A DNA stretch of 64,000 nt, taken from assembly GCF_017301335.1 (NCBI RefSeq), contig NZ_CP071247.1, positions 2,914,001 to 2,978,000 of the forward strand, read 5' to 3'. The notes below the pieces were generated by a model. It made no database searches. It was not told the origin of the DNA and saw only the letters and a program-made list of their open reading frames with translations. This DNA is from Marinobacter salinisoli. GTDB taxonomy: Bacteria > Pseudomonadota > Gammaproteobacteria > Pseudomonadales > Oleiphilaceae. Both the position numbers and the translations under genes were made by a program. Shown piece by piece: positions 1-64,000 of this stretch (its first letter is position 1; the number at the start of each line of letters is the position of its first letter).

Positions 1-720
1 GTCCGGCTGGTGCCCGGGCCAGCGTTCGAAGCCAAAACCCTCCCGCTTTCGACCGGGCGCCAGATCAAGCGCCATCATGGCAGCTTCAATGGCGAGCGTC
101 CCGGAACCACACATCGGGTCCACGAAATCGCCACCTTCCTGCGCCATGTCTGGCCAACCGGCGCGCATCAACAAAGCCGCAGCAAGGTTTTCTTTCAGTG
201 GCGCTACCCCCTTATCCGTCCGATAGCCCCTCATATGGAGACTCTGGCCACTGAGGTCGATGCCCAGAGACAACCGACCACGGTTCAAACGCGCTGATAT
301 CGTGATGTCCGGGGTCTTCGGATTTACCGACGGCCGCTGCCAACCCGCGGCCCGGAACGCATCCACAATGCCATCTTTCACGCGCTGGGCGCCGAACTGC
401 GTGTTGCGGATGGCGCTATTCTGGCCGAGAAAAGTCACCTTGAAGCTGCCACTGGCGGGCACATGCTCGGGCCAGTCGACCTTGAGCACACCTTCGTAAA
501 GCTGATCTCCGCTGGATGCGGCGATTTCACCGATATGCAGGATGACGCGATTAGCCAGACGTGACCACAAACAAGCCCGGTAACCCGCCTCAAGGGCACC
601 TTCCGCCCACACCCCCGCCGGCGCATTGCGAATCGGCGTCATACCGAACGTACGGAGTTCGTCTTCCAGAAGGTATTCAACACCCTTTGGACAGGTTACG
701 AAAAAGACAGAAGTGGACAA
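1..720 (-). CDS. rlmL: 23S rRNA methyltransferase RlmL (RlmKL), N-terminal part, cut by window edge
   Basis: The first 240 codons of a leftward gene whose remainder lies outside the window. The protein begins with the THUMP-type region expected of RlmL, with FFVTCPKG and then EYLLEDELRTFG at residues 6-24. It reaches the AdoMet-binding motif DPMCGSGT near residue 200. The family methylates N2 of G2445 in 23S rRNA; full-length RlmKL (about 700 aa) also carries the RlmK domain for m7G2069, which cannot be seen here. I chose a TTG start at 718-720 because a GGGAG ribosome site lies 7 nt upstream and no ATG or GTG precedes the conserved N-terminus. Confidence 0.88.
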   Translation of the reverse strand, partial: MSTSVFFVTCPKGVEYLLEDELRTFGMTPIRNAPAGVWAEGALEAGYRACLWSRLANRVILHIGEIAASSGDQLYEGVLKVDWPEHVPASGSFKVTFLGQNSAIRNTQFGAQRVKDGIVDAFRAAGWQRPSVNPKTPDITISARLNRGRLSLGIDLSGQSLHMRGYRTDKGVAPLKENLAAALLMRAGWPDMAQEGGDFVDPMCGSGTLAIEAAMMALDLAPGRKREGFGFERWPGHQPD

Positions 721-1040
721 GGTTGGCTCCCGGTCGGAAAAAGGGTTCTTGTAAGTTACTGGAATAAAAACTTTTCACCGTTATGTCGGAAAAGTTTATT
801 GCACAAAACTATAAGAATTACGTCACATAGATTAAATAATTAGTGTACATCCGCACGACGTTCGACTTACCTTTTATGTGACGCGTCGTTCAGGAGGGTA
901 ACGTTTCACCTCCTTTAACAGGATCCTGACTGCTCTGGCTTTTTGTGACAATAAGGACTTATCCCGGACAGGGTAGCCATTGTCGCAGCCACTGCAGATG
1001 TGTACACGCTTGTTCTGTTAATCCATTAGTGAGGAACGGC
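721..1040. other. Divergent intergenic region between rlmL and rmf
   Basis: 320 bases without a convincing ORF. It is AT-rich around 775-860 and should hold the divergent promoters of rlmL and rmf. I see no operator or terminator that I can name. A GAGG ribosome site sits 6 nt before the rmf ATG. Confidence 0.5.
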
Positions 1041-1253
1041 ATGAAAAGACAGAAAAGAGACATGTATGCTCGTGCATTCAAGCGGGGTTATCTCGCTGGC
1101 GTGTCAGGAAAACCGAAAGACAGCTGCCCGAACGAACAAGCCGAAATCCGCCAGGAGTGGCTGAACGGCTGGCGAGAAGGCCGCACCGACAACTGGGAGG
1201 GCATGACCGGCGTCTCCGGCATACACAGGCTCTCAAACGTCACATCGGCATGA
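1041..1253 (+). CDS. rmf: Ribosome modulation factor (hibernation factor)
   Basis: 70 aa. The start MKRQKRDMYARAFKRGYLAG and the later WLNGWREGR are the hallmark of RMF, which binds near the 16S 3' end and drives dimerisation of 70S ribosomes into inactive 100S particles in stationary phase. The length is slightly above the 55 aa E. coli protein, with a C-terminal tail after the conserved block. The ATG at 1041 is preceded by GAGGAACGGC. An in-frame upstream extension from 945 exists but lacks similarity to the family. Confidence 0.93.
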   Translation: MKRQKRDMYARAFKRGYLAGVSGKPKDSCPNEQAEIRQEWLNGWREGRTDNWEGMTGVSGIHRLSNVTSA

Positions 1254-1349
1254 CAAGTCTAATTTGACCCCGGATCTTAATCTGGTCTTTTAGTACACAA
1301 ACCAAGTTTAAACCGTCTACAATTTGATGTAGTACTTCGAATAACCGAA

Positions 1350-1425
1350 ACGGGGCCTCCCGCCCCGTACCAAGCGAAGAAGCGCAACGGGGTTTATTCC
1401 CCGCACGGGCCCGCTAAGCGGGCCC
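1350..1425. terminator. Three successive GC-rich hairpins between rmf and pyrD
   Basis: Three inverted repeats in tandem: CGGGGC/GCCCCG (1351-1367), CGGGG/CCCCG (1388-1403) and a perfect 9-bp stem GGGCCCGCT/AGCGGGCCC (1407-1425). They lie between the convergent ends of rmf (plus) and pyrD (minus). No clear U-run follows on either strand, except the weak ATCTTATTT on the plus strand. They could be a bidirectional terminator or 3' stability elements. Confidence 0.5.
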
Positions 1426-1447
1426 ATCTTATTTCTGCCCCCTCACT

Positions 1448-2473
1448 TTACCGAACCTGCTCTTTACGGATTGCATCCACCGCTTCCCGGATCAACTGGG
1501 GCCCGCGATAGATGAACCCCGTGTAGATCTGAACCAGCTTTGCGCCAGCGCGGATTTTTTCTGCCGCACTTTCACCGTCTGTAATTCCGCCCACGCCGAT
1601 GATCGGCAGGCTCTCCCCCAGCTCGGCATAGAGCGCCTGAATCACCCGGAGCGACGGTTCGCGAACGGGGGCCCCACTGAGTCCGCCAGCTTCAGTAGCC
1701 AGCCGGTGATTGCTCACGGCATCCCGACTGATGGTCGTATTGGTGGCAATAACGCCATCCAGGCCTGAGTCCCTGAGCGCCTTCCCCACAAACTGAATGC
1801 CCTGATCGTCCATATCCGGCGCAATCTTTACGGCTATCGGCACATAACGCCCGTGTTCTTTTTCTTGCCGCGCCTGCTCGTCCTTGATCGCATCCAGCAG
1901 ACTTTTCAAGGAATCCCCGAACTGGAGATCCCGCAATCCCGGCGTATTCGGAGAAGATACATTGACGGTGATGTAATCTGCCCGATCATAAACCGCCGCA
2001 ATACCCTTCCGGTAATCGGACTCAGACTCTTCATTGGGGGTATCTTTGTTCTTGCCCACGTTGATACCGAGCACGCCGTCATAGCGGCGCTGATCGACGC
2101 GCGCTACGAGGTGAGCCAGGCCTTCATTATTGAAGCCCATGCGATTGATGATGGCCTGGTGCTCAGGCAACCGGAACATACGGGGTTTAGGGTTGCCCGG
2201 CTGCGCCAGGGGCGTCACCGTGCCTACCTCAATGAAACCGAAGCCAAGCGCGCCAAGCGCATCGAGATGATCAGCATTTTTATCAAGGCCTGCGGCGAGG
2301 CCCACCGGATTGGGGAAGTCCAGTCCCATGACTCGAACCGGCAGCGGCTCAACCCTGGCAGAAACGGCATTCAACACGCCAAGGCGGTATAACGCATCCA
2401 GGCCGCCGAGCGCTATGTTATGAGCCTGCTCTGGCGGAAGACGAAACAGCAGGCTTCGAATCAGTCCATACAT
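1448..2473 (-). CDS. pyrD: Dihydroorotate dehydrogenase (quinone), class 2
   Basis: 341 aa, close to the E. coli length (336). It oxidises dihydroorotate to orotate in pyrimidine synthesis and passes electrons to membrane quinones. The N-terminus MYGLIRSLLFRLPPEQAH is the amphipathic membrane-associating helix of class 2 enzymes. FMN-site and active-site landmarks include GLAAGLDKN, NVSSPNTPGLRDLQ (the catalytic Ser is in this segment) and IGVGGI near the C-terminus. The ATG at 2471-2473 has a strong GAGGAG site upstream. It is monocistronic as far as can be seen. Confidence 0.97.
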   Translation of the reverse strand: MYGLIRSLLFRLPPEQAHNIALGGLDALYRLGVLNAVSARVEPLPVRVMGLDFPNPVGLAAGLDKNADHLDALGALGFGFIEVGTVTPLAQPGNPKPRMFRLPEHQAIINRMGFNNEGLAHLVARVDQRRYDGVLGINVGKNKDTPNEESESDYRKGIAAVYDRADYITVNVSSPNTPGLRDLQFGDSLKSLLDAIKDEQARQEKEHGRYVPIAVKIAPDMDDQGIQFVGKALRDSGLDGVIATNTTISRDAVSNHRLATEAGGLSGAPVREPSLRVIQALYAELGESLPIIGVGGITDGESAAEKIRAGAKLVQIYTGFIYRGPQLIREAVDAIRKEQVR

Positions 2474-2882
2474 CGAAAAACTCCTCGCAAATGGGTGGGC
2501 GGAGTATACCGAAACTTTTCCACAGCATCGCTGTGCAAAGACAATCTGACCCTAACTTGTTATGCCACGGGGCTCTCAGATGCTTTTCCACGAAATCTGT
2601 GGATAACTCTGTTGAAAAATGCGGGGCAACGTTCGCCACCCCTTGATAACTGCGCCAGCCTACAAATTGATCATTTTTTAACCAGTTATTTTATTGTTTA
2701 TTTTCAACAACTTAAAATACATAAAACAAATTATTGCCGTTAGATGAACAAAATGTTAGCCAGACACATTTTGGTAATATTGTGCATAAATGGTGCAACA
2801 GGTCCGGTTTTTTTGGTACAGATGCCCTGAAAACGACAATACGGGTATACTGCAATTCCCGCCCCGGATCGGAGCACCTTTA
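2474..2882. other. Long intergenic region with DnaA-box-like 9-mers and an AT-rich tract
   Basis: 409 bases between divergent pyrD and the CDF transporter gene. It contains two perfect matches to TTATNCACA, both read on the minus strand (2598-2606 as TTATCCACA, 2781-2789 as TTATGCACA). It also holds the near matches TTTTCCACA (2516-2524), TTTTCCACG (2584-2592) and CTTTGCACA on the minus strand (2532-2540). A very AT-rich tract runs from about 2668 to 2745. It resembles a DnaA-binding cluster but lies away from any dnaA/dnaN/mnmG genes. Confidence 0.45.
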
Positions 2883-4037
2883 ATGACTGAAATTTCCAAG
2901 CCCGATTCAGTGCGCTCTGACGACTATTCGGCAGAAGCCAGAGCTGCGTCGAAAGTCACCATTATCGGGATGATTCTGGATGCGGTGCTCGGCGTCATTA
3001 AAGTGATTGCCGGCGCCATTTTCCACTCTCAGGCGCTGCTGGTCGACGGCATTCACTCCTTCAGCGATGTCGCTTCCGATCTGGTAGTGCTCGGGGTGAT
3101 GCGTCTGTCCAGGCAGGCCCCTGACGAAGAGCACCCCTACGGCCACCAACGTATAGAAACTCTTGGGACACTGATACTCGGCAGCATTCTAATTGCTGTG
3201 GGCGCCGCATTGGCCTGGGAAAACACACTGCGCCTGATGCAGGGCGAGGCCGACATCATACCAGCGTGGCCAGTGCTGGCCGCCGCTGCACTCTCGGTAG
3301 TGGGCAAGGAATGGATTTATCACTACACAAGACGGGTAGGTTTGGAAATTCGCTCGGACCTTATTATCGCCAACGCCTGGCACAGTCGAACGGATGCCTT
3401 TTCGTCCGTGGTGGTGCTGATTTCCACATTGGGTGCGATGGCGGGCATGATCTGGCTGGATGTACTGGCCGCGATCGTCATCGCCGCCATCATCATTCAT
3501 ATTGGCTGGAAGTTCACCTGGGACAGCGTCAAGGAACTGGTGGACACGAGCATCTCAGCGGAAGACACCGAAATGCTCAAGACCATCGCGCGCAATACCG
3601 ATGGCGTGCGTAACATTCACGAACTGCGCAGCCGGAAGATGGGCCAGGATATCCTGCTTGACGTCCACCTCGTGGTACGGCCGGACATCAGCGTATCGGA
3701 AGGTCATCAGATCGGTGTCCAGGTGGCGAGCGGCATGCGCGAGGCTCTGGACAACATCCGCGACATCAATTTCCACATAGACGCCGAAAATGACGAAGAA
3801 ATGCCCCCCACCTCGGAGGAACTCCCCTCTCGATCGGGCATACAGCGTATCCTGGAGCGCCACCTGGGCCGTTATCCGGCCAACACCCGACTCCGCCTTC
3901 ACTATCTCGAAAACAAGGTACACCTCGAGCTGTTCCTTGAAGCCGGTGCGGATACCGTCAGTGAAACGCAGCTGGAAAAAGCGTTGGCGGACTACCCCTG
4001 GTTCGGCAGCGTTCGGGTTTGGGTCAGCAATCCCTGA
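2883..4037 (+). CDS. Cation diffusion facilitator family transporter
   Basis: 384 aa inner-membrane metal exporter of the CDF family (FieF/MamB type; probably Zn, Fe or Mn out of the cytosol in exchange for protons). The N-terminal half has about six membrane segments. The metal-site motif DGIHSFSDVASD lies at residues 57-68, and the matching HSRTDAFSS motif is in a later helix, giving the usual Asp/His transport site. The C-terminal half is the cytoplasmic dimerisation domain (DILLDVHLVV), followed by an extension of about 80 aa. ATG at 2883 has GGAG 8 nt upstream. The metal cannot be fixed from sequence alone. Confidence 0.92.
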   Translation: MTEISKPDSVRSDDYSAEARAASKVTIIGMILDAVLGVIKVIAGAIFHSQALLVDGIHSFSDVASDLVVLGVMRLSRQAPDEEHPYGHQRIETLGTLILGSILIAVGAALAWENTLRLMQGEADIIPAWPVLAAAALSVVGKEWIYHYTRRVGLEIRSDLIIANAWHSRTDAFSSVVVLISTLGAMAGMIWLDVLAAIVIAAIIIHIGWKFTWDSVKELVDTSISAEDTEMLKTIARNTDGVRNIHELRSRKMGQDILLDVHLVVRPDISVSEGHQIGVQVASGMREALDNIRDINFHIDAENDEEMPPTSEELPSRSGIQRILERHLGRYPANTRLRLHYLENKVHLELFLEAGADTVSETQLEKALADYPWFGSVRVWVSNP

Positions 4038-4043
4038 CCCGCC

Positions 4044-5549
4044 CTATTTCTCCCGATTCTGTTCCATGCGCGCCAGAAACTCCTGCATAATCAGCGTGTA
4101 CAGTTCTCCGCCCAGAAAACGGTCTTCAATGCCGGCGTCAATGCTTGGGTTGTCATTCACCTCAATCACCGCAACCCGGTTACCTGACTGCTTGATATCC
4201 ACCCCGTACAAACCGTTGCCGATCAGCTTGGTGGCATTGAGCGCCGCCTGGATGACGTTGCGAGGCACTTCGTAAGTGGGCAGGGTTTCAAAGTCACCGC
4301 TTTCACTGCTGGACTCACCGTGCTGGTATATCTGCCAGTGTCCTTTCACCATCATATACTTGCAGGCATAAATCGCGCGTCCACCAAGCACTCCGATTCG
4401 CCAGTCATAGTCGGTGTACAGGTATTCCTGTGCCAGTACCAGGGCGGACTGCTTGAACAATGCTTTCAGCCCGGCCCGAAGAGACGCCTCGTCCTCTGCT
4501 TTGGTGACACCCCGTGAAAACGCACCGTCCGGGATTTTAATCACGACCGGAAAACCGATTTCCTGCACCACCTGCTCTACAGCCTTTTTCTGGTCCCTCG
4601 ACAGAATGAGGGTTTTGGGCGTAGGCACCTTGTTGGTTCTCAACAGATCTGCCAGAAAGACCTTATTCGTGCACCGCAGAATTGACACCGGGTCATCGAT
4701 CACGACCAGACCTTCCGCCTCCGCCTTGCGGGCAAATCGATAGGTATGGTGGTCAATAGCCGTGGTCTCGCGGATAAACAGGCCGTCGTACTCTGGCAGG
4801 CGCAGGAAATCCTTCCGGGTAATCTGCTCCACGTTGATGCCAAGCTTCTTACCAGCTTTCTCAAACCGGCGTAAGGCCTCCTGATCGCTCGGCGGCATTT
4901 CCTCGTCGGGGTTAACCAGCACCGCCAAATCGTAGCGATATCGCTGGCGCCCTCGCGGCTTGCGCCAAACCATGCTGCTAAACCGGTCCAGGGCCGTTGC
5001 GAACAAGTCTTGCTCATGATCACTCAGGTCGGCGGGCGACGCCGGTTTCATGGATTCAATCTGCCAGCCTTTCCCTTTCCGACGGCGAAAAACCACCTCG
5101 AGGATCGGGCACGGAAAACGCTCGAACAGCAGTCTGGCAACCTGCTTCAGCGCCGGCTGCTCCACCTGCCCGAAAAACGTCCGGACCCTCAACTCATGGG
5201 TGGCCTGCCGATCGTCAGACGCCGGCGCTATCTCAGAACCAGCGCTAGTCAGCCACTGAGTGACGCTGTCATCCAGCGAATCGAGCTGGAGGGAAAACAG
5301 CCCTTTGCGACTGAGATCGTTCAACGTCATCACCGATGGCACAACGTGGTGTCCCCTCGCCTCGGCAAGGAGCGAACAATAGTAGCCACGACTAAGGTAT
5401 TTCGCGCTCTGGCAAAGGTTGATAACGCGGACACGCCGGGAGGCAGGAACCGACATTTCAAGGTACTGGTCGAAGGTAAGCACATCCTCGCTGGGGTAGT
5501 ACGGCGCCCAGTCTTTGGATTGATCAACCACGATAAACAAGCGGGACAT
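4044..5549 (-). CDS. RimK-like ATP-grasp ligase with N-terminal RLAN domain
   Basis: 501 aa, much longer than true RimK (about 300). Residues 1 to about 160 (MSRLFIVVDQSKDWAPYYPS...) match the RimK-like ATP-grasp N-terminal (RLAN) type of domain. The C-terminal half is an ATP-grasp fold with PVVIKIPDGAFSRGV, the Mg/ATP motif IEVNDNPSID and a DYDWRIGVLGG strand. ATP-grasp ligases make amide bonds between a carboxylate and an amine, often adding amino acids to peptides. The substrate is unknown. The gene diverges from a GNAT-C39 peptidase fusion at 5746, a pairing that suggests a joint peptide-modification pathway (inference). Confidence 0.85.
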   Translation of the reverse strand: MSRLFIVVDQSKDWAPYYPSEDVLTFDQYLEMSVPASRRVRVINLCQSAKYLSRGYYCSLLAEARGHHVVPSVMTLNDLSRKGLFSLQLDSLDDSVTQWLTSAGSEIAPASDDRQATHELRVRTFFGQVEQPALKQVARLLFERFPCPILEVVFRRRKGKGWQIESMKPASPADLSDHEQDLFATALDRFSSMVWRKPRGRQRYRYDLAVLVNPDEEMPPSDQEALRRFEKAGKKLGINVEQITRKDFLRLPEYDGLFIRETTAIDHHTYRFARKAEAEGLVVIDDPVSILRCTNKVFLADLLRTNKVPTPKTLILSRDQKKAVEQVVQEIGFPVVIKIPDGAFSRGVTKAEDEASLRAGLKALFKQSALVLAQEYLYTDYDWRIGVLGGRAIYACKYMMVKGHWQIYQHGESSSESGDFETLPTYEVPRNVIQAALNATKLIGNGLYGVDIKQSGNRVAVIEVNDNPSIDAGIEDRFLGGELYTLIMQEFLARMEQNREK

Positions 5550-5745
5550 GCAGTTCGTTCCTCCGTGAAGGCGTTTTCTTGGTTATTTTGCTGCACGATA
5601 TGCCAGTCCGCGCAACTCCACAACCTTCTGATAATCCGTTTTTTTACGCATACATCAAGCACTTGTCACAGCACCGTTTTAGCCGATAATGTGCCAGCCG
5701 GGCTACCTTTTTTGTGGCCCCATCACCATAACCCAGGCGCACGCC

Positions 5746-6864
5746 ATGCCAGAAATAACCTTACGTCAGGCCGTCCTTGCCGATCTCGATTCTCTCGTTC
5801 GCCTTGAGCAGGACTGCTTCCGGGAGGATCGCTTGTCCCGGCGCAGCTTTCGACGCTTTCTGGAACAACCCCGGGATCGGCTGATCGTTGCAACAGTCGG
5901 CTCTGAACTGATCGGATACTGCCTGGTGCTCATGCATGCCGCCACGCGTCTGGCCAGAATTTACTCCATCGCCGTATCGCCCAGCGTACGAGGCCAGGGT
6001 GCAGGCGAAAAACTGATACGACAGGCTGAGCAAGACGCCGCTGACGCTGGCCGAATCCTCATGCGTCTGGAAGTTCGGGAAGATAACCACGCCGCGATCA
6101 AGCTGTACAAACGATTGGGGTATCGCCAATTTGGCACCTACCGCGACTATTACGAGGACCACGGCAACGCCCTGCGCTTCGAACGACGCATCCTGTTTTA
6201 CCAGCCAAAGGCGACTGCGCCCGGAGTCCCCTATTACCCGCAAACCACCGACTTTTCCTGTGGACCGGCGGGACTGATGATGGCGATGGCCGCGCTGGAT
6301 AAACAACAAGCCCTGACCACTCTCGAGGAGCTCAGGATCTGGCGCGAAGCAACCACTATTTTCATGCTTGCCGGACACGGTGGCTGTGGCCCCCATGGGC
6401 TGGCACTGGCAGCCTGGAATCGCGGATTCCATTGTCAGGCGTGGATCAGCAAGGAGGGCCCGCTGTTTAAGGACACGGTCCGAAATGAGGAGAAAAAGCG
6501 GGTTCTGGAACTGGTTCACGAAGGCTTCCTGCACGACATCGGCCGAACCGATATCGAACTTCACCACGATCCGCTGACTCTGGCTGGCATGGAGGCTGCC
6601 CTGCAAGCGGGCAGCGTTCCTTTGATACTGATCAGCACCTGGCAACTGAATCGCAGCCGGATTCCCCACTGGGTCACCGTATGCGCAATCGATGATCAGT
6701 TTGTTTACCTGCACGACCCGGAGATCGACGTCGAAGCCGGAGAGACGGTGGCGGACAAACAGTATCTGCCGATCGACCGCCGGGTGTTTGAGAAAATGTC
6801 ACGCTACGGAAGCCAACAACCTCTTCAGGCCGCGGTGATTGTCGGCCCCAAACGTACCACCTGA
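5746..6864 (+). CDS. GNAT N-acetyltransferase fused to a C39-like cysteine peptidase domain
   Basis: 372 aa. Residues 1 to about 150 are a GNAT acetyltransferase with the acetyl-CoA loop RGQGAGEKL and the LEVREDNHAAIKLYKRLGY block typical of RimI-like enzymes. From about residue 160 a papain-like C39 domain follows: the nucleophile Cys in TDFSCGPAG, His in HWVTV and Asp in YLHDPE form a complete candidate triad. No ABC or membrane domain is attached, unlike bacteriocin exporters. The start at 5746 (MPEITLRQA) fits the GNAT fold better than an in-frame start 19 codons upstream. It lies divergent to the ATP-grasp gene, with about 195 bases between them for shared control. Confidence 0.85.
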   Translation: MPEITLRQAVLADLDSLVRLEQDCFREDRLSRRSFRRFLEQPRDRLIVATVGSELIGYCLVLMHAATRLARIYSIAVSPSVRGQGAGEKLIRQAEQDAADAGRILMRLEVREDNHAAIKLYKRLGYRQFGTYRDYYEDHGNALRFERRILFYQPKATAPGVPYYPQTTDFSCGPAGLMMAMAALDKQQALTTLEELRIWREATTIFMLAGHGGCGPHGLALAAWNRGFHCQAWISKEGPLFKDTVRNEEKKRVLELVHEGFLHDIGRTDIELHHDPLTLAGMEAALQAGSVPLILISTWQLNRSRIPHWVTVCAIDDQFVYLHDPEIDVEAGETVADKQYLPIDRRVFEKMSRYGSQQPLQAAVIVGPKRTT

Positions 6865-6865
6865 C

Positions 6866-8923
6866 TCAGGCGGTACGGATTGCCGCCTCCTTGAGTTCCG
6901 CGATTTCATCACGCAGCCGTGCCGCCGTTTCAAAGTCCAGATCCGAGGCGGCTTTGTACATCTCGTCTTCCAATCTGGATACTTCCTTGAGCACCTCTTC
7001 CGGTGATCGGTTACCAGCTTTCGCCCGGTATTGCTCGGCCTCTTCCGCCGCCTTCTGCCCCGGCCGCTCCGCCTTGCGCCGGCCCCGGCCGCCACCGCCG
7101 GCCCCTTCCATGATATCGGCGATCTTTTTGTTCAGCCCCTGGGGGGTAATGCCATGCTCTTCATTGAATGCCATCTGCTTGACCCGCCGGCGCTCGGTTT
7201 CATCAATCGCCCTCTGCATGGAGCCCGTGATTTTGTCGCCGTACAAGATGGCTTTGCCGTTCACGTTGCGAGCCGCGCGCCCGATGGTCTGAATCAGTGA
7301 GCGCTCTGAGCGCAGGAACCCTTCCTTGTCCGCATCGAGAATGGCGACCAGTGACACTTCCGGCATATCCAGACCTTCTCGCAACAGATTAATCCCGACC
7401 AGCACATCGAATTCACCCCGGCGGAGATCCCGGATAATCTCAACCCGCTCCACCGTGTCGATGTCCGAATGCAGATAACGAACGCGGATGTCGTGCTCCA
7501 TCAAAAAGTCGGTCAGGTCCTCGGCCATGCGCTTGGTCAGCGTGGTGACCAGTACGCGCTCTTTGACCTCAAGGCGTGCGTGGATTTCCGACAACAGGTC
7601 ATCCACCTGGGTGGACGCCGGCCGAACTTCAATTTCAGGATCGAGCAAGCCGGTGGGCCTGGCCACCTGCTCCACTACCTGGCCCGCGTGCTCCGCTTCA
7701 TAGACCGACGGCGTTGCCGATACAAAAATCATCTGCGGCGCGATGCGCTCCCACTCTTCAAAGCGCATCGGTCGGTTGTCCAGCGCCGATGGCAAACGGA
7801 AGCCATACTCCACCAGCGTTTCCTTGCGCGATCGATCCCCCTTGTACATGGCGCCGATCTGGGGAATGGTGACGTGGGACTCGTCCACCACCAGCAACGC
7901 ATTTGGCGGAAGGTAATCAAAGAGCGTCGGTGGTGCCTCTCCCGGACGCCGGCCGGACAGGTAACGGGAGTAGTTCTCGATACCGTTGCAATAGCCCAGC
8001 TCCATCATCATTTCCATGTCGTAGCGGGTACGTTCCTCCAGGCGCTGGGCCTCGACCAGTCGATTGTTGTCCCGCAGCTGTTTGAGCCGCTGCTCCAGCT
8101 CCGCACGAATGTCCTCTACCGCATCGAGGATGGTCTGCCGGGGTGTCACATAGTGGGACTTGGGGTAAATGGTTACCCTTGGAACACGCCGTAAAACTTC
8201 ACCGGTGAGCGGGTCGAAATAGCTGAGGTTTTCCACCTCGTCATCGAACAGCTCGATCCGGATCGCTTCTTTTTCGGATTCCGCCGGGAAAACATCAATG
8301 ACATCGCCACGCACCCGATAATTGGCACGGTGAAACTCGATATCGTTGCGGGTGTACTGCAGCTCAGCCAGGCGGCGCAGTATGTAACGCTGATCGATCT
8401 GATCACCCCGGTCGAGGTGCAGCATCATCTTCAGATACGACTGAGGATCACCGAGGCCGTAGATGGAAGACACCGTTGCCACGATGATGGCGTCCGGACG
8501 CTCCAGCAGCGCTTTGGTGGCCGACAGACGCATCTGCTCAATGTGTTCGTTGATGGAGGCGTCTTTTTCAATGAAAGTGTCAGACGAAGGCACATAGGCT
8601 TCTGGCTGGTAGTAGTCGTAGTAAGACACAAAATACTCGACCGCGTTGTTCGGAAAAAACTCTTTGAACTCGCCATAAAGCTGCGCGGCAAGCGTTTTGT
8701 TATGGGCCATAATGATGGTCGGGCGCTGAATACGCTCCACCACATTGGCAATCGTGAACGTCTTACCAGAACCGGTCACCCCGAGCAGCGTCTGATGCGC
8801 AAGGCCCGATTCGATACCGTCCACCAGCCCCTCGATGGCCTTGGGCTGGTCGCCGGCAGGCTGATAGGAGGAGTGAACCTTGAATACGCCTTCGCGAGCA
8901 CCACTGGAGTCTTTTTTCGCCAT
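6866..8923 (-). CDS. uvrB: Excinuclease ABC subunit B
   Basis: 685 aa. UvrB is the damage-verifying helicase of nucleotide excision repair. Walker A GVTGSGKT is at residues 48-55, and the beta-hairpin region [14 protein letters not shown] follows. Helicase motifs include VDESHV and, near the C-terminus, QTIGRAARN. The C-terminal UVR motif that binds UvrC ([20 protein letters not shown]) is present. I chose ATG at 8921-8923 (MAKKDSSG); an upstream in-frame start would add 21 unconserved residues. I find no good LexA box in the short upstream region, unlike E. coli uvrB. Confidence 0.97.
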
Positions 8924-9117
8924 GGTAATAGAACAACCTTCGAGGGAGTGTTGGGGCCGAGGGTTACCCAGCACGCCTGTAGACATTTAGCGATAACATA
9001 GCTTCATGATACCATCGTAACGTTTATCGGGTGGCCTCGGAACACCGGCATGCCAGTGTGGCAAGGCTAGGGGCCGCCGTCCGCAGCCCATCAAATGCAG
9101 CTTTAAGGAGCGCAAGT

Positions 9118-10302
9118 TTGGACCTTCAACTTTCCAGCCGAGTACAGGCTATCAAGCCCTCTCCCACACTCGCCGTTACCAACAAAGCAGCCGAGCTTCG
9201 CGCTGCTGGCCAGGACATTATCGGCCTGGGCGCCGGCGAGCCTGACTTCGACACCCCGGATCACATCAAACAGGCAGCGATCGAGGCCATCCAGAACGGC
9301 CAGACCAAGTACACCGCGGTAGATGGTACGCCCGCCCTGAAAAAAGCGATTATTGCGAAGTACAAGCGGGACAACGGCCTGGAATACGAAGCCAACCAGA
9401 TACTGGTATCCAGTGGTGGCAAGCAGAGCTTTTTCAACCTTGCGCTGGCCACCCTCAACCCCGGCGACGAAGCCATCATTCCGGCGCCCTACTGGGTTTC
9501 TTATCCGGACATGGTGTTGGTGGCCGAAGGCAAACCAGTGGTCATCGAAACCACAGCGCAAACGCGCTTCAAGATCACCCCTGAGCAGCTGGAAGACGCG
9601 ATCACTGACCGCACCCGCCTGTTCGTGATTAACAGCCCCTCCAACCCCAGCGGCATGGCGTACACCTTGGAGGAGCTCAAGGCACTGGGCGAAGTCCTCA
9701 AAAAGCATCCGCAGGTGATGATCGCTACCGACGACATGTACGAGCCCATCCTCTGGACCGGCAAACCGTTTTGCAACATCCTCAACGCCACACCAGAACT
9801 GTATGATCGGACGTTCGTGCTCAACGGCGTCTCCAAGGCCTACTCCATGACCGGCTGGCGGATTGGCTACGCTGCTGGTCCGGCCAAAATCATTGGCGCC
9901 ATGAAGAAGATTCAGTCTCAGAGCACGTCGAATCCGTCATCGGTTTCACAGGCTGCGGCCGCAGCTGCTCTGGATGGCTCCCAGGACTGCGTCAGCGAGA
10001 TGGTTAGCGCCTTTAAAGAGCGCCACGACTGGTTGGTAAATGCGCTGAACGAACTGCCGGGAGTGGAATGCCTGAACGGCGATGGGACCTTCTATGTGTT
10101 CCCGAGTTTTCAGGGTGCCATCGACGCTGACAGCAGCGTGAGCTCAGATGTGGAGTTCGCCGAGAAGTTGCTGACCGATGCCGGTGTTGCCATCGTGCCT
10201 GGGTCAGCGTTTGGGGTTCCGGGACACATGCGCCTGAGCTTTGCCACCAGCATGGAGAACCTTCAGAAGGCCGTCGAGCGCCTGAAAAAAGCGCTGGGCT
10301 AA
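9118..10302 (+). CDS. Aspartate aminotransferase (class I, subgroup Ib)
   Basis: 394 aa PLP enzyme that interconverts aspartate/2-oxoglutarate and oxaloacetate/glutamate. Family landmarks: GLGAGEPDFDTP, the NSPSNPSG substrate motif and the PLP lysine in SKAYSMTGWRIG. The class Ib type is usual in marine gammaproteobacteria. The start is best taken as TTG at 9118, because AAGGAG lies 7 nt upstream (9105-9110) and the translation LDLQLSSRVQAIKPSPT begins exactly where the family does. An upstream GTG would add 29 unconserved residues. Confidence 0.93.
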   Translation: MDLQLSSRVQAIKPSPTLAVTNKAAELRAAGQDIIGLGAGEPDFDTPDHIKQAAIEAIQNGQTKYTAVDGTPALKKAIIAKYKRDNGLEYEANQILVSSGGKQSFFNLALATLNPGDEAIIPAPYWVSYPDMVLVAEGKPVVIETTAQTRFKITPEQLEDAITDRTRLFVINSPSNPSGMAYTLEELKALGEVLKKHPQVMIATDDMYEPILWTGKPFCNILNATPELYDRTFVLNGVSKAYSMTGWRIGYAAGPAKIIGAMKKIQSQSTSNPSSVSQAAAAAALDGSQDCVSEMVSAFKERHDWLVNALNELPGVECLNGDGTFYVFPSFQGAIDADSSVSSDVEFAEKLLTDAGVAIVPGSAFGVPGHMRLSFATSMENLQKAVERLKKALG

Positions 10303-10319
10303 AAATTTAAAAAGAGGGG

Positions 10320-10348
10320 TTGACGAGGCGCAAGCACCCACTTAATAT
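10320..10348 (+). promoter_or_regulatory. Sigma-70 type promoter of tRNA-Asn
   Basis: TTGACG (10320-10325), a 17-nt spacer and TAATAT (10343-10348) lie 25 nt before the mature tRNA 5' end. Perfect 9-bp inverted repeat arms TGACGAGGC (10321-10329) and GCCTCGTCA (10353-10361) flank the spacer and -10, so the left arm overlaps the -35. Confidence 0.75.
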
Positions 10349-10372
10349 ACGTGCCTCGTCACACGACGACGT

Positions 10373-10448
10373 TCCCCGATAGCTCAGTTGGTAGAGCAAC
10401 GGACTGTTAATCCGTTTGTCGCTGGTTCGAGCCCAGCTCGGGGAGCCA
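10373..10448 (+). tRNA. tRNA-Asn (anticodon GTT)
   Basis: A 76-nt cloverleaf including encoded CCA. The acceptor arms TCCCCGA (10373-10379) and TCGGGGA (10438-10444) pair perfectly. The D-arm AGCTCAGTTGGTAGAG and the T-loop GGTTCGAGCC are standard, and the anticodon loop reads CTGTTAA with GTT, decoding Asn codons. A promoter lies directly upstream and a terminator directly downstream, so it is a single-gene unit. Confidence 0.97.
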
Positions 10449-10456
10449 CTATTCTT

Positions 10457-10495
10457 AAAGGCCGCTGATTCACTGAACCAGCGGCCTTTTTCTTT
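10457..10495 (+). terminator. Rho-independent terminator after tRNA-Asn
   Basis: Stem AAAGGCCGCTG (10457-10467) pairs with CAGCGGCCTTT (10479-10489) and is followed by TTTTCTTTT on the plus strand. It may also serve as the end of pyrF on the minus strand. Confidence 0.9.
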
Positions 10496-10512
10496 TGCCA
10501 AAAAAAAGCGAC

Positions 10513-11235
10513 TCAGAGAGTCGCCAGTTCGTTATAGATGGCCTCCATCGCCGCCAGCGGGTCCTCAGCCTGCGTAATGGGTCGTCCAATCACCAGATAA
10601 TCACTGCCCGCTCGGATCGCTTCTGAAGGCGTCATGACCCGCTGCTGATCGCCACGGTCGGCACTGGCCGGCCGAATGCCCGGAGTCACCAACTTAAAAG
10701 CTTCACCCTGGTCCGCCTTGAGCTTGGGCGCCTCCTGAGCCGAACAAACAACTCCATCCAGGCCACAGTTTCGGGTCAGCGTTGCAAGCCTTGCCACATG
10801 CTCTTCAGGTGAGCCTGAAAGACCGATGCCGGCGAGATCAGCACCACTCATGCTGGTGAGCACTGTCACCGCTATCAGTAAGGGGCGATCGGCACCGAAA
10901 GCCTCCAGCCGCTCACGACAAGCCGTCATCATGCGCTCACCACCTGAGGCATGCACATTCACCATCCAAACGCCCAGATCAGCCGCGGCCGCCACCGCCG
11001 CCGAGGTGGTATTGGGAATGTCATGAAATTTCAGATCCAGAAAGACATCAAAGCCCCGACCCTGAAGGTTCCGGACCAGCTGCGGCCCACACCGGGTAAA
11101 CAACTCCTTGCCAACTTTCAGACGACACTTGTCAGGATCCAAGGCATCAGCCAGCGCCAGCGCCGGATTTTCTGACGGAAAATCCAATGCTACAACAATG
11201 TTCTTATCGAATGATTCGCTCACAATAACTACCAT
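10513..11235 (-). CDS. pyrF: Orotidine 5'-phosphate decarboxylase
   Basis: 240 aa. It decarboxylates OMP to UMP, the last step of pyrimidine synthesis. Motifs: VVALDFPS, the catalytic [10 protein letters not shown] (Lys-Asp cluster), VTPGIRP and VIGRPI for phosphate binding. It lies 13 nt downstream of lapB on the same strand, the usual lapA-lapB-pyrF order of gammaproteobacteria. The start is uncertain: ATG at 11233-11235 lacks a clear ribosome site; a GTG 4 codons inside and a TTG at 11262 are alternatives. Translational coupling to lapB may help initiation. Confidence 0.95.
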
Positions 11236-11248
11236 GAAAAGTTGAAAA

Positions 11249-12418
11249 TTATTCGGCTTCAACGCCTTGAATCGGGCGAACGGACTCCCACTCCTTGCAA
11301 CTGGGACACAGCCAGTGAAGCTGCTGCCCGGAAAAGCCGCAACTGACGCACCGATAGACCGGCCTATTTGCCAGGATCAGGTGACCGATTCTACTTACCA
11401 ATCGCCCCTCGTCTGTCGTCATACCTTTCTCATATCCCGCCAACTCCACGAGACGCAGCAAGCCTCGAACGCTTGGCCGAACCTCCAGCTCTTGCCGCAG
11501 CAACTCGATCGCCGCCGGGCGCCCGGATGAGCGCTCAACAGATTCCGCCAGAGCCAGTAGCAGGCTGGTACTGGGATGGCTTTCGTAAAGCTTGCGCAGC
11601 TTCTTACCAAGCCGTCCTACATCCCCATGCTCATGCTCAAGGCGCATCAGACGATCGACTGCCTCTGGCCCAAATTCCGGATTCTGCTCAAACACCTTAA
11701 GGCTTTGATTGCTGGCGGCGCGAAAGTTGCCCTGACGAATCTGCAACTTCATCAGAATCAGGGTGGCCCTCACGCAGGAGGGGTCGTAGTCCAGCGCTTC
11801 TTTACAGAGCTTCTGTGCAGACCACCGATCATCCTCGCGCATAGCCTGGTCAGCAAGCTCGCAAGTGACGTAGGCCAGAGATTTGGAAACCGATGGCTCC
11901 GCACCACTTCTGGCGAGTGTGCGCGCCACATCGGCCGCCTTATCCCACTCCTTCTCCTGCTGATACAGCTCGATCAGTTGCAGGGCAGATTTCTGTCCGT
12001 ACTCCCGATCCCCCATCAACTCATGCAATAGCGCCTCAGCACGATCGAGAAGACCGGCATTCAGATAGTCCTTTGCCAACTCCAGCGTTACTTGAGGGGA
12101 GAACCGGGACGGCAAATCCGGTCGCGCCAGCAGGTTTTGGTGAATCAGGATGGCGCGCTCAGTTTCGCCCTTAAGGCGAAAATGGCTACCAATGGAGAGA
12201 TGCAAGCTGACCGTATCTTTGTTTACTGCCAGCGACTGCACGAAGTTATCGACGGCCTGATCGGAATAATTGGTGAAAAGAAACTGCAGCCTTTCCCGCA
12301 CTGAACTTTCATCAGCAATGTTTTTTCGTTTCTTCGAAGAGGTGTTGCCAACTTTGGCCACCGCCCACCCTGCGGCAACGGCCGCAGTCAGTAGCAGCCA
12401 CTGAAGCACAATGTCCAT
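11249..12418 (-). CDS. lapB: Lipopolysaccharide assembly protein B (TPR protein with rubredoxin-like tail)
   Basis: 389 aa, the E. coli LapB/YciM length. An N-terminal membrane anchor (residues 1 to about 22, [18 protein letters not shown]) is followed by a chain of TPR helices on the cytoplasmic face. A C-terminal rubredoxin-like metal knuckle carries CVSCGFSG and LCPSCKEW. LapB presents LpxC to the FtsH protease and so limits LPS synthesis. The start codon overlaps the lapA stop in TAATG, showing translational coupling. Confidence 0.95.
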
Positions 12419-12720
12419 TAAAGCGTCCGGTCGTTCTGAGCCTTGGTTTTCTCCAGCGCTTGCTCGGTACGATCAAGCCGCTTTTTCAAAGTACGGCGCG
12501 AGACAGAGGTGCCAATGGTTGCCAGCGAGGTCAGCAACACGCCAACCAACGCTCCAACCACAAAGGACATGATAATCCAGACAGCCACGCCATGGGGCTG
12601 GGTCTCGAACAACAGAAAATTAAGCGATACCGCCATTTGGTTATTCAGCGAAAAAACGAGCGCCAACAGCACAAGGGCCAAAACCAACAGTATGATCAGA
12701 ATTTTCCGCAATCCCGCCAT
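12418..12720 (-). CDS. lapA: Lipopolysaccharide assembly protein A domain protein
   Basis: About 100 aa inner-membrane protein with two transmembrane helices (residues about 5-25 and 45-67) and a charged coiled-coil tail (RTLKKRLDRTEQALEKTK), the LapA/YciS plan. It partners LapB in controlling LPS assembly. I chose ATG at 12718-12720; GGGAG lies about 10 nt upstream, and a TTG two codons earlier is also possible. Confidence 0.9.
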   Translation of the reverse strand: MAGLRKILIILLVLALVLLALVFSLNNQMAVSLNFLLFETQPHGVAVWIIMSFVVGALVGVLLTSLATIGTSVSRRTLKKRLDRTEQALEKTKAQNDRTL

Positions 12721-12777
12721 GAACAAGGCACTCCCAAAGAGGGCTCCAGAAAGCCCGAATTTCCCTAATCCGCCAAC

Positions 12778-13074
12778 TCAGAAGCCTTTCTTAAGACTGT
12801 CGTTGACCTGTTCACGAAGTTCTTTACCAGGTTTGAAATGGGGCACAAACTTGGCCGGCAACTGAACCGCCTCCCCTGTCTTCGGATTCCGGCCGGTACG
12901 CGCAGCCCGATGATGCAGGGAGAAACTACCAAAACCCCGAATTTCAATTCGCTGCCCGTCGGCAAGCGACTGAGACATGTGCTCAATAATCGTTTTTACG
13001 GCCAACTCCACATCTTTAACAGACAGCTGTGTTTGCTTGGATGCAATCAGCTCGACCAGTTCCGACTTCGTCAT
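12778..13074 (-). CDS. ihfB: Integration host factor beta subunit
   Basis: 98 aa HU/IHF-fold DNA-bending protein. Diagnostic segments are [11 protein letters not shown], the strand [14 protein letters not shown] and the DNA-contact arm [13 protein letters not shown]-beta pairs with IHF-alpha (not in the window) to bend DNA by about 160 degrees at specific sites. It sits downstream of rpsA, as in most gammaproteobacteria, but a strong hairpin terminator lies between them. Confidence 0.96.
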
Positions 13075-13160
13075 GAGGCGCTTCCCTCTATCTTTATTAT
13101 TCGACCGTCATTTTACCGGGCTATTCTGACCACTAGTTTAGCCAAACCTAAAAAAAACAC

Positions 13161-13192
13161 AAAAAAAACGGGCTCTTAGAGCCCGTTTTTTT
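13161..13192. terminator. Hairpin terminator after rpsA
   Basis: CGGGCTC (13169-13175) pairs with GAGCCCG (13179-13185), flanked by a run of A on the left and T on the right. It can therefore act on both strands. On the minus strand it follows rpsA and should limit read-through into ihfB. Confidence 0.9.
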
Positions 13193-13211
13193 AGCTTACC
13201 AAAAAAGGAGC

Positions 13212-14903
13212 TTAGTCCTTGTTGGCATTCTGCTGCTGCATCTGCTCCTTGATGAGATCACCAATGGTGGTCGCACCAGAAGTTTCAGCGGTCTTGCTCC
13301 GCACATTCTCCAGAGCCTGCTTGTCGTCTTCAACGTCCTTGGACTTGACGGACAGGTTGATGATGCGGTTTTTGCGATCGATGCTGATGATCTTCGCTTC
13401 TACTTCTTCACCTTCTTTCAGCGCATTACGTGCATCTTCAACACGGTCACGGCTGATTTCAGAAGCCTTCAGTACAGCTTCAACTTCGTCGTTCAGAGCA
13501 ATAGTTGCCGCCTTGGCGTCAACTGCGGAAACCGTGCCCTTAACGATCGAGCCTTTGTCGTTCAGCTGAACGAACTCAGCAAACGGATCGCTCTCGAGCT
13601 GCTTGATACCCAGAGAGATACGCTCACGCTCGGGATCTACAGACAGGATAACGGTCTCAACTTCGTCACCCTTCTTGTAGTGACGAACCGCTTCTTCACC
13701 GGTTTCATTCCAGCTGATGTCGGACAGGTGAACAAGACCGTCGATGCCGCCATCCAGACCGATAAAGATACCGAAGTCAGTGATGGACTTGATCTTGCCA
13801 GAGATCCGGTCGCCCTTGTTGAAGTTGCTGGAGAAATCTTCCCACGGGTTGGACACGCACTGCTTGATGCCCAGGGAGATACGACGACGCTCCTCGTCGA
13901 TATCCAGAATCATCACGTCCACTTCGTCGCCCACCTGAACAACCTTGGACGGATGGATATTCTTGTTGGTCCAGTCCATTTCAGACACGTGAACCAGACC
14001 CTCAACACCCTCTTCCAACTCTGCGAAACAGCCATAATCAGTCAGGTTGGTGACGCGAGCAGTGACCTTCGCACCTTCAGGGTAACGACCCTTGATATCT
14101 ACCCAAGGATCTTCGCCCAGCTGCTTGAGGCCCAGGGAGACGCGATTGCGCTCACGGTCAAACTTGAGAACCTTGACGTTGATTTCATCACCAACATTGA
14201 CGATTTCGCTCGGGTGCTTGATGCGCTTCCAAGCCATGTCAGTGATGTGCAGGAGACCGTCAACACCGCCCAGGTCTACGAATGCACCGTAGTCGGTCAG
14301 GTTTTTGACGATACCCTTGATTTCCAGACCCTCAGTCAGGGTTTCGAGCAGAGCTTCACGCTCGGCGCTGTTTTCAGCTTCCAGAACCGCGCGGCGGGAA
14401 ACAACCACGTTGTTACGCTTCTGGTCCAGCTTGATAACCTTGAACTCGAGCTCTTTGTTTTCCAGGTGCGCAGTGTCACGAACCGGACGGACATCTACCA
14501 GAGAGCCGGGCAGGAAGGCACGGATACCAGCCAGGTCGACAGTGAAACCGCCCTTGACCTTGCCATTGATAACACCCTTAACCACTTCTTCTGCCTCGAA
14601 GGACTTCTCGAGCACTTTCCAAGCTTCGGCGCGCTTGGCTTTCTCGCGGGACAGCCTGGTTTCACCGAAACCGTCTTCAACCGCATCCAGAGCCACGTCA
14701 ACAACGTCGCCGATAGCAACTTCCAACTCGCCTTTTTCGTTACGGAACTGGGAGGCGGGGATAACGCCTTCGGACTTCAGTCCGGCGTTAACGGTGACCC
14801 AGTCGTTATCAACATCAACCACGGTTCCCTGGACGATGGAACCCGGTTGCATATCAATTTCTTTCAGGCTTTCTTCAAAAAGATCCGCAAAGCTCTCGCT
14901 CAT
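13212..14903 (-). CDS. rpsA: 30S ribosomal protein S1
   Basis: 563 aa with six S1 (OB-fold) repeats, seen as recurring units with core sequences such as [40 protein letters not shown] and [21 protein letters not shown]1 captures mRNA on the small subunit. The acidic N-terminus ([17 protein letters not shown]) binds S2. A 129-nt leader upstream separates it from cmk and may carry its own promoter and the autoregulatory site known in this family. Confidence 0.98.
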
Positions 14904-15032
14904 TATATGTCCTATGCAATCAACGCAAGTGTATCCGTGCTACCAGCGACACGGTCTGTTAATACTATCCGGATGCGGCCAGTGGCTGGCCGTTAACGCC
15001 ACACCCGGCATTTCAACGACAAAAAGGTGTAG

Positions 15033-15713
15033 TTAGGCCTGGCCTGCAGCGGCCATACACCTCCCTAACACCTCCTCAATACTCAAACCGGTAGAATCAA
15101 TGACTTGCGCATCATCTGCTGGTTTGAGAGGGGCCGCGGAACGGTTCATATCCCGATCGTCGCGCGCCTTTATCTCCTTTAAAAGGGCGTCAATGGTAAC
15201 ACTGACACCAGCGTCCTTCAACTGAAGATAGCGCCGCTGCGCCCGCTCCTCGGCACTCGCAGTCAGGAAGATTTTTACCGGTGCATCGGGAAACACCACC
15301 GTGCCCATATCCCGACCATCCGCCACCAGTCCTGGAGCCTGGCGAAAGTCCCGCTGTCGCTGCAACAGCGCGTCTCTGACCGGCTGCATAACCGCCACTT
15401 TAGAAGCGTTGTTGCCACACACTTCGGTTCGAATGTCCGAAGTGACATCCACACCCGCCATGACCACTCTGGCCGGCTCTCCCGGAGGCGTTGGCTCAAA
15501 GGCCACATCCAGCGACGCAGCAACACGAATCAGGCCGACCTCGTCATCCAGCGCAACCCCCTGGCGTTCAGCGGCCAACGCGGTCAAACGGTAAAGCGCC
15601 CCACTGTCGAGAAGGTGGTAACCCAGACGTTTGGCAAGCATTTGTGTGACGGTGCCCTTTCCGGATCCTCCCGGGCCGTCCACCGTAATCACGGGCACTG
15701 AAGCGTCGTTCAT
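15033..15713 (-). CDS. cmk: Cytidylate kinase
   Basis: 226 aa. It phosphorylates CMP and dCMP. The P-loop GPGGSGKGT is at residues 12-20, the CMP-binding [14 protein letters not shown] is central, and the lid region [10 protein letters not shown] follows. ATG at 15711-15713 lies 2 nt after the tyrA/aroA stop, so the genes are tightly coupled. The cmk-rpsA order is conserved across proteobacteria. Confidence 0.96.
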
Positions 15714-15715
15714 CT

Positions 15716-17953
15716 TCAGGCTCCTTCCGCGGAAATATGAATACCGCAGCTCTGCGCCAGCTCGACAAACCCCGGAAACGAGGTCGCGACATTCGCACAA
15801 TCGGTGACCTCGATGTCGCCAGAAGCGCGCAGCGATGCAACCGCGAACGACATGGCAATGCGGTGGTCACCGTGGCTGTCGACCGTGCCACCGCCAATGG
15901 TCTGGCCGCCTTCGATAATAATGCCATCAGCAGTGACGACAGCGTTCACGCCCAGCGCCGCCAATCCATCTGCCATGACCTGAATACGATCGCTTTCTTT
16001 GACACGGAGCTCCTCGGCACCACGCAGTACTGTTCGACCACGAGCGCAAACTGCAGCAATAAACAGAACGGGGAACTCGTCAATCGCCAGCGGAACCTGA
16101 TCCTCAGGGATATCGATACCGTTCAGTTCCGCCGACCGAACCCGAAGATCGGCAACCGGTTCGCCACCGATTTCCCGCTCGTTGAACACTTCGATGTCGG
16201 CGCCCATCAACTTCAGGATATTGATCACACCGGTGCGCGTCGGATTAATGCCCACGTGCTTCAGGATCAGCTCCGAATTGGGAGCGATGCTCGCCGCGAC
16301 AAGGAAGAAAGCGGCGGACGATATATCGGCCGGCACATCGATGTTGCAGGCAGAGAGCGTGCCACCGCCACTGACGCTCGCCGTCGGGCCATCGCGATAG
16401 ACGTGGTAGCCAAAACCGGACAGCATCCGCTCGGTATGATCCCGCGTCGGCGCCGGCTCGGTCACCGATGTGCTGCCCTCAGCATAGAGACCCGCCAACA
16501 ACAGGCAGGATTTAACCTGAGCACTCGCCATCGGCATCTCGTAATGGATACCGTTCAGCTTCTGACCCCCGGAGATTCTCAGAGGCGGCCGCCCCCCATC
16601 TTCGGCATCGATCACCGCCCCCATGGCCCGCAGCGGATCAGCAACCCGGCCCATCGGACGTTTGGAGAGACTGGCATCTCCGGTCAACTCGGAATCAAAG
16701 GGCTGGGCCGCCATCAGTCCGGCAAAAAGACGCATCGCAGTTCCGGAATTGCCGAGGTACAGCGGGCCTCGTGGCGCCTGCAGCCCGCGCATCCCTACGC
16801 CATGAATGCGGACAAAACCGTTGTCTGGCCCCTCAATGGTAACGCCCATGTCACGGAAGGCCTGTAGCGTCGCCAGACTGTCCTCACCTTCCAGAAATCC
16901 CGTGACTTCCGTTATGCCCTCGGCCAATGCACCCAGCATGATCGACCGGTGCGACATGGATTTGTCCCCGGGCACCCGAAATTCGCCGGACACTGCCCCG
17001 CCGGGCTGAAGTCGGAACGTTACCTGTTTCTCGCTATGGTTTGTCACGAAAGCCTGTCCTGAAAGTATCTTCGAAAAATGTTCCCGCGCTGCCTTTGCGC
17101 GACTGAAAACCCGCAGCAACGTCGCGCCATCCTGCGCCGCTATCGCGGTTCTGAGCTGATCAAGATCGTGCGTGAAATGGTCAATCACTCTTAACACGGC
17201 ATCCCGATTTGAAAGGAAGATATCGTGCCACATGACCGGATCACTTGCCGCAATGCGGGTAAAATCCCGGAAACCTCCCGCCGCGTAGCGAAAGATATCC
17301 ATGTTTTCATCCTCACCGGCCAGAGTATCCACCAGCGAAAACGCGATCAGATGAGGGAGATGACTGGTGGCTGCCAGCACTTCGTCATGGTAGCTGACCG
17401 ACATGGTCAATACCGTTGCACCGCAGCCCTGCCACAGCGCCGTCAAACGGCTGAGCGCGTCCTCGTCCGCATCGTCGCCCGGGGTGAGTATGACCTTGTG
17501 GCTGACAAACAACTCTGGATTGGCCGCGCGTATTCCGCTCTTTTCGGAGCCGGCAATCGGATGGCCAGGGATAACACGAGGGGACCTTGAGCCAAAAACA
17601 GCCTCGACGTCAGCCACAAAGCTGGACTTGGTGCTCCCGACATCAGTCAGAACAGCAGCATCATCCAGCCAGGGCTTAATCTCTTCCAGAACGGTTTTTG
17701 TCGCCCGAACGGGCACGGCCAGAACCACGAGATCGCTTCCCTGGACGGCATCCTGAATGGAGTTCGCCGCCTGGTCGATCACACCAAGAGACTCGCCAAG
17801 GGCAAGCTCATCGGACCGCTTGTCGTAACCGACCACTTGCCCGGCGAGCCGATGACGCCGGATCGCGCTGGCGAGCGACCCTCCGATCAGCCCCAGCCCG
17901 AGAATGGCAACGCGGTTGAAAATTGGCTTCTGAGCGGACACTTCAGCCCCCAT
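15716..17953 (-). CDS. tyrA-aroA: Fused prephenate dehydrogenase / EPSP synthase
   Basis: 745 aa. Residues 1 to about 290 are a TyrA dehydrogenase with the NAD-binding [12 protein letters not shown], the GSTKSSF segment and the active-site [11 protein letters not shown]. Residues from about 305 to the end are AroA, with the shikimate-3-phosphate/PEP motifs [23 protein letters not shown] and KESDRIQ. The enzyme thus joins a tyrosine-branch step and the shikimate step of chorismate synthesis. The two activities do not act consecutively, so the fusion probably serves co-expression. The start overlaps the hisC stop by about 11 nt. The same fusion is known in pseudomonads and relatives. Confidence 0.95.
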
Positions 17954-19067
17954 ATCCGACCTGACTCAAAGCCTGCTCGAGCGCCGCAACAAAGCGCTCG
18001 TTCTGCTCTGGCAATCCGACCGACACACGCAGATGCCGGGGCATGCCGTATCCCGCTACTGGCCGCACAATCACGCCTTGAGCCAACAACGACTGAAACA
18101 CGTCTTCAGAGTTGCCACCCACGTCGACGGCAATGAAATTGGCCACAGAAGGAATGTAATCGAGACCAAGACGATCGAACGCCCGCTCCAGCTGTCGCAG
18201 CCCTGCCTCATTCACCTCACGGGAACGCTGTAGGTACACCTCATCGGCCAGAACAGCTGTCGCGGCAGACAACGCAACGGTATCCACGTTGAAGGGCTGC
18301 CGAACGCGGTTGAGAACATCGGCAATTTCCGGCGAACTCACGCTGTAACCCACCCGCAGGGCCGCCAGGCCCCACGCCTTGGAAAAGGTTCGGCAGACAA
18401 TCAGGTTGGGGTAACGCTTCAGTAATTCGATGCCATCAGGGTAAGCAGCGCCCTCAAGGTATTCGCAATAGGCTTCGTCCAACACCACGATGACGTTGGC
18501 CGGCACACGATCAAGAAAGGTCTCGATGGCCTCTGCATGATGGACAGTGCCGGTGGGATTGTTGGGATTCGCAACGAAAATCAATCGGGTTCGATCGGTA
18601 ATGGCGTCAGCCATAGCTGTCAGATCATGCCCCCAATTGACCGCCGGCACTGAAACGCCCCTGGCTCCAATCGCCTGGGTGACCAGCGGATAAACCGCAA
18701 AGGCATACTGGGAAAATATCACCTCGGCATCTGCGTCGGCGAAACAGCGGGTGATCACTTCCAATACATCATTGGAACCGTTGCCCAGAGTAATCTGGCT
18801 GGCATCAACCCCCAAACGAGTCGACAACGCCTGCTTCAGGTCAAAACCATTGCCGTCCGGGTAGAGACACAATTCCGACAGGGAATCCCGTGCCGCCGAC
18901 AGGGCCTTCTCGCTCGGCCCCAGCGGATTTTCATTGCTCGCCAGCTTCACGATGTCGGCCGGATCCAACCCGAGTTCCCTGGCCAGTTCGTCAATCGGTT
19001 TGCCCGGCTGGTAAGGCGAAAGTGCCTGAACACCCCTCACCGCCAAACTCTGGTAATCGATTGTCAT
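17943..19067 (-). CDS. hisC: Histidinol-phosphate aminotransferase
   Basis: 374 aa class II-like PLP aminotransferase. Landmarks are LASNENPLGPS, NPNNPTGT and the PLP lysine in RTFSKAWGLAALRVGY. It transaminates imidazole-acetol phosphate in histidine synthesis; this HisC2-type copy inside an aromatic operon may also serve Tyr/Phe transamination (inference from context). ATG at 19065-19067 is preceded by GGAGGCGAAGTAGCG. Confidence 0.93.
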   Translation of the reverse strand: MTIDYQSLAVRGVQALSPYQPGKPIDELARELGLDPADIVKLASNENPLGPSEKALSAARDSLSELCLYPDGNGFDLKQALSTRLGVDASQITLGNGSNDVLEVITRCFADADAEVIFSQYAFAVYPLVTQAIGARGVSVPAVNWGHDLTAMADAITDRTRLIFVANPNNPTGTVHHAEAIETFLDRVPANVIVVLDEAYCEYLEGAAYPDGIELLKRYPNLIVCRTFSKAWGLAALRVGYSVSSPEIADVLNRVRQPFNVDTVALSAATAVLADEVYLQRSREVNEAGLRQLERAFDRLGLDYIPSVANFIAVDVGGNSEDVFQSLLAQGVIVRPVAGYGMPRHLRVSVGLPEQNERFVAALEQALSQVGYGG

Positions 19068-19104
19068 CGCTACTTCGCCTCCTTCTGACCCAGACAACAC
19101 CGGC

Positions 19105-20202
19105 TCAGAGCACACCTATCGGATAGGAACCGAGTCGCTTCAGCTCAACGGCCTCATCATCCACTTCCGCGAGCACTTTCTTAACCTGCTCATCGTCCAT
19201 GTGCCCCTCGAAATCGATATAGAACACGTAGGCCCAGGTGCCACTTGGCGATGGTCGCGTTTCGATCCGTGTCAGGCTAATGCCATGTCGATGAAAAGGC
19301 TCAAGTAACTGGTACAGGGCGCCAGGCTTGTTGCGCATGGAAACCAGTATCGAGGACTTATCATGTCCGCTTTCCTGCACATCTTCCCGGCCGATAATCA
19401 AGAATCGGGTGGTGTTGTCTGGCCGGTCCTCTATGCTGTTTGCCAGCACATCCAGGCCATAAAGTTCGGCTGCCATATCACCGGCAATAGCCGCAGTGCC
19501 TGGTTCCTCAGCGGCCCGGCGTGCGGCTTCAGCGTTACTCGACACGGTTACCCGCTCAATTCCATAACGATGGGTATCCAACCACTGGCGGCACTGGGCA
19601 AAGGACTGCTGGTGCGAGTAGATACGGGTTATTTCGTGATCTTGGTGCTTCGGCGACACCAGCAAGTGATGATGAATACGAAGCTGAACTTCACCGCAGA
19701 TTTTCAACGGCGAGGACATGAACATATCAAGGGTGTGGTTGATCATGCCCTCTGTCGAGTTTTCGACCGGCACCACACCGTAGTGGGCGGCGCCGGATTC
19801 CACTTCGCGGAACACTGCGTCAATCGCAGGTAGCGGCACACTGACCACCGAATGACCGAAGTGTTTGAGCGCCGCAGCCTGGGTAAAGGTGCCAACCGGG
19901 CCGAGGAAAGCGATGTGCATGGGCTTCTCCAGCGCCAGGCACGCAGACATGATTTCCCGGAACAGCCGCGCCATCTCTTCAGACGATAGCGGCCCGGGGT
20001 TCTGCTCCTTGATTCGGCGCAGCACCTGCGCTTCGCGCTCTGGCCGATAGAAAAACACATCCTGTTCCGGGTTGGCGTCCATCTTCACGTGCGCCACTTC
20101 CTGTGCGCAGCGTGCGCGGGCGCTGATCAGATCCATGATCCGCTGATCCAGACTGTCGATTTCTTCCCGTAACTGCCCTAACCGGGTCTGCTCATCCGTC
20201 AT
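19105..20202 (-). CDS. pheA: Bifunctional chorismate mutase / prephenate dehydratase (P-protein)
   Basis: 365 aa. Residues 1 to about 90 form an AroQ-type chorismate mutase (LREEIDSLDQRIMDLISARA). Residues about 95-275 form the prephenate dehydratase with GPVGTFTQAAAL and the ENSTEG motif. The C-terminal ACT domain (RNKPGALYQLLEPF, then LTRIETRPS) should give phenylalanine feedback inhibition. It starts 2 nt after the serC stop. Confidence 0.96.
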   Translation of the reverse strand: MTDEQTRLGQLREEIDSLDQRIMDLISARARCAQEVAHVKMDANPEQDVFFYRPEREAQVLRRIKEQNPGPLSSEEMARLFREIMSACLALEKPMHIAFLGPVGTFTQAAALKHFGHSVVSVPLPAIDAVFREVESGAAHYGVVPVENSTEGMINHTLDMFMSSPLKICGEVQLRIHHHLLVSPKHQDHEITRIYSHQQSFAQCRQWLDTHRYGIERVTVSSNAEAARRAAEEPGTAAIAGDMAAELYGLDVLANSIEDRPDNTTRFLIIGREDVQESGHDKSSILVSMRNKPGALYQLLEPFHRHGISLTRIETRPSPSGTWAYVFYIDFEGHMDDEQVKKVLAEVDDEAVELKRLGSYPIGVL

Positions 20203-20204
20203 GA

Positions 20205-21287
20205 TCAGCCACGCTCCTTCGCGAATTCGCTCATGTAATCGATCAACGCGTCGACACCAGCCTCTGGCATCGCGTTGTAAATACTTGCCCGCATACCACC
20301 CACGGATCGGTGTCCCTTCAGGTTCAGCAGGCCCCGCGCATCAGCACCCTTGAGGAACTCGGCGTTGAGGGCATCATCCGCCAGAGTGAACGGCACATTC
20401 ATCCAGGAACGGAACCGCGGAGCAATCGGGTTGGCATAAAAATCGTTGGCATCAATGAAGCCGTATAGTTTGTCGGCCTTTCGGCGATTGACCTCAGCCA
20501 TCGCTTCAACGCCACCCTGCGCTTTCAGCCATTTGAAAACCAGCCCGGCCAAATACCAGGAATAGGTCGCAGGCGTGTTGTACATGGAACCATTTTCAGC
20601 GATGACCTGGTAATTCATCATCGTCGGCGTCAGGCCGCGCGCTTTGCCTAACAGGTCTTTCCTGATGGCAACAACAACGAGCCCGGATGGTCCGATGTTT
20701 TTCTGGGCCCCTGCGTACACCAGACCAAACCGGGAAAAATCCACCGGCCGGGACAAAATGGTTGACGACATGTCCGCCACCAGCGGCACGGTGCCACTGT
20801 CCGGGACAAAATCGAACTCAAGCCCGCCAATGGTTTCGTTGGGCGTGTAGTGGAGGTAAGCAGCGTCCGGGCTGGTCCGCCAGGCAGACGGTTCCGGAAT
20901 ATCGGTAAAACCAGAGTCTTCAGCACTGGCCACCACGTTCACCTGGCCGTAGCGCTGCGCCTCCGCAATGGCTTTCTTGGACCAGATGCCGGTATTGACG
21001 TAATCGGCAGAACCGCCCTCGGGAAGCAGGTTCAGCGGGATGGTGGCGAACTGACTGGACGCCCCACCCTGCATAAAAAGGACCGCGTAGTCGTCGCTTA
21101 TGCCGGCCAAATCCCGGAAGTCCTGCTCTGCGGTTTCGGCGATCTGCACAAACTCATCGCTGCGATGGCTCATTTCCATCACGGACATGCCCGTGCCACA
21201 CCAATCCAGCATCTCCTCTCGCGCCTGCTGAAGTACAGGTTCCGGCAAGGCTGCCGGCCCGGCACAAAAGTTATACGCCCTACTCAT
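20205..21287 (-). CDS. serC: Phosphoserine aminotransferase
   Basis: 360 aa PLP enzyme that makes phosphoserine from 3-phosphohydroxypyruvate and also acts in pyridoxal phosphate synthesis. Landmarks are the N-terminal YNFCAGPAALP and the PLP lysine in YAGAQKNIGPSGL. ATG at 21285-21287 (MSRAYNF) has GAAGG just upstream. It is 45 nt downstream of gyrA; gyrA-serC-pheA is the classical gammaproteobacterial order. Confidence 0.96.
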   Translation of the reverse strand: MSRAYNFCAGPAALPEPVLQQAREEMLDWCGTGMSVMEMSHRSDEFVQIAETAEQDFRDLAGISDDYAVLFMQGGASSQFATIPLNLLPEGGSADYVNTGIWSKKAIAEAQRYGQVNVVASAEDSGFTDIPEPSAWRTSPDAAYLHYTPNETIGGLEFDFVPDSGTVPLVADMSSTILSRPVDFSRFGLVYAGAQKNIGPSGLVVVAIRKDLLGKARGLTPTMMNYQVIAENGSMYNTPATYSWYLAGLVFKWLKAQGGVEAMAEVNRRKADKLYGFIDANDFYANPIAPRFRSWMNVPFTLADDALNAEFLKGADARGLLNLKGHRSVGGMRASIYNAMPEAGVDALIDYMSEFAKERG

Positions 21288-21332
21288 AGTCCTTCGGTCT
21301 CTCATTTCTCACGGATGGTGTTCACTGCCGAC

Positions 21333-23948
21333 TTATTCCTCGCCGGCAGTATCTTCAGTGCCGCTATCGCCTTCACCGCCTTCCAGGTCGGCGATTTCGG
21401 CATCCGGGTCTACGTCATCAGATTCGGCAATACGCTCGACACCCACCAGGCGCTCGTCTTCCTGGCTGAGCTTGATCAGGCGCACACCCTGGGTGTTCCG
21501 GCTCAGGACGGAAATTTCGTCGGAACGGGTACGTACCAGAGTGCCCTTGTCTGAAATCAGCATCAGCTGGTCACCTTCGAACAGCTGAAGCGCCCGCACC
21601 AGGTTGCCGTTCCGCTCGGAGCATTGCATGGCGATAACGCCCTGGCTGCCCCGGCTGTAGGTCGGAAACTCATCAATCGCTGTGCGTTTACCGTAACCAT
21701 TTTCACTGGCGGTCAGAATCACGCCATCACCCTCTGGGATGATCAACGACACCACCTCATGACCTTCCGGCATCCGGATACCACGCACACCCCGGGCAGT
21801 TCGGCTCATCGGACGGACGGCATCCTCGTTAAACCGAACCGCTTTACCGGCACTGGAGAACAGCATGACTTCCGCATCACCGTTGGTGATGGCCGTGCCA
21901 ATCAGGGTATCGCCTTCATCCAGTGACAGCGCAATAAGACCGTTGCTACGAGGGCGCGAGAAGTTTGGCAGCGGCGTCTTCTTCACCACCCCTTTGGAGG
22001 TTGCCATCAGTACAAACTGGTCTTCCGGATAATCACGAACCGGCAGGAAGGTGGTGATACGCTCGCCCTCTTCCAACGGCAGGATATTGACCATCGGCCG
22101 CCCCCGTGAGGCACGGCTGGCGCGCGGAATTTCAAACACACGGAGCCAGTACACCTTGCCCCGGTTTGAGAAGCAGAGAATGGTGTCGTGGGAATTGGCC
22201 ACCAGAAGCTTCTCGATGAAGTCTTCATCCTTCATGGATGTCGCGGCCTTGCCTCGGCCACCACGGCGCTGGGCCTGATAATCTTCCACGGCCTGGGTCT
22301 TGGCGTAACCACCATGGGAAATGGTGACGACCAGATCTTCCTCGTCGATCAGATCGGCAATGGTCAGGTCACGACGGGAACTGGTGATTTCGGTACGGCG
22401 CTCATCGCCATAGTCGTTCACCACCTCGTTCAATTCGTCACGGATAACCTGTAGCAGGCGCTCGGGGTTGCTCAGAATATCGAGCAGATCGGCGATCTTC
22501 TCCAGGATTTCCTTGTACTCATTTTGGAGCTTCTCCGTCTCCAGACCGGTCAGGCGGTGCAGACGCAGATCCAGAATGGCCTGGGCCTGTTCCGGGGACA
22601 AATGGTACAGGCCGTTATGCAGGCCGTAGATCTCCGGCAGATCATCCGGACGGCAGGCATCCTCACCGGCACGCTCGAGCATGGCCAGCACACCGCCCGG
22701 CGCCCAGCCCTTGGCCATCAGCTTTTCTTTTGCTTCCGCCGCAGAAGGTGACGCTTTGATCAGCTCAATGATTTCATCAATGTTAGCCAGCGCAACCGTC
22801 AGGCCTTCGAGTATATGGCCGCGTTCCCGTGCCTTGCGAAGCTCAAAGATAGTCCGGCGGGTCACCACTTCGCGGCGATGACGCAGGAACGCTTCCAGCA
22901 ACTCTTTCAGGTTGAGGGTCTTGGGCTCGCCGTTAATCAGCGCAACCGTGTTGATACCGAAAACCGTTTCCAGCTGGGTCTGTGCGAACAGGTTGTTCAC
23001 CACAACTTCCGGGTTTTCACCGCGACGCAGCTCGATAACGACCCGGATACCTTCCTTATTGGACTCGTCCCGCAGCTCGGAGATGCCCTCGATCTTCTTA
23101 TCTTTCACCAGCTCGGCGATCTTTTCGATCAAGCGAGCCTTGTTCAGCTGGTACGGCAGCTCGGTAATGATAATGGACTCACGACCGGTCTTTTTGTCCT
23201 GCTCGATCTCGTGGCGGGCGCGGATGTAAATACGCCCGCGACCGGTGCGGTAGGCTTCAACGATGCCGGCGCGGCCATTGATAATTCCCTGTGTCGGGAA
23301 GTCCGGCCCCGGGATGTATTCCATCAGGTCATCGATGGTGAGATCGGGATTCTCGATCAGCGCCAGGCACCCATTAACCACTTCGGTCAGGTTGTGTGGC
23401 GGGATGTTGGTGGCCATACCAACGGCAATACCGGAAGAACCGTTCACCAGCAGGTTGGGAATTCGTGTTGGAAGAACCTCTGGAATGCGCTCGGTACCGT
23501 CGTAGTTGTCGACGAAATCGACGGTTTCTTTTTCCAGATCGGCCAGCAGGGAGTGGGCCATCTTCTCCATGCGGACCTCGGTGTAACGCATGGCCGCCGC
23601 GTTATCACCGTCGATGGAACCGAAGTTACCCTGACCGTCGACCAGCGGATAACGCAGGGAGAATGGTTGCGCCATCCGGACAATGGTGTCGTAAACCGCA
23701 GAATCACCATGCGGGTGGTATTTACCGATAACGTCACCCACCACACGGGCGGATTTCTTGTAGGGCTTGTTCCAGTCGTTGTTCAGCTCGGACATGGCGA
23801 ACAGCACACGACGGTGTACCGGCTTCAGTCCGTCACGCACGTCGGGCAAGGCCCGCCCAACGATCACGCTCATGGCGTAATCGAGGTAGGACTGTTTAAG
23901 CTCGTCTTCAATATTTACCGGCAGGATCTCTTTGGCTAACTCACCCAT
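21333..23948 (-). CDS. gyrA: DNA gyrase subunit A
   Basis: 871 aa. The catalytic tyrosine is Y122 in [11 protein letters not shown]. The quinolone-resistance region reads [11 protein letters not shown] with S83 and D87, the wild-type sensitive residues by E. coli numbering. The C-terminal half holds the beta-pinwheel repeats with the GyrA box QRRGGRG, and the protein ends in an acidic tail ([18 protein letters not shown]). Gyrase introduces negative supercoils. This heads the leftward operon that runs into serC. Confidence 0.98.
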
Positions 23949-24040
23949 CGAGAAAGGTTCCTCTGCGTTATCTGAAATGTCTTGTCAGGACCGTTGGGAC
24001 GGCCCCCTAGTTATTCTTTGATCAAGCGGCCGAGTCTACC

Positions 24041-24067
24041 ACAATCGCCCCGCAGCGGGGCGATTGT
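24041..24067. terminator. Perfect GC-rich palindrome between purU and gyrA
   Basis: 13-bp arms around a single central base: ACAATCGCCCCGC (24041-24053) and GCGGGGCGATTGT (24055-24067). It lies 9 nt after the purU stop on the minus strand. No U-run follows on that strand, so termination is likely but not assured. Confidence 0.6.
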
Positions 24068-24076
24068 CGGCATCGG

Positions 24077-24931
24077 TCAGTGAAACACCACAGTCTTGTT
24101 TTCGTAGGTGATCACACGATCCTCAATATGGGACCGAAGACCGCGGGCCAGCACGTTCTTTTCGACATCCTTGCCAAGACGAACCATGTCCTCGATCGAG
24201 TCACTGTGGGACACTCGAATGACATCCTGCTCGATGATCGGGCCTTCATCGAGATCCTGGGTCACGTAGTGACAGGTAGCACCAATCAGCTTGACCCCAC
24301 GGCTGTAGGCCTGATGATACGGGCGCGCACCGGCGAAAGACGGCAGGAAACTGTGGTGGATGTTGATCACCTTGCCTGCGTACTTGTCACACAAGTCACC
24401 GGGCAAGACCTGCATGTAGCGCGCCAGAACCACCACATCGACCTCGTATTGCTGGAACAGACCGTCAATGTGCGCAAACGCCTCAGCCTTGTTTTCCTTG
24501 CTCACGGGAATATGGTGGTAAGGAATCTCGTGCCACTCCACCATGCGGCGAAGATCATCGTGGTTGGAGATAACGGCAACGATCTCGGCGTTGATCTCCT
24601 TGCTGTGCCAGCGATGCAGAAGGTCCGCCACACAGTGGGACTCTTTGCTGCACATCAGGATGACTTTCTTCGGTTGCGCCGAGTCGGCAATGTGCCAGTC
24701 CATATTGAATTCACGGGCAATCGGCTCGAACGCCGCGCGAAACTGGTCCAACCCGAACGGTATGGAGCTGGCCTTGATCTCATGCCGCATGAAGAACCAC
24801 CCGCTGTGGGTGTCCGAGTGGTGGCTCGCTTCGGTAATCCAGCCATTGTAGGTCGACAGAAAGTTACTCACCTTGGCGACGATTCCCACCCGATCGGGGC
24901 AGGAAATCACAAGACGATACGTATGCTCCAT
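24077..24931 (-). CDS. purU: Formyltetrahydrofolate deformylase
   Basis: 284 aa. It hydrolyses 10-formyl-THF to formate and THF, balancing one-carbon pools. Residues 1 to about 80 form an ACT domain (YRLVISCPDRVGIVAKVSNF). The C-terminal formyltransferase fold carries the family active-site segments VVLARYMQVL, INIHHSFLPSF and GATCHYVT. ATG at 24929-24931. Confidence 0.95.
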   Translation of the reverse strand: MEHTYRLVISCPDRVGIVAKVSNFLSTYNGWITEASHHSDTHSGWFFMRHEIKASSIPFGLDQFRAAFEPIAREFNMDWHIADSAQPKKVILMCSKESHCVADLLHRWHSKEINAEIVAVISNHDDLRRMVEWHEIPYHHIPVSKENKAEAFAHIDGLFQQYEVDVVVLARYMQVLPGDLCDKYAGKVINIHHSFLPSFAGARPYHQAYSRGVKLIGATCHYVTQDLDEGPIIEQDVIRVSHSDSIEDMVRLGKDVEKNVLARGLRSHIEDRVITYENKTVVFH

Positions 24932-25071
24932 GAACGTCTTTCCTTAGCTAAACTTCGGACAAGCAGGTACACCGTGGAAGCACCGTCAAACCAGACGGCT
25001 TCAGGGTGCGCACCTGTAAAAATGACCGGCTATGATAGCGTATCTAAACGCCAGAAACGAGGAAGAGAATC

Positions 25072-26835
25072 ATGGATGAACCGCAGCTCGGGTGCGCCGT
25101 TAAACCCCGCCCTGAAGGTCGTTTTATTCACCACTGGCTAATCATCATTATCGCGCTCCTCACGACGGCGCCAGCCGGTTTTGCCCAGGCGATTCTGGAG
25201 GGAGAGAGATTCCACCCATCCATAGGCCATCACGGCATGGTCGCCACCAGCCACAATGTGGCGACGGAAGTGGCCCTGAAAGTGCTCCAGGACGGCGGCA
25301 ACGCCGTCGATGCGGCTGTGACCGCCGGTTTTGCGCTGGCTGTCACCCAGCCACGTTCGGGCAACATCGGCGGCGGCGGATTCATGCTGATCGCCAAGGG
25401 TGACGGCAGCGCGCCAGAAGCCATCGACTACCGCGAAACGGCCCCGGCAGCCGCGACGGAAACCATGTTCCAGGACGAGTCTGGCCAGGTAAATGCCGAA
25501 CTTAGCCGGTTCAGCCACCTTGCCGCAGGCGTTCCCGGCACCGTCGCCGGCCTGGCGCTGGCACTGGAGCGTCATGGCACCATTTCCCTTAAGGATGCGC
25601 TGGGCCCGGCCATTAAACTGGCGCGGGATGGGTTTGTCGTGCCCCGCCGGTTTACCGAGGGCCTGGAACAGGCGCGCCCTCGACTGGAACCCTGGCCAGC
25701 CAGCATGAAGGCTTTCTACAAAAGAAACGGGAATGCCTACCAGCCGGGCGACATCTTTCGACAGCCTGATCTTACAAAAACCCTGCAACGGATCGCCCGC
25801 GAGGGCGTTGCTGGGTTTTACGAGGGCAAAACCGCCCGTCTGATCGCTGCCGAGATGAAGAACCACGGAGGCCTGATCACGGAAGACGACCTCAAAGCCT
25901 ACCAGCCCGTGGTTCGCCAGCCTGTACACGGGACTTACCGGGGCTACGACATTTATTCCATGTCGCCGCCTTCGTCCGGCGGCACCCACATCGTGCAGAT
26001 CCTGAACATTCTCGAGGGCTTTCCAATCCGTGAGAGCGGCCACAATTCCGCTGACAACATCCACTGGATGGCCGAGGCCATGAAGCTCGCCTATGCCGAC
26101 CGATCCCAGTACCTGGGCGATACCGATTTCGTGCAGGTGCCGCTAACCGGTCTTACCAGCAAGGACTACGCAGAATCACTGCGTTCGGGAATCAGTAAAG
26201 ACCAGGCACGCCCCGCCAGTGACATTCGCCCGGGCGCGCCCGAGGACTTCGAGAGCCCGGAGACCACGCACTTTTCTGTCGTGGACCAGTGGGGCAACGC
26301 AGTGTCGAACACCTACACGATCAATTTCAGTTACGGCTCCGGCATCACCGTCACAGGAGCCGGCTTCCTGCTAAACAACGAAATGGACGATTTCAGCGCC
26401 AAGCCCGGTGTGCCCAATGCCTACGGACTGATCGGCGGCGAAGCCAACAAGGTTGAGGCAGGCAAACGAATGCTCAGTTCCATGTCGCCAACCATTGTTC
26501 AAAAGGATGGCAAGACGTTTCTCGTAACGGGCAGCCCCGGGGGGTCACGCATCATAACCACCACCTTGCAGGTCATCATGAACGTGATCGACCACGGCAT
26601 GAACATTCAAACCGCGGTGAATGCTCCTCGCATTCATCATCAATGGCTTCCGGATGTCATCCGCATCGAACAGGGCATCAGCCCGGATACAGTCCGGCTG
26701 CTGGAATCCCGGGGGCACTCGGTTTCGGAGAGCTCGGCGATGGGGGCAATCCAGAGTATCATGGTAGATGAGGACGGCACTCTGTACGGCGCCGGGGATC
26801 CGCGGCGCAGCACCTCTTCGGCCAGAGGCTACTGA
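25072..26835 (+). CDS. ggt: Gamma-glutamyltransferase (glutathione hydrolase), periplasmic
   Basis: 587 aa. A signal peptide occupies about residues 17-39 (WLIIIIALLTTAPAGFAQA). The precursor should cleave itself before Thr398 in ESPETTHFSVVD, making Thr398 the N-terminal nucleophile of the small subunit. Substrate-site residues include the GSPGGSRI loop. The enzyme cleaves or transfers the gamma-glutamyl group of glutathione in the periplasm. The unusually long basic stretch before the hydrophobic core (about 20 residues) leaves a little doubt about the start. The YghU-type glutathione protein is about 2 kb downstream on the other strand. Confidence 0.95.
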   Translation: MDEPQLGCAVKPRPEGRFIHHWLIIIIALLTTAPAGFAQAILEGERFHPSIGHHGMVATSHNVATEVALKVLQDGGNAVDAAVTAGFALAVTQPRSGNIGGGGFMLIAKGDGSAPEAIDYRETAPAAATETMFQDESGQVNAELSRFSHLAAGVPGTVAGLALALERHGTISLKDALGPAIKLARDGFVVPRRFTEGLEQARPRLEPWPASMKAFYKRNGNAYQPGDIFRQPDLTKTLQRIAREGVAGFYEGKTARLIAAEMKNHGGLITEDDLKAYQPVVRQPVHGTYRGYDIYSMSPPSSGGTHIVQILNILEGFPIRESGHNSADNIHWMAEAMKLAYADRSQYLGDTDFVQVPLTGLTSKDYAESLRSGISKDQARPASDIRPGAPEDFESPETTHFSVVDQWGNAVSNTYTINFSYGSGITVTGAGFLLNNEMDDFSAKPGVPNAYGLIGGEANKVEAGKRMLSSMSPTIVQKDGKTFLVTGSPGGSRIITTTLQVIMNVIDHGMNIQTAVNAPRIHHQWLPDVIRIEQGISPDTVRLLESRGHSVSESSAMGAIQSIMVDEDGTLYGAGDPRRSTSSARGY

Positions 26836-26876
26836 CAGGGTGCCCGTCGTTCGGTATTCGCAGAAGGAAAACGCGT

Positions 26877-27125
26877 ATGTATCTGTCCGTGCAGCTGAGC
26901 TGCTACCCCCTGAAAGAAGATTACAAACAACCGATCTGGGATCTCATCGCCCGCCTTGAGCAAACCGGTCTGGAAGTCTACCCGGGGCGAATGAGCACCG
27001 AGATTTTCGGTGACTACGACGAGGTCATGCAGGTACTCTCCGACACCATGAAGTGGTCGTTTGAGACCTATGGCAAATCGGTATTTGTGGCCAAGATCAT
27101 GGAGGGGGACCGGAGGCCACGATGA
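26877..27125 (+). CDS. Small YkoF/thiamine-binding-like domain protein
   Basis: 82 aa, no signal peptide or membrane segment. The pattern MYLSVQLSCYPL...GLEVYPGRMSTEIFGDYDEVM, followed by a short helix and KSVFVAKIMEGD, looks like the ferredoxin-like YkoF / MTH1187 thiamine-binding fold. This is recognition of pattern, not an alignment. Its stop overlaps the following ftsH-like start in ATGA, so the two are translationally coupled, and it may act as a partner or sensor for that protease (inference). Confidence 0.6.
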   Translation: MYLSVQLSCYPLKEDYKQPIWDLIARLEQTGLEVYPGRMSTEIFGDYDEVMQVLSDTMKWSFETYGKSVFVAKIMEGDRRPR

Positions 27126-29053
27126 CAGCGCCGAACCGACCCGATCCCGGGCAGTCCGAGGGCAAACAACCCTCCGATCCCCTTGTGCCGCGGCAGTATT
27201 CCTTTCTGTGGCTGAGCGCAGCCCTGTTCCTGCTGGTCATGTGGATTCAGGACGGCAACCAGACCCGGGTAGCAGAGCTGGCCTACTCGGACTTTAAAAA
27301 CGCCATTTCCGAAGGCCATATCGAGGAGGTGACCCTCAGCCAGGAGCGGATACGCGGCTCCTTTACAGACGCCGGGGCGTCCGCATTCAGCGACCCGTCG
27401 ACCCAGTCCGGCAAAGACTTTCAGACCATTCGCCCGCCGATGGAGGATCCCGCCCTCCTGGAACTGTTGGAACAGCAGAGCGTGACCATACGGGCCACCC
27501 CGTCGGGGCTTCCCTGGTGGCAACAGCTGCTGCAGGCCTTTCTTCCGTGGCTTTTGTTTCTCGCGCTCATGTTCTGGTTCTGGGGCGTGGCCCAGAAACG
27601 AATCTCACAGGGCACTGGCGCATTCGATTTCAGCAAATCCCGGGCCCGGCTCGCGCGCAAGGAAACCTCCACCACGACCCTCGACGATGTCGCCGGTATA
27701 GAATCGGCCAAGCGGGATATTACCGAGATCATCGACTTCCTCCGCGCACCGGAGAAATATCGCGCCGTCGGGGCGGAAATGCCCAAAGGGGTCTTACTGG
27801 TAGGCCCTCCCGGCACCGGCAAGACACTGCTTGCCCGCGCAATTGCCGGCGAGGCGGAAGTGCCGTTTTTCAGCATCAGCGCCTCCGAGTTCATTGAAAT
27901 GTTCGTTGGCGTTGGTGCCGCACGGGTGCGGGATATGTTCAACCAGGCGCGCAAGGAAGCCCCCGCGTTGATCTTCATTGACGAACTCGATGCCGTTGGC
28001 CGCTCCCGGGGCACTGGTCTTGGCGGGGGCCACGACGAACGGGAACAAACCCTGAATCAGATTCTTACCGAGATGGACGGTTTCGAGCCCCACGAAAACA
28101 TACTGGTTCTGGCCGCCACCAACCGGCCCGACGTACTGGATTCTGCCCTGCTCCGCCCCGGCCGTTTCGACCGAACCATCACCCTCGACCGGCCCCATAA
28201 AGATGCGCGCGAAGCCATCTTACGAGTCCATGTGCGCAAACTGCCGCTGGCCGACGATGTGAACCTTGAGGACGTGGCCGCCAGGACCATCGGCCTCTCC
28301 GGCGCAGAGCTCAAGAACCTCGTGAACGAGGCAGCCCTGACCGCCGCCCGGGAAAACCGCAACCAGGTCGACGCTCACTGCTTTGAAGTCGCCCGAGACC
28401 GCATTGTGCTTGGCCAGGAGCGCGACACCCAGCTTTCTGCCGAAGAGAGGGAGGCCGTGGCCTACCACGAATGTGGCCACGCGCTGATGGCGTACTACAC
28501 CCCCAAAGCTGATCCGCTGACCCGCATCACCATCATTCCCCATGGAATGGCCATGGGCGTCACCGAGCAAACGCCCAAAGAGGACCGCTATACCTACACG
28601 GAGAGCTATCTGAAAGATCGCATCAAAGTGATGCTCGGTGGCCGCGCTGCCGAAAAACTGGTGTACGGCGAGGTCAGCACCGGCGCTCAGAACGATCTGA
28701 AAGAAGCAACACACCTTCTACGAAAAATGATTGGTCAGTGGGGCATGAGCGAAAAACTCGGCCCGATGGGCCTGAGCATTGGTGAAGAACACGTTTTCCT
28801 CGGGCGGGAGATGGGGCTGCCACGGGAATACAGCGAAAAACTGGCGGAGCAGATCGACGCTGAGATTCAGTCGCAGCTGCAATCGCTGGAGCGCGATGCC
28901 ATCGAATGCCTGACTGAACACCGGGCCCAGCTAAATGCGCTGGCGCACGCTGTGCTGAAACAAGAGACGTTGTCCGGTGATCAAATCCAGGCCATTCTCG
29001 GCGGTAACGTGGCTCCGTCGGTTCAGGCGCATCAAGCCCGAAGTTCCGGTTAG
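27122..29053 (+). CDS. FtsH-family ATP-dependent zinc metalloprotease (second-type paralogue)
   Basis: 643 aa. Two membrane helices (about residues 27-45 and 136-160) flank a periplasmic segment of about 90 residues. Walker A GPPGTGKT is near residues 227-234 and Walker [10 protein letters not shown] near 283. The zinc site is HECGH near 449-453, where the classical family has HEAGH, and the further ligand Asp is in TGAQNDL. FtsH proteases extract and degrade membrane and regulatory proteins. The gene is not in the usual rlmE-ftsH-folP context, and the preceding gene overlaps it, so this is probably an extra FtsH and not the housekeeping copy. Confidence 0.9.
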
Positions 29054-29086
29054 AAGCGCACGCCCTCCCCCGCGCCGCTATTGCTC

Positions 29087-29971
29087 TCAGGAATGCCCGA
29101 GGATGGCGGCCAGCTTTTCTTCGGTCTTGGTATCAAAGTCGCTGGCATCGTGACGCTCGTGGAGCTGCTCATCAGGCTCACCCCAAACCCGGTTGACCAT
29201 CCTTCCGCGCTGGACCGCAGGCCGGTGCGCAATCTCATCGGCCCATCGCCCCACATGGGTGTAGGACTTCACATCAAGGAATTCCGCAGCGTCGTATAAC
29301 TTGCCCATAACCAGTGCCCCGTACCAGGGCCAGATGGCCATATCAGCAATGGTGTACTCGTCACCCGCGATGAACGGCTTGTCCGCCAGCTCACGGTCCA
29401 GCACGTCCAGCTGCCGCTTGACCTCCATGGCAAAGCGATCAATGGGGTACTCGAGATGCTCTGGGGCGTAACTGTAGAAATGGCCGAACCCACCGCCGAG
29501 TAACGGCGCCGCCCCCATTTGCCAGAATAGCCAGTTCATTGTCTCGGTCCGGCGCGCCCGGTCTGTCGCCAGAAAAGCCCCGAATTTTTCGGCCAGATAA
29601 ACCAGGATGGAACCCGATTCAAATATCCGAACCGCTGGTTCTTCGCTTCGGTCTACCATGGCTGGAATCTTGGAGTTGGGGTTCACGTCCACAAACCCGC
29701 TGCCGAACTGATCCCCCTCCCAAATACGCACCGGATAGGCATCGTACTCTGCTTCTTTGATGCCCAGTTCGAGCAGCTCCTCCAGCATGATCGTTACTTT
29801 CACGCCATTAGGCGTGGCCAGCGAGTACAGCTGCAGCGGATGCTCGCCAGTGGGTAATGCCTTGTCGTGCGTTGGCCCGGCAATCGGTCTGTTGATGCTC
29901 GCAAACTTTCCGCCACTTTCTTTATTCCAGGTCCAGACTTTGGGTGGGACATAACCCGACTGATCACTCAT
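29087..29971 (-). CDS. yghU: Glutathione-dependent disulfide-bond oxidoreductase (YghU-type GST)
   Basis: 294 aa. The N-terminal extension before the thioredoxin fold (GYVPPKVWTWN...FASINRPIAG) is specific to YghU/YfcG-like proteins. The GSH-site region is LYSLATPNGVKVTIMLEELLE, with a Thr-Pro-Asn in place of a catalytic Cys. The C-terminal all-helical GST domain follows (WLFWQMG...). E. coli YghU reduces disulfides using two bound glutathiones. It is cytosolic, stands alone and converges with the ftsH-like gene. Confidence 0.92.
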   Translation of the reverse strand: MSDQSGYVPPKVWTWNKESGGKFASINRPIAGPTHDKALPTGEHPLQLYSLATPNGVKVTIMLEELLELGIKEAEYDAYPVRIWEGDQFGSGFVDVNPNSKIPAMVDRSEEPAVRIFESGSILVYLAEKFGAFLATDRARRTETMNWLFWQMGAAPLLGGGFGHFYSYAPEHLEYPIDRFAMEVKRQLDVLDRELADKPFIAGDEYTIADMAIWPWYGALVMGKLYDAAEFLDVKSYTHVGRWADEIAHRPAVQRGRMVNRVWGEPDEQLHERHDASDFDTKTEEKLAAILGHS

Positions 29972-30182
29972 TGTTGCCTCCCTCTACGCGTATCGTTTGA
30001 ATCACTTTCTGCGGTGAGTGTTGTCTATCTTACGCTGCTGCGCACTTGCAGGACCATCGAACAGGCACTTCGATATCGACTTTGAAATCCGCTGCTATAG
30101 TTAGTCCGTGCGTTTTAACAAAACGTAACAAACTTGCTTGTTCCGTCGGATGACGGGTCTACCGTAGACAAGGGAGTTCACT

Positions 30183-30560
30183 ATGAAGCAGCACAACCGT
30201 TTAGGACGGATCCTTTTTGTTGTGGGTTTTACCGTCACCCTCGCGGCCTGCGCAGGACCAGGGCCGAAACCAACCAGCGAACTGAGACTCGCTGAGTCTT
30301 CCGTTCAACAGGCTGAAGCCTCGGATGCAAGAAAGTATGACCCCGTACTGCTCAACCAGGCGCAGAACAAACTCGCTGACGCACGCAAACTGATTGACCA
30401 GGAGGAATACGAGCAGGCCCGGTTACTTCTGGAGCAGGCTGCAGTGGATGCGCAACTGGCCGCCGCGCGCTCGCAAGCAGAAAAATCCCAGGCAGCCATG
30501 AACGAAATCAACAAGAACATTGAAGCCCTGCAAAACGAGCTCGATATGGAATCCCAGTAA
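30183..30560 (+). CDS. DUF4398 lipoprotein
   Basis: 125 aa. The signal peptide ends in a lipobox LAACAG, with lipidated Cys near residue 23. The mature part is one long helical hairpin rich in Ala, Glu, Gln and Lys (QAQNKLADARKLIDQEEYEQA), a DUF4398-type coiled segment. It is followed 24 nt later by an OmpA-like lipoprotein that begins with a similar helical block, so the two are likely co-transcribed and may act together at the outer membrane or peptidoglycan. Confidence 0.85.
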   Translation: MKQHNRLGRILFVVGFTVTLAACAGPGPKPTSELRLAESSVQQAEASDARKYDPVLLNQAQNKLADARKLIDQEEYEQARLLLEQAAVDAQLAAARSQAEKSQAAMNEINKNIEALQNELDMESQ

Positions 30561-30584
30561 CGGCGAAGCAAGGAGATCAAGAGA

Positions 30585-31370
30585 ATGAATCGACTACTTT
30601 CCATTGTGATCGCACTCGGGCTGACCACCTTGTTCGCAGGCTGCGCCAGCTCGCCTCCCTACAACGAGAAGCTGGACGAAGCCAGATCCGCTTACCTCGC
30701 CATTGAACAGGATCCGGACGTAGCCCGCAGTGGTGCCAGCCAGCTGCGCAGCGCCAGAACCGAACTGGACAAGGCGGAAGCGCTTCTTGAAGAAGACGCC
30801 GACGTAGCGGAAATCGAACACGCATCCTACCTCGCCCTCCGGCATGCTGAAATCGCCCAGCAACAGGGGCTGCGTGCAGCTCTTGAGGACGATGTAGCCT
30901 CGGCGGAGGAGCGCCGCAATCAGATCATGCTGGACATGAAAACCCAGGAAGCGGCTGACCTGCGCGCCCAGATGGCCGCGATGCAAGCCGAGCGCACCGA
31001 ACGCGGTATGGTGCTGACACTCGGTGATGTGCTGTTTGATGTGGGCAAGGCGGATCTCAAGCCATCAGCCCAGAGAACCATCGATCAACTTGCGCAATTC
31101 ATGAAACAGTATGAAGAACGCAGGGTTCGGGTTGAGGGTTACACCGACAGTACCGGCGACGAAGGGTTCAACCAGCGCTTATCCGAACAGCGGGCAATGT
31201 CCGTGTACGACGCGCTGTTGAGCGAAGGCATTTCGAGCAGCCGGGTCGAGGTAGAAGGCTACGGCGAGGCCTACCCGGTAGCGAGCAATGACACCAGCGC
31301 AGGCCGGCAAGAAAACCGGCGGGTCGAGATCGTGATTTCGGACGAGTCCGGAAACATCAAGGGCCGCTGA
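30585..31370 (+). CDS. OmpA-family lipoprotein with N-terminal DUF4398-like helices
   Basis: 261 aa. Lipobox LFAGCAS with Cys near residue 21. Residues about 25-140 are helical and resemble the preceding DUF4398 protein (AYLAIEQDPDVARSGASQLRSA). Residues about 145-255 form an OmpA C-terminal peptidoglycan-binding domain with FDVGKADLKPSA, VEGYTDSTGDEGFNQRLSEQRA and RRVEIVI. It probably ties the outer membrane to the cell wall. GGAG lies upstream of ATG 30585. Confidence 0.93.
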   Translation: MNRLLSIVIALGLTTLFAGCASSPPYNEKLDEARSAYLAIEQDPDVARSGASQLRSARTELDKAEALLEEDADVAEIEHASYLALRHAEIAQQQGLRAALEDDVASAEERRNQIMLDMKTQEAADLRAQMAAMQAERTERGMVLTLGDVLFDVGKADLKPSAQRTIDQLAQFMKQYEERRVRVEGYTDSTGDEGFNQRLSEQRAMSVYDALLSEGISSSRVEVEGYGEAYPVASNDTSAGRQENRRVEIVISDESGNIKGR

Positions 31371-31515
31371 GGACCTCTCCCGATAGCGGGTAGCCTCAGT
31401 CCAGCGCTATCGCGCCGAGGTTACCCGTACTGCCTTTCCCACCGGACCAACGGGGAATCATGGCAAGCGCTGAAAACATTCTGTCCCTCCTTGGTCTGCC
31501 ACATCTGGCCTGCCG

Positions 31516-32094
31516 ATGAACCACGACAAGCTCTCTGCCGTCACCCTAATGCTGCTGATTCTGCTGATGCTTTATCCGGCAATGGCAACAGGCGCCCTGC
31601 GCTGCGGCACCGCTTTGATTGATCGGGACGCCTGGCCTTACGAAGTTGAAAAACAGTGCGGAAAACCCGACTACATCGCTATTTATCCCACCGCCAGCGT
31701 CCCCGGCCTCGGGATCGTGCAAACCGAAGAACACTGGTTTTATAACGACGGCCCACAGCGCTTTATCCGAAAGCTCACCTTCCGCAACGGCAAGCTGACA
31801 AACATTGAGAGCCTGGGATATGGCTTTCATCCACCGTCCAGACCTCACTGCAGCCCCAGCACCCTGCGCCATATCACCAACGAATACGAACTGATTGCCC
31901 GCTGCGGTGAACCCGTTTCCAAACGTGTTGAATGGCGCTCGCCCATCACCCGAAAGCGAACCGAAACCTGGCAGGTTCTGCAGCCGGTGTTCGTGCAGGA
32001 GTGGCTGTACGATTTTTCCAGCAATCAATTCCGGCAAGTTGTTACGATCGAAAACGGTCGCATTGTCGGCGTCGAGTCCCGGCCGAACAAGTAA
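31516..32094 (+). CDS. DUF2845 secreted protein
   Basis: 192 aa with a signal peptide (about residues 1-26). Two copies of the DUF2845 unit are visible: LRCGTALIDRDAWPYEVEKQCGKPD and, further on, NEYELIARCGEPVSKR, each followed by a beta strand region ending in NGKLTNIES or NGRIVGVES. Paired Cys in each copy suggest disulfides in the periplasm. The function is unknown. Confidence 0.85.
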   Translation: MNHDKLSAVTLMLLILLMLYPAMATGALRCGTALIDRDAWPYEVEKQCGKPDYIAIYPTASVPGLGIVQTEEHWFYNDGPQRFIRKLTFRNGKLTNIESLGYGFHPPSRPHCSPSTLRHITNEYELIARCGEPVSKRVEWRSPITRKRTETWQVLQPVFVQEWLYDFSSNQFRQVVTIENGRIVGVESRPNK

Positions 32095-32139
32095 CTCGGG
32101 TGCTGAGCATGGGCACACCTGCCCGTTCCCGATACCGGG

Positions 32140-32481
32140 CTAACTTTCCGCATTTTTCTCGGGCAGGGACGCCACAAAGTCAAGACACCGGTCAATCCAT
32201 TGGGATAAATCGCCGTCTTCAGAAACGCCCTCTGCACTGACATAAACGAGCCCTTTCATGGGCCGGCCGGTAAAATCCATCTCACTGGCGTGGGGGTTTC
32301 CAAGGCACTCTTTGTACTGCTCCGGGCCGACCCGAGCCATCAGAGTGTCCCCAAGGATACCGCAGCACATGTGGCCGGAAACCATAAAACAGAGCCCGCC
32401 GAACATCTTTTTCTCTGACACCTCTGTTTTACTGCCCAGCTTCTCCCGGACGCGTTCGGCGAGGCCTTCGTCATACGACAT
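32140..32481 (-). CDS. TfoX/Sxy N-terminal domain protein
   Basis: 113 aa. The fold signature MFGGLCFMVSGHMCCGIL...LMARVGPEQY matches the TfoX N-terminal domain. It lacks the C-terminal domain of the full competence regulator, so it is a single-domain member. Such short proteins are common in proteobacteria, and their link to natural competence is unproven. It converges with the DUF2845 gene. Confidence 0.88.
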   Translation of the reverse strand: MSYDEGLAERVREKLGSKTEVSEKKMFGGLCFMVSGHMCCGILGDTLMARVGPEQYKECLGNPHASEMDFTGRPMKGLVYVSAEGVSEDGDLSQWIDRCLDFVASLPEKNAES

Positions 32482-32656
32482 GGGATAACACCTCCGTTGC
32501 TTTCAAGCCAAATCCAAGCCCCTCCTCTCGGGGAGCGGCCGTCAGAAAAGTCTAGCTTGCCGCGACGGTTTGTTCTCCTGAACCGGTCCAAGGCTTCGGT
32601 TTTCAAGCCCGCAGCTCAAAGCAACCCGATGATGAACGTTTCGGGTCGCAAGCTCG

Positions 32657-33601
32657 CTACCAGCCATTCGGGCGCAGAGCGGCGCGCACCGTGTGAAATT
32701 CACCTCGGGCAAAGGCACGAAGCTGCGCCTCCACCTGATCAAAGCTCAGGTTCTGCACCCAATCCGAACGACACTGCCCGGCAAGGGTCACGGCCTGTTC
32801 GAACTGAGCCCTTGAAAATACAAAGGAACCGATAAGGGATTTCTGTTCACGGATGAACTGATTGAACGGAACGTCATTACTTGCCGAGGCAAAGCCCATA
32901 AATACGCATTTCCCGTTTTTGCGGGTGCAGTGCATCCCCATCTGTCGGGTTTCGGGCGTGCCCACCGTATCGAACACCACATCGAACTCACCGGCAATCT
33001 GCGCCGCCGTCGCGTTGGCACCCAAAACCCTGGCCGCTTCCTGGCGATGTTCGGAGATTTCACATACGGAAATCGCCGCGCATTCCTGCTCCACGGCGGC
33101 CGCCACCAGCCCCAAGCCAAGGGCGCCGGCGCCGATCACAAGCACAGAATCTGTCGGTTTGGGCTGGGCCCGCTGCCAGGCGTTGATCGAGTTGGCAAAA
33201 GGCTCTATGAATGACGCCTGTTCCCAGCTCAGCGCATCGGGCAGCGGCACCAGCGATGCTTGAGGCACAACCACCTGTTGTGCGAAACCGCCCGGCTCCT
33301 GAACCCCGATCAGCCGCCATTGATCGCAGAGCTGGCTGAGCGCCTCACGGCAATATTGGCACTGCCCGCACGAGAGCAGAGGAAACACCGTAGCCCGCTC
33401 CCCCTGAGCGGTTTTTCCGGAAATGCTATGGCCCATGATATTAGGCAACGGACGTACCCCCGGATTCCCGAGCGCTAGCATTTCGCTGCCGCCGAACCCG
33501 GCGATATGAACCGTGATCCGCGCCCGGTCAGCGCGGGCCGCGGGCACTTCAATGTGATCCATCGACAACATGCCCGGTCCGCTAAGCGTGAGTGCTTTCA
33601 T
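32657..33601 (-). CDS. Zinc-type alcohol/polyol dehydrogenase (MDR family) lacking the first catalytic-zinc Cys
   Basis: 314 aa medium-chain dehydrogenase. The structural zinc motif CGQCQYC...LC is intact, and the NAD(P) fold has VIGAGALGLGLVAAA. The usual catalytic-zinc Cys motif (ICGSD in relatives) reads FGGSE, so the Cys is Gly, and the GHE motif reads GHS. The downstream Glu (IEPFANS) remains. Catalytic zinc binding is therefore doubtful. ATG at 33599-33601 follows a GGAGG site. It lies directly downstream of the MFS-acyltransferase gene on the same strand, likely the same operon. Confidence 0.88.
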   Translation of the reverse strand: MKALTLSGPGMLSMDHIEVPAARADRARITVHIAGFGGSEMLALGNPGVRPLPNIMGHSISGKTAQGERATVFPLLSCGQCQYCREALSQLCDQWRLIGVQEPGGFAQQVVVPQASLVPLPDALSWEQASFIEPFANSINAWQRAQPKPTDSVLVIGAGALGLGLVAAAVEQECAAISVCEISEHRQEAARVLGANATAAQIAGEFDVVFDTVGTPETRQMGMHCTRKNGKCVFMGFASASNDVPFNQFIREQKSLIGSFVFSRAQFEQAVTLAGQCRSDWVQNLSFDQVEAQLRAFARGEFHTVRAALRPNGW

Positions 33602-33669
33602 CCGACTATTCCTCCCTGAATCCTGAATCCCGCACCCTGATCGGCGGGGTTTTACGGCAACACTGCCGC

Positions 33670-35556
33670 TCACACCGCCAGGCTATCCTTGAGTGATTCG
33701 ACTTTGCGCTGTAATCCCGGAGCCGTTACTTCCTCGGGTGGCAACGAATCGCCCGCGATCACCTGAACTTTTGACCAGAATCGCTTGGGCCGCTTGGTCA
33801 GCGCGTGGCCATCTTTGTGACTGAACAAGCTGCCCCATAGCCCTTCCAGAGCCATCGGTATCACGGGCACCGGCGTCTCCTGAATGATTCGTTCAATACC
33901 AGCCTTGAACTCGTCGATCTCTCCGGATTTGGTGAGTTTGCCTTCCGGGAAAATACACACCAGATGCCCTCCCTCCAGTTCCTCTTTGATGCGCCGAAAC
34001 GCCGTCTCGTAGGTTTCAGGATCCTGCTTCGGCGAGCAGATCGCAATCGTTTTTGCCAGTTTGAAAAAGGACTTCAAGCCGGTCATCTCGGCAATGCTTT
34101 TATCCATCACAAACCGAATCGGCCGGTGATGGCAGCCGGCCAGAATCAGGGCATCCACATAACTGACGTGGTTGCATACCAGCACGGCCGCGCCCTCGTC
34201 GGGAATTTTCTCAAGGTCGCGATGAGAAACCCGGTACATGGTGTGGCTCAGCATCCATGTGCAGAAGCGAAGGACAAACTCAGGCACCTGATTGTATACA
34301 TGGGCGGCCACAACGATATTCACCACGCCAAGAATCAGGAAGTACAGCGGCAACGAGATCTTCAGCACGCTCAGTAACAGAATGCTGACCACCGCGCTGG
34401 CCACCATCAGAAGCGCATTCAGCATGTTGTTGGCGGCGATGATTTGGGCACGGTTCCTGTCGTCACTGCGGTGCTGAATCAGGGCCTGAAGTGGCACAAC
34501 GTAGATGCCCCCAAAGGCGCTGATCATGGCGATATCAAACATCAGCCGCCAGTTCTCTTGCGCGCCGATGAAAGCCATGGCACTCATGCCCTCGGTAACC
34601 CTCAACTGCTGGCAGGCAAAAAACAGATCAATACCGAACACACTCATTCCGATGGAACCAATCGGAACAATACCCAACTCGATTTTGTGGCCGGACAGCT
34701 TTTCACAGAGCAGCGAGCCCAACGCGACCCCGAGGGAAAATAATGTCAGCAGCAGCGTCACAATCTGGGTATTGCCCCCCAGATAATCGCGGGCAAAATT
34801 GGGGAACTGGGTCAGGTAACTGGCACCCAGAAACCAGAACCAGCTGATGGCAAGAATCGACAGGTAAACCGACCGGGTTTGCTTCGCCTTCCGGATCGTA
34901 TGCTTGATCTCCGAGACCGGATTCCAGTTGATCACAAGGCCCGGATCGTTGGCTTTGGCCTGCGGAATAAAACGACTGGAAACATACCCCAGCAGCGCAA
35001 GCAACACGAGGCCGGCGGCAATCCAGGATTTCGACTGCTCCAGGCCAAATAAAAGCCCGGCGGCGATCGTTCCGCCCAGAATCGCCAGAAAAGTACCCAT
35101 CTCCACCAGGGCGTTGCCGCCCACCAGCTCCTCCGCCCTCAAATGCTGGGGCAAAAGAGCAAACTTAACAGGGCCAAATAACGCCGACTGGAGGCCCATC
35201 AAGAACAGAAGTGCCAGCAGCATCACGGCGCTGTCCAGAAACAGGGCTGTGGCCGCCAGCCCCATGATGACGACTTCCAACGCCTTGATCAGCCGAATCA
35301 GCTGGGACTTCTCGTGTCGGTCGGCAATTTGCCCGGCTATGGGCGAAAACAGAAAGAAGGGCAAAATGAACAAACCGGCTGCGAGGTTGGTATACAGGGC
35401 CGACTCTTCCTGAGCAGCCAGTCCGCCGAAGGCGATGAGCAGCAGCAGGACATTCTTGAACAGATTATCGTTAAACGCCCCAAGGGCCTGGGTCGCGAAA
35501 TACGGCAAAAACCGGCGACTTTTCAGAAGAGCAAACTGGCTTTGTTGTTGTGACAT
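33670..35556 (-). CDS. MFS transporter fused to a 1-acylglycerol-phosphate acyltransferase (PlsC) domain
   Basis: 628 aa. Residues 1 to about 410 form a 12-helix MFS carrier resembling the lysophospholipid flippase LplT (GAFNDNLFKNVLLLLIAFGG). Residues about 430-628 form a PlsC acyltransferase with the HX4D motif NHVSYVD and the substrate motif FPEGKLTKSGE. A likely role is import or flipping of lysophospholipids and re-acylation at the inner membrane. Some relatives add an acyl-ACP synthetase third domain, absent here. It is preceded by a TetR gene (13 nt) and followed by the dehydrogenase gene. Confidence 0.92.
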   Translation of the reverse strand: MSQQQSQFALLKSRRFLPYFATQALGAFNDNLFKNVLLLLIAFGGLAAQEESALYTNLAAGLFILPFFLFSPIAGQIADRHEKSQLIRLIKALEVVIMGLAATALFLDSAVMLLALLFLMGLQSALFGPVKFALLPQHLRAEELVGGNALVEMGTFLAILGGTIAAGLLFGLEQSKSWIAAGLVLLALLGYVSSRFIPQAKANDPGLVINWNPVSEIKHTIRKAKQTRSVYLSILAISWFWFLGASYLTQFPNFARDYLGGNTQIVTLLLTLFSLGVALGSLLCEKLSGHKIELGIVPIGSIGMSVFGIDLFFACQQLRVTEGMSAMAFIGAQENWRLMFDIAMISAFGGIYVVPLQALIQHRSDDRNRAQIIAANNMLNALLMVASAVVSILLLSVLKISLPLYFLILGVVNIVVAAHVYNQVPEFVLRFCTWMLSHTMYRVSHRDLEKIPDEGAAVLVCNHVSYVDALILAGCHHRPIRFVMDKSIAEMTGLKSFFKLAKTIAICSPKQDPETYETAFRRIKEELEGGHLVCIFPEGKLTKSGEIDEFKAGIERIIQETPVPVIPMALEGLWGSLFSHKDGHALTKRPKRFWSKVQVIAGDSLPPEEVTAPGLQRKVESLKDSLAV

Positions 35557-35569
35557 AAACGTCGTCCTT

Positions 35570-36172
35570 TCAGTCCCTTTTCCATGAAGATAAATAATGC
35601 GTGAGCAGTGAATTGATCATGCTGTCTCCGCCAACCGAGGTCTGGGCAAACAGCTTGTCGTCAATGGACAAGGCACAAATGCCATGAACCGCCGCCCAGA
35701 TAACCCGGGACGCCTCGTGCCGGTCGGCTTCCAGGGAGCCCTCATTCAACTCATAGAGGCACTGCTCAATCATCTCAAACAGGCGCTCAATCCGAGACCA
35801 CTGCCACTGGGGAAGCTCCTCCCCCTCCTCCATGTGATGCTCAAACAAGGCACGCCACTGATGCGGGCATTGCATGGCAAAAGACAGGTAGGCCTGGGCA
35901 AAGCGATGAAGTTTCTCTTCCGCTGACTCGGTATGGTTCATCACATCCACCAGTTGCCTGGCGATGATATCGAGGGTTCGGGCATTCGCTGCCAGAATCA
36001 ATCTGGAGTAACTGCCAAACAGATTAATGAGCGTTCCGGGTGAGTAGCCCACCATTTTCGCCAGTTTGCGCAGGCTCAACTGGTCTGCCGGCTCGTTCTG
36101 CAAGAACTCAAGAACACGGCCCAACACCAGTTCTGTGAGTTCTTCCGGAGTGTGGTCTTTTCTTCTTGCCAT
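35570..36172 (-). CDS. TetR/AcrR family transcriptional regulator
   Basis: 200 aa. Helix-turn-helix at about residues 27-60 (QLSLRKLAKMVGYSPGTLINLFGSYSRLI), followed by a helical ligand-binding domain. It is first in a leftward unit with the MFS-acyltransferase and dehydrogenase genes. A palindrome TGAACACCGTTAA overlaps its start region (36175-36187), and two better copies lie upstream, so it probably represses itself and the divergent gene. ATG at 36170-36172 (MARRKDHT) is preferred; a GTG 3 codons earlier is possible. Confidence 0.92.
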   Translation of the reverse strand: MARRKDHTPEELTELVLGRVLEFLQNEPADQLSLRKLAKMVGYSPGTLINLFGSYSRLILAANARTLDIIARQLVDVMNHTESAEEKLHRFAQAYLSFAMQCPHQWRALFEHHMEEGEELPQWQWSRIERLFEMIEQCLYELNEGSLEADRHEASRVIWAAVHGICALSIDDKLFAQTSVGGDSMINSLLTHYLSSWKRD

Positions 36173-36174
36173 TT

Positions 36175-36187
36175 TGAACACCGTTAA
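36175..36187. promoter_or_regulatory. Operator-like palindrome, copy 1
   Basis: TGAACACCGTTAA, an imperfect copy of the 13-bp palindrome found twice more upstream. It lies directly before the TetR start codon. Confidence 0.6.
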
Positions 36188-36226
36188 AAATGCTTGACAT
36201 CAAAAGGCCGCATCAAATCATTATTA

Positions 36227-36239
36227 TGAACACTGTTCA
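36227..36239. promoter_or_regulatory. Operator-like palindrome, copy 2
   Basis: TGAACACTGTTCA, with TGAAC/GTTCA arms, in the divergent intergenic region. It is a likely site for the adjacent TetR regulator. Confidence 0.7.
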
Positions 36240-36288
36240 GGATAATACCCTGAATCTAAACAGCGTCCAGCAAAAAGTCCGCTCATTT

Positions 36289-36301
36289 TGAACACCGTTC
36301 A
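36289..36301. promoter_or_regulatory. Operator-like palindrome, copy 3
   Basis: TGAACACCGTTCA, with the same TGAAC/GTTCA arms as copy 2, 30 nt before the start of the decayed VIT-domain gene. Confidence 0.7.
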
Positions 36302-36330
36302 AAAATATTGGCTTTGATAAGGAGATTGCT

Positions 36331-36948
36331 ATGACTTGATGCAGTTTTATTCAGCGCACAGGGACCAAACGCTTCTGCACAATCGCGTTGCTCTGTCTGC
36401 TTCCCGCCCTATCCCAGGCTGCCGGATTACCGGTCCCCGGGGGCAGCTCGTCTTCGCTGCAAATGGCCATTCACGAGGTCGGCGTGCAAATTCAGGACTC
36501 TTGCGCCGTTACCCGTATTGACCAGACGTTCAGAAATCCCGGCGCTCGGATAACCGATGCCCAGTACCGTTTCCCCCTGCCTGCCCGGGCCTCGGTGGGA
36601 CAGTTCACCTATTGGGTCGCAGGGCTGCCGATTCACGGAGAGGTTGTTAAAAAGCAAAAAGCGAATGATATCTACCACCAGGAACAACAGCAGGACCGAA
36701 AAGTGGCCGTCAGCGCCAAGCGAAGCGGTCAGGCCATTGAATACCGGGTTCCGGTCACCCTTCCAGACGTTGAGCGACGTTGCCCCGAACTGGAAAGAAT
36801 GCGCGCCTTCGCCCACATACAGCGGCTGCTGGATGAGCAAGAAACCTTTGGCGGCGGGGGCGCGATAGACCCCTGGTGGCTGTTACTGGCTTTGCTGGTA
36901 TTGATTGGACGTCGTGGGTTCTTTGGGCGAACACCTCGCTTCAATTAA
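36331..36948 (+). pseudogene. Decayed VIT-domain surface protein with GlyGly-CTERM-like tail
   Basis: An AAGGAG site precedes ATG 36331, but codon 3 is TGA (36337-36339). The reading frame then continues open through a signal-peptide-like core (IALLCLLPALSQAAG) into a VIT domain (IDQTFRNPGARITDAQYRFPLP). It jumps to what looks like the end of the parent protein (ELERMRAFAHIQRLLDEQ) and ends in GGGGAIDPWWLLLALLVLIGRRG, a GlyGly-CTERM-type sorting tail. The VWA domain normally between VIT and tail is missing. A premature stop plus an internal deletion argue for a pseudogene, though a TTG at 36388 could still start a short product. Confidence 0.72.
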
Positions 36949-36979
36949 AGCGAGTGCCCCCACCTAATGTTAAGAAGCA

Positions 36980-37008
36980 AAAACGGGCCTGATCCGAGGC
37001 CCGCTTTT
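36980..37008. terminator. Bidirectional hairpin terminator
   Basis: CGGGCCT (36984-36990) pairs with AGGCCCG (36997-37003), flanked by AAAAA on the left and CTTTTCT on the right. It lies between the convergent VIT pseudogene and the 37109-37603 gene. Confidence 0.75.
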
Positions 37009-37108
37009 CTGGTGTAGCTATGTGAGTCGCTGCCGCGTTGAAGCACCTCAGCCGTGACTGGAAGAGCGCTCACAGAACAGCGCAGGATCCGTGGGGTGAT
37101 GTCGATTG

Positions 37109-37603
37109 TTAGGCTTTGAATTCCTGTGCAACCTGCCAATACGCCTTAACCGCGGCGTTAGCCTGTGCCACTTTTTCCAGTTCACGGGCCAACTCGGTTC
37201 TCAGGCCAAACGATGCACTGTGTGCACAGGGCCAGACCTTAGCAGACTCCTCAAGGCAAATAATTGCAGCGGCCGTGTTGCCACGTTTGAGCTCTGCCAA
37301 ACCCAGCCTGGTATATGCCGCATTGTACCCACACTGACGGGGTTCAGGAGAAAGCCAATCGGTGCGTATACGCATACGAGCCACAAGCCCCAGGAGTGAC
37401 CAGAGCCTTGCCTTCTGAAACAACACCCCGAACAGCGACAACAAAGCATGCAATATCACGCCCGGAAGCATACGAGCCAGGCCGACCTCAAGACGCGGAT
37501 CGTTCATAAAATCAGGAACTTCTGAATGATCCTGATATTCGATCCAAGCATAAAACTGACGTGCCGCTGCAGTAGCTTCCTTTGTGTCTCTGGGCCCCAT
37601 CAT
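37109..37603 (-). CDS. Hypothetical protein with a TPR-like helical part
   Basis: About 164 aa. I do not recognise the family. A hydrophobic stretch (MLPGVILHALLSLFGVLF) sits near residues 46-63. The C-terminal third resembles a tetratricopeptide unit (YNAAYTRLGLAELKRGNTAAAIICLEESAKVWP). GGGGGAG sits 1 nt before ATG 37603 and 4 nt before ATG 37600, so either could be the start. The gene lies beyond the last recognisable attC. The stop is in GCCTAAC, which resembles an attC end, but no second half can be seen, so cassette origin is unproven. Confidence 0.6.
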   Translation of the reverse strand: MMGPRDTKEATAAARQFYAWIEYQDHSEVPDFMNDPRLEVGLARMLPGVILHALLSLFGVLFQKARLWSLLGLVARMRIRTDWLSPEPRQCGYNAAYTRLGLAELKRGNTAAAIICLEESAKVWPCAHSASFGLRTELARELEKVAQANAAVKAYWQVAQEFKA

Positions 37604-38019
37604 ACTCCCCCATTGCACAACGCCGGGATTTGCGGCGGAGGATCAATACCGGTCATCGAAAAATGACGATTTAGTCGTCCGTCACCCCGATGTCCCAGCG
37701 GCATCCAGCGCACGCATGTAAGTTATTTTTAGCTTGCACGACTCAAGCCCGATGGCGGAGGAAGCAGCGCACGAAACGCAATGATTTTGCAATGTTTTAC
37801 ATCGAAGGGAGGCCAGCCCAGGTGCGGATATGGTGACCGTTGCCGGCTATATCGGCTTGAGGCACGTCCGTAGTTTCTATTATGGGTCTGGCCCATGGCA
37901 GGCCCCCTTTAGTGTCTAGTGTCGGATTTATGACCGTCCACTAAAGTGGGGAAAGTCCAAATGAGCGCAGCGAATGCACACAAAAGCTGCGGAGGTTGCG
38001 CGTCCTGTTGAGCCGCTTG
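37604..38019. other. Distal edge of the cassette array, no gene seen
   Basis: 416 bases with no supported ORF. The right part (about 37950-38019) is half of an attC. The segment 37910-37950 has short related units TTTAGTGTCTAGTGT and CCACTAAAGTGG, which look like an insertion-sequence scar, though I cannot assign a family. The rest shows nothing I can name. Confidence 0.5.
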
Positions 38020-38026
38020 TTATAAG
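37950..38026 (-). repeat. attC of the last cassette, truncated
   Basis: Only the gene-proximal half is clear: GAGCCGCTTGTTATAAG on the plus strand (38010-38026), including the stop of the 38020-38307 gene. The matching TAACGC/CGGCTC half expected on the left is absent. Confidence 0.6.
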
Positions 38027-38307
38027 CCATCTGGATCACTCTGTTCTGAGACATGCCTGAACAATTTCTCGATTGCCGGCTGTCCCTCTTTGCCCCTTGG
38101 CTCAATCGAAACCCCATTTGGGAAGTCGTCATATACGAAGTTAAGAACCACACCCTCGTATTCAATTTCCCAAATTCGAATGTCAGGGCCGTCTATTTTT
38201 TTAATGATCTTAGCTCCAATTTGCGCAACGAACTTTTTGGCGAAAGAAGGAAATGACTCCCAAGAACCAGCCTCAGTCAATTCCAGACTGAAATCACCAG
38301 AAGCCAT
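38020..38307 (-). CDS. Cassette protein, unknown function (last in array)
   Basis: 95 aa soluble acidic protein with no signal peptide. It has an alternating strand pattern (IRIWEIEYEGVVLNFVYDDFPNGVSIEP). I do not recognise the family with confidence; a DUF3630-like fold is possible. The start at 38307 (MASGDFSLEL) fits a compact domain better than the in-frame ATG at 38340, which would add 11 basic residues. It is the final ORF of the cassette array, with its stop embedded in a truncated attC. Confidence 0.65.
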   Translation of the reverse strand: MASGDFSLELTEAGSWESFPSFAKKFVAQIGAKIIKKIDGPDIRIWEIEYEGVVLNFVYDDFPNGVSIEPRGKEGQPAIEKLFRHVSEQSDPDGL

Positions 38308-38351
38308 TTTTTGCTTTCTTGGACTAGCGAATCTGATCATCTTGTTTGCTT

Positions 38352-38466
38352 ATAACGCCGTGCTCAGCGGCGGCTTACTTTGTGTGCTTTTTGCACGAAA
38401 ATAGGAGCGCAGCGACCGTGCAAAAAGTGCACAAAGTAAGACGGCAGCTGCAGCACTTTGTTAGCC
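38352..38466 (-). repeat. attC site
   Basis: Begins TATAACGCC at 38352 and ends TTTGTTAGCC at 38466, with arms GTGCTCAGC/GCTGCAGCAC that pair apart from one extra base, and an inner hairpin TACTTTGTG.../CACAAAGTA. About 115 bp, the longest in the array. Confidence 0.85.
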
Positions 38467-38967
38467 CCAGGGCTTCCACCAAGGCTTTTTGGAGGGCTGA
38501 AACTCCACCCTTTCAACTTCAGTTCCATTTGGTAAATTTTTGACCTGTTCCTGAATCTGCCCCAGAACCGAAAAATGAACTTCTATATCGGACGGTTCCA
38601 GATTGTCAGCTGTGATATCTCCACCTAGAGCAGGCGCCAGCTTAAAGCTATAAACCTGACCATGTTCAAGCAACTTGCCCGCTTGCCTTAAATCTCCGAC
38701 AGCTTGGACAGCTAAAAACTCCGACACAAATTCTTTGTCAGATAGCTTTTCCTTCAATGCCTCTGGAGAGTCTGCAATATTAGAAACAACTCCATCCGCG
38801 ACATTTAGAAAATGTACACTGTTGTCGTTTATATCTTGTAGGAAAGCTTCGCCAAACGCCGTAATCAATATTGGAAGCTTTTCATCTCCGATTAGCCACC
38901 GCCAGTCAGAAAGGATTTTTTCTCTTTCAAGGTGGGAAAAATTCACAGTTAAATCATTAAGTGTCAT
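38461..38967 (-). CDS. Tdi1-type immunity protein (DUF1851 family) cassette
   Basis: 168 aa. The succession DWRWLIGDEKLPILITAFGEAFL, HFLNVADG, YSFKLAPALGG and HFSVLGQIQEQVKNLPNGT is the signature of DUF1851 / T6SS immunity protein Tdi1 C-terminal domain proteins. These neutralise type VI effectors in characterised cases. No toxin gene accompanies it, so it would be an orphan immunity cassette. The C-terminal KKPWWKPWG tail is unusual. ATG at 38965-38967. Confidence 0.8.
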   Translation of the reverse strand: MTLNDLTVNFSHLEREKILSDWRWLIGDEKLPILITAFGEAFLQDINDNSVHFLNVADGVVSNIADSPEALKEKLSDKEFVSEFLAVQAVGDLRQAGKLLEHGQVYSFKLAPALGGDITADNLEPSDIEVHFSVLGQIQEQVKNLPNGTEVERVEFQPSKKPWWKPWG

Positions 38968-38981
38968 GTTCTACTCATAGG

Positions 38982-39065
38982 GCTAACGCTTTTGTTTAGC
39001 GGCGCCCCGACAGGGGCGTCCGGTGGAGGCCGCAGGCCGAAACAAACTACAACCACTTGTTAATG
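38982..39065 (-). repeat. attC site
   Basis: From GCTAACGC (38983) to CTTGTTAATG (39065), with TTTGTTTAGC/AAACAAACTA arms and GC-rich inner hairpins GCGCCCC/GGGGCGT and GGCC/GGCC. Confidence 0.88.
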
Positions 39066-39076
39066 GATTAGCCCCA

Positions 39077-39556
39077 TTAGCACGATCCAGTTTTGTACTC
39101 TTTAGGCTTAAGCTCTTTGCTAACGAGCTCTCCAATGAACCCTTTTAATTTGGCTAAATTCGTAGATGCAGTCTCGTACAACATCTTTTTAAAGCTGTCG
39201 GGCACATCTTCATCAGCAACTCGAAGGTACCTCCGAAAATCTCCTCCAAGCATAATGAAGCTGGTCGGCTGTTCCTTCCAGAGCTCTCCCGGGAGCCAGC
39301 CCGTCACTGAAACAGTGCAATCAATCTCTCTATCGGCATTTTCTTCGAGGTATGAACTCAACCTGACCATCAACCCTGTGCTTTTCTGGGTAAGATTGCC
39401 CTGATATTCAACGAGGCGATCATACATTTTCCCAAAGTCGGTTTGGCATGATTTAACGTTGGAGGGAATTCCATATTCTGTTGAGGCACGTTCACACGAG
39501 AACGTTTCTGGTACAACCAAGCAAAGATATGCGACGAGAATGTATTCAAATCTCAC
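39077..39556 (-). CDS. Cassette protein, unknown, exported
   Basis: 159 aa. A signal peptide (about residues 1-21, ILVAYLCLVVPETFSCE) and four Cys after it suggest a periplasmic or lipid-anchored, disulfide-bonded protein. The helical C-terminal half is rich in Lys and Glu. Family not recognised. The start is GTG at 39554-39556 (MRFEYILVA). As with most cassettes here, no promoter is visible and expression should come from the integron promoter. Confidence 0.65.
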   Translation of the reverse strand: MRFEYILVAYLCLVVPETFSCERASTEYGIPSNVKSCQTDFGKMYDRLVEYQGNLTQKSTGLMVRLSSYLEENADREIDCTVSVTGWLPGELWKEQPTSFIMLGGDFRRYLRVADEDVPDSFKKMLYETASTNLAKLKGFIGELVSKELKPKEYKTGSC

Positions 39557-39576
39557 GATTTACGGTCCTTGCGTCC

Positions 39577-39663
39577 CATTAACGCTAAGCTAAGCGGCGG
39601 CCTGACAAGGCCGTCCGGTGGAGGCCCAATAGGGCCGCAACAAACTTAAGCGACTTGTTATGT
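39577..39663 (-). repeat. attC site
   Basis: From CATTAACGCTAAGC to GACTTGTTATGT, with GGCGGCCTGACAAGGCCGTC as inner hairpin. Similar to the neighbouring 38982 and 39983 sites. Confidence 0.88.
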
Positions 39664-39972
39664 GGCTGTCGCGAAGTACGCATATATCGGCACCATCAAC
39701 CAAAATCCGCCAAAGGCTCCACTCTTAAATGCTCTGCCGTGCTGGGCTTTAAATCGATGCCCTAAATAAGCTGCCAACACCAAAATCAAAGCCGCTGCAA
39801 AAACTGTCCAAAACAGGCTGAGCGAAATACAGACGCTAAGTGCGACCATCACGGACGCTGTGCCCAAGGCAAACCATTTGGTTCCGCCAACGTCAGCCCG
39901 GCCAACGCAAGCCAACCAAAAAGAACACGCGTAGAGGACAACGGACACAACTGAAAGGGCTAAGAGTTTCAT
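39658..39972 (-). CDS. Cassette membrane protein, unknown
   Basis: 104 aa with three or four hydrophobic segments (residues 3-22, 33-52, 54-72 and 90-103) and a short basic loop (GHRFKAQHGRAFK). An integral membrane protein of unknown family. ATG at 39970-39972 is chosen over an upstream TTG. The stop is inside the attC end, a common cassette arrangement. Confidence 0.65.
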   Translation of the reverse strand: MKLLALSVVSVVLYACSFWLACVGRADVGGTKWFALGTASVMVALSVCISLSLFWTVFAAALILVLAAYLGHRFKAQHGRAFKSGAFGGFWLMVPIYAYFATAT

Positions 39973-39982
39973 TGGCAATCAC

Positions 39983-40067
39983 ACATAACGCTTTTGTTTA
40001 GCGGCGCCCTGACAAGGGCGTCCGGTGGAGGCCAACGGCCGAAACGAACTACAACAATTTGTTAGGC
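39983..40067 (-). repeat. attC site
   Basis: From ACATAACGCTTTTGTTTAGC to ATTTGTTAGGC. The left half is nearly identical to the attC at 38982, indicating a shared cassette lineage. Confidence 0.9.
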
Positions 40068-40499
40068 TAAGATACTGTTCAAGCTAGCAATTAGCGTAGC
40101 AATTCCGGAGCCGAACAAGGGTACTAGCAGCCACAGAGGCATTTTTTGGGCAACGCCGTAGGCAAAAAACGATTCTGTGATTCGATGCCCCCGAATTATC
40201 GACCAAGTCAGCAGTATCAAGGTTGGGCCAAGGCAACTCACACCGAAACCGATTCCCATTCCTCGCCAATCATTCCTCTCAAAATATCCCTGAATGTAGA
40301 GGAGCAACCCAAGGAATATCCCAATGATGAAAGCCGAATTAGATAAATAAATGGCTGTTTTATGCTTTCTCACCAAAGCCTCGGTCGATATGCCCGACCA
40401 AGATCTTGGCAGTCTTCGAGCCATGTAATTACCAACCCAAATGGCGATTACACCGCCGAGCAACCCACTGAAAACTGGTCTGATACTCTCAAGTTCCAT
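40062..40499 (-). CDS. Cassette membrane protein, unknown
   Basis: 145 aa with four predicted membrane helices (about residues 9-27, 45-70, 80-105 and 120-143). A conserved-looking RRLPRSWSG cytoplasmic loop follows helix 1. Family not recognised. Stop TAA lies in the attC end GCCTAAC. ATG at 40497-40499. Confidence 0.65.
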   Translation of the reverse strand: MELESIRPVFSGLLGGVIAIWVGNYMARRLPRSWSGISTEALVRKHKTAIYLSNSAFIIGIFLGLLLYIQGYFERNDWRGMGIGFGVSCLGPTLILLTWSIIRGHRITESFFAYGVAQKMPLWLLVPLFGSGIATLIASLNSILA

Positions 40500-40503
40500 A
40501 CGA

Positions 40504-40575
40504 GCCTAACGCCTTGGGTAAGCTGCCGGTGCGGAGCGCAGCGTAGTACCGGTCAGCTTCACCCACTTGTTACGT
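40504..40575 (-). repeat. attC site
   Basis: From CCTAACGCC to CACTTGTTACG, with arms TGGGTAAGCTG/CAGCTTCACCCA and GCGGAGCGC between. About 70 bp, one of the short sites. Confidence 0.88.
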
Positions 40576-40584
40576 TTTGACTCT

Positions 40585-41127
40585 CTAGACACGCTTAAAC
40601 TTTGCACCCAAAACACCTGCTGACTCTAGGCGTTGCTTTACTAGTGCACTCACCACAAGCGCTATGCTAAAGCCCTTGACTCTAAATATGTTGAGGCCGC
40701 CACACTTATCCGGGTCAACTACCATCTTAAAGAAGCCTCTGTATTCGCCAGCCTTATCAGGGCGAACAGGATCATTCACCTCAAACTTTTGGAATTCCGA
40801 TGCTTCTTCGTTAATGCACGCCACCTCATTCGGGATCGCCATAATGAAGAATTCACTATCTGAGCGCTTGCCAATAATGTTCGCCTTCGCGAACTCGACT
40901 CCAGTGATGCCAGAGAGAGCTTCTTTGAATCTTTTACTTACTACACAGACGCCGTATGCCTCATTGTGCGTATAGTCCATTTTCGAACCATCGCGGTATA
41001 GCTCAATTTCATACTGTCTTTCCGGATCAACCTGCGTTGCCAAAGCCCAATTATCCGTAAAAGCGACATCGCCCAAGTACCATCGGTTCGGAAAATTTAT
41101 ATCGTCAGTTAGCTCGTAGTAACTCAA
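40585..41127 (-). CDS. Imm11-like (DUF1629) immunity-type cassette protein
   Basis: 180 aa soluble protein. The order RWYLGDV near the N-terminus, VVSKRFKEAL, then RPDKAGEYRGFFKMVVDP and NIFRVKGFSIALVVS near the C-terminus matches my picture of the Imm11/DUF1629 family, immunity proteins found beside polymorphic toxins. No toxin is nearby. The start is TTG at 41125-41127 (SYYELTDD), the only start that keeps the conserved N-terminus. Confidence 0.6.
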   Translation of the reverse strand: MSYYELTDDINFPNRWYLGDVAFTDNWALATQVDPERQYEIELYRDGSKMDYTHNEAYGVCVVSKRFKEALSGITGVEFAKANIIGKRSDSEFFIMAIPNEVACINEEASEFQKFEVNDPVRPDKAGEYRGFFKMVVDPDKCGGLNIFRVKGFSIALVVSALVKQRLESAGVLGAKFKRV

Positions 41128-41149
41128 TCTCTTGGCTTCCTACTTGAAA

Positions 41150-41226
41150 CGTAACGCCCGGCACACGCGCCGATTTGGAGCCGCGAAGCGGCGGAAAACT
41201 GGTCGCCGTGGTGCCGCTTGTTAGGT
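41150..41226 (-). repeat. attC site
   Basis: From CGTAACGCCCGGCAC to GTGCCGCTTGTTAGG, with CGGCAC/GTGCCG arms and the inner hairpin GAGCCGCGAAGCGGC. Confidence 0.88.
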
Positions 41227-41235
41227 TCTTGATGA

Positions 41236-41565
41236 CTATTCATCGAAGTACCATTCCCGCTCGACACAGTTCATGCCTTTATGAGGACCCAAAGGCCATT
41301 GGTAATAATGAACCTGACACCCGCCTGGACGACTTAAGTAAATAATCTCCGGACCATTAAATACACCCCAGACTTCGGGGCTAGTTACTTCCACCTCTGG
41401 AGGATAGATTCCCGAGGCTTGGTGGATTTCATCTGCCATGGTAATCGCAGCTCTCACACCCGCATCACCACTTGTTTCCCAAGCCAGCGAAAACCACTGA
41501 ACACCTAAATAAAGGCTGATGGCCGTAATGCTGAGAAATACAGAGAATCTCAAAAGAGCACGCAT
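41236..41565 (-). CDS. Cassette protein, unknown, membrane-anchored
   Basis: 109 aa. An N-terminal hydrophobic segment (residues 5-25, LRFSVFLSITAISLYLGVQWF) is either a signal anchor or a signal peptide. The exported part has two Cys (GGCQVHYYQ and MNCVERE) that could pair. Family not recognised. ATG at 41563-41565. The start side of this cassette is next to the attC that the IS has broken. Confidence 0.65.
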   Translation of the reverse strand: MRALLRFSVFLSITAISLYLGVQWFSLAWETSGDAGVRAAITMADEIHQASGIYPPEVEVTSPEVWGVFNGPEIIYLSRPGGCQVHYYQWPLGPHKGMNCVEREWYFDE

Positions 41566-41574
41566 TTAATAAAT

Positions 41575-41582
41575 GCCTAACG
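41575..41582 (-). repeat. attC fragment, left of the IS
   Basis: GCCTAACG, the R' end of the attC interrupted by the IS110-family element. The rest of the site resumes at about 42957. Confidence 0.7.
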
Positions 41583-41588
41583 AATGAT

Positions 41589-41602
41589 ATGGACTCCCCC
41601 TG
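41589..41602 (+). repeat. Left inverted repeat of the IS
   Basis: ATGGACTCCCCCTG, the reverse complement of 42940-42953. An 11-nt inverted copy, CAGGGGGAGTC, also occurs at 41656-41666 just before the transposase start. Confidence 0.9.
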
Positions 41603-41669
41603 CTCCTACGGCATCAATGTGCCAGATTGGAGGTGTCATCAATCTCCGGTCAAAACAGGGGGAGTCATC

Positions 41670-42695
41670 GTGAATGTTACAACCATCGGTATTGACCTGG
41701 CTAAGAATGTGTTCAGTATTCATGGCGTCGATTCGCACGGCAAGGTCGTGGTTCGCAAACGACTGAATCGTTCGAAACTCTTGCCACTGATTGCCCAGCT
41801 GCCGCCTTGCCTGATCGGTATGGAGGCCTGCTCCGGCGCCCACTACTGGGCTCGGGAGTTCTCCAAGCTCGGTCACGATGCCCGGATCATCGCACCTCGC
41901 TTTGTCGCCCCTTACCGCAAGAGTTCCAAGAACGACGACAACGATGCCGAAGCCATCTGTGAAGCGGTCAGTCGTCCCTCCATGCGCTTCGTGCCGGTCA
42001 AAACCGCCGAGCAACAGGCCGTGCTGTGTTTGCATCGGATTCGCAGTGGTCTCACCAAGGAGCGCACCGCGCAGATCAATCAGATTCGCGGGTTGCTCGC
42101 CGAGTTTGGACTGGTGATGCCCAAGGGGCGTTACTCTGCCCGACACTATCTACCGGAGATCCTGGAGGATGGTGAGAATGGCTTGCCCATGTTAGCCCGA
42201 CGGTTACTGCACAACATTCACCAACGGATCCGTCAGCTGGATGAAGAGATCCTGGCCTACGATCGCGAGATTGAAGCAATGGCCCGGCGTGATGAGCAGG
42301 CCAAACGCTTAATGACGGTGCCAGGTATTGGGCCTCAGACCGCCACGGCCATCCTCGCCAGCGCACCCGATCCCAGGCAATTCAAAAGCGGTCGTCACTT
42401 CGCCGCGTGGCTGGGACTAGTCCCGAGACAATACTCGACCGGCGGCAAAGTCCGACTGGGGCGTATCACCAAACGCGGGGACAAATATCTACGGATGCTG
42501 CTGATCCACGGCACCCGAGCGGTCATTGCCAAACTGGGTGAGAAAGAGGATCAGCTCAGTCGATGGGCCCGGGACCTTGTCGAGCGACGGGGCTATAAAC
42601 GTGCGGCGGTCGCCCTGGCGGCCAAGAACGCCCGGATCATCTGGGCCATGATGGCTCATCAAACCGAGTTCAAAGCCCAACAACTGGAGGCTTAA
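41670..42695 (+). CDS. IS110-family transposase (DEDD recombinase)
   Basis: 341 aa, intact. The N-terminal RuvC-like DEDD domain has Asp in IGIDLAKNVFSIHG, Glu in IGMEACSG and the paired Asp in KNDDNDAEAI. The C-terminal Tnp20 domain has MTVPGIGPQTA and the serine region YSTGGKVRLGRITKRG. I chose GTG at 41670 (MNVTTIGIDLAK). Earlier in-frame codons run through the inverted repeat and are unlikely to be translated. Activity seems possible, since no frameshift or stop is present. Confidence 0.93.
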   Translation: MNVTTIGIDLAKNVFSIHGVDSHGKVVVRKRLNRSKLLPLIAQLPPCLIGMEACSGAHYWAREFSKLGHDARIIAPRFVAPYRKSSKNDDNDAEAICEAVSRPSMRFVPVKTAEQQAVLCLHRIRSGLTKERTAQINQIRGLLAEFGLVMPKGRYSARHYLPEILEDGENGLPMLARRLLHNIHQRIRQLDEEILAYDREIEAMARRDEQAKRLMTVPGIGPQTATAILASAPDPRQFKSGRHFAAWLGLVPRQYSTGGKVRLGRITKRGDKYLRMLLIHGTRAVIAKLGEKEDQLSRWARDLVERRGYKRAAVALAAKNARIIWAMMAHQTEFKAQQLEA

Positions 42696-42939
42696 CCGAG
42701 TACCAACGACAGGCATAACACGCCTGCCAGCCGAGTCTAGCGACGGCAAACGATGACGAAATGGTCAGACCGAGAGCAGGAGAACCTGTTGTGCTTGGTG
42801 GCTCTTTGAAGCCGACTAACGAATGAGGTCCTTGCTCACACGCATCATCATCCTGGCCCGAGCCAATGTGCTCACACAGAGGCCGAATGTAGAGCTGCAG
42901 TCTTAAACCGTTTCAACATTAAATGGCGTTGCTTGACCG
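42696..42939 (+). ncRNA. Candidate bridge/seek RNA region of the IS
   Basis: Non-coding right end, where IS1111-group elements carry their guide RNA. Short stem-loops occur: CAGGC/GCCTG (42710-42726) and CAGG/CCTG (42777-42788). CTAACGAATGA (42816-42826) is identical to the left junction of the insertion (41577-41587). AGCCGAG (42729-42735) is identical to the right flank (42956-42962). Transcript ends are not known. Confidence 0.55.
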
Positions 42940-42953
42940 CAGGGGGAGTCCAT
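42940..42953 (+). repeat. Right inverted repeat of the IS
   Basis: CAGGGGGAGTCCAT, perfect partner of 41589-41602. Confidence 0.9.
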
Positions 42954-42956
42954 GTA

Positions 42957-43050
42957 GCCGAGCACAGCGGCGACCTTGGAGTGGCACCGAAGGAGCCACG
43001 TAAAGGGCGTCCGGCGGCCACCGGCCGCGTACTGATGCGAATTGTTAGAG
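42957..43050 (-). repeat. attC site, main part (interrupted by the IS)
   Basis: Continues GCCGAGCACAGCGGCGACC... to GCGAATTGTTAGAG. With GCCTAACG at 41575 it would restore a normal attC of about 105 bp. Inner arms GGCGTCCGGCGGCCACCGGCC resemble other sites in the array. Confidence 0.82.
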
Positions 43051-43401
43051 TTTGCCATGTGAGCGATTGCGACGCACCCAGACTACCAAGTCTCTCAGAA
43101 TGGCGACCGGCATCAAAACTAGAACCGAGAAAGCCAACACATTCATCACAGTGATGACCCTCGGTGAAGCAAATGGAAAATGACGACAGGCTCCGCTCTC
43201 CATCGAAAAGGCCTCGAAAAAAGAACAATTGCCGATCATCGCAAGGACTGTGCTCATCGCCACCGACAGCCCGAGGCATGTGCAGATAATCAGAAACAGG
43301 ACTTTCAGACTTGTCTCTTCTCTTTTCACAAATAGTAACGGCAGGAAACCGACCACTGCGCCTATTGAGATAAAAAGAGCAACTTTCAGATGAGGGTCCA
43401 T
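43045..43401 (-). CDS. Cassette membrane protein, unknown
   Basis: 118 aa with three membrane helices (about residues 6-24, 32-55 and 82-105). The loop between helices 2 and 3 has two Cys (GNCSFFEAF, GACRHF). A basic C-terminus (RRNRSHGKL) should be cytosolic. Family not recognised. Stop TAA lies within the attC end. Confidence 0.65.
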   Translation of the reverse strand: MDPHLKVALFISIGAVVGFLPLLFVKREETSLKVLFLIICTCLGLSVAMSTVLAMIGNCSFFEAFSMESGACRHFPFASPRVITVMNVLAFSVLVLMPVAILRDLVVWVRRNRSHGKL

Positions 43402-43405
43402 ATCA

Positions 43406-43465
43406 CTCTAACGCTGAGCACACCGGTGGCCCGACTGGGCCATCCGGTGCTGTGACTTGTTATAT
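43406..43465 (-). repeat. attC site
   Basis: CTCTAACGCTGAGCACACCGGTGGCCC ... ATCCGGTGCTGTGACTTGTTATA, about 60 bp. CACCGG/CCGGTG arms pair directly. Confidence 0.9.
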
Positions 43466-43470
43466 CTTTC

Positions 43471-43800
43471 TCAGTCCACGTGGGCTGCATATTTTTTGTA
43501 CTTGACCACAAATTCCCGCGCTTCATCCATAGTTTCTGGATACGGTACAACATCATGATGCCCGCTTCCGACCCGAATTTTCTGGAAGCGGAACCCGTGA
43601 TCGAATAGAAACCGTATTTTGTCCCACTGTCTCTTGTCTGACCTCTTCGGTGCTTTGAAGTCGCGACCAAAATTATGTGCCGCGCCACCACAATCCGGGC
43701 ACGTAAGTTTTGCTGGGCACTCTTTTGCTAAGTTGAACTCGCGCTTGAATGATTTGCAGCATGAGAGGCAGGCGAAGGCCATGTTGTAAGGAGTGGGCAT
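43471..43800 (-). CDS. Cassette protein with zinc-ribbon motif, unknown
   Basis: 109 aa. The N-terminal third has a four-Cys zinc ribbon: ACLSCCKS and LTCPDCGG. The C-terminal part is basic and aromatic (KRSDKRQWDKIRFLFDHGFRFQKI), which suggests nucleic-acid or protein binding. Family not recognised. ATG at 43798-43800 (MPTPYNMAF); an in-frame TTG lies 3 codons earlier. Confidence 0.68.
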   Translation of the reverse strand: MPTPYNMAFACLSCCKSFKREFNLAKECPAKLTCPDCGGAAHNFGRDFKAPKRSDKRQWDKIRFLFDHGFRFQKIRVGSGHHDVVPYPETMDEAREFVVKYKKYAAHVD

Positions 43801-43815
43801 AAGGTTCACCTACAG

Positions 43816-43877
43816 ATATAACGCTGAGCGCACCGGCGGCCGCTTTATGGCCGTCCGCGTGCCGTGACTTGTTAAAC
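43816..43877 (-). repeat. attC site
   Basis: ATATAACGCTGAGCGCACCGGCGGCC ... CGTGCCGTGACTTGTTAAAC, about 60 bp, a close relative of the 43406 site. Confidence 0.9.
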
Positions 43878-44216
43878 ATCTTTTGGCTTCTCCGGAAGCC
43901 TTATTTCTTTGATCTCCAAGTCGCAGCGCTTGCAGAAAAACCGTAGGTTCAGCTCGTAATCTACAAACAAACTGAAGAATCCGTATACCCTGCGTCCAAT
44001 TCGAAAGAAATGGAAAATTAGCAACACTACGAAAACTGAAATACCGAAAACTACATCGTTACCGCCCGTGACTAACGCAATCAAGAAAGCAATAAATCCC
44101 ACCGGACCAATCAGTGCGACGCACAGAACGGCAAAACCGAAAGCATCCTCTTTTGCCACTCTGAAACTCATTTTGGTGCTGGCTGGTTTGCCGCAAAAGT
44201 TACAGTTGTAGATCAT
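43872..44216 (-). CDS. Cassette membrane protein with split zinc-binding Cys pairs, unknown
   Basis: 114 aa. The N-terminal CNFCGKPAS and the C-terminal FFCKRCDLEIKE bracket two membrane helices (about residues 27-48 and 54-70). The two CxxC pairs could meet in the cytosol to bind one metal. Such layouts occur in small unknown membrane proteins. Family not recognised. ATG at 44214-44216. Confidence 0.66.
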   Translation of the reverse strand: MIYNCNFCGKPASTKMSFRVAKEDAFGFAVLCVALIGPVGFIAFLIALVTGGNDVVFGISVFVVLLIFHFFRIGRRVYGFFSLFVDYELNLRFFCKRCDLEIKEIRLPEKPKDV

Positions 44217-44223
44217 TCAGTAT

Positions 44224-44289
44224 GTTTAACGCCGAGCTTTGCGGCTGACGGGGCGCAGCGCCGGCAGTCCGCAACAGTGACTGGTTATG
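44224..44289 (-). repeat. attC site
   Basis: GTTTAACGCCGAGCTTTGCGGCTGACGGGGC ... GTCCGCAACAGTGACTGGTTATG. TTGCGGCTG/AGTCCGCAA arms. Confidence 0.9.
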
Positions 44290-44295
44290 TGTCCA

Positions 44296-44646
44296 CTATG
44301 CACACCACTCTCCCACTGCGTCCGAAGATGAAAACCCGTGCATCATGATGTTTTCGGGCGATTCCCCGAAACCCAAAGCAAACTCATTTTCAGACTCCAG
44401 TGTAAGCAGCCAACTATTCCCCATGTGCGCAATGGCTAGCACTTTCGAACTTTTGTACTTCGCAAAATCGTACTCGGGAAAGCAAGCAGAAGTAACAGTA
44501 ACCGGGATAGGGTCAATTACGTGCTCAAAGAGTACACGCGACACCGCTGCCAGGTGCTCCTCGTAAGTTTTGCCCTCTGGGGTAATCAGTTGCGCCCCTT
44601 CAGCTATGGACTGCTCAATCTTCTGGATCGCTTCAGATTTGGTCAT
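44296..44646 (-). CDS. Cassette protein, unknown, soluble
   Basis: 116 aa. An N-terminal helix (MTKSEAIQKIEQSIAEGA) is followed by a beta-rich domain (WLLTLESENEFALGFGESPENI) and a C-terminal WCA. No signal peptide. Family not recognised. ATG at 44644-44646 places the start 13 nt from the upstream attC; longer in-frame reading would run through that attC. Confidence 0.65.
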   Translation of the reverse strand: MTKSEAIQKIEQSIAEGAQLITPEGKTYEEHLAAVSRVLFEHVIDPIPVTVTSACFPEYDFAKYKSSKVLAIAHMGNSWLLTLESENEFALGFGESPENIMMHGFSSSDAVGEWCA

Positions 44647-44658
44647 AACCGATTGCAC

Positions 44659-44729
44659 ACATAACGCCGTGGTAATGGGCGCCAACGGAGCAACGCGTAG
44701 TTGGCGTCCCGTTGACCACTTTGTTAACC
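44659..44729 (-). repeat. attC site
   Basis: ACATAACGCCGTGGTAATGGGCGCCAACGGAGC ... TTGGCGTCCCGTTGACCACTTTGTTAACC. GTGGT/ACCAC and GGCGCCAA/TTGGCGTC arms. Confidence 0.9.
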
Positions 44730-44732
44730 ACT

Positions 44733-45284
44733 CTATTCAATTTCCAACACCGTGTCGGAGATAAACTTCACTGCTGGACTAGACAAGTTTTCGGCTCTAT
44801 CGTCCAAACCATTAAAAGTATATGGGTAATCTTTGATTGCTCTTCCCGCATAGTCATAGCTAATTTCACAGGAATGGTCCCAATACCCACCGTACCATTT
44901 CGAATCTTTATCGTGAGACTTTAACCAACTCTCCTGCGCAGGTTTATGCTCCAAAAGACAAGGGCCTTTCCTTGATGTACTGAGGCCTACAAACACATAC
45001 GCACCACCGAAACTTCTGTGATCCCTGTCCCATACATGGTCATTAAGCAACTCGATGCTTTTTTCTTGTTCAAGAGAGGGCTTCAAGACGAGCACAGGCC
45101 GACCTTGAACTGTAAAGCTGTAAACTTCGCCAGCCTTTAACTCCGAGATGTTAAGTTCGATTTTTTTAATTTCTTCCTTGGCAGCTTCAGGCGGCGCCAA
45201 TGAAGACAGGAATGGGACAAAGGCGAAACCTAACCCGCTCACGGAAAGGAAAATTAGAATCCTTCTCAGCAGAATTTTCTTCAT
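44733..45284 (-). CDS. Cassette-encoded Rieske-fold protein lacking iron-sulfur ligands
   Basis: 183 aa with one N-terminal membrane anchor (residues 8-28, then VPFLSSLAPP). From there it follows the PetA/Rieske subunit plan. IELNISELKAGEVYSFTVQGRPVLVLK corresponds to the PetA stretch of type VNISKIEPGQ...WRGQPVFIVRR, and GGYWDHSCEISYDYAGRAIK to [20 protein letters not shown]. The cluster motifs CTHLGC and CPCHGS are replaced by STSRKGPC and WDHSCEIS, so the Cys/His ligands of the 2Fe-2S cluster are gone. It probably keeps the fold and anchor but no redox centre. Its role is unknown. ATG at 45282-45284. Confidence 0.75.
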   Translation of the reverse strand: MKKILLRRILIFLSVSGLGFAFVPFLSSLAPPEAAKEEIKKIELNISELKAGEVYSFTVQGRPVLVLKPSLEQEKSIELLNDHVWDRDHRSFGGAYVFVGLSTSRKGPCLLEHKPAQESWLKSHDKDSKWYGGYWDHSCEISYDYAGRAIKDYPYTFNGLDDRAENLSSPAVKFISDTVLEIE

Positions 45285-45289
45285 TTTGT

Positions 45290-45390
45290 GGTTAACGCTG
45301 AGCTTAGCGGCGACCTAGTAATGGAGGCGAAGCCGCAATGAAAAGGGCGTCCGGCGGCCATCGGCCGCGAACTACAGCGACTGGTTAAAT
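45290..45390 (-). repeat. attC site of the first cassette
   Basis: GGTTAACGCTGAGCTTAGCGGCGACC ... GGGCGTCCGGCGGCCATCGGCCGCGAACTACAGCGACTGGTTAAAT. About 100 bp, of the same subfamily as the IS-interrupted site. Confidence 0.9.
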
Positions 45391-45396
45391 ACAGGC

Positions 45397-45909
45397 TTAC
45401 TCAGACTCTGAGCCCCATGAATAGCTAGCATTTTTGCCTTTGCCCTTGCCGAGTTTTTTGCGGTCAATCATTCGGGACTCGAACCTAAAGCTCTCGTCTA
45501 TTTTGACAACGAGTAGCTTGTTGAAATTGCCCGCCCTCTTGACCAGTACCTTACCTTTACCTTTCTCAGGGGAAATCGTCTTGATCTCTACCCAATCATT
45601 TCCCATGCGACCATCTGAGCCGGCCATACCAGGGCGATGGCGCTCAATCCCGTATTTAATCTCAGCGTAAAGCTCGCCGAGCTCTCCCCAAATTTGAAGG
45701 TAACGACCAGTGAGCTCGTAGTACTCTGCTGCGGAATAAACCAAGTCCTCAAACACTTTGATCATTTCGATGGGTGCATTGGGAAACTCAGCCTTGAGGT
45801 CTTGCTCGTGCAATTGACCATTAATCCACTCCCAACTGATCCACTCGCCGTCATCCCAAATGCCATCAGATGAATCGCTGATGGGAAGTCCTGTCATTGC
45901 ACACCGCAT
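45397..45909 (-). CDS. First cassette: predicted PD-(D/E)XK nuclease-fold protein
   Basis: 170 aa. The central part GSDGRMGNDWVEIKTISP followed by KVLVKRAGNFNKLLVVKI has the D-x(n)-EIK arrangement of PD-(D/E)XK nuclease-like folds. This is pattern recognition; no nuclease activity is implied. The N-terminal half contains many aromatic residues (WDDGEWISWEWING). ATG at 45907-45909 has a good GGAGGCACCGAG site. Being next to attI, it is the most recently inserted and best-expressed cassette by the standard integron model. Confidence 0.62.
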   Translation of the reverse strand: MRCAMTGLPISDSSDGIWDDGEWISWEWINGQLHEQDLKAEFPNAPIEMIKVFEDLVYSAAEYYELTGRYLQIWGELGELYAEIKYGIERHRPGMAGSDGRMGNDWVEIKTISPEKGKGKVLVKRAGNFNKLLVVKIDESFRFESRMIDRKKLGKGKGKNASYSWGSESE

Positions 45910-45924
45910 CTCGGTGCCTCCCTG

Positions 45925-45955
45925 TATTTAACAGCAATTAGGCAGAGCTCTTCGA
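45925..45955 (-). other. attI recombination site
   Basis: On the minus strand TGCTGTTAAATACAGG. The GTTAAAT matches the core GTTRRRY and equals the gene-proximal core at the end of the first cassette (45384-45390), as cassette excision would require. The crossover is predicted near 45932. The extent of accessory integrase sites to the right is not visible by eye. Confidence 0.7.
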
Positions 45956-45979
45956 TATTGCAGAAATCTGACCTCTTCG

Positions 45980-46007
45980 TTATTACGGCCTCTCTGCCTT
46001 CGAGCAA
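45980..46007 (-). promoter_or_regulatory. Candidate cassette promoter Pc
   Basis: On the minus strand, TTGCTC (46002-46007), a 16-nt spacer and TAATAA (45980-45985), pointing into attI and the cassettes. It is plausible by position, but the sequence match is moderate. Confidence 0.45.
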
Positions 46008-46101
46008 CCTGCCTATAGGTTTATAAAACAGCAGCTTATCCCACTAATCGCAGTGTTTCCACGTAATCGTTTGACATCTGTTATTTGCGCCCCCAATAAT
46101 A

Positions 46102-46117
46102 CTGTACAAATATACAT
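46102..46117 (+). promoter_or_regulatory. LexA-box-like site upstream of intI
   Basis: CTGT-ACAAATAT-ACAT, one base off the CTGT-N8-ACAG consensus, 20 nt before the intI start. LexA control of integron integrases is well established. Confidence 0.75.
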
Positions 46118-46136
46118 ATTAAGGCAAGGAGCCATA

Positions 46137-47099
46137 ATGAAGCAGGGAAACCAGCCGCGCCTGCGCGATCAGCTTCGGGCAGTCATTCGCGTGAATCACT
46201 ACAGCATTCGCACCGAGAAAACCTACTGGTATTGGATTCGCTACTTCATTCGCTTTCATAAAATGAAGCACCCGCGTGATCTGGGCGCCCGCGAGGTGAA
46301 TGAGTTTCTAACCTGGCTTGCAGTGCACCGCAACGTGTCAGCCGCCACACAGAACCAGGCGCTGAATTCGCTGGTATTTTTATACACAAAAGTCTTGGAT
46401 AAGCCTCTGGGGGATATCGGCCAGGTAGCCCGAGCCAAAAAGCCGCCAAAATTACCGGTCGTCTTTACCCATGATGAAGCCATGATGATCATCAATCGGT
46501 TGGGTGAACCGAATAAATTGATCGTCTCGCTGCTTTACGGCTCCGGATTGCGTATCACCGAAGCATGCAGGCTTAGGATAAAAGATCTGGATTTCCGCCA
46601 ACAGGTGATTACGGTTCGGGATGGCAAAGGCGCCAAGGACAGAACCACGTTGATGCCCCCTTCTTTGATTGAAACTCTACAAGACCATATCCAAAACATT
46701 CGTGAAAGATGGCAACAGCAAAGCGAGGAATTTCTACACCCTGTAAGCCTCCCCTTTGCTCTGGCCAGAAAATATCCCAATGCAGGGCGATCACTTGAAT
46801 GGCAGTGGCTATTTTCATCCCCGAACCTTAGCTCTGATAATCTCGGAAATGTTGCCAGGCACCATCGGCATATCACGGGGGTTCAAAGGGCCGTTCGGCA
46901 GGCAGCGAAAGAAGCAGGCATCCACAAAAGGGCTGGCTGCCACACCTTTCGCCATACCTTTGCGACTGAGCTATTGAAAAGAGGCAACGACATTCGAACG
47001 GTTCAGGATTTATTGGGTCACGCAGACCTTCGAACCACTCAGATTTACACCCACGTTCTCGGACAAGGCTTTGCAGGCGTCAAAAGCCCACTCGGGTAG
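46137..47099 (+). CDS. intI: Integron integrase (tyrosine recombinase)
   Basis: 320 aa. Catalytic residues: Arg in GSGLRITEACRLR, His-x-x-Arg in HTFRHTFAT, His in LLGHADLRTT and Tyr in QIYTHV. The IntI-specific insert is present (PVSLPFALARKYPNAGRSLEWQW, ending near RHHRH), which separates it from XerC/D and phage integrases. It catalyses attC x attI cassette insertion. ATG at 46137 (MKQGNQPRLRDQL) has AAGGAG upstream; an in-frame TTG 28 codons earlier overlaps the LexA site and is rejected. It appears intact, so the platform may be active. Confidence 0.95.
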   Translation: MKQGNQPRLRDQLRAVIRVNHYSIRTEKTYWYWIRYFIRFHKMKHPRDLGAREVNEFLTWLAVHRNVSAATQNQALNSLVFLYTKVLDKPLGDIGQVARAKKPPKLPVVFTHDEAMMIINRLGEPNKLIVSLLYGSGLRITEACRLRIKDLDFRQQVITVRDGKGAKDRTTLMPPSLIETLQDHIQNIRERWQQQSEEFLHPVSLPFALARKYPNAGRSLEWQWLFSSPNLSSDNLGNVARHHRHITGVQRAVRQAAKEAGIHKRAGCHTFRHTFATELLKRGNDIRTVQDLLGHADLRTTQIYTHVLGQGFAGVKSPLG

Positions 47100-47103
47100 G
47101 CTT

Positions 47104-47466
47104 TTACTCTGAAGGGGTAGAATCGACATCCCCAACCACCTCATCCGTCCGCGCCGCCAGGATAAAATCATTCTTGTGCAGGCCATTAATTGTGTGTGTC
47201 CACCAGCTAACGGTGGCCCTGCCCCACTCCAGCTTTATTTCCGGATGATGGTTCTCTGCCTCTGCCAGCGCCCCAACCCGGTTGGTAAAGGCCAGCGCCT
47301 CAGCAAAGTTTTTGAATTTATAGGCTTTAGTGAGTAGCTCATGCCCCTTGGCATCAACAATCTGCCAGCCGGGCAGTTGCTCGTGCAGCCGGTGTCGTTC
47401 ACCTTCCGTTACTCTGGGCGAGCTCTTTCTACACGCGTCACAGGTCTGTTTAGCCAGGTCACTCAT
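47104..47466 (-). CDS. phhB: Pterin-4a-carbinolamine dehydratase
   Basis: 120 aa. The motif ENHHPEIKLEWGRATVSWWTH holds the paired His of the active site, and ENHHP matches the family signature. It recycles the pterin cofactor of phenylalanine hydroxylase; no phhA is in the window, so a moonlighting or stand-alone role is possible. The N-terminal CDACRKSSP segment before the domain is typical of marine relatives. It converges with intI, separated by only 4 nt. Confidence 0.92.
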   Translation of the reverse strand: MSDLAKQTCDACRKSSPRVTEGERHRLHEQLPGWQIVDAKGHELLTKAYKFKNFAEALAFTNRVGALAEAENHHPEIKLEWGRATVSWWTHTINGLHKNDFILAARTDEVVGDVDSTPSE

Positions 47467-47594
47467 CGCTTGATTCCCCCGTTACAGTATTCATGCCGGA
47501 GAAGGAACCGGTCCTAATCGTCTTGTAGATTTGTCCCTCAGGGCCTGCCTGTCAAAGCGTTTTTCAAGCTTGAAATCCTGCCTCTTTCAGAATA

Positions 47595-47610
47595 CTGTAT
47601 ATTTAAACAG
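47595..47610 (+). promoter_or_regulatory. LexA box upstream of imuA
   Basis: CTGT-ATATTTAA-ACAG, a perfect match to CTGT-N8-ACAG, 17 nt before the imuA start. It should place the imuA-imuB-dnaE2 operon under SOS control. Confidence 0.9.
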
Positions 47611-47627
47611 TATTTCGAGAGATTCCC

Positions 47628-48332
47628 ATGAGCGAACTGCTAAACACCCTGATGCGGGATGCCCGTGTCTGGCAGGGCCACCGACATACCGCCACCAGCC
47701 AGCCTGCTGAAGCAACCGGCTACCAGCGCCTCGACAACCAGCTTGGCGGGCTTGGCTGGCCCACCGGTGCGCTCAGCGAATGTCTGCTGGATGCCCCCGG
47801 TATTGGAGAGTTACATCTTTTGCTGCCATTGATGCAGCGGTTATCCCGGCGCGGCAAAACCGTGTTCTGGATCAATCCGCCGCACACCCCCTACGCTCCC
47901 GCCCTGGCACGGGAAGGAGTGAATCTGGATCAGGTGGTGATGGTGAACACTGACAACCCCGGCGATTTTTTATGGACACTGGAAAACTGTCTGCGTTCGC
48001 CGGTTACCGGTCTGGTCATGGCCTGGCCCGGCAAACTGGCATCCCGCGATATCCGCCGCCTGCAGCTGGCCGCCGAAGCCGGCAGCAATGTCTGCGTACT
48101 GTTCCGGGATCGCAGCTATGCCGAGCAGAACTCCCCCGCCGCCCTGCGCCTGGAGCTGACGCCCGGCGATTCCCAGGAGCTGAAAGTGAACATTGTGAAG
48201 CGTCGCGGCAGCTGGCCTGGTCAGCGCTGCGCCCTGAGTATGGGGCACCGGGCAGACCTGGCCAGCCAGGAAGCACCCCGTGTCGTGCAGGGGCCCTGGC
48301 GCTTGGGGTCCAAGCCCGCATCCAACCGGTAA
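47628..48332 (+). CDS. imuA: SOS mutagenesis accessory protein ImuA (SulA/RecA-like)
   Basis: 234 aa. A RecA-like fold without a full Walker A: LDNQLGGLGWPTGALSECL is followed by GELHLLLPLMQRL and FWINPP. ImuA is the first gene of the mutasome operon and binds RecA and ImuB in studied species. It is directly under a LexA box. The C-terminal region is proline/arginine rich. imuB follows after 7 nt. Confidence 0.9.
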   Translation: MSELLNTLMRDARVWQGHRHTATSQPAEATGYQRLDNQLGGLGWPTGALSECLLDAPGIGELHLLLPLMQRLSRRGKTVFWINPPHTPYAPALAREGVNLDQVVMVNTDNPGDFLWTLENCLRSPVTGLVMAWPGKLASRDIRRLQLAAEAGSNVCVLFRDRSYAEQNSPAALRLELTPGDSQELKVNIVKRRGSWPGQRCALSMGHRADLASQEAPRVVQGPWRLGSKPASNR

Positions 48333-48339
48333 TCCATTT

Positions 48340-49752
48340 ATGATCTGGCTGTACCTGCACTTTCCGCATCTGCTGCTGGACCACATCCGCCGTACCCGGG
48401 AGGACACCGGCGCACTGGTGATTGTCGAGGGCTCTGCGCAATCCGTGATACAGGCCTGCCCGGAAGCCCGGGAACAAGGCGTGCAGGCGGGTATGCGCCT
48501 GAAAACCGCCATTACCCTGGTGCCGGAACTCGGAATCGTGCAGGCAGACGATCAACAGCAGGCCCGGGTTCTGGAAGACCAGGCCCGCTGGCTGTACCGG
48601 CATGCGGCCCATATTGTGCCCAAACCTCCGGACGGACTGCTGGCCGAAGTCGGCAGCCTGCAGCGATTGTACGGTGGCCTGCCGGCGGTGTGGCAAACGG
48701 TGGAGCAGGCCCTGGATGAACACCAGCTGACGGCCTGGCCCGGCCTGGGCCATACACCTCTGGCCGCCCGGCTGATGGCCCGTACCGGCAAGGGCGAATG
48801 CAATGCCGACCGCGGGCATATTCTGCGCACCCTTGGCCAGCTGCCCCTGCAGGCGGCAGAGTTTGACGGGCGCACCTGCACCCGTTTGCAGCGGTTGGGG
48901 TTGGATCGACTCCAGCAAGTGTTTGACCTGCCACCAGCCGAACTGGCCCGCCGGCTGTCGCCGGAAACCCTGGCGCGGGTTCAGAAAATCCTTGGCACCC
49001 GGCCAGACCCCCAGCCGGACTGGCAGCCACCCCACCAGTTCCGACAGCGGGCAGACTTCGTTCGGGAAATTGAGCAGGCCCAGGGGCTGCTGTTTCCGCT
49101 CCAGCGCATCCTCTCTGAACTGGAAGACGATCTGTGCTGGCGTCAGCAGGAAACCGACACCCTGTTCCTCACGCTCCAGCACCGGCATGAAGAACCCACC
49201 CGCCTGCGCATTCGCACCTCCGGGCCGGAACACCGGGCTGAAGCCTTCCTGAACCTGATTCGTCTGCGCCTGGAACGTCATCCACTGCGGGCTCCGGTGC
49301 TGTCCCTGCAGCTGTCTGTCAAACGCTTTCTCGGTCGCGAGGCCCCAAGCGAACGGGATCTGCTGGGCGAAACCCAGGATCTGAACGAAGCCTGGCACAC
49401 CTTGATGAGTCGACTCCAGGCCCGGCTGGGGGAATCTGCCCTGAGCCAACTTTCGCCACAGGCGGACCACCGCCCGGAACGGGCCTGGAGTGCCACCAGC
49501 CTGATTCGCAAACATCAACCAGCCGATGCCGCCAACCTGCCCCGCCGCCCGCTGTGGCTCCTGCAGGGGCCGCAGCCACTGGCCTCTGCTCCACAAGCCT
49601 GGTTCGCCGGCCCGGAGCGCATCAGCGGCGGCTGGTGGGATGGCCAGCGGGTGCTCCGGGACTATTACATCGCCCAGCTTGATGGCGGCCAGTTGGCCTG
49701 GGTATTCCGGGACGTTCAGGGTGGCTGGTACATACACGGGTGGTTTGGCTGA
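48340..49752 (+). CDS. imuB: Y-family polymerase-like mutasome protein ImuB
   Basis: 470 aa. The N-terminus MIWLYLHFPHLLLD has the Y-family fold but lacks the catalytic acidic residues of DinB, as ImuB does. It acts as a hub joining the beta clamp, ImuA and DnaE2. The middle has the little-finger region and a C-terminal domain. The stop overlaps the dnaE2 start (TGATG). ATG at 48340 is chosen; an in-frame upstream start would lie within imuA. Confidence 0.93.
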   Translation: MIWLYLHFPHLLLDHIRRTREDTGALVIVEGSAQSVIQACPEAREQGVQAGMRLKTAITLVPELGIVQADDQQQARVLEDQARWLYRHAAHIVPKPPDGLLAEVGSLQRLYGGLPAVWQTVEQALDEHQLTAWPGLGHTPLAARLMARTGKGECNADRGHILRTLGQLPLQAAEFDGRTCTRLQRLGLDRLQQVFDLPPAELARRLSPETLARVQKILGTRPDPQPDWQPPHQFRQRADFVREIEQAQGLLFPLQRILSELEDDLCWRQQETDTLFLTLQHRHEEPTRLRIRTSGPEHRAEAFLNLIRLRLERHPLRAPVLSLQLSVKRFLGREAPSERDLLGETQDLNEAWHTLMSRLQARLGESALSQLSPQADHRPERAWSATSLIRKHQPADAANLPRRPLWLLQGPQPLASAPQAWFAGPERISGGWWDGQRVLRDYYIAQLDGGQLAWVFRDVQGGWYIHGWFG

Positions 49753-52700
49753 TGGGGCAACCGGGCTACGCTGAACTCTGCTGCGTCAGCAATTTCACCT
49801 TCCTGACCGGAGCGTCGCATCCTCAGGAGCTGGCCGAGCGGGCCGCCGAACTGGGCTACCCTGCACTGGCGATCACGGACGCCTGCTCTGTAGCGGGTAT
49901 TCCCCGGGCCTGGGCCGCCCTGAAGGACAGCCCGGTCAAACTCATCACCGGCAGTCATTTCGAACTGGACGATGCGCCGCCCGGTGCCAGTACGCCCCGG
50001 TTTGTGCTGCTGGCCCGAACCCGCAAGGGCTATGGTCAGTTGTGTCAGCTGATCACCACTGGCCGGCGCCGGGCCGAAAAAGGCCAGTACCAGTTGTTTT
50101 TTCAGGATATCGAAACCCACTCTCTGGACGACTGCCTGTGCCTGTGGCGCCCACCCGAACCCACACAGGCCAGTGCGGATCAGGCACTGGCCTGTGGCGA
50201 ATGGCTGCTGCGCCTGTTCGAGCACCGGTTATGGCTGGCCGCTACCCGCACTCTGGAATCCGGCGAAGAGCAAAAACTCGCCCGCATCCGCTGGCTGGCG
50301 GAACAGTTGCGCTGCCCGATTACCGCCACCGGCGACGTTCACATGCACAGCCGGGAACGCCAGCCCCTGCAGGATGTGCTCACCGCCCTGCGCCACCACT
50401 CTACCGTGGACCAGGCCGGCCACTGCCTGTTCCAGAATGCCGAACGCTACCTTCGGCCACTGCCGGTTATTCAGCGGCTGTTTCCGGATGCCTGGCTGGA
50501 ACAGAGCCTGACCATCGCCAATCAATGCACCTTCGAGCCTGGCAGTCTGCGCTACGAATACCCGCCCGATCTGGTGCCGGACGGCGAAACACCCGCCGGC
50601 TACCTGAAGCACCTGACCCGGGAAGGCGAACGCCGGCGCTACCCCGATGGCACTCCCCTGACCGTTCAGGGCCTGATCCGCAAGGAGCTGGACCTGATTT
50701 CGGAAATGAAGTACGAGCACTACTTTCTCACCATCTACGACATCGTGGCCTTTGCCCGCAGTCGGGGCATCCTGTGTCAGGGCCGGGGGTCGGCCGCCAA
50801 TTCGGCCGTGTGCTACTGCCTGGGCATCACCGAGGTGAACCCGGCCCGGGTAGAACTGCTGTTTGAGCGGTTCATTTCCAAAGATCGCAACGAGCCGCCG
50901 GATATCGACGTGGACTTCGAGCACGAACGCCGGGAAGAAGTCATCCAGTACATCTATCAGCGCTACACCCGGGAGCGGGCTGCCCTGGCTGCCACCGTCA
51001 TCCGTTATCGCCCCCGCAGCGCCATTCGGGATGTTGGCAAGGCATTGGGCTTTGATCCGGCGCAGGTGGAACAACTGCTGGAAGGCATTGACTGGCGCGA
51101 CAAAGCGACCCATTGGCGCCAGCAGATCCTCGACAAGCGCCTGACCCGCAATCCCAAAGTGGCGGACCAGTTCTTTACTCTGGTGAACACCCTGCTCGGC
51201 TTCCCCCGCCACCTGTCCCAGCACGTGGGCGGTTTCGTGATCAGTGCCGGGCCACTGGCCGAGCTGGTACCGGTGGAAAACGCCGCCATGGCCGATCGCA
51301 CCGTGATCCAGTGGGACAAGGACGATCTGGAAAGCCTGGGGCTGATGAAGGTGGATGTGCTGGCGCTGGGCATGCTGTCCGCCATTCGCAAGGCCCTGGC
51401 CCTGATCAGTGAGCGCAAAGGCGAGCCATTCCGGATGCAGGACATTCCGGAGGAAGATCCCGCCACCTACGCCATGCTGCAGACCGGCGACAGCATTGGG
51501 GTGTTTCAGGTGGAGTCCCGCGCCCAGATCAACATGCTGCCGCGGCTCAAACCAGAGACCTTTTATGATCTGGTGATCGAAGTGGCCATCGTCCGCCCCG
51601 GCCCGATTCAGGGTGACATGGTGCACCCGTACCTGCGGCGCAAGCACGGCCTGGAGCCCGTCAGTTACCCCAACGACGCCATCCGAAAAGTACTGGAACG
51701 CACCCTCGGTGTGCCCATCTTCCAGGAGCAGGTGATCAAGCTGGCCATGGTGGCAGCTGGTTTCTCTGCCGGTGAAGCCGACCAGCTACGCCGGGCCATG
51801 GCGGCCTGGAAATCCCACGGCGACCTGACGCCCTTCCGGGACAAACTGATCACCGGCATGCTCGAGCGGGGCCACGACGCCGAGTTCGCCGAGCGTCTGT
51901 ATCAGCAAATCTGCGGCTTTGGTGGCTACGGTTTCCCGGAATCCCACGCCGCCAGCTTCGCGTTGCTGGTGTATGTATCTGCCTGGCTCAAACGCCACCA
52001 CCCCGCCGCCTTCTACTGCGCCTTACTGAACAGCCAGCCCATGGGGTTCTACTCCGCATCGCAACTGGTTCAGGACGCCAAGCGTCATCAGGTCCGTGTT
52101 CTGCCGGTAGACGTCAATCACAGCCAGTGGGACCACACACTGGAAGGCCCCGACCAGCAGCTTCGTTTAGGGCTCCGGCTGATTCAGGGACTAGCCTCTG
52201 CCGGGGCTCGGCGTCTCTGCGAACAGCGGCCTATCGGGGGGTACCGCTCCGCCGGTGAACTACGAAAACTCGCCGGGCTCAACCAGCGGGATATGGAAGT
52301 ACTGGCCGGCGCCAACGCCATGCCGTCCTTCACCGCCAATCGGCACCAGGCCTACTGGCAACTGCTGGATCACGAACAACCCACAGAATTGTTCGCGGCA
52401 GAAGCCCCCGAAAACTACCTGCCCGACCACTGCGACCAGCTACCCGAACCCAGCGAAGGCCAGAATGTGTTGGCCGACTACGCCAGCCTGGGCCTCAGCC
52501 TTCAGCGCCACCCCCTCGCCCTGCTCCGGGAACAGGGGCATCTGCAGTTCTGCCATACCGCAGAAGAACTCAAAACCACGCGGGCCGGCATTCCGGTTCA
52601 GGTCGCCGGCCTGGTCACCGGCCGGCAGCGACCGGGTTCCGCCTCCGGCGTTACCTTCGTGACCCTGGAAGACGAAACCGGCAACGTGAACGTGGTGGTC

Positions 52701-52871
52701 TGGCTGGAAACTGCCCGCCGCCAACGTAAGCCACTGCTAACCGCGAGGCTACTGCACGTGAAAGGCGTTCTGGAAAGAGAAGGCGACATCGTTCATGTGA
52801 TGGCCGGCAAACTGTCGGATTTGAGCCACCTGATTCACACGCTTCCGATCAGCTCACGGGACTTCCACTAG
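49752..52871 (+). CDS. dnaE2: Error-prone DNA polymerase III alpha (DnaE2/ImuC)
   Basis: 1039 aa. The N-terminal PHP domain (YAELCCVSNFTFLTGASHP) is followed by the C-family palm with GRGSAANSAVCYCLGIT and PPDIDVDFEHERREEV carrying the catalytic Asp residues. It performs lesion bypass in the SOS response, tethered by ImuB. It is shorter than replicative DnaE and lacks the long C-terminal region. ATG at 49752 (MGQPGYAEL). No terminator was found directly after the stop. Confidence 0.96.
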   Translation: MGQPGYAELCCVSNFTFLTGASHPQELAERAAELGYPALAITDACSVAGIPRAWAALKDSPVKLITGSHFELDDAPPGASTPRFVLLARTRKGYGQLCQLITTGRRRAEKGQYQLFFQDIETHSLDDCLCLWRPPEPTQASADQALACGEWLLRLFEHRLWLAATRTLESGEEQKLARIRWLAEQLRCPITATGDVHMHSRERQPLQDVLTALRHHSTVDQAGHCLFQNAERYLRPLPVIQRLFPDAWLEQSLTIANQCTFEPGSLRYEYPPDLVPDGETPAGYLKHLTREGERRRYPDGTPLTVQGLIRKELDLISEMKYEHYFLTIYDIVAFARSRGILCQGRGSAANSAVCYCLGITEVNPARVELLFERFISKDRNEPPDIDVDFEHERREEVIQYIYQRYTRERAALAATVIRYRPRSAIRDVGKALGFDPAQVEQLLEGIDWRDKATHWRQQILDKRLTRNPKVADQFFTLVNTLLGFPRHLSQHVGGFVISAGPLAELVPVENAAMADRTVIQWDKDDLESLGLMKVDVLALGMLSAIRKALALISERKGEPFRMQDIPEEDPATYAMLQTGDSIGVFQVESRAQINMLPRLKPETFYDLVIEVAIVRPGPIQGDMVHPYLRRKHGLEPVSYPNDAIRKVLERTLGVPIFQEQVIKLAMVAAGFSAGEADQLRRAMAAWKSHGDLTPFRDKLITGMLERGHDAEFAERLYQQICGFGGYGFPESHAASFALLVYVSAWLKRHHPAAFYCALLNSQPMGFYSASQLVQDAKRHQVRVLPVDVNHSQWDHTLEGPDQQLRLGLRLIQGLASAGARRLCEQRPIGGYRSAGELRKLAGLNQRDMEVLAGANAMPSFTANRHQAYWQLLDHEQPTELFAAEAPENYLPDHCDQLPEPSEGQNVLADYASLGLSLQRHPLALLREQGHLQFCHTAEELKTTRAGIPVQVAGLVTGRQRPGSASGVTFVTLEDETGNVNVVVWLETARRQRKPLLTARLLHVKGVLEREGDIVHVMAGKLSDLSHLIHTLPISSRDFH

Positions 52872-53069
52872 GACGCGGGAAAAGCCCTCGCCCCGAATTC
52901 ACAGCAATAGCGCGGCGACAACTAGCAAGTCCAAAGAGACAGTGTGATTTCTGTTTTGAGGAATGTCTGAGGCCATGGATGGCCGAAGCCAAGCGCACAG
53001 GGACGTGCTCGTAGCGATTCCTGAAAGCAGAAATCGCACTGGCTCAAACTCCCAACTCGCAGTCCTGAA

Positions 53070-53097
53070 AAAAGAAAACCCCGCACAAGGCGGGGTC
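53070..53097 (-). terminator. Rho-independent terminator after oadB
   Basis: CCCCGC (53079-53084) pairs with GCGGGG (53090-53095). On the minus strand it is followed by a T-rich TTTTCTTTTTT run. Confidence 0.88.
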
Positions 53098-53118
53098 TTC
53101 GGCACTGCAAAGAAACGA

Positions 53119-54453
53119 TCAGCCAAGCAGCTTGATCATCACACCCGCAGCAACCGCAGAGCCGATAACACCGGCCACGTTCGGGCCCATTGCATGCATC
53201 AGCAGGAAGTTCTGCGGGTTGGCTTCCAAACCAACCTTGTTCGATACCCGCGCTGCCATCGGCACCGCAGACACACCGGCAGAACCGATCAGCGGGTTGA
53301 TCTGCTCCTTGCTCAGTTTGTTCATCAGCTTGGCCATCAGAACACCCGATGCCGTGCCCACACCGAAGGCCACGATGCCCAGGCCCAGGATGCCCAGAGT
53401 CTGGCCATCCAGGAACTTGTCCGCCATCAGCTTGGAGCCTACGGACAGACCCAGGAAGATGGTCACGATGTTGATGAGTGCGTTCTGGGCGGTGTCGCTC
53501 AGACGCTCAACCACACCACACTCACGCATCAGGTTACCGAAGCAGAACATACCCAGCAGAGGCGCCGCATCCGGAAGGAACAGCACTACGGCAATCAGTA
53601 CCACCAGCGGAAAGGCGATCTTTTCGCGCTTGCTCACCGGGCGCAGCTGGCTCATCTTGATGGCACGCTCTTTCTCAGAGGTCAGCGCCTTCATGATGGG
53701 CGGCTGGATCATCGGCACCAGCGCCATGTAGGCATAGGCCGAAACCGCAATCGCACCCAGCAGATGCGGAGCCAGAACGCTGGAGACGTAGATCGAGGTC
53801 GGGCCGTCAGCACCACCGATGATACCGATAGCCGCCGCTTCCAGGATGGTGAATTCCAGAACACCGGTCCAGTCCAGCAGCGCAGCGCCCAGAACCGTAC
53901 CGAAGATACCGAACTGAGCAGCGGCACCCAGCAGCAGGGTCTTCGGGTTGGCCAGAAGCGGACCGAAATCCGTCATCGCGCCCACCCCCATGAAGATCAG
54001 CAGCGGCCCAATGGTGCTGCCGATAACCACGGTGTAGAAGTTGTACAGCATACCGTTGCCGTAGCCGAAGTCCTGCGCTGCAGCGTTTGCCAGAGCAATC
54101 TGGGAATACTCGGCTTCCTTGAAGGCTTCCTTGAAGGCCTCCTTCAATTCACCGGTTATGGCCTGTCCGCTCTGGTAGGCCACATCCAACGGTGCAGCCA
54201 ACGCAGCCAGCACCTCGGTATTGCCGTTCTTCAACGCGAAGTGAATGGCATTTTCCGCCGCAGACAGGGCCAGCCCCGCCTCCGGGATGTTCGCCAGAAT
54301 GCCACCGAAGCCAATCGGCACCAGCAGCAGCGGCTCAAAGCCCTTGCGAATCGCAAGGAACAGCAGACCAAGGCCAATGGCGATCATGATCACCTGGCCC
54401 ATCTCTATATTGAACAGACCACTGCCTGTCCATAATGTCATCATTTTTTCCAT
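53119..54453 (-). CDS. oadB: Na+-translocating oxaloacetate decarboxylase beta subunit
   Basis: 444 aa, about 11 membrane helices. The conserved motifs [13 protein letters not shown] and [20 protein letters not shown] contain the sodium-site residues of this family. Carboxybiotin on OadA is decarboxylated by this subunit, which pumps Na+ out. A DNA-level repeat encodes [10 protein letters not shown] near residues 105-114, probably a small slipped duplication. It lies downstream of oadA by 13 nt. Confidence 0.95.
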
Positions 54454-54466
54454 GGAATGCTGGCCC

Positions 54467-56257
54467 TTATCCGATTGTCAGCATTTCATCATCAGGGGAG
54501 ACGGCATCACCGACCTTGATGAAGACTTCGCCGATGGTACCGGCCTTGGGTGCGCGAACCTCGGTTTCCATTTTCATGGCTTCGAGGATGATCAGCACAT
54601 CGCCTTCTTCAACGGTGTCGCCCGGAGAAACCAGAACCTTGAAGATGTTGCCGCCCAGCGGTGCCACCACGGGCTCGCCCTCGCCAGCAGCCGGAGCCGG
54701 CGAAGATGCAGCGGCCGCCGGGGCAGAAGCTGCACCACCGTCGCCCTGGATCTGGGTGATCTCACCGCCTTCGGAGACAGCAACGACAAATTTCTTGCCG
54801 TTCACGTCAACGGTGTAGGTTTCAGGGCCACTCGCCTTCTTGGCCGGTGCAACGTCGTCAGCTGACGGTACCGGCTCGAACGCATCCGGGTTGCCGCGGT
54901 TTTCCAGGAACTTCAGACCAATCTGCGGGAACAGTGCGTAGGTCAACACGTCGTCCACTTCCTGTTCCGCCAGTTTGATGCCCTTGTCGCTGGCAATCTC
55001 TTTCAGTTCGGCGGTCAGCTTGTCCATTTCGGCATCGATGAGATCCGCAGGACGGCAGGTTACAGGCTCCTTGCCATCCAGAACACGCTCTTGCAGCTCC
55101 TTGTTGAACGCAGCCGGAGCCGCGCCGTACTCGCCTTTCAGGATCGCAGATGTTTCCTTGGAGATAGACTTGTAACGCTCGCCCGTCAGGACGTTCAGAA
55201 CCGCCTGGGTGCCAACGATCTGGGAAGTCGGCGTAACCAGCGGGATGAAACCCAGGTCCTCACGAACTTTGGGAATCTCGGCCAGAACCTGATCGAATTT
55301 GTCTGCAGCGTTCTGCTCTTTGAGCTGGCTTTCCATGTTGGTCAGCATGCCGCCAGGCACCTGAGCGGTCAGGATGCGGGAGTCGACGCCACGCAGGCTG
55401 CCTTCAAACTTCGCGTATTTCTTGCGCACTTCACGGAAGTAGCCGGCAATTTCTTCCAGCAGGTTGAGGTCCAGACCGGTATCGCGGTCAGTGCCTTCAA
55501 GGATCGCAACAACCGCCTCGGTGGGAGAGTGGCCGTAGGTCATAGACATGGAAGAAATCGCGGTATCGACGTTGTCGATGCCAGCTTCGGCCGCTTTGAT
55601 GGCGGTGGCCGTGGACATGCCAGTCGTCGCATGACATTGCATGTGAATCGGAATATCGAGCTCTTTCTTGAGGCGGCTAACCAGGTCAAAGGCCACATAC
55701 GGCTTGAGCAAACCGGCCATATCCTTGATGGCAATCGAGTCAGCGCCCATGCTCGCCACTTCTTTCGCCATATCGACCCACATTTCGATGGTGTGGACCG
55801 GGCTGGTGGTATAGGCAATGGTGCCCTGGGCGTGCTTTCCGGTCTTCTTGACGGCCTTGATAGCGGTATCGAGATTGCGAGGATCATTCATCGCATCGAA
55901 GATACGGAATACGTCCACGCCGTTTTCGGCAGCGCGTTCGCAGAAGCGCTCGACGACATCGTCGGCGTAGTGGCGGTAGCCCAGCAGGTTCTGGCCACGC
56001 AGAAGCATCTGCTGCTGGGTGTTAGGCATGGCTTTTTTCAGCTCGCGGATACGCTCCCATGGGTCTTCGCCAAGGTAGCGGATACAGGCATCAAAGGTAG
56101 CGCCGCCCCAGGATTCCAGGGACCAGAAACCGACCTTGTCGAGTTTCTCGGCAATCGGCAGCATGTCGTCCAGCCGCATGCGGGTGGCGAGCAGGGACTG
56201 GTGGGCGTCTCGCAGAATTACGTCCGTAATCCCCAGCGGTTTCTTTGTGTCAGTCAT
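54467..56257 (-). CDS. oadA: Oxaloacetate decarboxylase alpha subunit (biotin carboxyltransferase)
   Basis: 596 aa. The carboxyltransferase TIM barrel starts with [16 protein letters not shown] and contains the metal-binding QCHATTG. An Ala/Pro-rich linker ([15 protein letters not shown]) leads to the C-terminal biotinyl domain with the target Lys in EAMKMETEV. It decarboxylates oxaloacetate to pyruvate, passing CO2 to biotin. ATG at 56255-56257. Confidence 0.96.
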
Positions 56258-56299
56258 CGTGTCAGCCTTCTGTTAAAAGGTTCTAATCCGTTTACCGCG

Positions 56300-56554
56300 T
56301 CACTTCTTGTGGCGTGACCGGTATTGTGCAATTGCCTTCTTGATCGCCTCAGCGGTGTCGGGGTCAACCGGGCTGGGGGCTTTGGGCTTGGCACGTGGCG
56401 TTTTGGCCGGGGTTGCCGGCTCTGGAGCAAACCGGGCAATGATTTTGGACATGAGCAGGGTTGCAAACACCAATACGATCAGGAACGCAAACACAAAGCC
56501 CATGCCGGCAATCATCAGATCCACGGCTTGTGACATCAGGTCATCCATATCCAA
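56300..56554 (-). CDS. oadG: Oxaloacetate decarboxylase gamma subunit
   Basis: 84 aa with one membrane helix (about residues 14-37, GMGFVFAFLIVLVFATLLMS) and a Pro/Lys-rich tail (PAKTPRAKPKAPSPVDPD). OadG anchors OadA to OadB and aids zinc binding. It is first in oadG-oadA-oadB, the standard order. The divergent region upstream (56555-56770) shows no other gene. Confidence 0.92.
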   Translation of the reverse strand: MDMDDLMSQAVDLMIAGMGFVFAFLIVLVFATLLMSKIIARFAPEPATPAKTPRAKPKAPSPVDPDTAEAIKKAIAQYRSRHKK

Positions 56555-56770
56555 TAGCTACCTGTATTGAGTTATTGATTTTCCCGCCTTGTGTGGCCAG
56601 ACCAGTTAGACCAAGGTCTAAGCCGGTTCGAGAACAAATCGGGAGGCAAAATCCTGCGTAATTTACCGTTTTAACAGGCAATGAGCAAGCTAAGCTCAAC
56701 TGGCTATAAGGAGTTTCCGAAGCCGGCTCACAAAACAAAAATCTCCCTGCGGCAGGCCTTGCGCTCCTGC

Positions 56771-58144
56771 TCAGGCATAACGGACACGAAACATTCGGCC
56801 CTTGATTCGCCCTTTCTCAAGCCGGTTGAGAGCCCTGCTCGCATAGTCACGCTCGACTGCCACGAAGCACTGAAAATCGAACAGATCGATCTTGCCCACG
56901 GCACTGCCAGGAATACCGGCCTCGCCCGTCAGCGCTCCCAGCACATCGCCGGGACGCACTTTGTTCTTGCGACCACCGGCAATGCAGAGCGTTTTCATCG
57001 GAGGCACGCGCGGCTGAACCGGCCTGTCCAACAGCGTCTTTGCATCGCCCCAGTTCAGAGCCTCGGTGCGAGCAGCCTCGAGACGCTCGATCTTGTGCCG
57101 CCGGGCCGGCGTGTAGAGCGTGATCGCCACCCCCTGCTCCCCGGCGCGGCCGGTGCGCCCCACCCGATGCGTGTGCACTTCAGCGTCACGGGCTGGCTCG
57201 GCGTTGATCACCAGCGGCAGCGACTTGATATCCAGGCCTCGGGCCGCGACATCGGTCGCCACCAGAACTGAAGCACTCTTGTTGGCAAATCGAACCAACA
57301 CGCTGTCACGATCACGCTGCTCGAGATCCCCATGCAGGGCCAGTGCGGAAAAACCGCCAGCCCGCAAACCCTCGGCCAAGTCATCGCATTGCTGCTTGGT
57401 GGTGCAGAACACAATGCAGGACTCCGGCTGATATTCTGACAGCACACCCTCGATCGCCGACTCCGTCGAACCAGGCTCGACTTCGTAAAACACCTCACGG
57501 ATGTCGGGATTCGCGACCCCCGACTCGACCCGGATATCCACCGGCTGCCGCTGAAACTGTCCACTCAGGCTTCGAACCGAATCCGGCCAGGTCGCCGAAA
57601 ACATGAGGGTTTGCCGATCTTCCGGCGCCTCTGCGAGAATGGCTTCAACACTCTCCTGAAACCCCATATCCAGCATTCGGTCCGCTTCATCCAGCACGAC
57701 TGACCGAGCCCTATCCAGCTTGAGCGTACCCTTGCGCAAGTGATCCTGAATCCGCCCGGGTGTCCCGACAACAATATGAGCACCGTGGGCAAGCGAGCCG
57801 ATCTGAGGGCCAATGGGGACCCCTCCGCACAGAGTCAGTACCTTGATATTGTCTCTGGCTCGCGCCAGCTCGCGCAGGGCCTTGGACACCTGGTCCGCCA
57901 ATTCACGGGTCGGGCACAGCACCAGGGCCTGAACCGCAAATAGCCGGTCACGCAGGTTTTCGACCAATCCGATCCCGAACGCAGCGGTCTTACCACTGCC
58001 GGTCTGCGCCAGTGCGATCAGATCTTGTCCTGCCAGTGCGTGTGGCAGCGTTTTCGACTGAACCTCGGTAGGCTCGCTGAAGCCCAGGCGATCCAGATTG
58101 CGCAGCATGCTCTGGGAAAGGCCGAGGTCGTGAAAAGAAGGCAT
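56771..58144 (-). CDS. dbpA: ATP-dependent RNA helicase DbpA
   Basis: 457 aa DEAD-box helicase. Motifs: AQTGSGKT (Walker A), VLDEADRMLD (DEAD), SATWPDSVR (SAT) and HRVGRTGRAGEQG. The C-terminal RNA-binding domain (KIDLFDFQCFVAVERDYASRAL) recognises hairpin 92 of 23S rRNA and marks DbpA proper. It acts in 50S assembly. ATG at 58142-58144 (MPSFHDLGL); an in-frame GTG lies 3 codons upstream. Confidence 0.95.
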   Translation of the reverse strand: MPSFHDLGLSQSMLRNLDRLGFSEPTEVQSKTLPHALAGQDLIALAQTGSGKTAAFGIGLVENLRDRLFAVQALVLCPTRELADQVSKALRELARARDNIKVLTLCGGVPIGPQIGSLAHGAHIVVGTPGRIQDHLRKGTLKLDRARSVVLDEADRMLDMGFQESVEAILAEAPEDRQTLMFSATWPDSVRSLSGQFQRQPVDIRVESGVANPDIREVFYEVEPGSTESAIEGVLSEYQPESCIVFCTTKQQCDDLAEGLRAGGFSALALHGDLEQRDRDSVLVRFANKSASVLVATDVAARGLDIKSLPLVINAEPARDAEVHTHRVGRTGRAGEQGVAITLYTPARRHKIERLEAARTEALNWGDAKTLLDRPVQPRVPPMKTLCIAGGRKNKVRPGDVLGALTGEAGIPGSAVGKIDLFDFQCFVAVERDYASRALNRLEKGRIKGRMFRVRYA

Positions 58145-58248
58145 GAAAGACACCCTGATATGGTTGGAACGGGTTACGGAGAGTAAAAACGAGGGCGTAT
58201 ACTACCGCATTCGGAGAACCGAGTTCGCACCAAATTACGGAGTTACCC

Positions 58249-58785
58249 ATGCCCTCCCTTCAGGACCAACTGCTGAAAGCCGGCCTTGCCGATGAAAAAA
58301 AAGCCAAGGCCATCCGCCAGGAAAAGCGCAAGAAGCGCAAAACGCAGCCCAAAGGCGCCGCACAGGAATCCGAAGCCGAACTTCGGGCACGCAGAGCCCG
58401 CGAAGAAAAAGCCGAGCGTGACCGGCAACTGAACCAGGAGCGCCAGCGGGCTGCGGAAGAAAAAGCCATTCAGGCGCAAATTCGCCAGATTATCGAAACG
58501 AACCGACTCGATCGCGGCAAAGCGGAGCAGGACTACCAGTTCGTCGATGGCAAGAAGATCAAAAAGATTCTGGTCAATGACCTTATGGTTGACCAGCTTT
58601 CAAGAGGTCGACTGGCCATCGCACGGCTCGGCGAGGGCTACGAGATCATTCCTGAGGCCGCCGCACGCAAGATCATGGAACGCGACGAACAAGCCATTGT
58701 AGTGCTGCACGATCGCAAGCAGGACGATGACCCCGAGGACGACCCCTACGCCGGCTACGAAATTCCGGACGATCTGATGTGGTAA
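58249..58785 (+). CDS. DUF2058 family protein (YaiL-like)
   Basis: 178 aa, highly charged. N-terminal MPSLQDQLLKAGLADEKKAK and a long Lys/Arg/Glu helical segment (residues about 20-85), then the conserved IIETNRLDR...YQFVDGKKIKKILV and a C-terminal acidic end (DDDPEDDPYAGYEIPDDLMW). Called nucleoprotein or polynucleotide-associated in older annotation; the function is not established. It is divergent from dbpA. Confidence 0.92.
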   Translation: MPSLQDQLLKAGLADEKKAKAIRQEKRKKRKTQPKGAAQESEAELRARRAREEKAERDRQLNQERQRAAEEKAIQAQIRQIIETNRLDRGKAEQDYQFVDGKKIKKILVNDLMVDQLSRGRLAIARLGEGYEIIPEAAARKIMERDEQAIVVLHDRKQDDDPEDDPYAGYEIPDDLMW

Positions 58786-58866
58786 CCGGTATCACTGCCC
58801 CATCAGGTACAACGCCAGTGGCGCAGGCGCAACAGCCAACTCAATCGTGATCAGGAGACAATGAAT

Positions 58867-58887
58867 GGGCATGAGAAAGTCATGCCC
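58867..58887. terminator. Hairpin after the DUF2058 gene
   Basis: GGGCATGA (58867-58874) pairs with TCATGCCC (58880-58887), 8 bp with a 5-nt loop, 9 nt before the end of the convergent 58896 gene. No clear U-run, so a weak call. Confidence 0.4.
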
Positions 58888-58895
58888 ACCGGCCT

Positions 58896-59303
58896 TTATT
58901 GGCCGATATGATGGCCGGTGAAGAGATATTCGCGCCGGGTATCCCAGTACCAGCGCTCTTTGGTCCAGACAACGCTCGCCTCAATCCTGTTGCCATCTCG
59001 AATACCCTTCCAGGTCATCGTCCCGTGCGCAGGGCTGATGGACGTTGCCTCAAAGTGCACCAAACCATTGTCACGAAATGCGCGGTAGCTAGCTTCTTCA
59101 AACCCGTATTGCCGACAGGCCTCAGAAAAAAGCCGCCCGTTGCGAAAAAGCAGGCGATCTGCGTCTCCGCCCGAGGTTTTCTGCACCTCTCGCAACACGC
59201 CGGCAAAGCTGGCCCCATCCAACAACCCCTCCTGGGCCGATGCCACCGACAACCAGAGACACCCGAAGCAAACGAAAAGAACCCGCATGGGCGCCATGGC
59301 CAT
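58896..59303 (-). CDS. Secreted protein of unknown function
   Basis: 135 aa. A signal peptide (about residues 6-24, MRVLFVCFGCLWLSVASAQ) precedes a mature domain with LLFRNGRLFSEACRQYGF and a beta-rich end (WKGIRDGNRIEASVVWTKERWYWD). Family not recognised. Start choice is between ATG 59303 (MAMAPMRV) and ATG 59288. It stands alone, convergent with the DUF2058 gene. Confidence 0.7.
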   Translation of the reverse strand: MAMAPMRVLFVCFGCLWLSVASAQEGLLDGASFAGVLREVQKTSGGDADRLLFRNGRLFSEACRQYGFEEASYRAFRDNGLVHFEATSISPAHGTMTWKGIRDGNRIEASVVWTKERWYWDTRREYLFTGHHIGQ

Positions 59304-59517
59304 CCCTTTGCTCACCTCGCACCCCCGCTATTCCTTCATCAACACGACGCACACCGGTTAGACACGAAGTTTGGTCGCAAGTGCGCCAGCTCACCAGCAA
59401 ACGATGGATATTTATTACGACGAGGGTACAAATTCGAATGAAAATAAAGATGAGCGGTGGGGGCGAACTTTGATCGAACCTGAGACGACTCAAATCCTTT
59501 CAAACTCCGAAGCACAC

Positions 59518-59548
59518 AAACAAAAAACCCCGCACAGGGCGGGGTCTT
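59518..59548 (-). terminator. Rho-independent terminator of the tRNA operon
   Basis: ACCCCGC (59527-59533) pairs with GCGGGGT (59539-59545). On the minus strand the run TTTTTT follows directly after the stem. It closes the tRNA-Ser/tRNA-Arg/tRNA-Arg unit. Confidence 0.9.
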
Positions 59549-59558
59549 CCGTTGTATA

Positions 59559-59635
59559 TGGCGCGGCTGGGAGGATTCGAACCTCCGACCGCCTGGTTCG
59601 TAGCCAGGTACTCTATCCAGCTGAGCTACAGCCGC
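59559..59635 (-). tRNA. tRNA-Arg (anticodon ACG), copy 2
   Basis: 77 nt including encoded CCA. Acceptor GCGGCTG/CAGCCGC, anticodon loop CTACGAA with ACG (A34 would be edited to inosine). The D-arm AGCTCAGCTGGATAGAG and T-arm GGAGGTTCGAATCCTCC are canonical. Identical to the copy at 59660. Confidence 0.97.
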
Positions 59636-59659
59636 TTGAAACTGATCGTTTGTGAGGAG

Positions 59660-59736
59660 TGGCGCGGCTGGGAGGATTCGAACCTCCGACCGCCTGGTTC
59701 GTAGCCAGGTACTCTATCCAGCTGAGCTACAGCCGC
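59660..59736 (-). tRNA. tRNA-Arg (anticodon ACG), copy 1
   Basis: 77 nt, identical in sequence to the copy at 59559 and separated from it by 24 nt. Same operon and strand as tRNA-Ser upstream. Confidence 0.97.
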
Positions 59737-59792
59737 GCATTCAAAACTCACTGGTTGCTTGCTAGGTCAACCTGTTCTCGCCCCCGAAGGGA

Positions 59793-59885
<93 letters not shown>

Positions 59886-59900
59886 TTGAGAACGGGGCGT

Positions 59901-59928
59901 ATACTACACATAAAAATTCCGTTTTCAA
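59901..59928 (-). promoter_or_regulatory. Promoter of the tRNA-Ser/Arg operon
   Basis: Minus strand TTGAAA (59923-59928), a 16-nt spacer and TAGTAT (59901-59906), followed by a GC-rich CGCCCCG discriminator typical of stringently controlled stable-RNA promoters. Confidence 0.7.
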
Positions 59929-59972
59929 AGGGTTGACACGTGTTTTTTCCAACCTGTTTTTCAGCCCCATCA

Positions 59973-60007
59973 AAAAAGCCGCTCAGGTGCTTCCTGAACG
60001 GCTTTTT
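59973..60007 (-). terminator. Terminator after csrA
   Basis: AAAAAGCCGCTCAGG pairs with CCTGAACGGCTTTTT with one mismatch, and minus-strand T residues follow. It lies a few bases after the csrA stop. Confidence 0.85.
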
Positions 60008-60011
60008 CTGA

Positions 60012-60209
60012 TCAACGATTGCCCGGTTCCGGCTCGTCAGAACCCTTTTCAGATTGGATTCGCTGATAGATCTCTTCCCTGTGAACCGCCACTTCTTTCG
60101 GTGCGTTAACGCCGATGCGAACCTGGTTTCCCTTCACTCCGAGCACGGTGACCGTAATTTCGTCACCAACCATCAGAGTTTCGCCAACGCGGCGAGTTAG
60201 AATCAACAT
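60012..60209 (-). CDS. csrA: Carbon storage regulator CsrA
   Basis: 65 aa. [18 protein letters not shown] is near invariant in CsrA, and the Arg of [10 protein letters not shown] contacts GGA motifs in target mRNA. CsrA blocks or stabilises mRNAs for carbon flux, motility and biofilm. The alaS-lysC-csrA order is conserved in this group. About 180 nt upstream separates it from lysC, room for its own promoter. Confidence 0.98.
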
Positions 60210-60392
60210 ATGCTCACTCCCTTCTTAGAGCTTCCTGTTCCGACAAATGGTCCCGATTTAACCTGCGCGTTTTACCAGAACTCCATATCGATCAGCAGAC
60301 GCACATTCCCGTACTTGGTTCCAAATTGTCATAGATTTAGTCAATGAATCCACGTTTGGCAAGGCATCCAAGCCGTTCGCCATAGATTCAGC

Positions 60393-61631
60393 TTAGCTCT
60401 CTTCCTTGAGTGCGGGCTTATCTAATTCAAATTCGCTATGCAGAGCGCGCACCGCCAATTCGAGGTATTTCTCATCGATCACCACCGAGATCTTGATTTC
60501 AGAGGTGGAAATCATCTGGATGTTGATGCCCTCGTTGGACAACGCTTCAAACATCCGCGTGGCAACGCCCGCATGGGAACGCATACCAACACCAACGATG
60601 CTTACCTTGGCGATTTTACTGTCGCCCGTCACTTCCCGGGCGCCCAGCTCCTGGGCCACCGCATTTAGTACTTCCTGCGCCCGGCGGAAATCGTTCCGGT
60701 GAACGGTGAACGTGAAGGCGGTCTGATTATCCTCTCCCACGTTCTGAACGATCATATCCACTTCGATGTTTGCATCGCTGACCGGCTTAAGGATACGCAG
60801 CGCACTCCCGGGTGTATCAGGTACTCCGGAAATTGTCAGCTTGGCTTCGTCGCGGTTGAACGCGATGCCAGATACTACCGGTTGCTCCATGGCGTCTTCA
60901 TCCTCAAAAGTAATCAGGGTGCCCTCGCCGTCCTGGAAACTGGACAGCACCCGCAAGGGTACGTTGTATTTACCCGCAAATTCCACGGAACGAATCTGGA
61001 GCACCTTGGAGCCCAGACTCGCCATCTCGATCATTTCCTCGAACGTGATCCGGTCGAGCCGGCGCGCACTATCAACCACGCGTGGGTCAGTGGTGTAAAC
61101 ACCATCGACATCGGTGTAAATCTGGCATTCGTCAGCCCGGAGCGCCGCCGCCAGAGCCACGGCGGTGGTATCTGAACCTCCGCGCCCCAGTGTGGTGATG
61201 TTGCCGCGCTCGTCGATGCCCTGAAAACCGGCAACCACAACGACTCGACCAGCATTCAGATCTTCACGCATATGCTGTTCGTCGATCTGCTTGATCCGCG
61301 CCTTGGTGTGAGTGCTATCGGTCACAATCCGCACCTGAGACCCGGTATAGGATCGAGCATCGCAGCCCCGCTTTTGCAGAGCCATGGACAGCAGTGCAAT
61401 AGTCACTTGCTCGCCCGTCGACACCAATACGTCCATTTCGCGTGGCGTTGGCTCGTCCATGATGCTATTGGCCAGACCGATCAACCGGTTGGTTTCGCCG
61501 CTCATCGCCGAAACGACCACGACCACGTCATGCCCATCTTCCCGGAAACGGGCCACCTTGTCGGCGACCGCTTCTATGCGCTCGGTCGTTCCGACCGAGG
61601 TCCCTCCAAACTTCTGAACCAACAGTGCCAT
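60393..61631 (-). CDS. lysC: Aspartate kinase (lysine/threonine-type, ACT regulated)
   Basis: 412 aa. [13 protein letters not shown] at residues 7-19 is the kinase signature, and [11 protein letters not shown] binds substrate. Two C-terminal ACT units ([17 protein letters not shown] and [19 protein letters not shown]) bind lysine and threonine for feedback. It begins the aspartate-family amino acid route. ATG at 61629-61631. I see no lysine riboswitch in the 108-nt upstream gap. Confidence 0.96.
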
Positions 61632-61689
61632 TATTTTTTCACTAATCCGAAACGGGGATTACGGCAAAGTCCGACTTTGCCAGTGACAA

Positions 61690-61722
61690 CGAAAAACGGA
61701 CAGGATTATAACCCCCTGCCCG
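61690..61722 (-). terminator. Terminator between alaS and lysC
   Basis: Minus strand CGGGCAGG/CCTGTCCG (61697-61722, one G-U pair), followed by TTTTT. Its loop contains TTATAAT, which could also serve as a -10 for lysC. A second hairpin GGCAAAGT/ACTTTGCC lies at 61663-61681. Confidence 0.7.
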
Positions 61723-61739
61723 TTCCTGAAAACAACGAT

Positions 61740-64000
61740 TTAACCGATATTTTTTTCGACCCAGGCCGGCACATCCGCAAGGGCGTCGGCCAGCTTGGAA
61801 GGATCGTTTCCTCCACCCTGGGCCATATCAGGACGACCGCCGCCTTTGCCATCGACCTGAGACGCCAGATGCTTCATCAGATCGCCGGCCTTGACGCGGT
61901 TTGTGGCTGACTTGGTGACACCGGCCACCAGAGTGACCTTGCCGTCGGCGACGCTGGCCAGAACCACCACACCTTCGCCCAGTTTGTTTTTAAGCTGGTC
62001 AGCGGTTTCCATCAGCGCTTTGCGGTCCGCACCTTCAAGCTCCGCAGCCACCACTTGCAGACCACCGACCGCAACAGCAGAGCTGGCCAGGTCACTGCCT
62101 GCCGAGCTGGCGAGCTTGGCCTTCAGCGCATCCACCTGCTTTTCCAGCTGCCGGCTGCGATCCAGCGCCTGCTGCACTTTCTCGACCACCGATTCGCGGG
62201 TAGCGCGAACCAAGCCAGCGGTTTCGCGCAGGGTTCGGTCTGTCTCATCTACCCATTCCAGAGCACCAAAGCCAGTCACCGCCTCGATACGACGAACGCC
62301 CGAGGAAATGCCGCTTTCGGACGTAATACGGAACAGGCCGATGTCGCCGGTGCGATTCACGTGCGTGCCGCCACACAGTTCTACCGAGTAATTTTCTGTC
62401 CCCATGCTCAGCACCCGAACGGAATCACCGTACTTCTCGCCGAAAAGCGCCATGGCGCCTTTCTCCTGGGCGGACTCCATATCGGTGATTTCGGTCTGGA
62501 CCGGGGTGTTCTCCAGAATCTGCTCGTTCACCTGACGCTCGATTTCGCGCATCTGCTCGGGGGTAACAGGCTCAAAGTGCGAAAAGTCAAAACGCAGTTT
62601 ATCCGGATCGACCAGTGACCCTTTCTGGTTCACGTGCTCACCCAGCACCTTGCGGAGTGCCGCGTGCAGCAGGTGTGTCGCTGAGTGGTTCCGGCGAATG
62701 CGCTCACGACGGGCGTGGTCGATCCGGGCATCCACCTCAAGGCCAGGGAACAGCTCACCCTCGATCAGCGTTCCCACATGCAGGTGGTTATCCCCCTCTT
62801 TACGGGTATCACTGACCTGGAAGCGGCCGCCACTCCAGGTCAGGATGCCGGTGTCCCCCACCTGACCGCCCGACTCGGCATAAAACGGTGTACGCTCAAG
62901 CACCACCACGGCCTCATCGCCGGCCTCGGCACTCTTCTCTTCCCCACCAACAATCACTGCGCGGATCTTTTCGTGGCCGTCCACGTGCTCGTAGCCGGTA
63001 AACTCGGTGGAGCCCTCAACGGACAAGCCTGCGGCGTTGTAATCGATACCAAACTTGCTGGCCGCACGGGCGCGCTCCCGCTGGCTTTCCATGGCCTGCT
63101 CGTATCCCTCGTAGTCAAGCGTCAGACCACGCTCACGAGCAATGTCGTTGGTCAAATCCACCGGGAAGCCATACGTGTCGTAGAGGGTGAACACGGTTTT
63201 ACCCGGGATGACATCGCCTTTCAGCTCGGCAATATCCTGCTCGAGCAGGCGCAAACCTTTATCCAGGGTCTTCGCAAACTGCTCCTCTTCCTGCAGAAGC
63301 ACTTTTTCGATTTGCTTCTGGCTGCTGACAAGTTGCGGGTAGGCGTCACCCATCAGGTCCGCCAGAGCACCGGCCAGTTTGTAGAAGAACGGCGCAGTGG
63401 CTCCCAGCTTGTTGCCATGTCGGGCGGCACGCCGAATGATGCGGCGCAGCACGAACCCGCGCCCTTCGTTCGAGGGCATCACGCCGTCGGAGATCAGGAA
63501 CGCGCAGGAGCGAATGTGGTCGGCCACCACGCGCAGGCTGGCCTCAGTCGCAGACGCACCGCCAAGCACGTCCGAGGCGGCCTTCAAAAGATCCTGAAAC
63601 AGGTCAATCTCGTAGTTGCTGTGCACGCCCTGCAATACAGCGGCGATACGCTCCAGCCCCATGCCGGTATCCACAGACGGCTTGGGCAGGTTCAGCATCT
63701 CGCCATCGGCCGTGCGGTTGTACTGCATAAAGACCACGTTCCAGATCTCGATGTAACGGTCGCCGTCTTCGTCCGGACTTCCGGGCGGGCCACCGGCCAC
63801 GTCCGGGCCGTGGTCATAGAAGATTTCGGTGCAAGGGCCGCAGGGGCCGGTGTCGCCCATCTGCCAGAAGTTATCGGACGCGTAGCGCCCACCCTTGTTA
63901 TCGCCGATGCGGACAATTCGTTCAGCAGGCACGCCGATTTCGTTGTGCCAGATATCGTAGGCCTCATCATCATCTGCGTAGACGGTCACCCACAGCTTTT
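61740..64000 (-). CDS. alaS: Alanyl-tRNA synthetase, C-terminal part, cut by window edge
   Basis: About 753 codons visible; the N-terminal about 120 residues lie outside. The visible start [15 protein letters not shown] is the aminoacylation core of class II AlaRS, with [15 protein letters not shown] and GMGLERIAA. The editing domain has [11 protein letters not shown] and the zinc motif CGGTHV. The C-terminal C-Ala domain ([13 protein letters not shown]) ends at 61740. Confidence 0.97.

Follow-up and report, generated by a model that had tools for sequence, protein, structure and literature searches.

The integron of Marinobacter salinisoli carries an insertion sequence in one of its attC sites, which raises the question of what directs such an element to this kind of target. 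The locus was analyzed in a window of 64,000 nucleotides (contig NZ_CP071247.1, positions 2,914,001 to 2,978,000, forward strand). According to the original prediction, an RNA from the right end of the element programs insertion at attC; covariation among relatives strongly supports this idea and the proposed placement of the left-flank guide, but the right flank is matched by a different stretch from the one proposed. Based on sequence comparisons, we found that the non-coding region of the element very probably encodes an RNA with four guides, two for the target and two for the element's own ends. We place the probability of this reading, and of the four-guide model as a whole, at roughly 0.88.

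The IS1111-type insertion sequence occupies positions 41582-42956 on the plus strand (1,375 bp). Its ends were set by a 15-bp subterminal inverted repeat with a 7-base extension on the left and a 3-base extension on the right, and are common to relatives with other flanks. From left to right on the plus strand, these features are the left-end extension GAATGAT (41582-41588), the left repeat ATGGACTCCCCCTGC (41589-41603), the right repeat (42939-42953), and the right-end extension GTA (42954-42956); a shared G at the junction may be assigned equally to either side of the element boundary. The transposase gene (41670-42695, plus strand, GTG start) encodes 341 aa, within the family range of 330-350 aa, with the DEDD_Tnp_IS110 and Transposase_20 domains (PF01548 and PF02371) of the IS110/IS1111 kind, and matches the NCBIfam model "IS110 family RNA-guided transposase." The IS1111 motif GL-P----S(t)G is present in its translation as GLVPRQYSTG. 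Two other IS1111 traits were found, namely, subterminal inverted repeats inside short terminal extensions and a longer non-coding region 3′ of the transposase gene (42696-42938), with approximately 80 bases 5′ of the gene. An Rfam search of the element, with E-values up to 1 included, matched no family, a search of the non-coding region against plasmids gave one partial match, and among viral contigs no DNA fitted the patterns searched for.

Several further observations concern the element itself. The NCBIfam TIGR-Tas endonuclease model weakly matches the C-terminal half of the transposase (gene positions 41670-42692), with 27.2 bits against a cut-off of 100. Just 5′ of the GTG codon, an 11-base inverted copy of the left subterminal repeat (41656-41666) lies over the ribosome-binding region, which it could mask in transcripts from outside. 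A similar inverted match of at least 8 bases was found in 20 of 60 elements but in 1.4% of shuffles, an excess that may be due in part to the purine-rich ribosome-binding site. In the host genome, the sole other match to the element DNA is a decayed left-end fragment (G000:C1:3630519; 80% identity over 202 bases).

The integron integrase gene (46053-47099, plus strand, ORF coordinates; TIGR02249, 408.9 bits against a cut-off of 265) and the minus-strand cassettes place the element in an integron array. This array has nine unoccupied attC-like sites, each with TAACG and an arm on the plus strand. A stem and the motif were found at 38353, 40507, 41152, 43409, 43819, 44227, 44662, and 45293, and the motif only at 39580. 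The sites were judged by TAACG, the arm, and their position among the cassettes because a looser attC scan also gave many places outside the array; strict patterns gave one unrelated place. The left target half, CTAAC (41577-41581, plus strand), belongs to the attC core, whose TAACG is repeated in the nine unoccupied sites, and the right target half, GCCGAGCACAG (42957-42967, plus strand), is the attC arm. When the two flanks are joined, the element-free junction reads TAAC followed by GCCGAGCACAGCGG and resembles the neighboring attC-like sites. The window copy and most Marinobacter copies are inserted in the same orientation at one end of attC, with the junction between TAAC and G beside an attC-like arm; the right flanks of L060 and L078 are unlike attC arms.

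The predicted guide RNA extends from closing stem to closing stem over approximately 42767-42903 of the plus strand, and the four candidate guides lie on that strand. The T guide, TTGTGCTTGGT (42789-42799), is complementary to the right target half with a score of 9.5 out of 11. This occupied attC is the best match, with the nine unoccupied sites scoring 5.0-8.5 and a TAACG outside the array (22935, minus strand) reaching 8.0. The B guide, CTAACG (42816-42821), is identical to the left target half plus the shared G, and the identity extends to 42826 into the left end. The T′ guide, ATCATCATC (42844-42852; register 42844 or 42847), which would read the left-end extension, is complementary to ATGAT of the left end and is the weakest of the four. 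The B′ guide, ATGTAG (42887-42892), is identical to the right end. The original prediction had noted two string identities, one with each flank, and all of their coordinates are correct. The 11-mer CTAACGAATGA at 42816-42826, which repeats the left junction (41577-41587), is above chance, with 1 in 1,000 dinucleotide-preserving shuffles of the non-coding region reaching 11 bases; a 7-mer assigned to the right flank is not. The right-flank guide at 42789-42799 and both guides for the element's own ends were absent from that prediction.

The guides were tested in fixed position windows after end normalization, in a discovery set of 26 elements and a held-out set of 34 further elements. From a discovery sample of 58 elements, L147 and L113 were dropped for an atypical repeat, 27 representatives were picked by hand, and L039 was lost at normalization. 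For the held-out sample, 69 genes were reduced to 49 (seven were too short, 10 lacked the repeat, and three were repeats or lay near a contig end), then to 36 with a typical repeat, and finally to 34 after removal of one duplicate and one atypical element. After the discovery set had been seen, the position windows were made 2 bases wider, and the T′ query was cut from 6 to 5 bases. Among the 34 held-out elements, which include relatives of the discovery elements and of one another, the mean own and permuted matches were 6.44 and 5.05 of 8 for T, 5.50 and 4.10 of 6 for B, 4.68 and 4.05 of 5 for T′, and 5.75 and 4.88 of 6 for B′. For every guide, the own matching was reached by none of 20,000 permutations, both in these elements and in the 26 discovery elements. 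The 27 representatives gave the same outcome for T, B, and B′, and for T′ with a 5-base query; with a 6-base query, some permutations were not beaten for T′ (p = 0.001). Relatedness was partly removed by taking one element per distinct query (58 for T, 49 for B, 15 for T′, and 11 for B′), which gave a median p of approximately 0.001, the floor of this test.

Among all 60 elements, the thresholds were passed by 43 for T, 52 for B, 42 for T′, and 48 for B′, compared with 15, 16, 31, and 23% of mismatched pairs, respectively; only 27 elements passed all four. Elements at unrelated sites have guides that match those sites. In relatives on Vibrio plasmids, the T guides fit their own arms, for example, TAATGCGG beside CCGCGTTA or CCGCATTA (L219 and L223). 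With 5 bases and n = 52, the extension of B tracks the left end at p = 0.0001. A handshake role as in the IS621 bridge RNA, in which a guide pairs with the partner DNA once exchange has taken place, is left unclaimed because the same extension tested against the right flank as a control also gave significant values (p = 0.00005 for 1-3 bases and 0.02 for 5).

A hand-drawn structure of six helices was evaluated on 26 attC-group sequences, in which 93.3% of the cells are paired and 16 of 25 pairs have changes on both sides. These values were matched by 0 of 500 shuffles, and slid versions of the structure pair in 24-42%; the count of further pair types alone is unremarkable (77 of 500 shuffles). 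RNAalifold recovered four of the six helices (P2, P3, P5, and P6) with a different closing stem. Hairpin P4 (42800-42813, plus strand), located between T and B, has 82.7% of cells paired and both-side changes in three of four pairs. In the six-helix model, T and B lie on opposite sides of an internal loop around P4, and T′ and B′ flank the P5/P6 stem. The two small stem-loops noted originally do exist, as parts of this larger, covariation-supported fold rather than as structures standing alone. Single-sequence folding of the RNA region was no stronger than that of shuffles, and the fold is visible only from the alignment. The guide sequences, their covariation with flanks and element ends, and this fold are what the sequence comparison itself shows.

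Based on these patterns, the four-guide RNA would serve the DEDD recombinase of the element. Within the target loop, B would read the attC core (CTAAC and the shared G) by pairing with its bottom strand, and T would pair with the top strand of the arm to the right of this core. Within the donor loop, the partner of T′ would be the top strand at the left end, and that of B′ the bottom strand at the right end. The RNA may in this way unite the attC site with a circular intermediate in which the two ends are joined, and exchange at the G they share would give insertion in one orientation. Transcription, processing, circle formation, and strand order are modeled by analogy with published relatives. 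The need for a donor loop may be questioned because an 82-nt RNA was enough for transposition of ISEc11 (Siddiquee et al., 2024; PMC11187229). It is conceivable that only the target guides act, as in a seekRNA in the narrow sense, with the protein reading the ends through the inverted repeats and the T′ and B′ matches reflecting shared ancestry or another constraint. The short ISEc11 RNA fits this explanation, as does the fact that T′ is the weakest signal and that T′ and B′ offer few distinct queries. However, T′ and B′ track the ends in the discovery, held-out, and one-element-per-query tests, and donor guides have been demonstrated for IS621 and predicted for IS1111 (PMC11208160; PMC11208158). 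We consider action of the target guides alone unlikely and retain the four-guide model.

Close relatives offer a finer view of the target guides. We compared 20 Marinobacter-type copies, a set drawn up without partial or internally deleted copies (L097-L102, L110-L112, and those at contig ends), and found 11 distinct T guides. Among these copies, T tracks the right flank, and the other three guides are almost invariant. The mean own match was 7.65 of 11, compared with 6.58 for permuted pairs, when a one-base slip was allowed (0 of 20,000 permutations), and 7.05 compared with 6.35 without slip (p = 0.0009). The fit to the flank was unbeaten by the guide of any other copy in 11 of the 20 copies, and the window copy has the top score (9.5). 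The mean pairwise difference is 0.315 for T, 0.073 for the rest of the RNA, 0 for B and T′, and 0.019 for B′. Since T is variable and the other guides are nearly invariant, T appears to be free or adaptive and the others held. With third codon positions at 0.369, T does not evolve faster than neutral.

Could these matches be accidental, or copies of the flank, with the protein picking attC by reading its hairpin? Because the flanks are for the most part attC sites that resemble one another, a degree of matching would be expected, and the match is poor (6.0 or less of 11) in five of the 20 copies (L106, L042, L015, L018, and L078), four of which are fitted better by the guides of other copies. 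However, own flanks are still favored under permutation among attC copies, and elements at unrelated sites have guides for those sites. Moreover, L060 and L078, despite their non-attC-like right flanks, have T guides that are not bettered by those of any of the 20 copies (the junction of L060 is in common with L011-L014, and that of L078 with L020). An accidental or copied origin is therefore highly improbable. As for the stretches named originally, that at 42816 hardly changes among the relatives because its target half, TAAC, is almost the same from one of these insertions to the next, and the variable part that tracks the flank is the T guide (42789-42799). The 7-mer AGCCGAG (42729-42735), originally assigned as the right-flank guide, does recur at 42956-42962, but on sequence grounds it can be dismissed with near certainty, as a right-flank match of 7 bases arises in 437 of 1,000 shuffles, the stretch lies outside the modeled fold, and it is nearly constant in the alignment of relatives regardless of the right flank.

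Two other observations were made on the Marinobacter copies. One copy (L097; G147, C12 near 162532) is an internally deleted mini-element of approximately 150 bp at an attC-like site, with both ends and almost no transposase gene or guide RNA. In addition, the same left flank, ending in CACCATAGC, is found in L005, L011-L014, and L060, whereas the right flank is attC-like only in L005. This difference may reflect either recombination between copies or a chimeric assembly of L005, which comes from a metagenome-assembled genome.

One pair of copies bears on how targets may change. L105 and L106 of genome G162 have 15 unambiguous differences over 1.38 kb, and 14 of these are within 42749-42829 (window numbering). 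A run of 26 bases in L106, which covers the T guide and the hairpin (42788-42813), is identical to that of L010 from another genome, in which the surrounding bases differ. The flank arm of L106, GCTGAAATAAG, scores 8.5 of 11 with the guide of L105 and L108 but 6.0 with its own, and L108 lies beside the same arm. The simplest reading of these sequences is that L106 exchanged its target loop in place after insertion; this swap is a single case, and ambiguous bases in the G162 assembly urge caution. A search for further swaps among 181 stretches (pairs less than 6% different) found a 14-difference block in the target loop only in pairs of the same G162 copies. We tentatively propose, at slightly less than even odds, that resident copies acquire a new target when only their target-binding loop is exchanged, with the flank then recording the guide used at insertion. 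If so, a B guide fixed on the integron core combined with an exchangeable T guide would let one lineage track different attC arms and sometimes leave attC. The Marinobacter copies form a natural set of re-targeted elements that could reveal how much mismatch is tolerated. In the context of integrons, these patterns suggest how an element may find attC by the common core and yet prefer certain arms. More generally, the comparison of 60 elements provides a sequence-only test to distinguish the target-reading bases of an IS1111 RNA from those that read the ends of the element itself.

RNA-guided targeting of attC by IS1111 elements and bridge RNAs with donor guides are already published, and the window element adds one member. 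The seekRNAs of ISKpn4 and ISPst6 target attC and the RNA co-purified with the transposase, while the predicted RNA of ISPa25 has the same matches (Siddiquee et al., 2024; PMC11187229). The bridge RNA of IS621 has target and donor guides, with predictions for IS1111 (Durrant et al., 2024, PMC11208160; Hiraizumi et al., 2024, PMC11208158), and many IS1111 RNAs have donor-binding nucleotides in a multiloop (Durrant et al., 2024). A literature search for more specific prior reports, with few subscription papers and no bioRxiv preprints in its scope, found none among the matches listed.

Compared by description only, the window element is like ISKpn4, ISPst6, and ISPa25 in its IS1111 type, its position at one end of attC, and an RNA located 3′ of the transposase gene. 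As in the IS1111 seekRNAs (PMC11187229), the top-strand match (T, 42789) lies 5′ of the bottom-strand match (B, 42816). Unlike in the accessible account of those three elements, the T guide varies among close copies and donor guides are proposed. The window RNA resembles the IS621 bridge RNA in having a target loop and a donor loop, both of which contain guides for the top and the bottom strand, as suggested here by the covariation of four guides. It differs in its location in the right rather than the left end, in the reversed order of the guides, and in a shared G instead of a CT core. The window RNA would work like a bridge RNA but is not a member of the IS110 type. The putative exchange in L106 recalls the natural re-direction between ISEc11 and ISXne4, in which the target and the part of the RNA that matches it changed in concert (PMC11187229); the transposases of those two elements are 72% identical, whereas L105 and L106 differ almost only in the target loop. 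Relative to the available text of PMC11187229, PMC11208160, and PMC11208158, the additions made here are the systematic covariation of donor guides and the apparent swap of a target loop.
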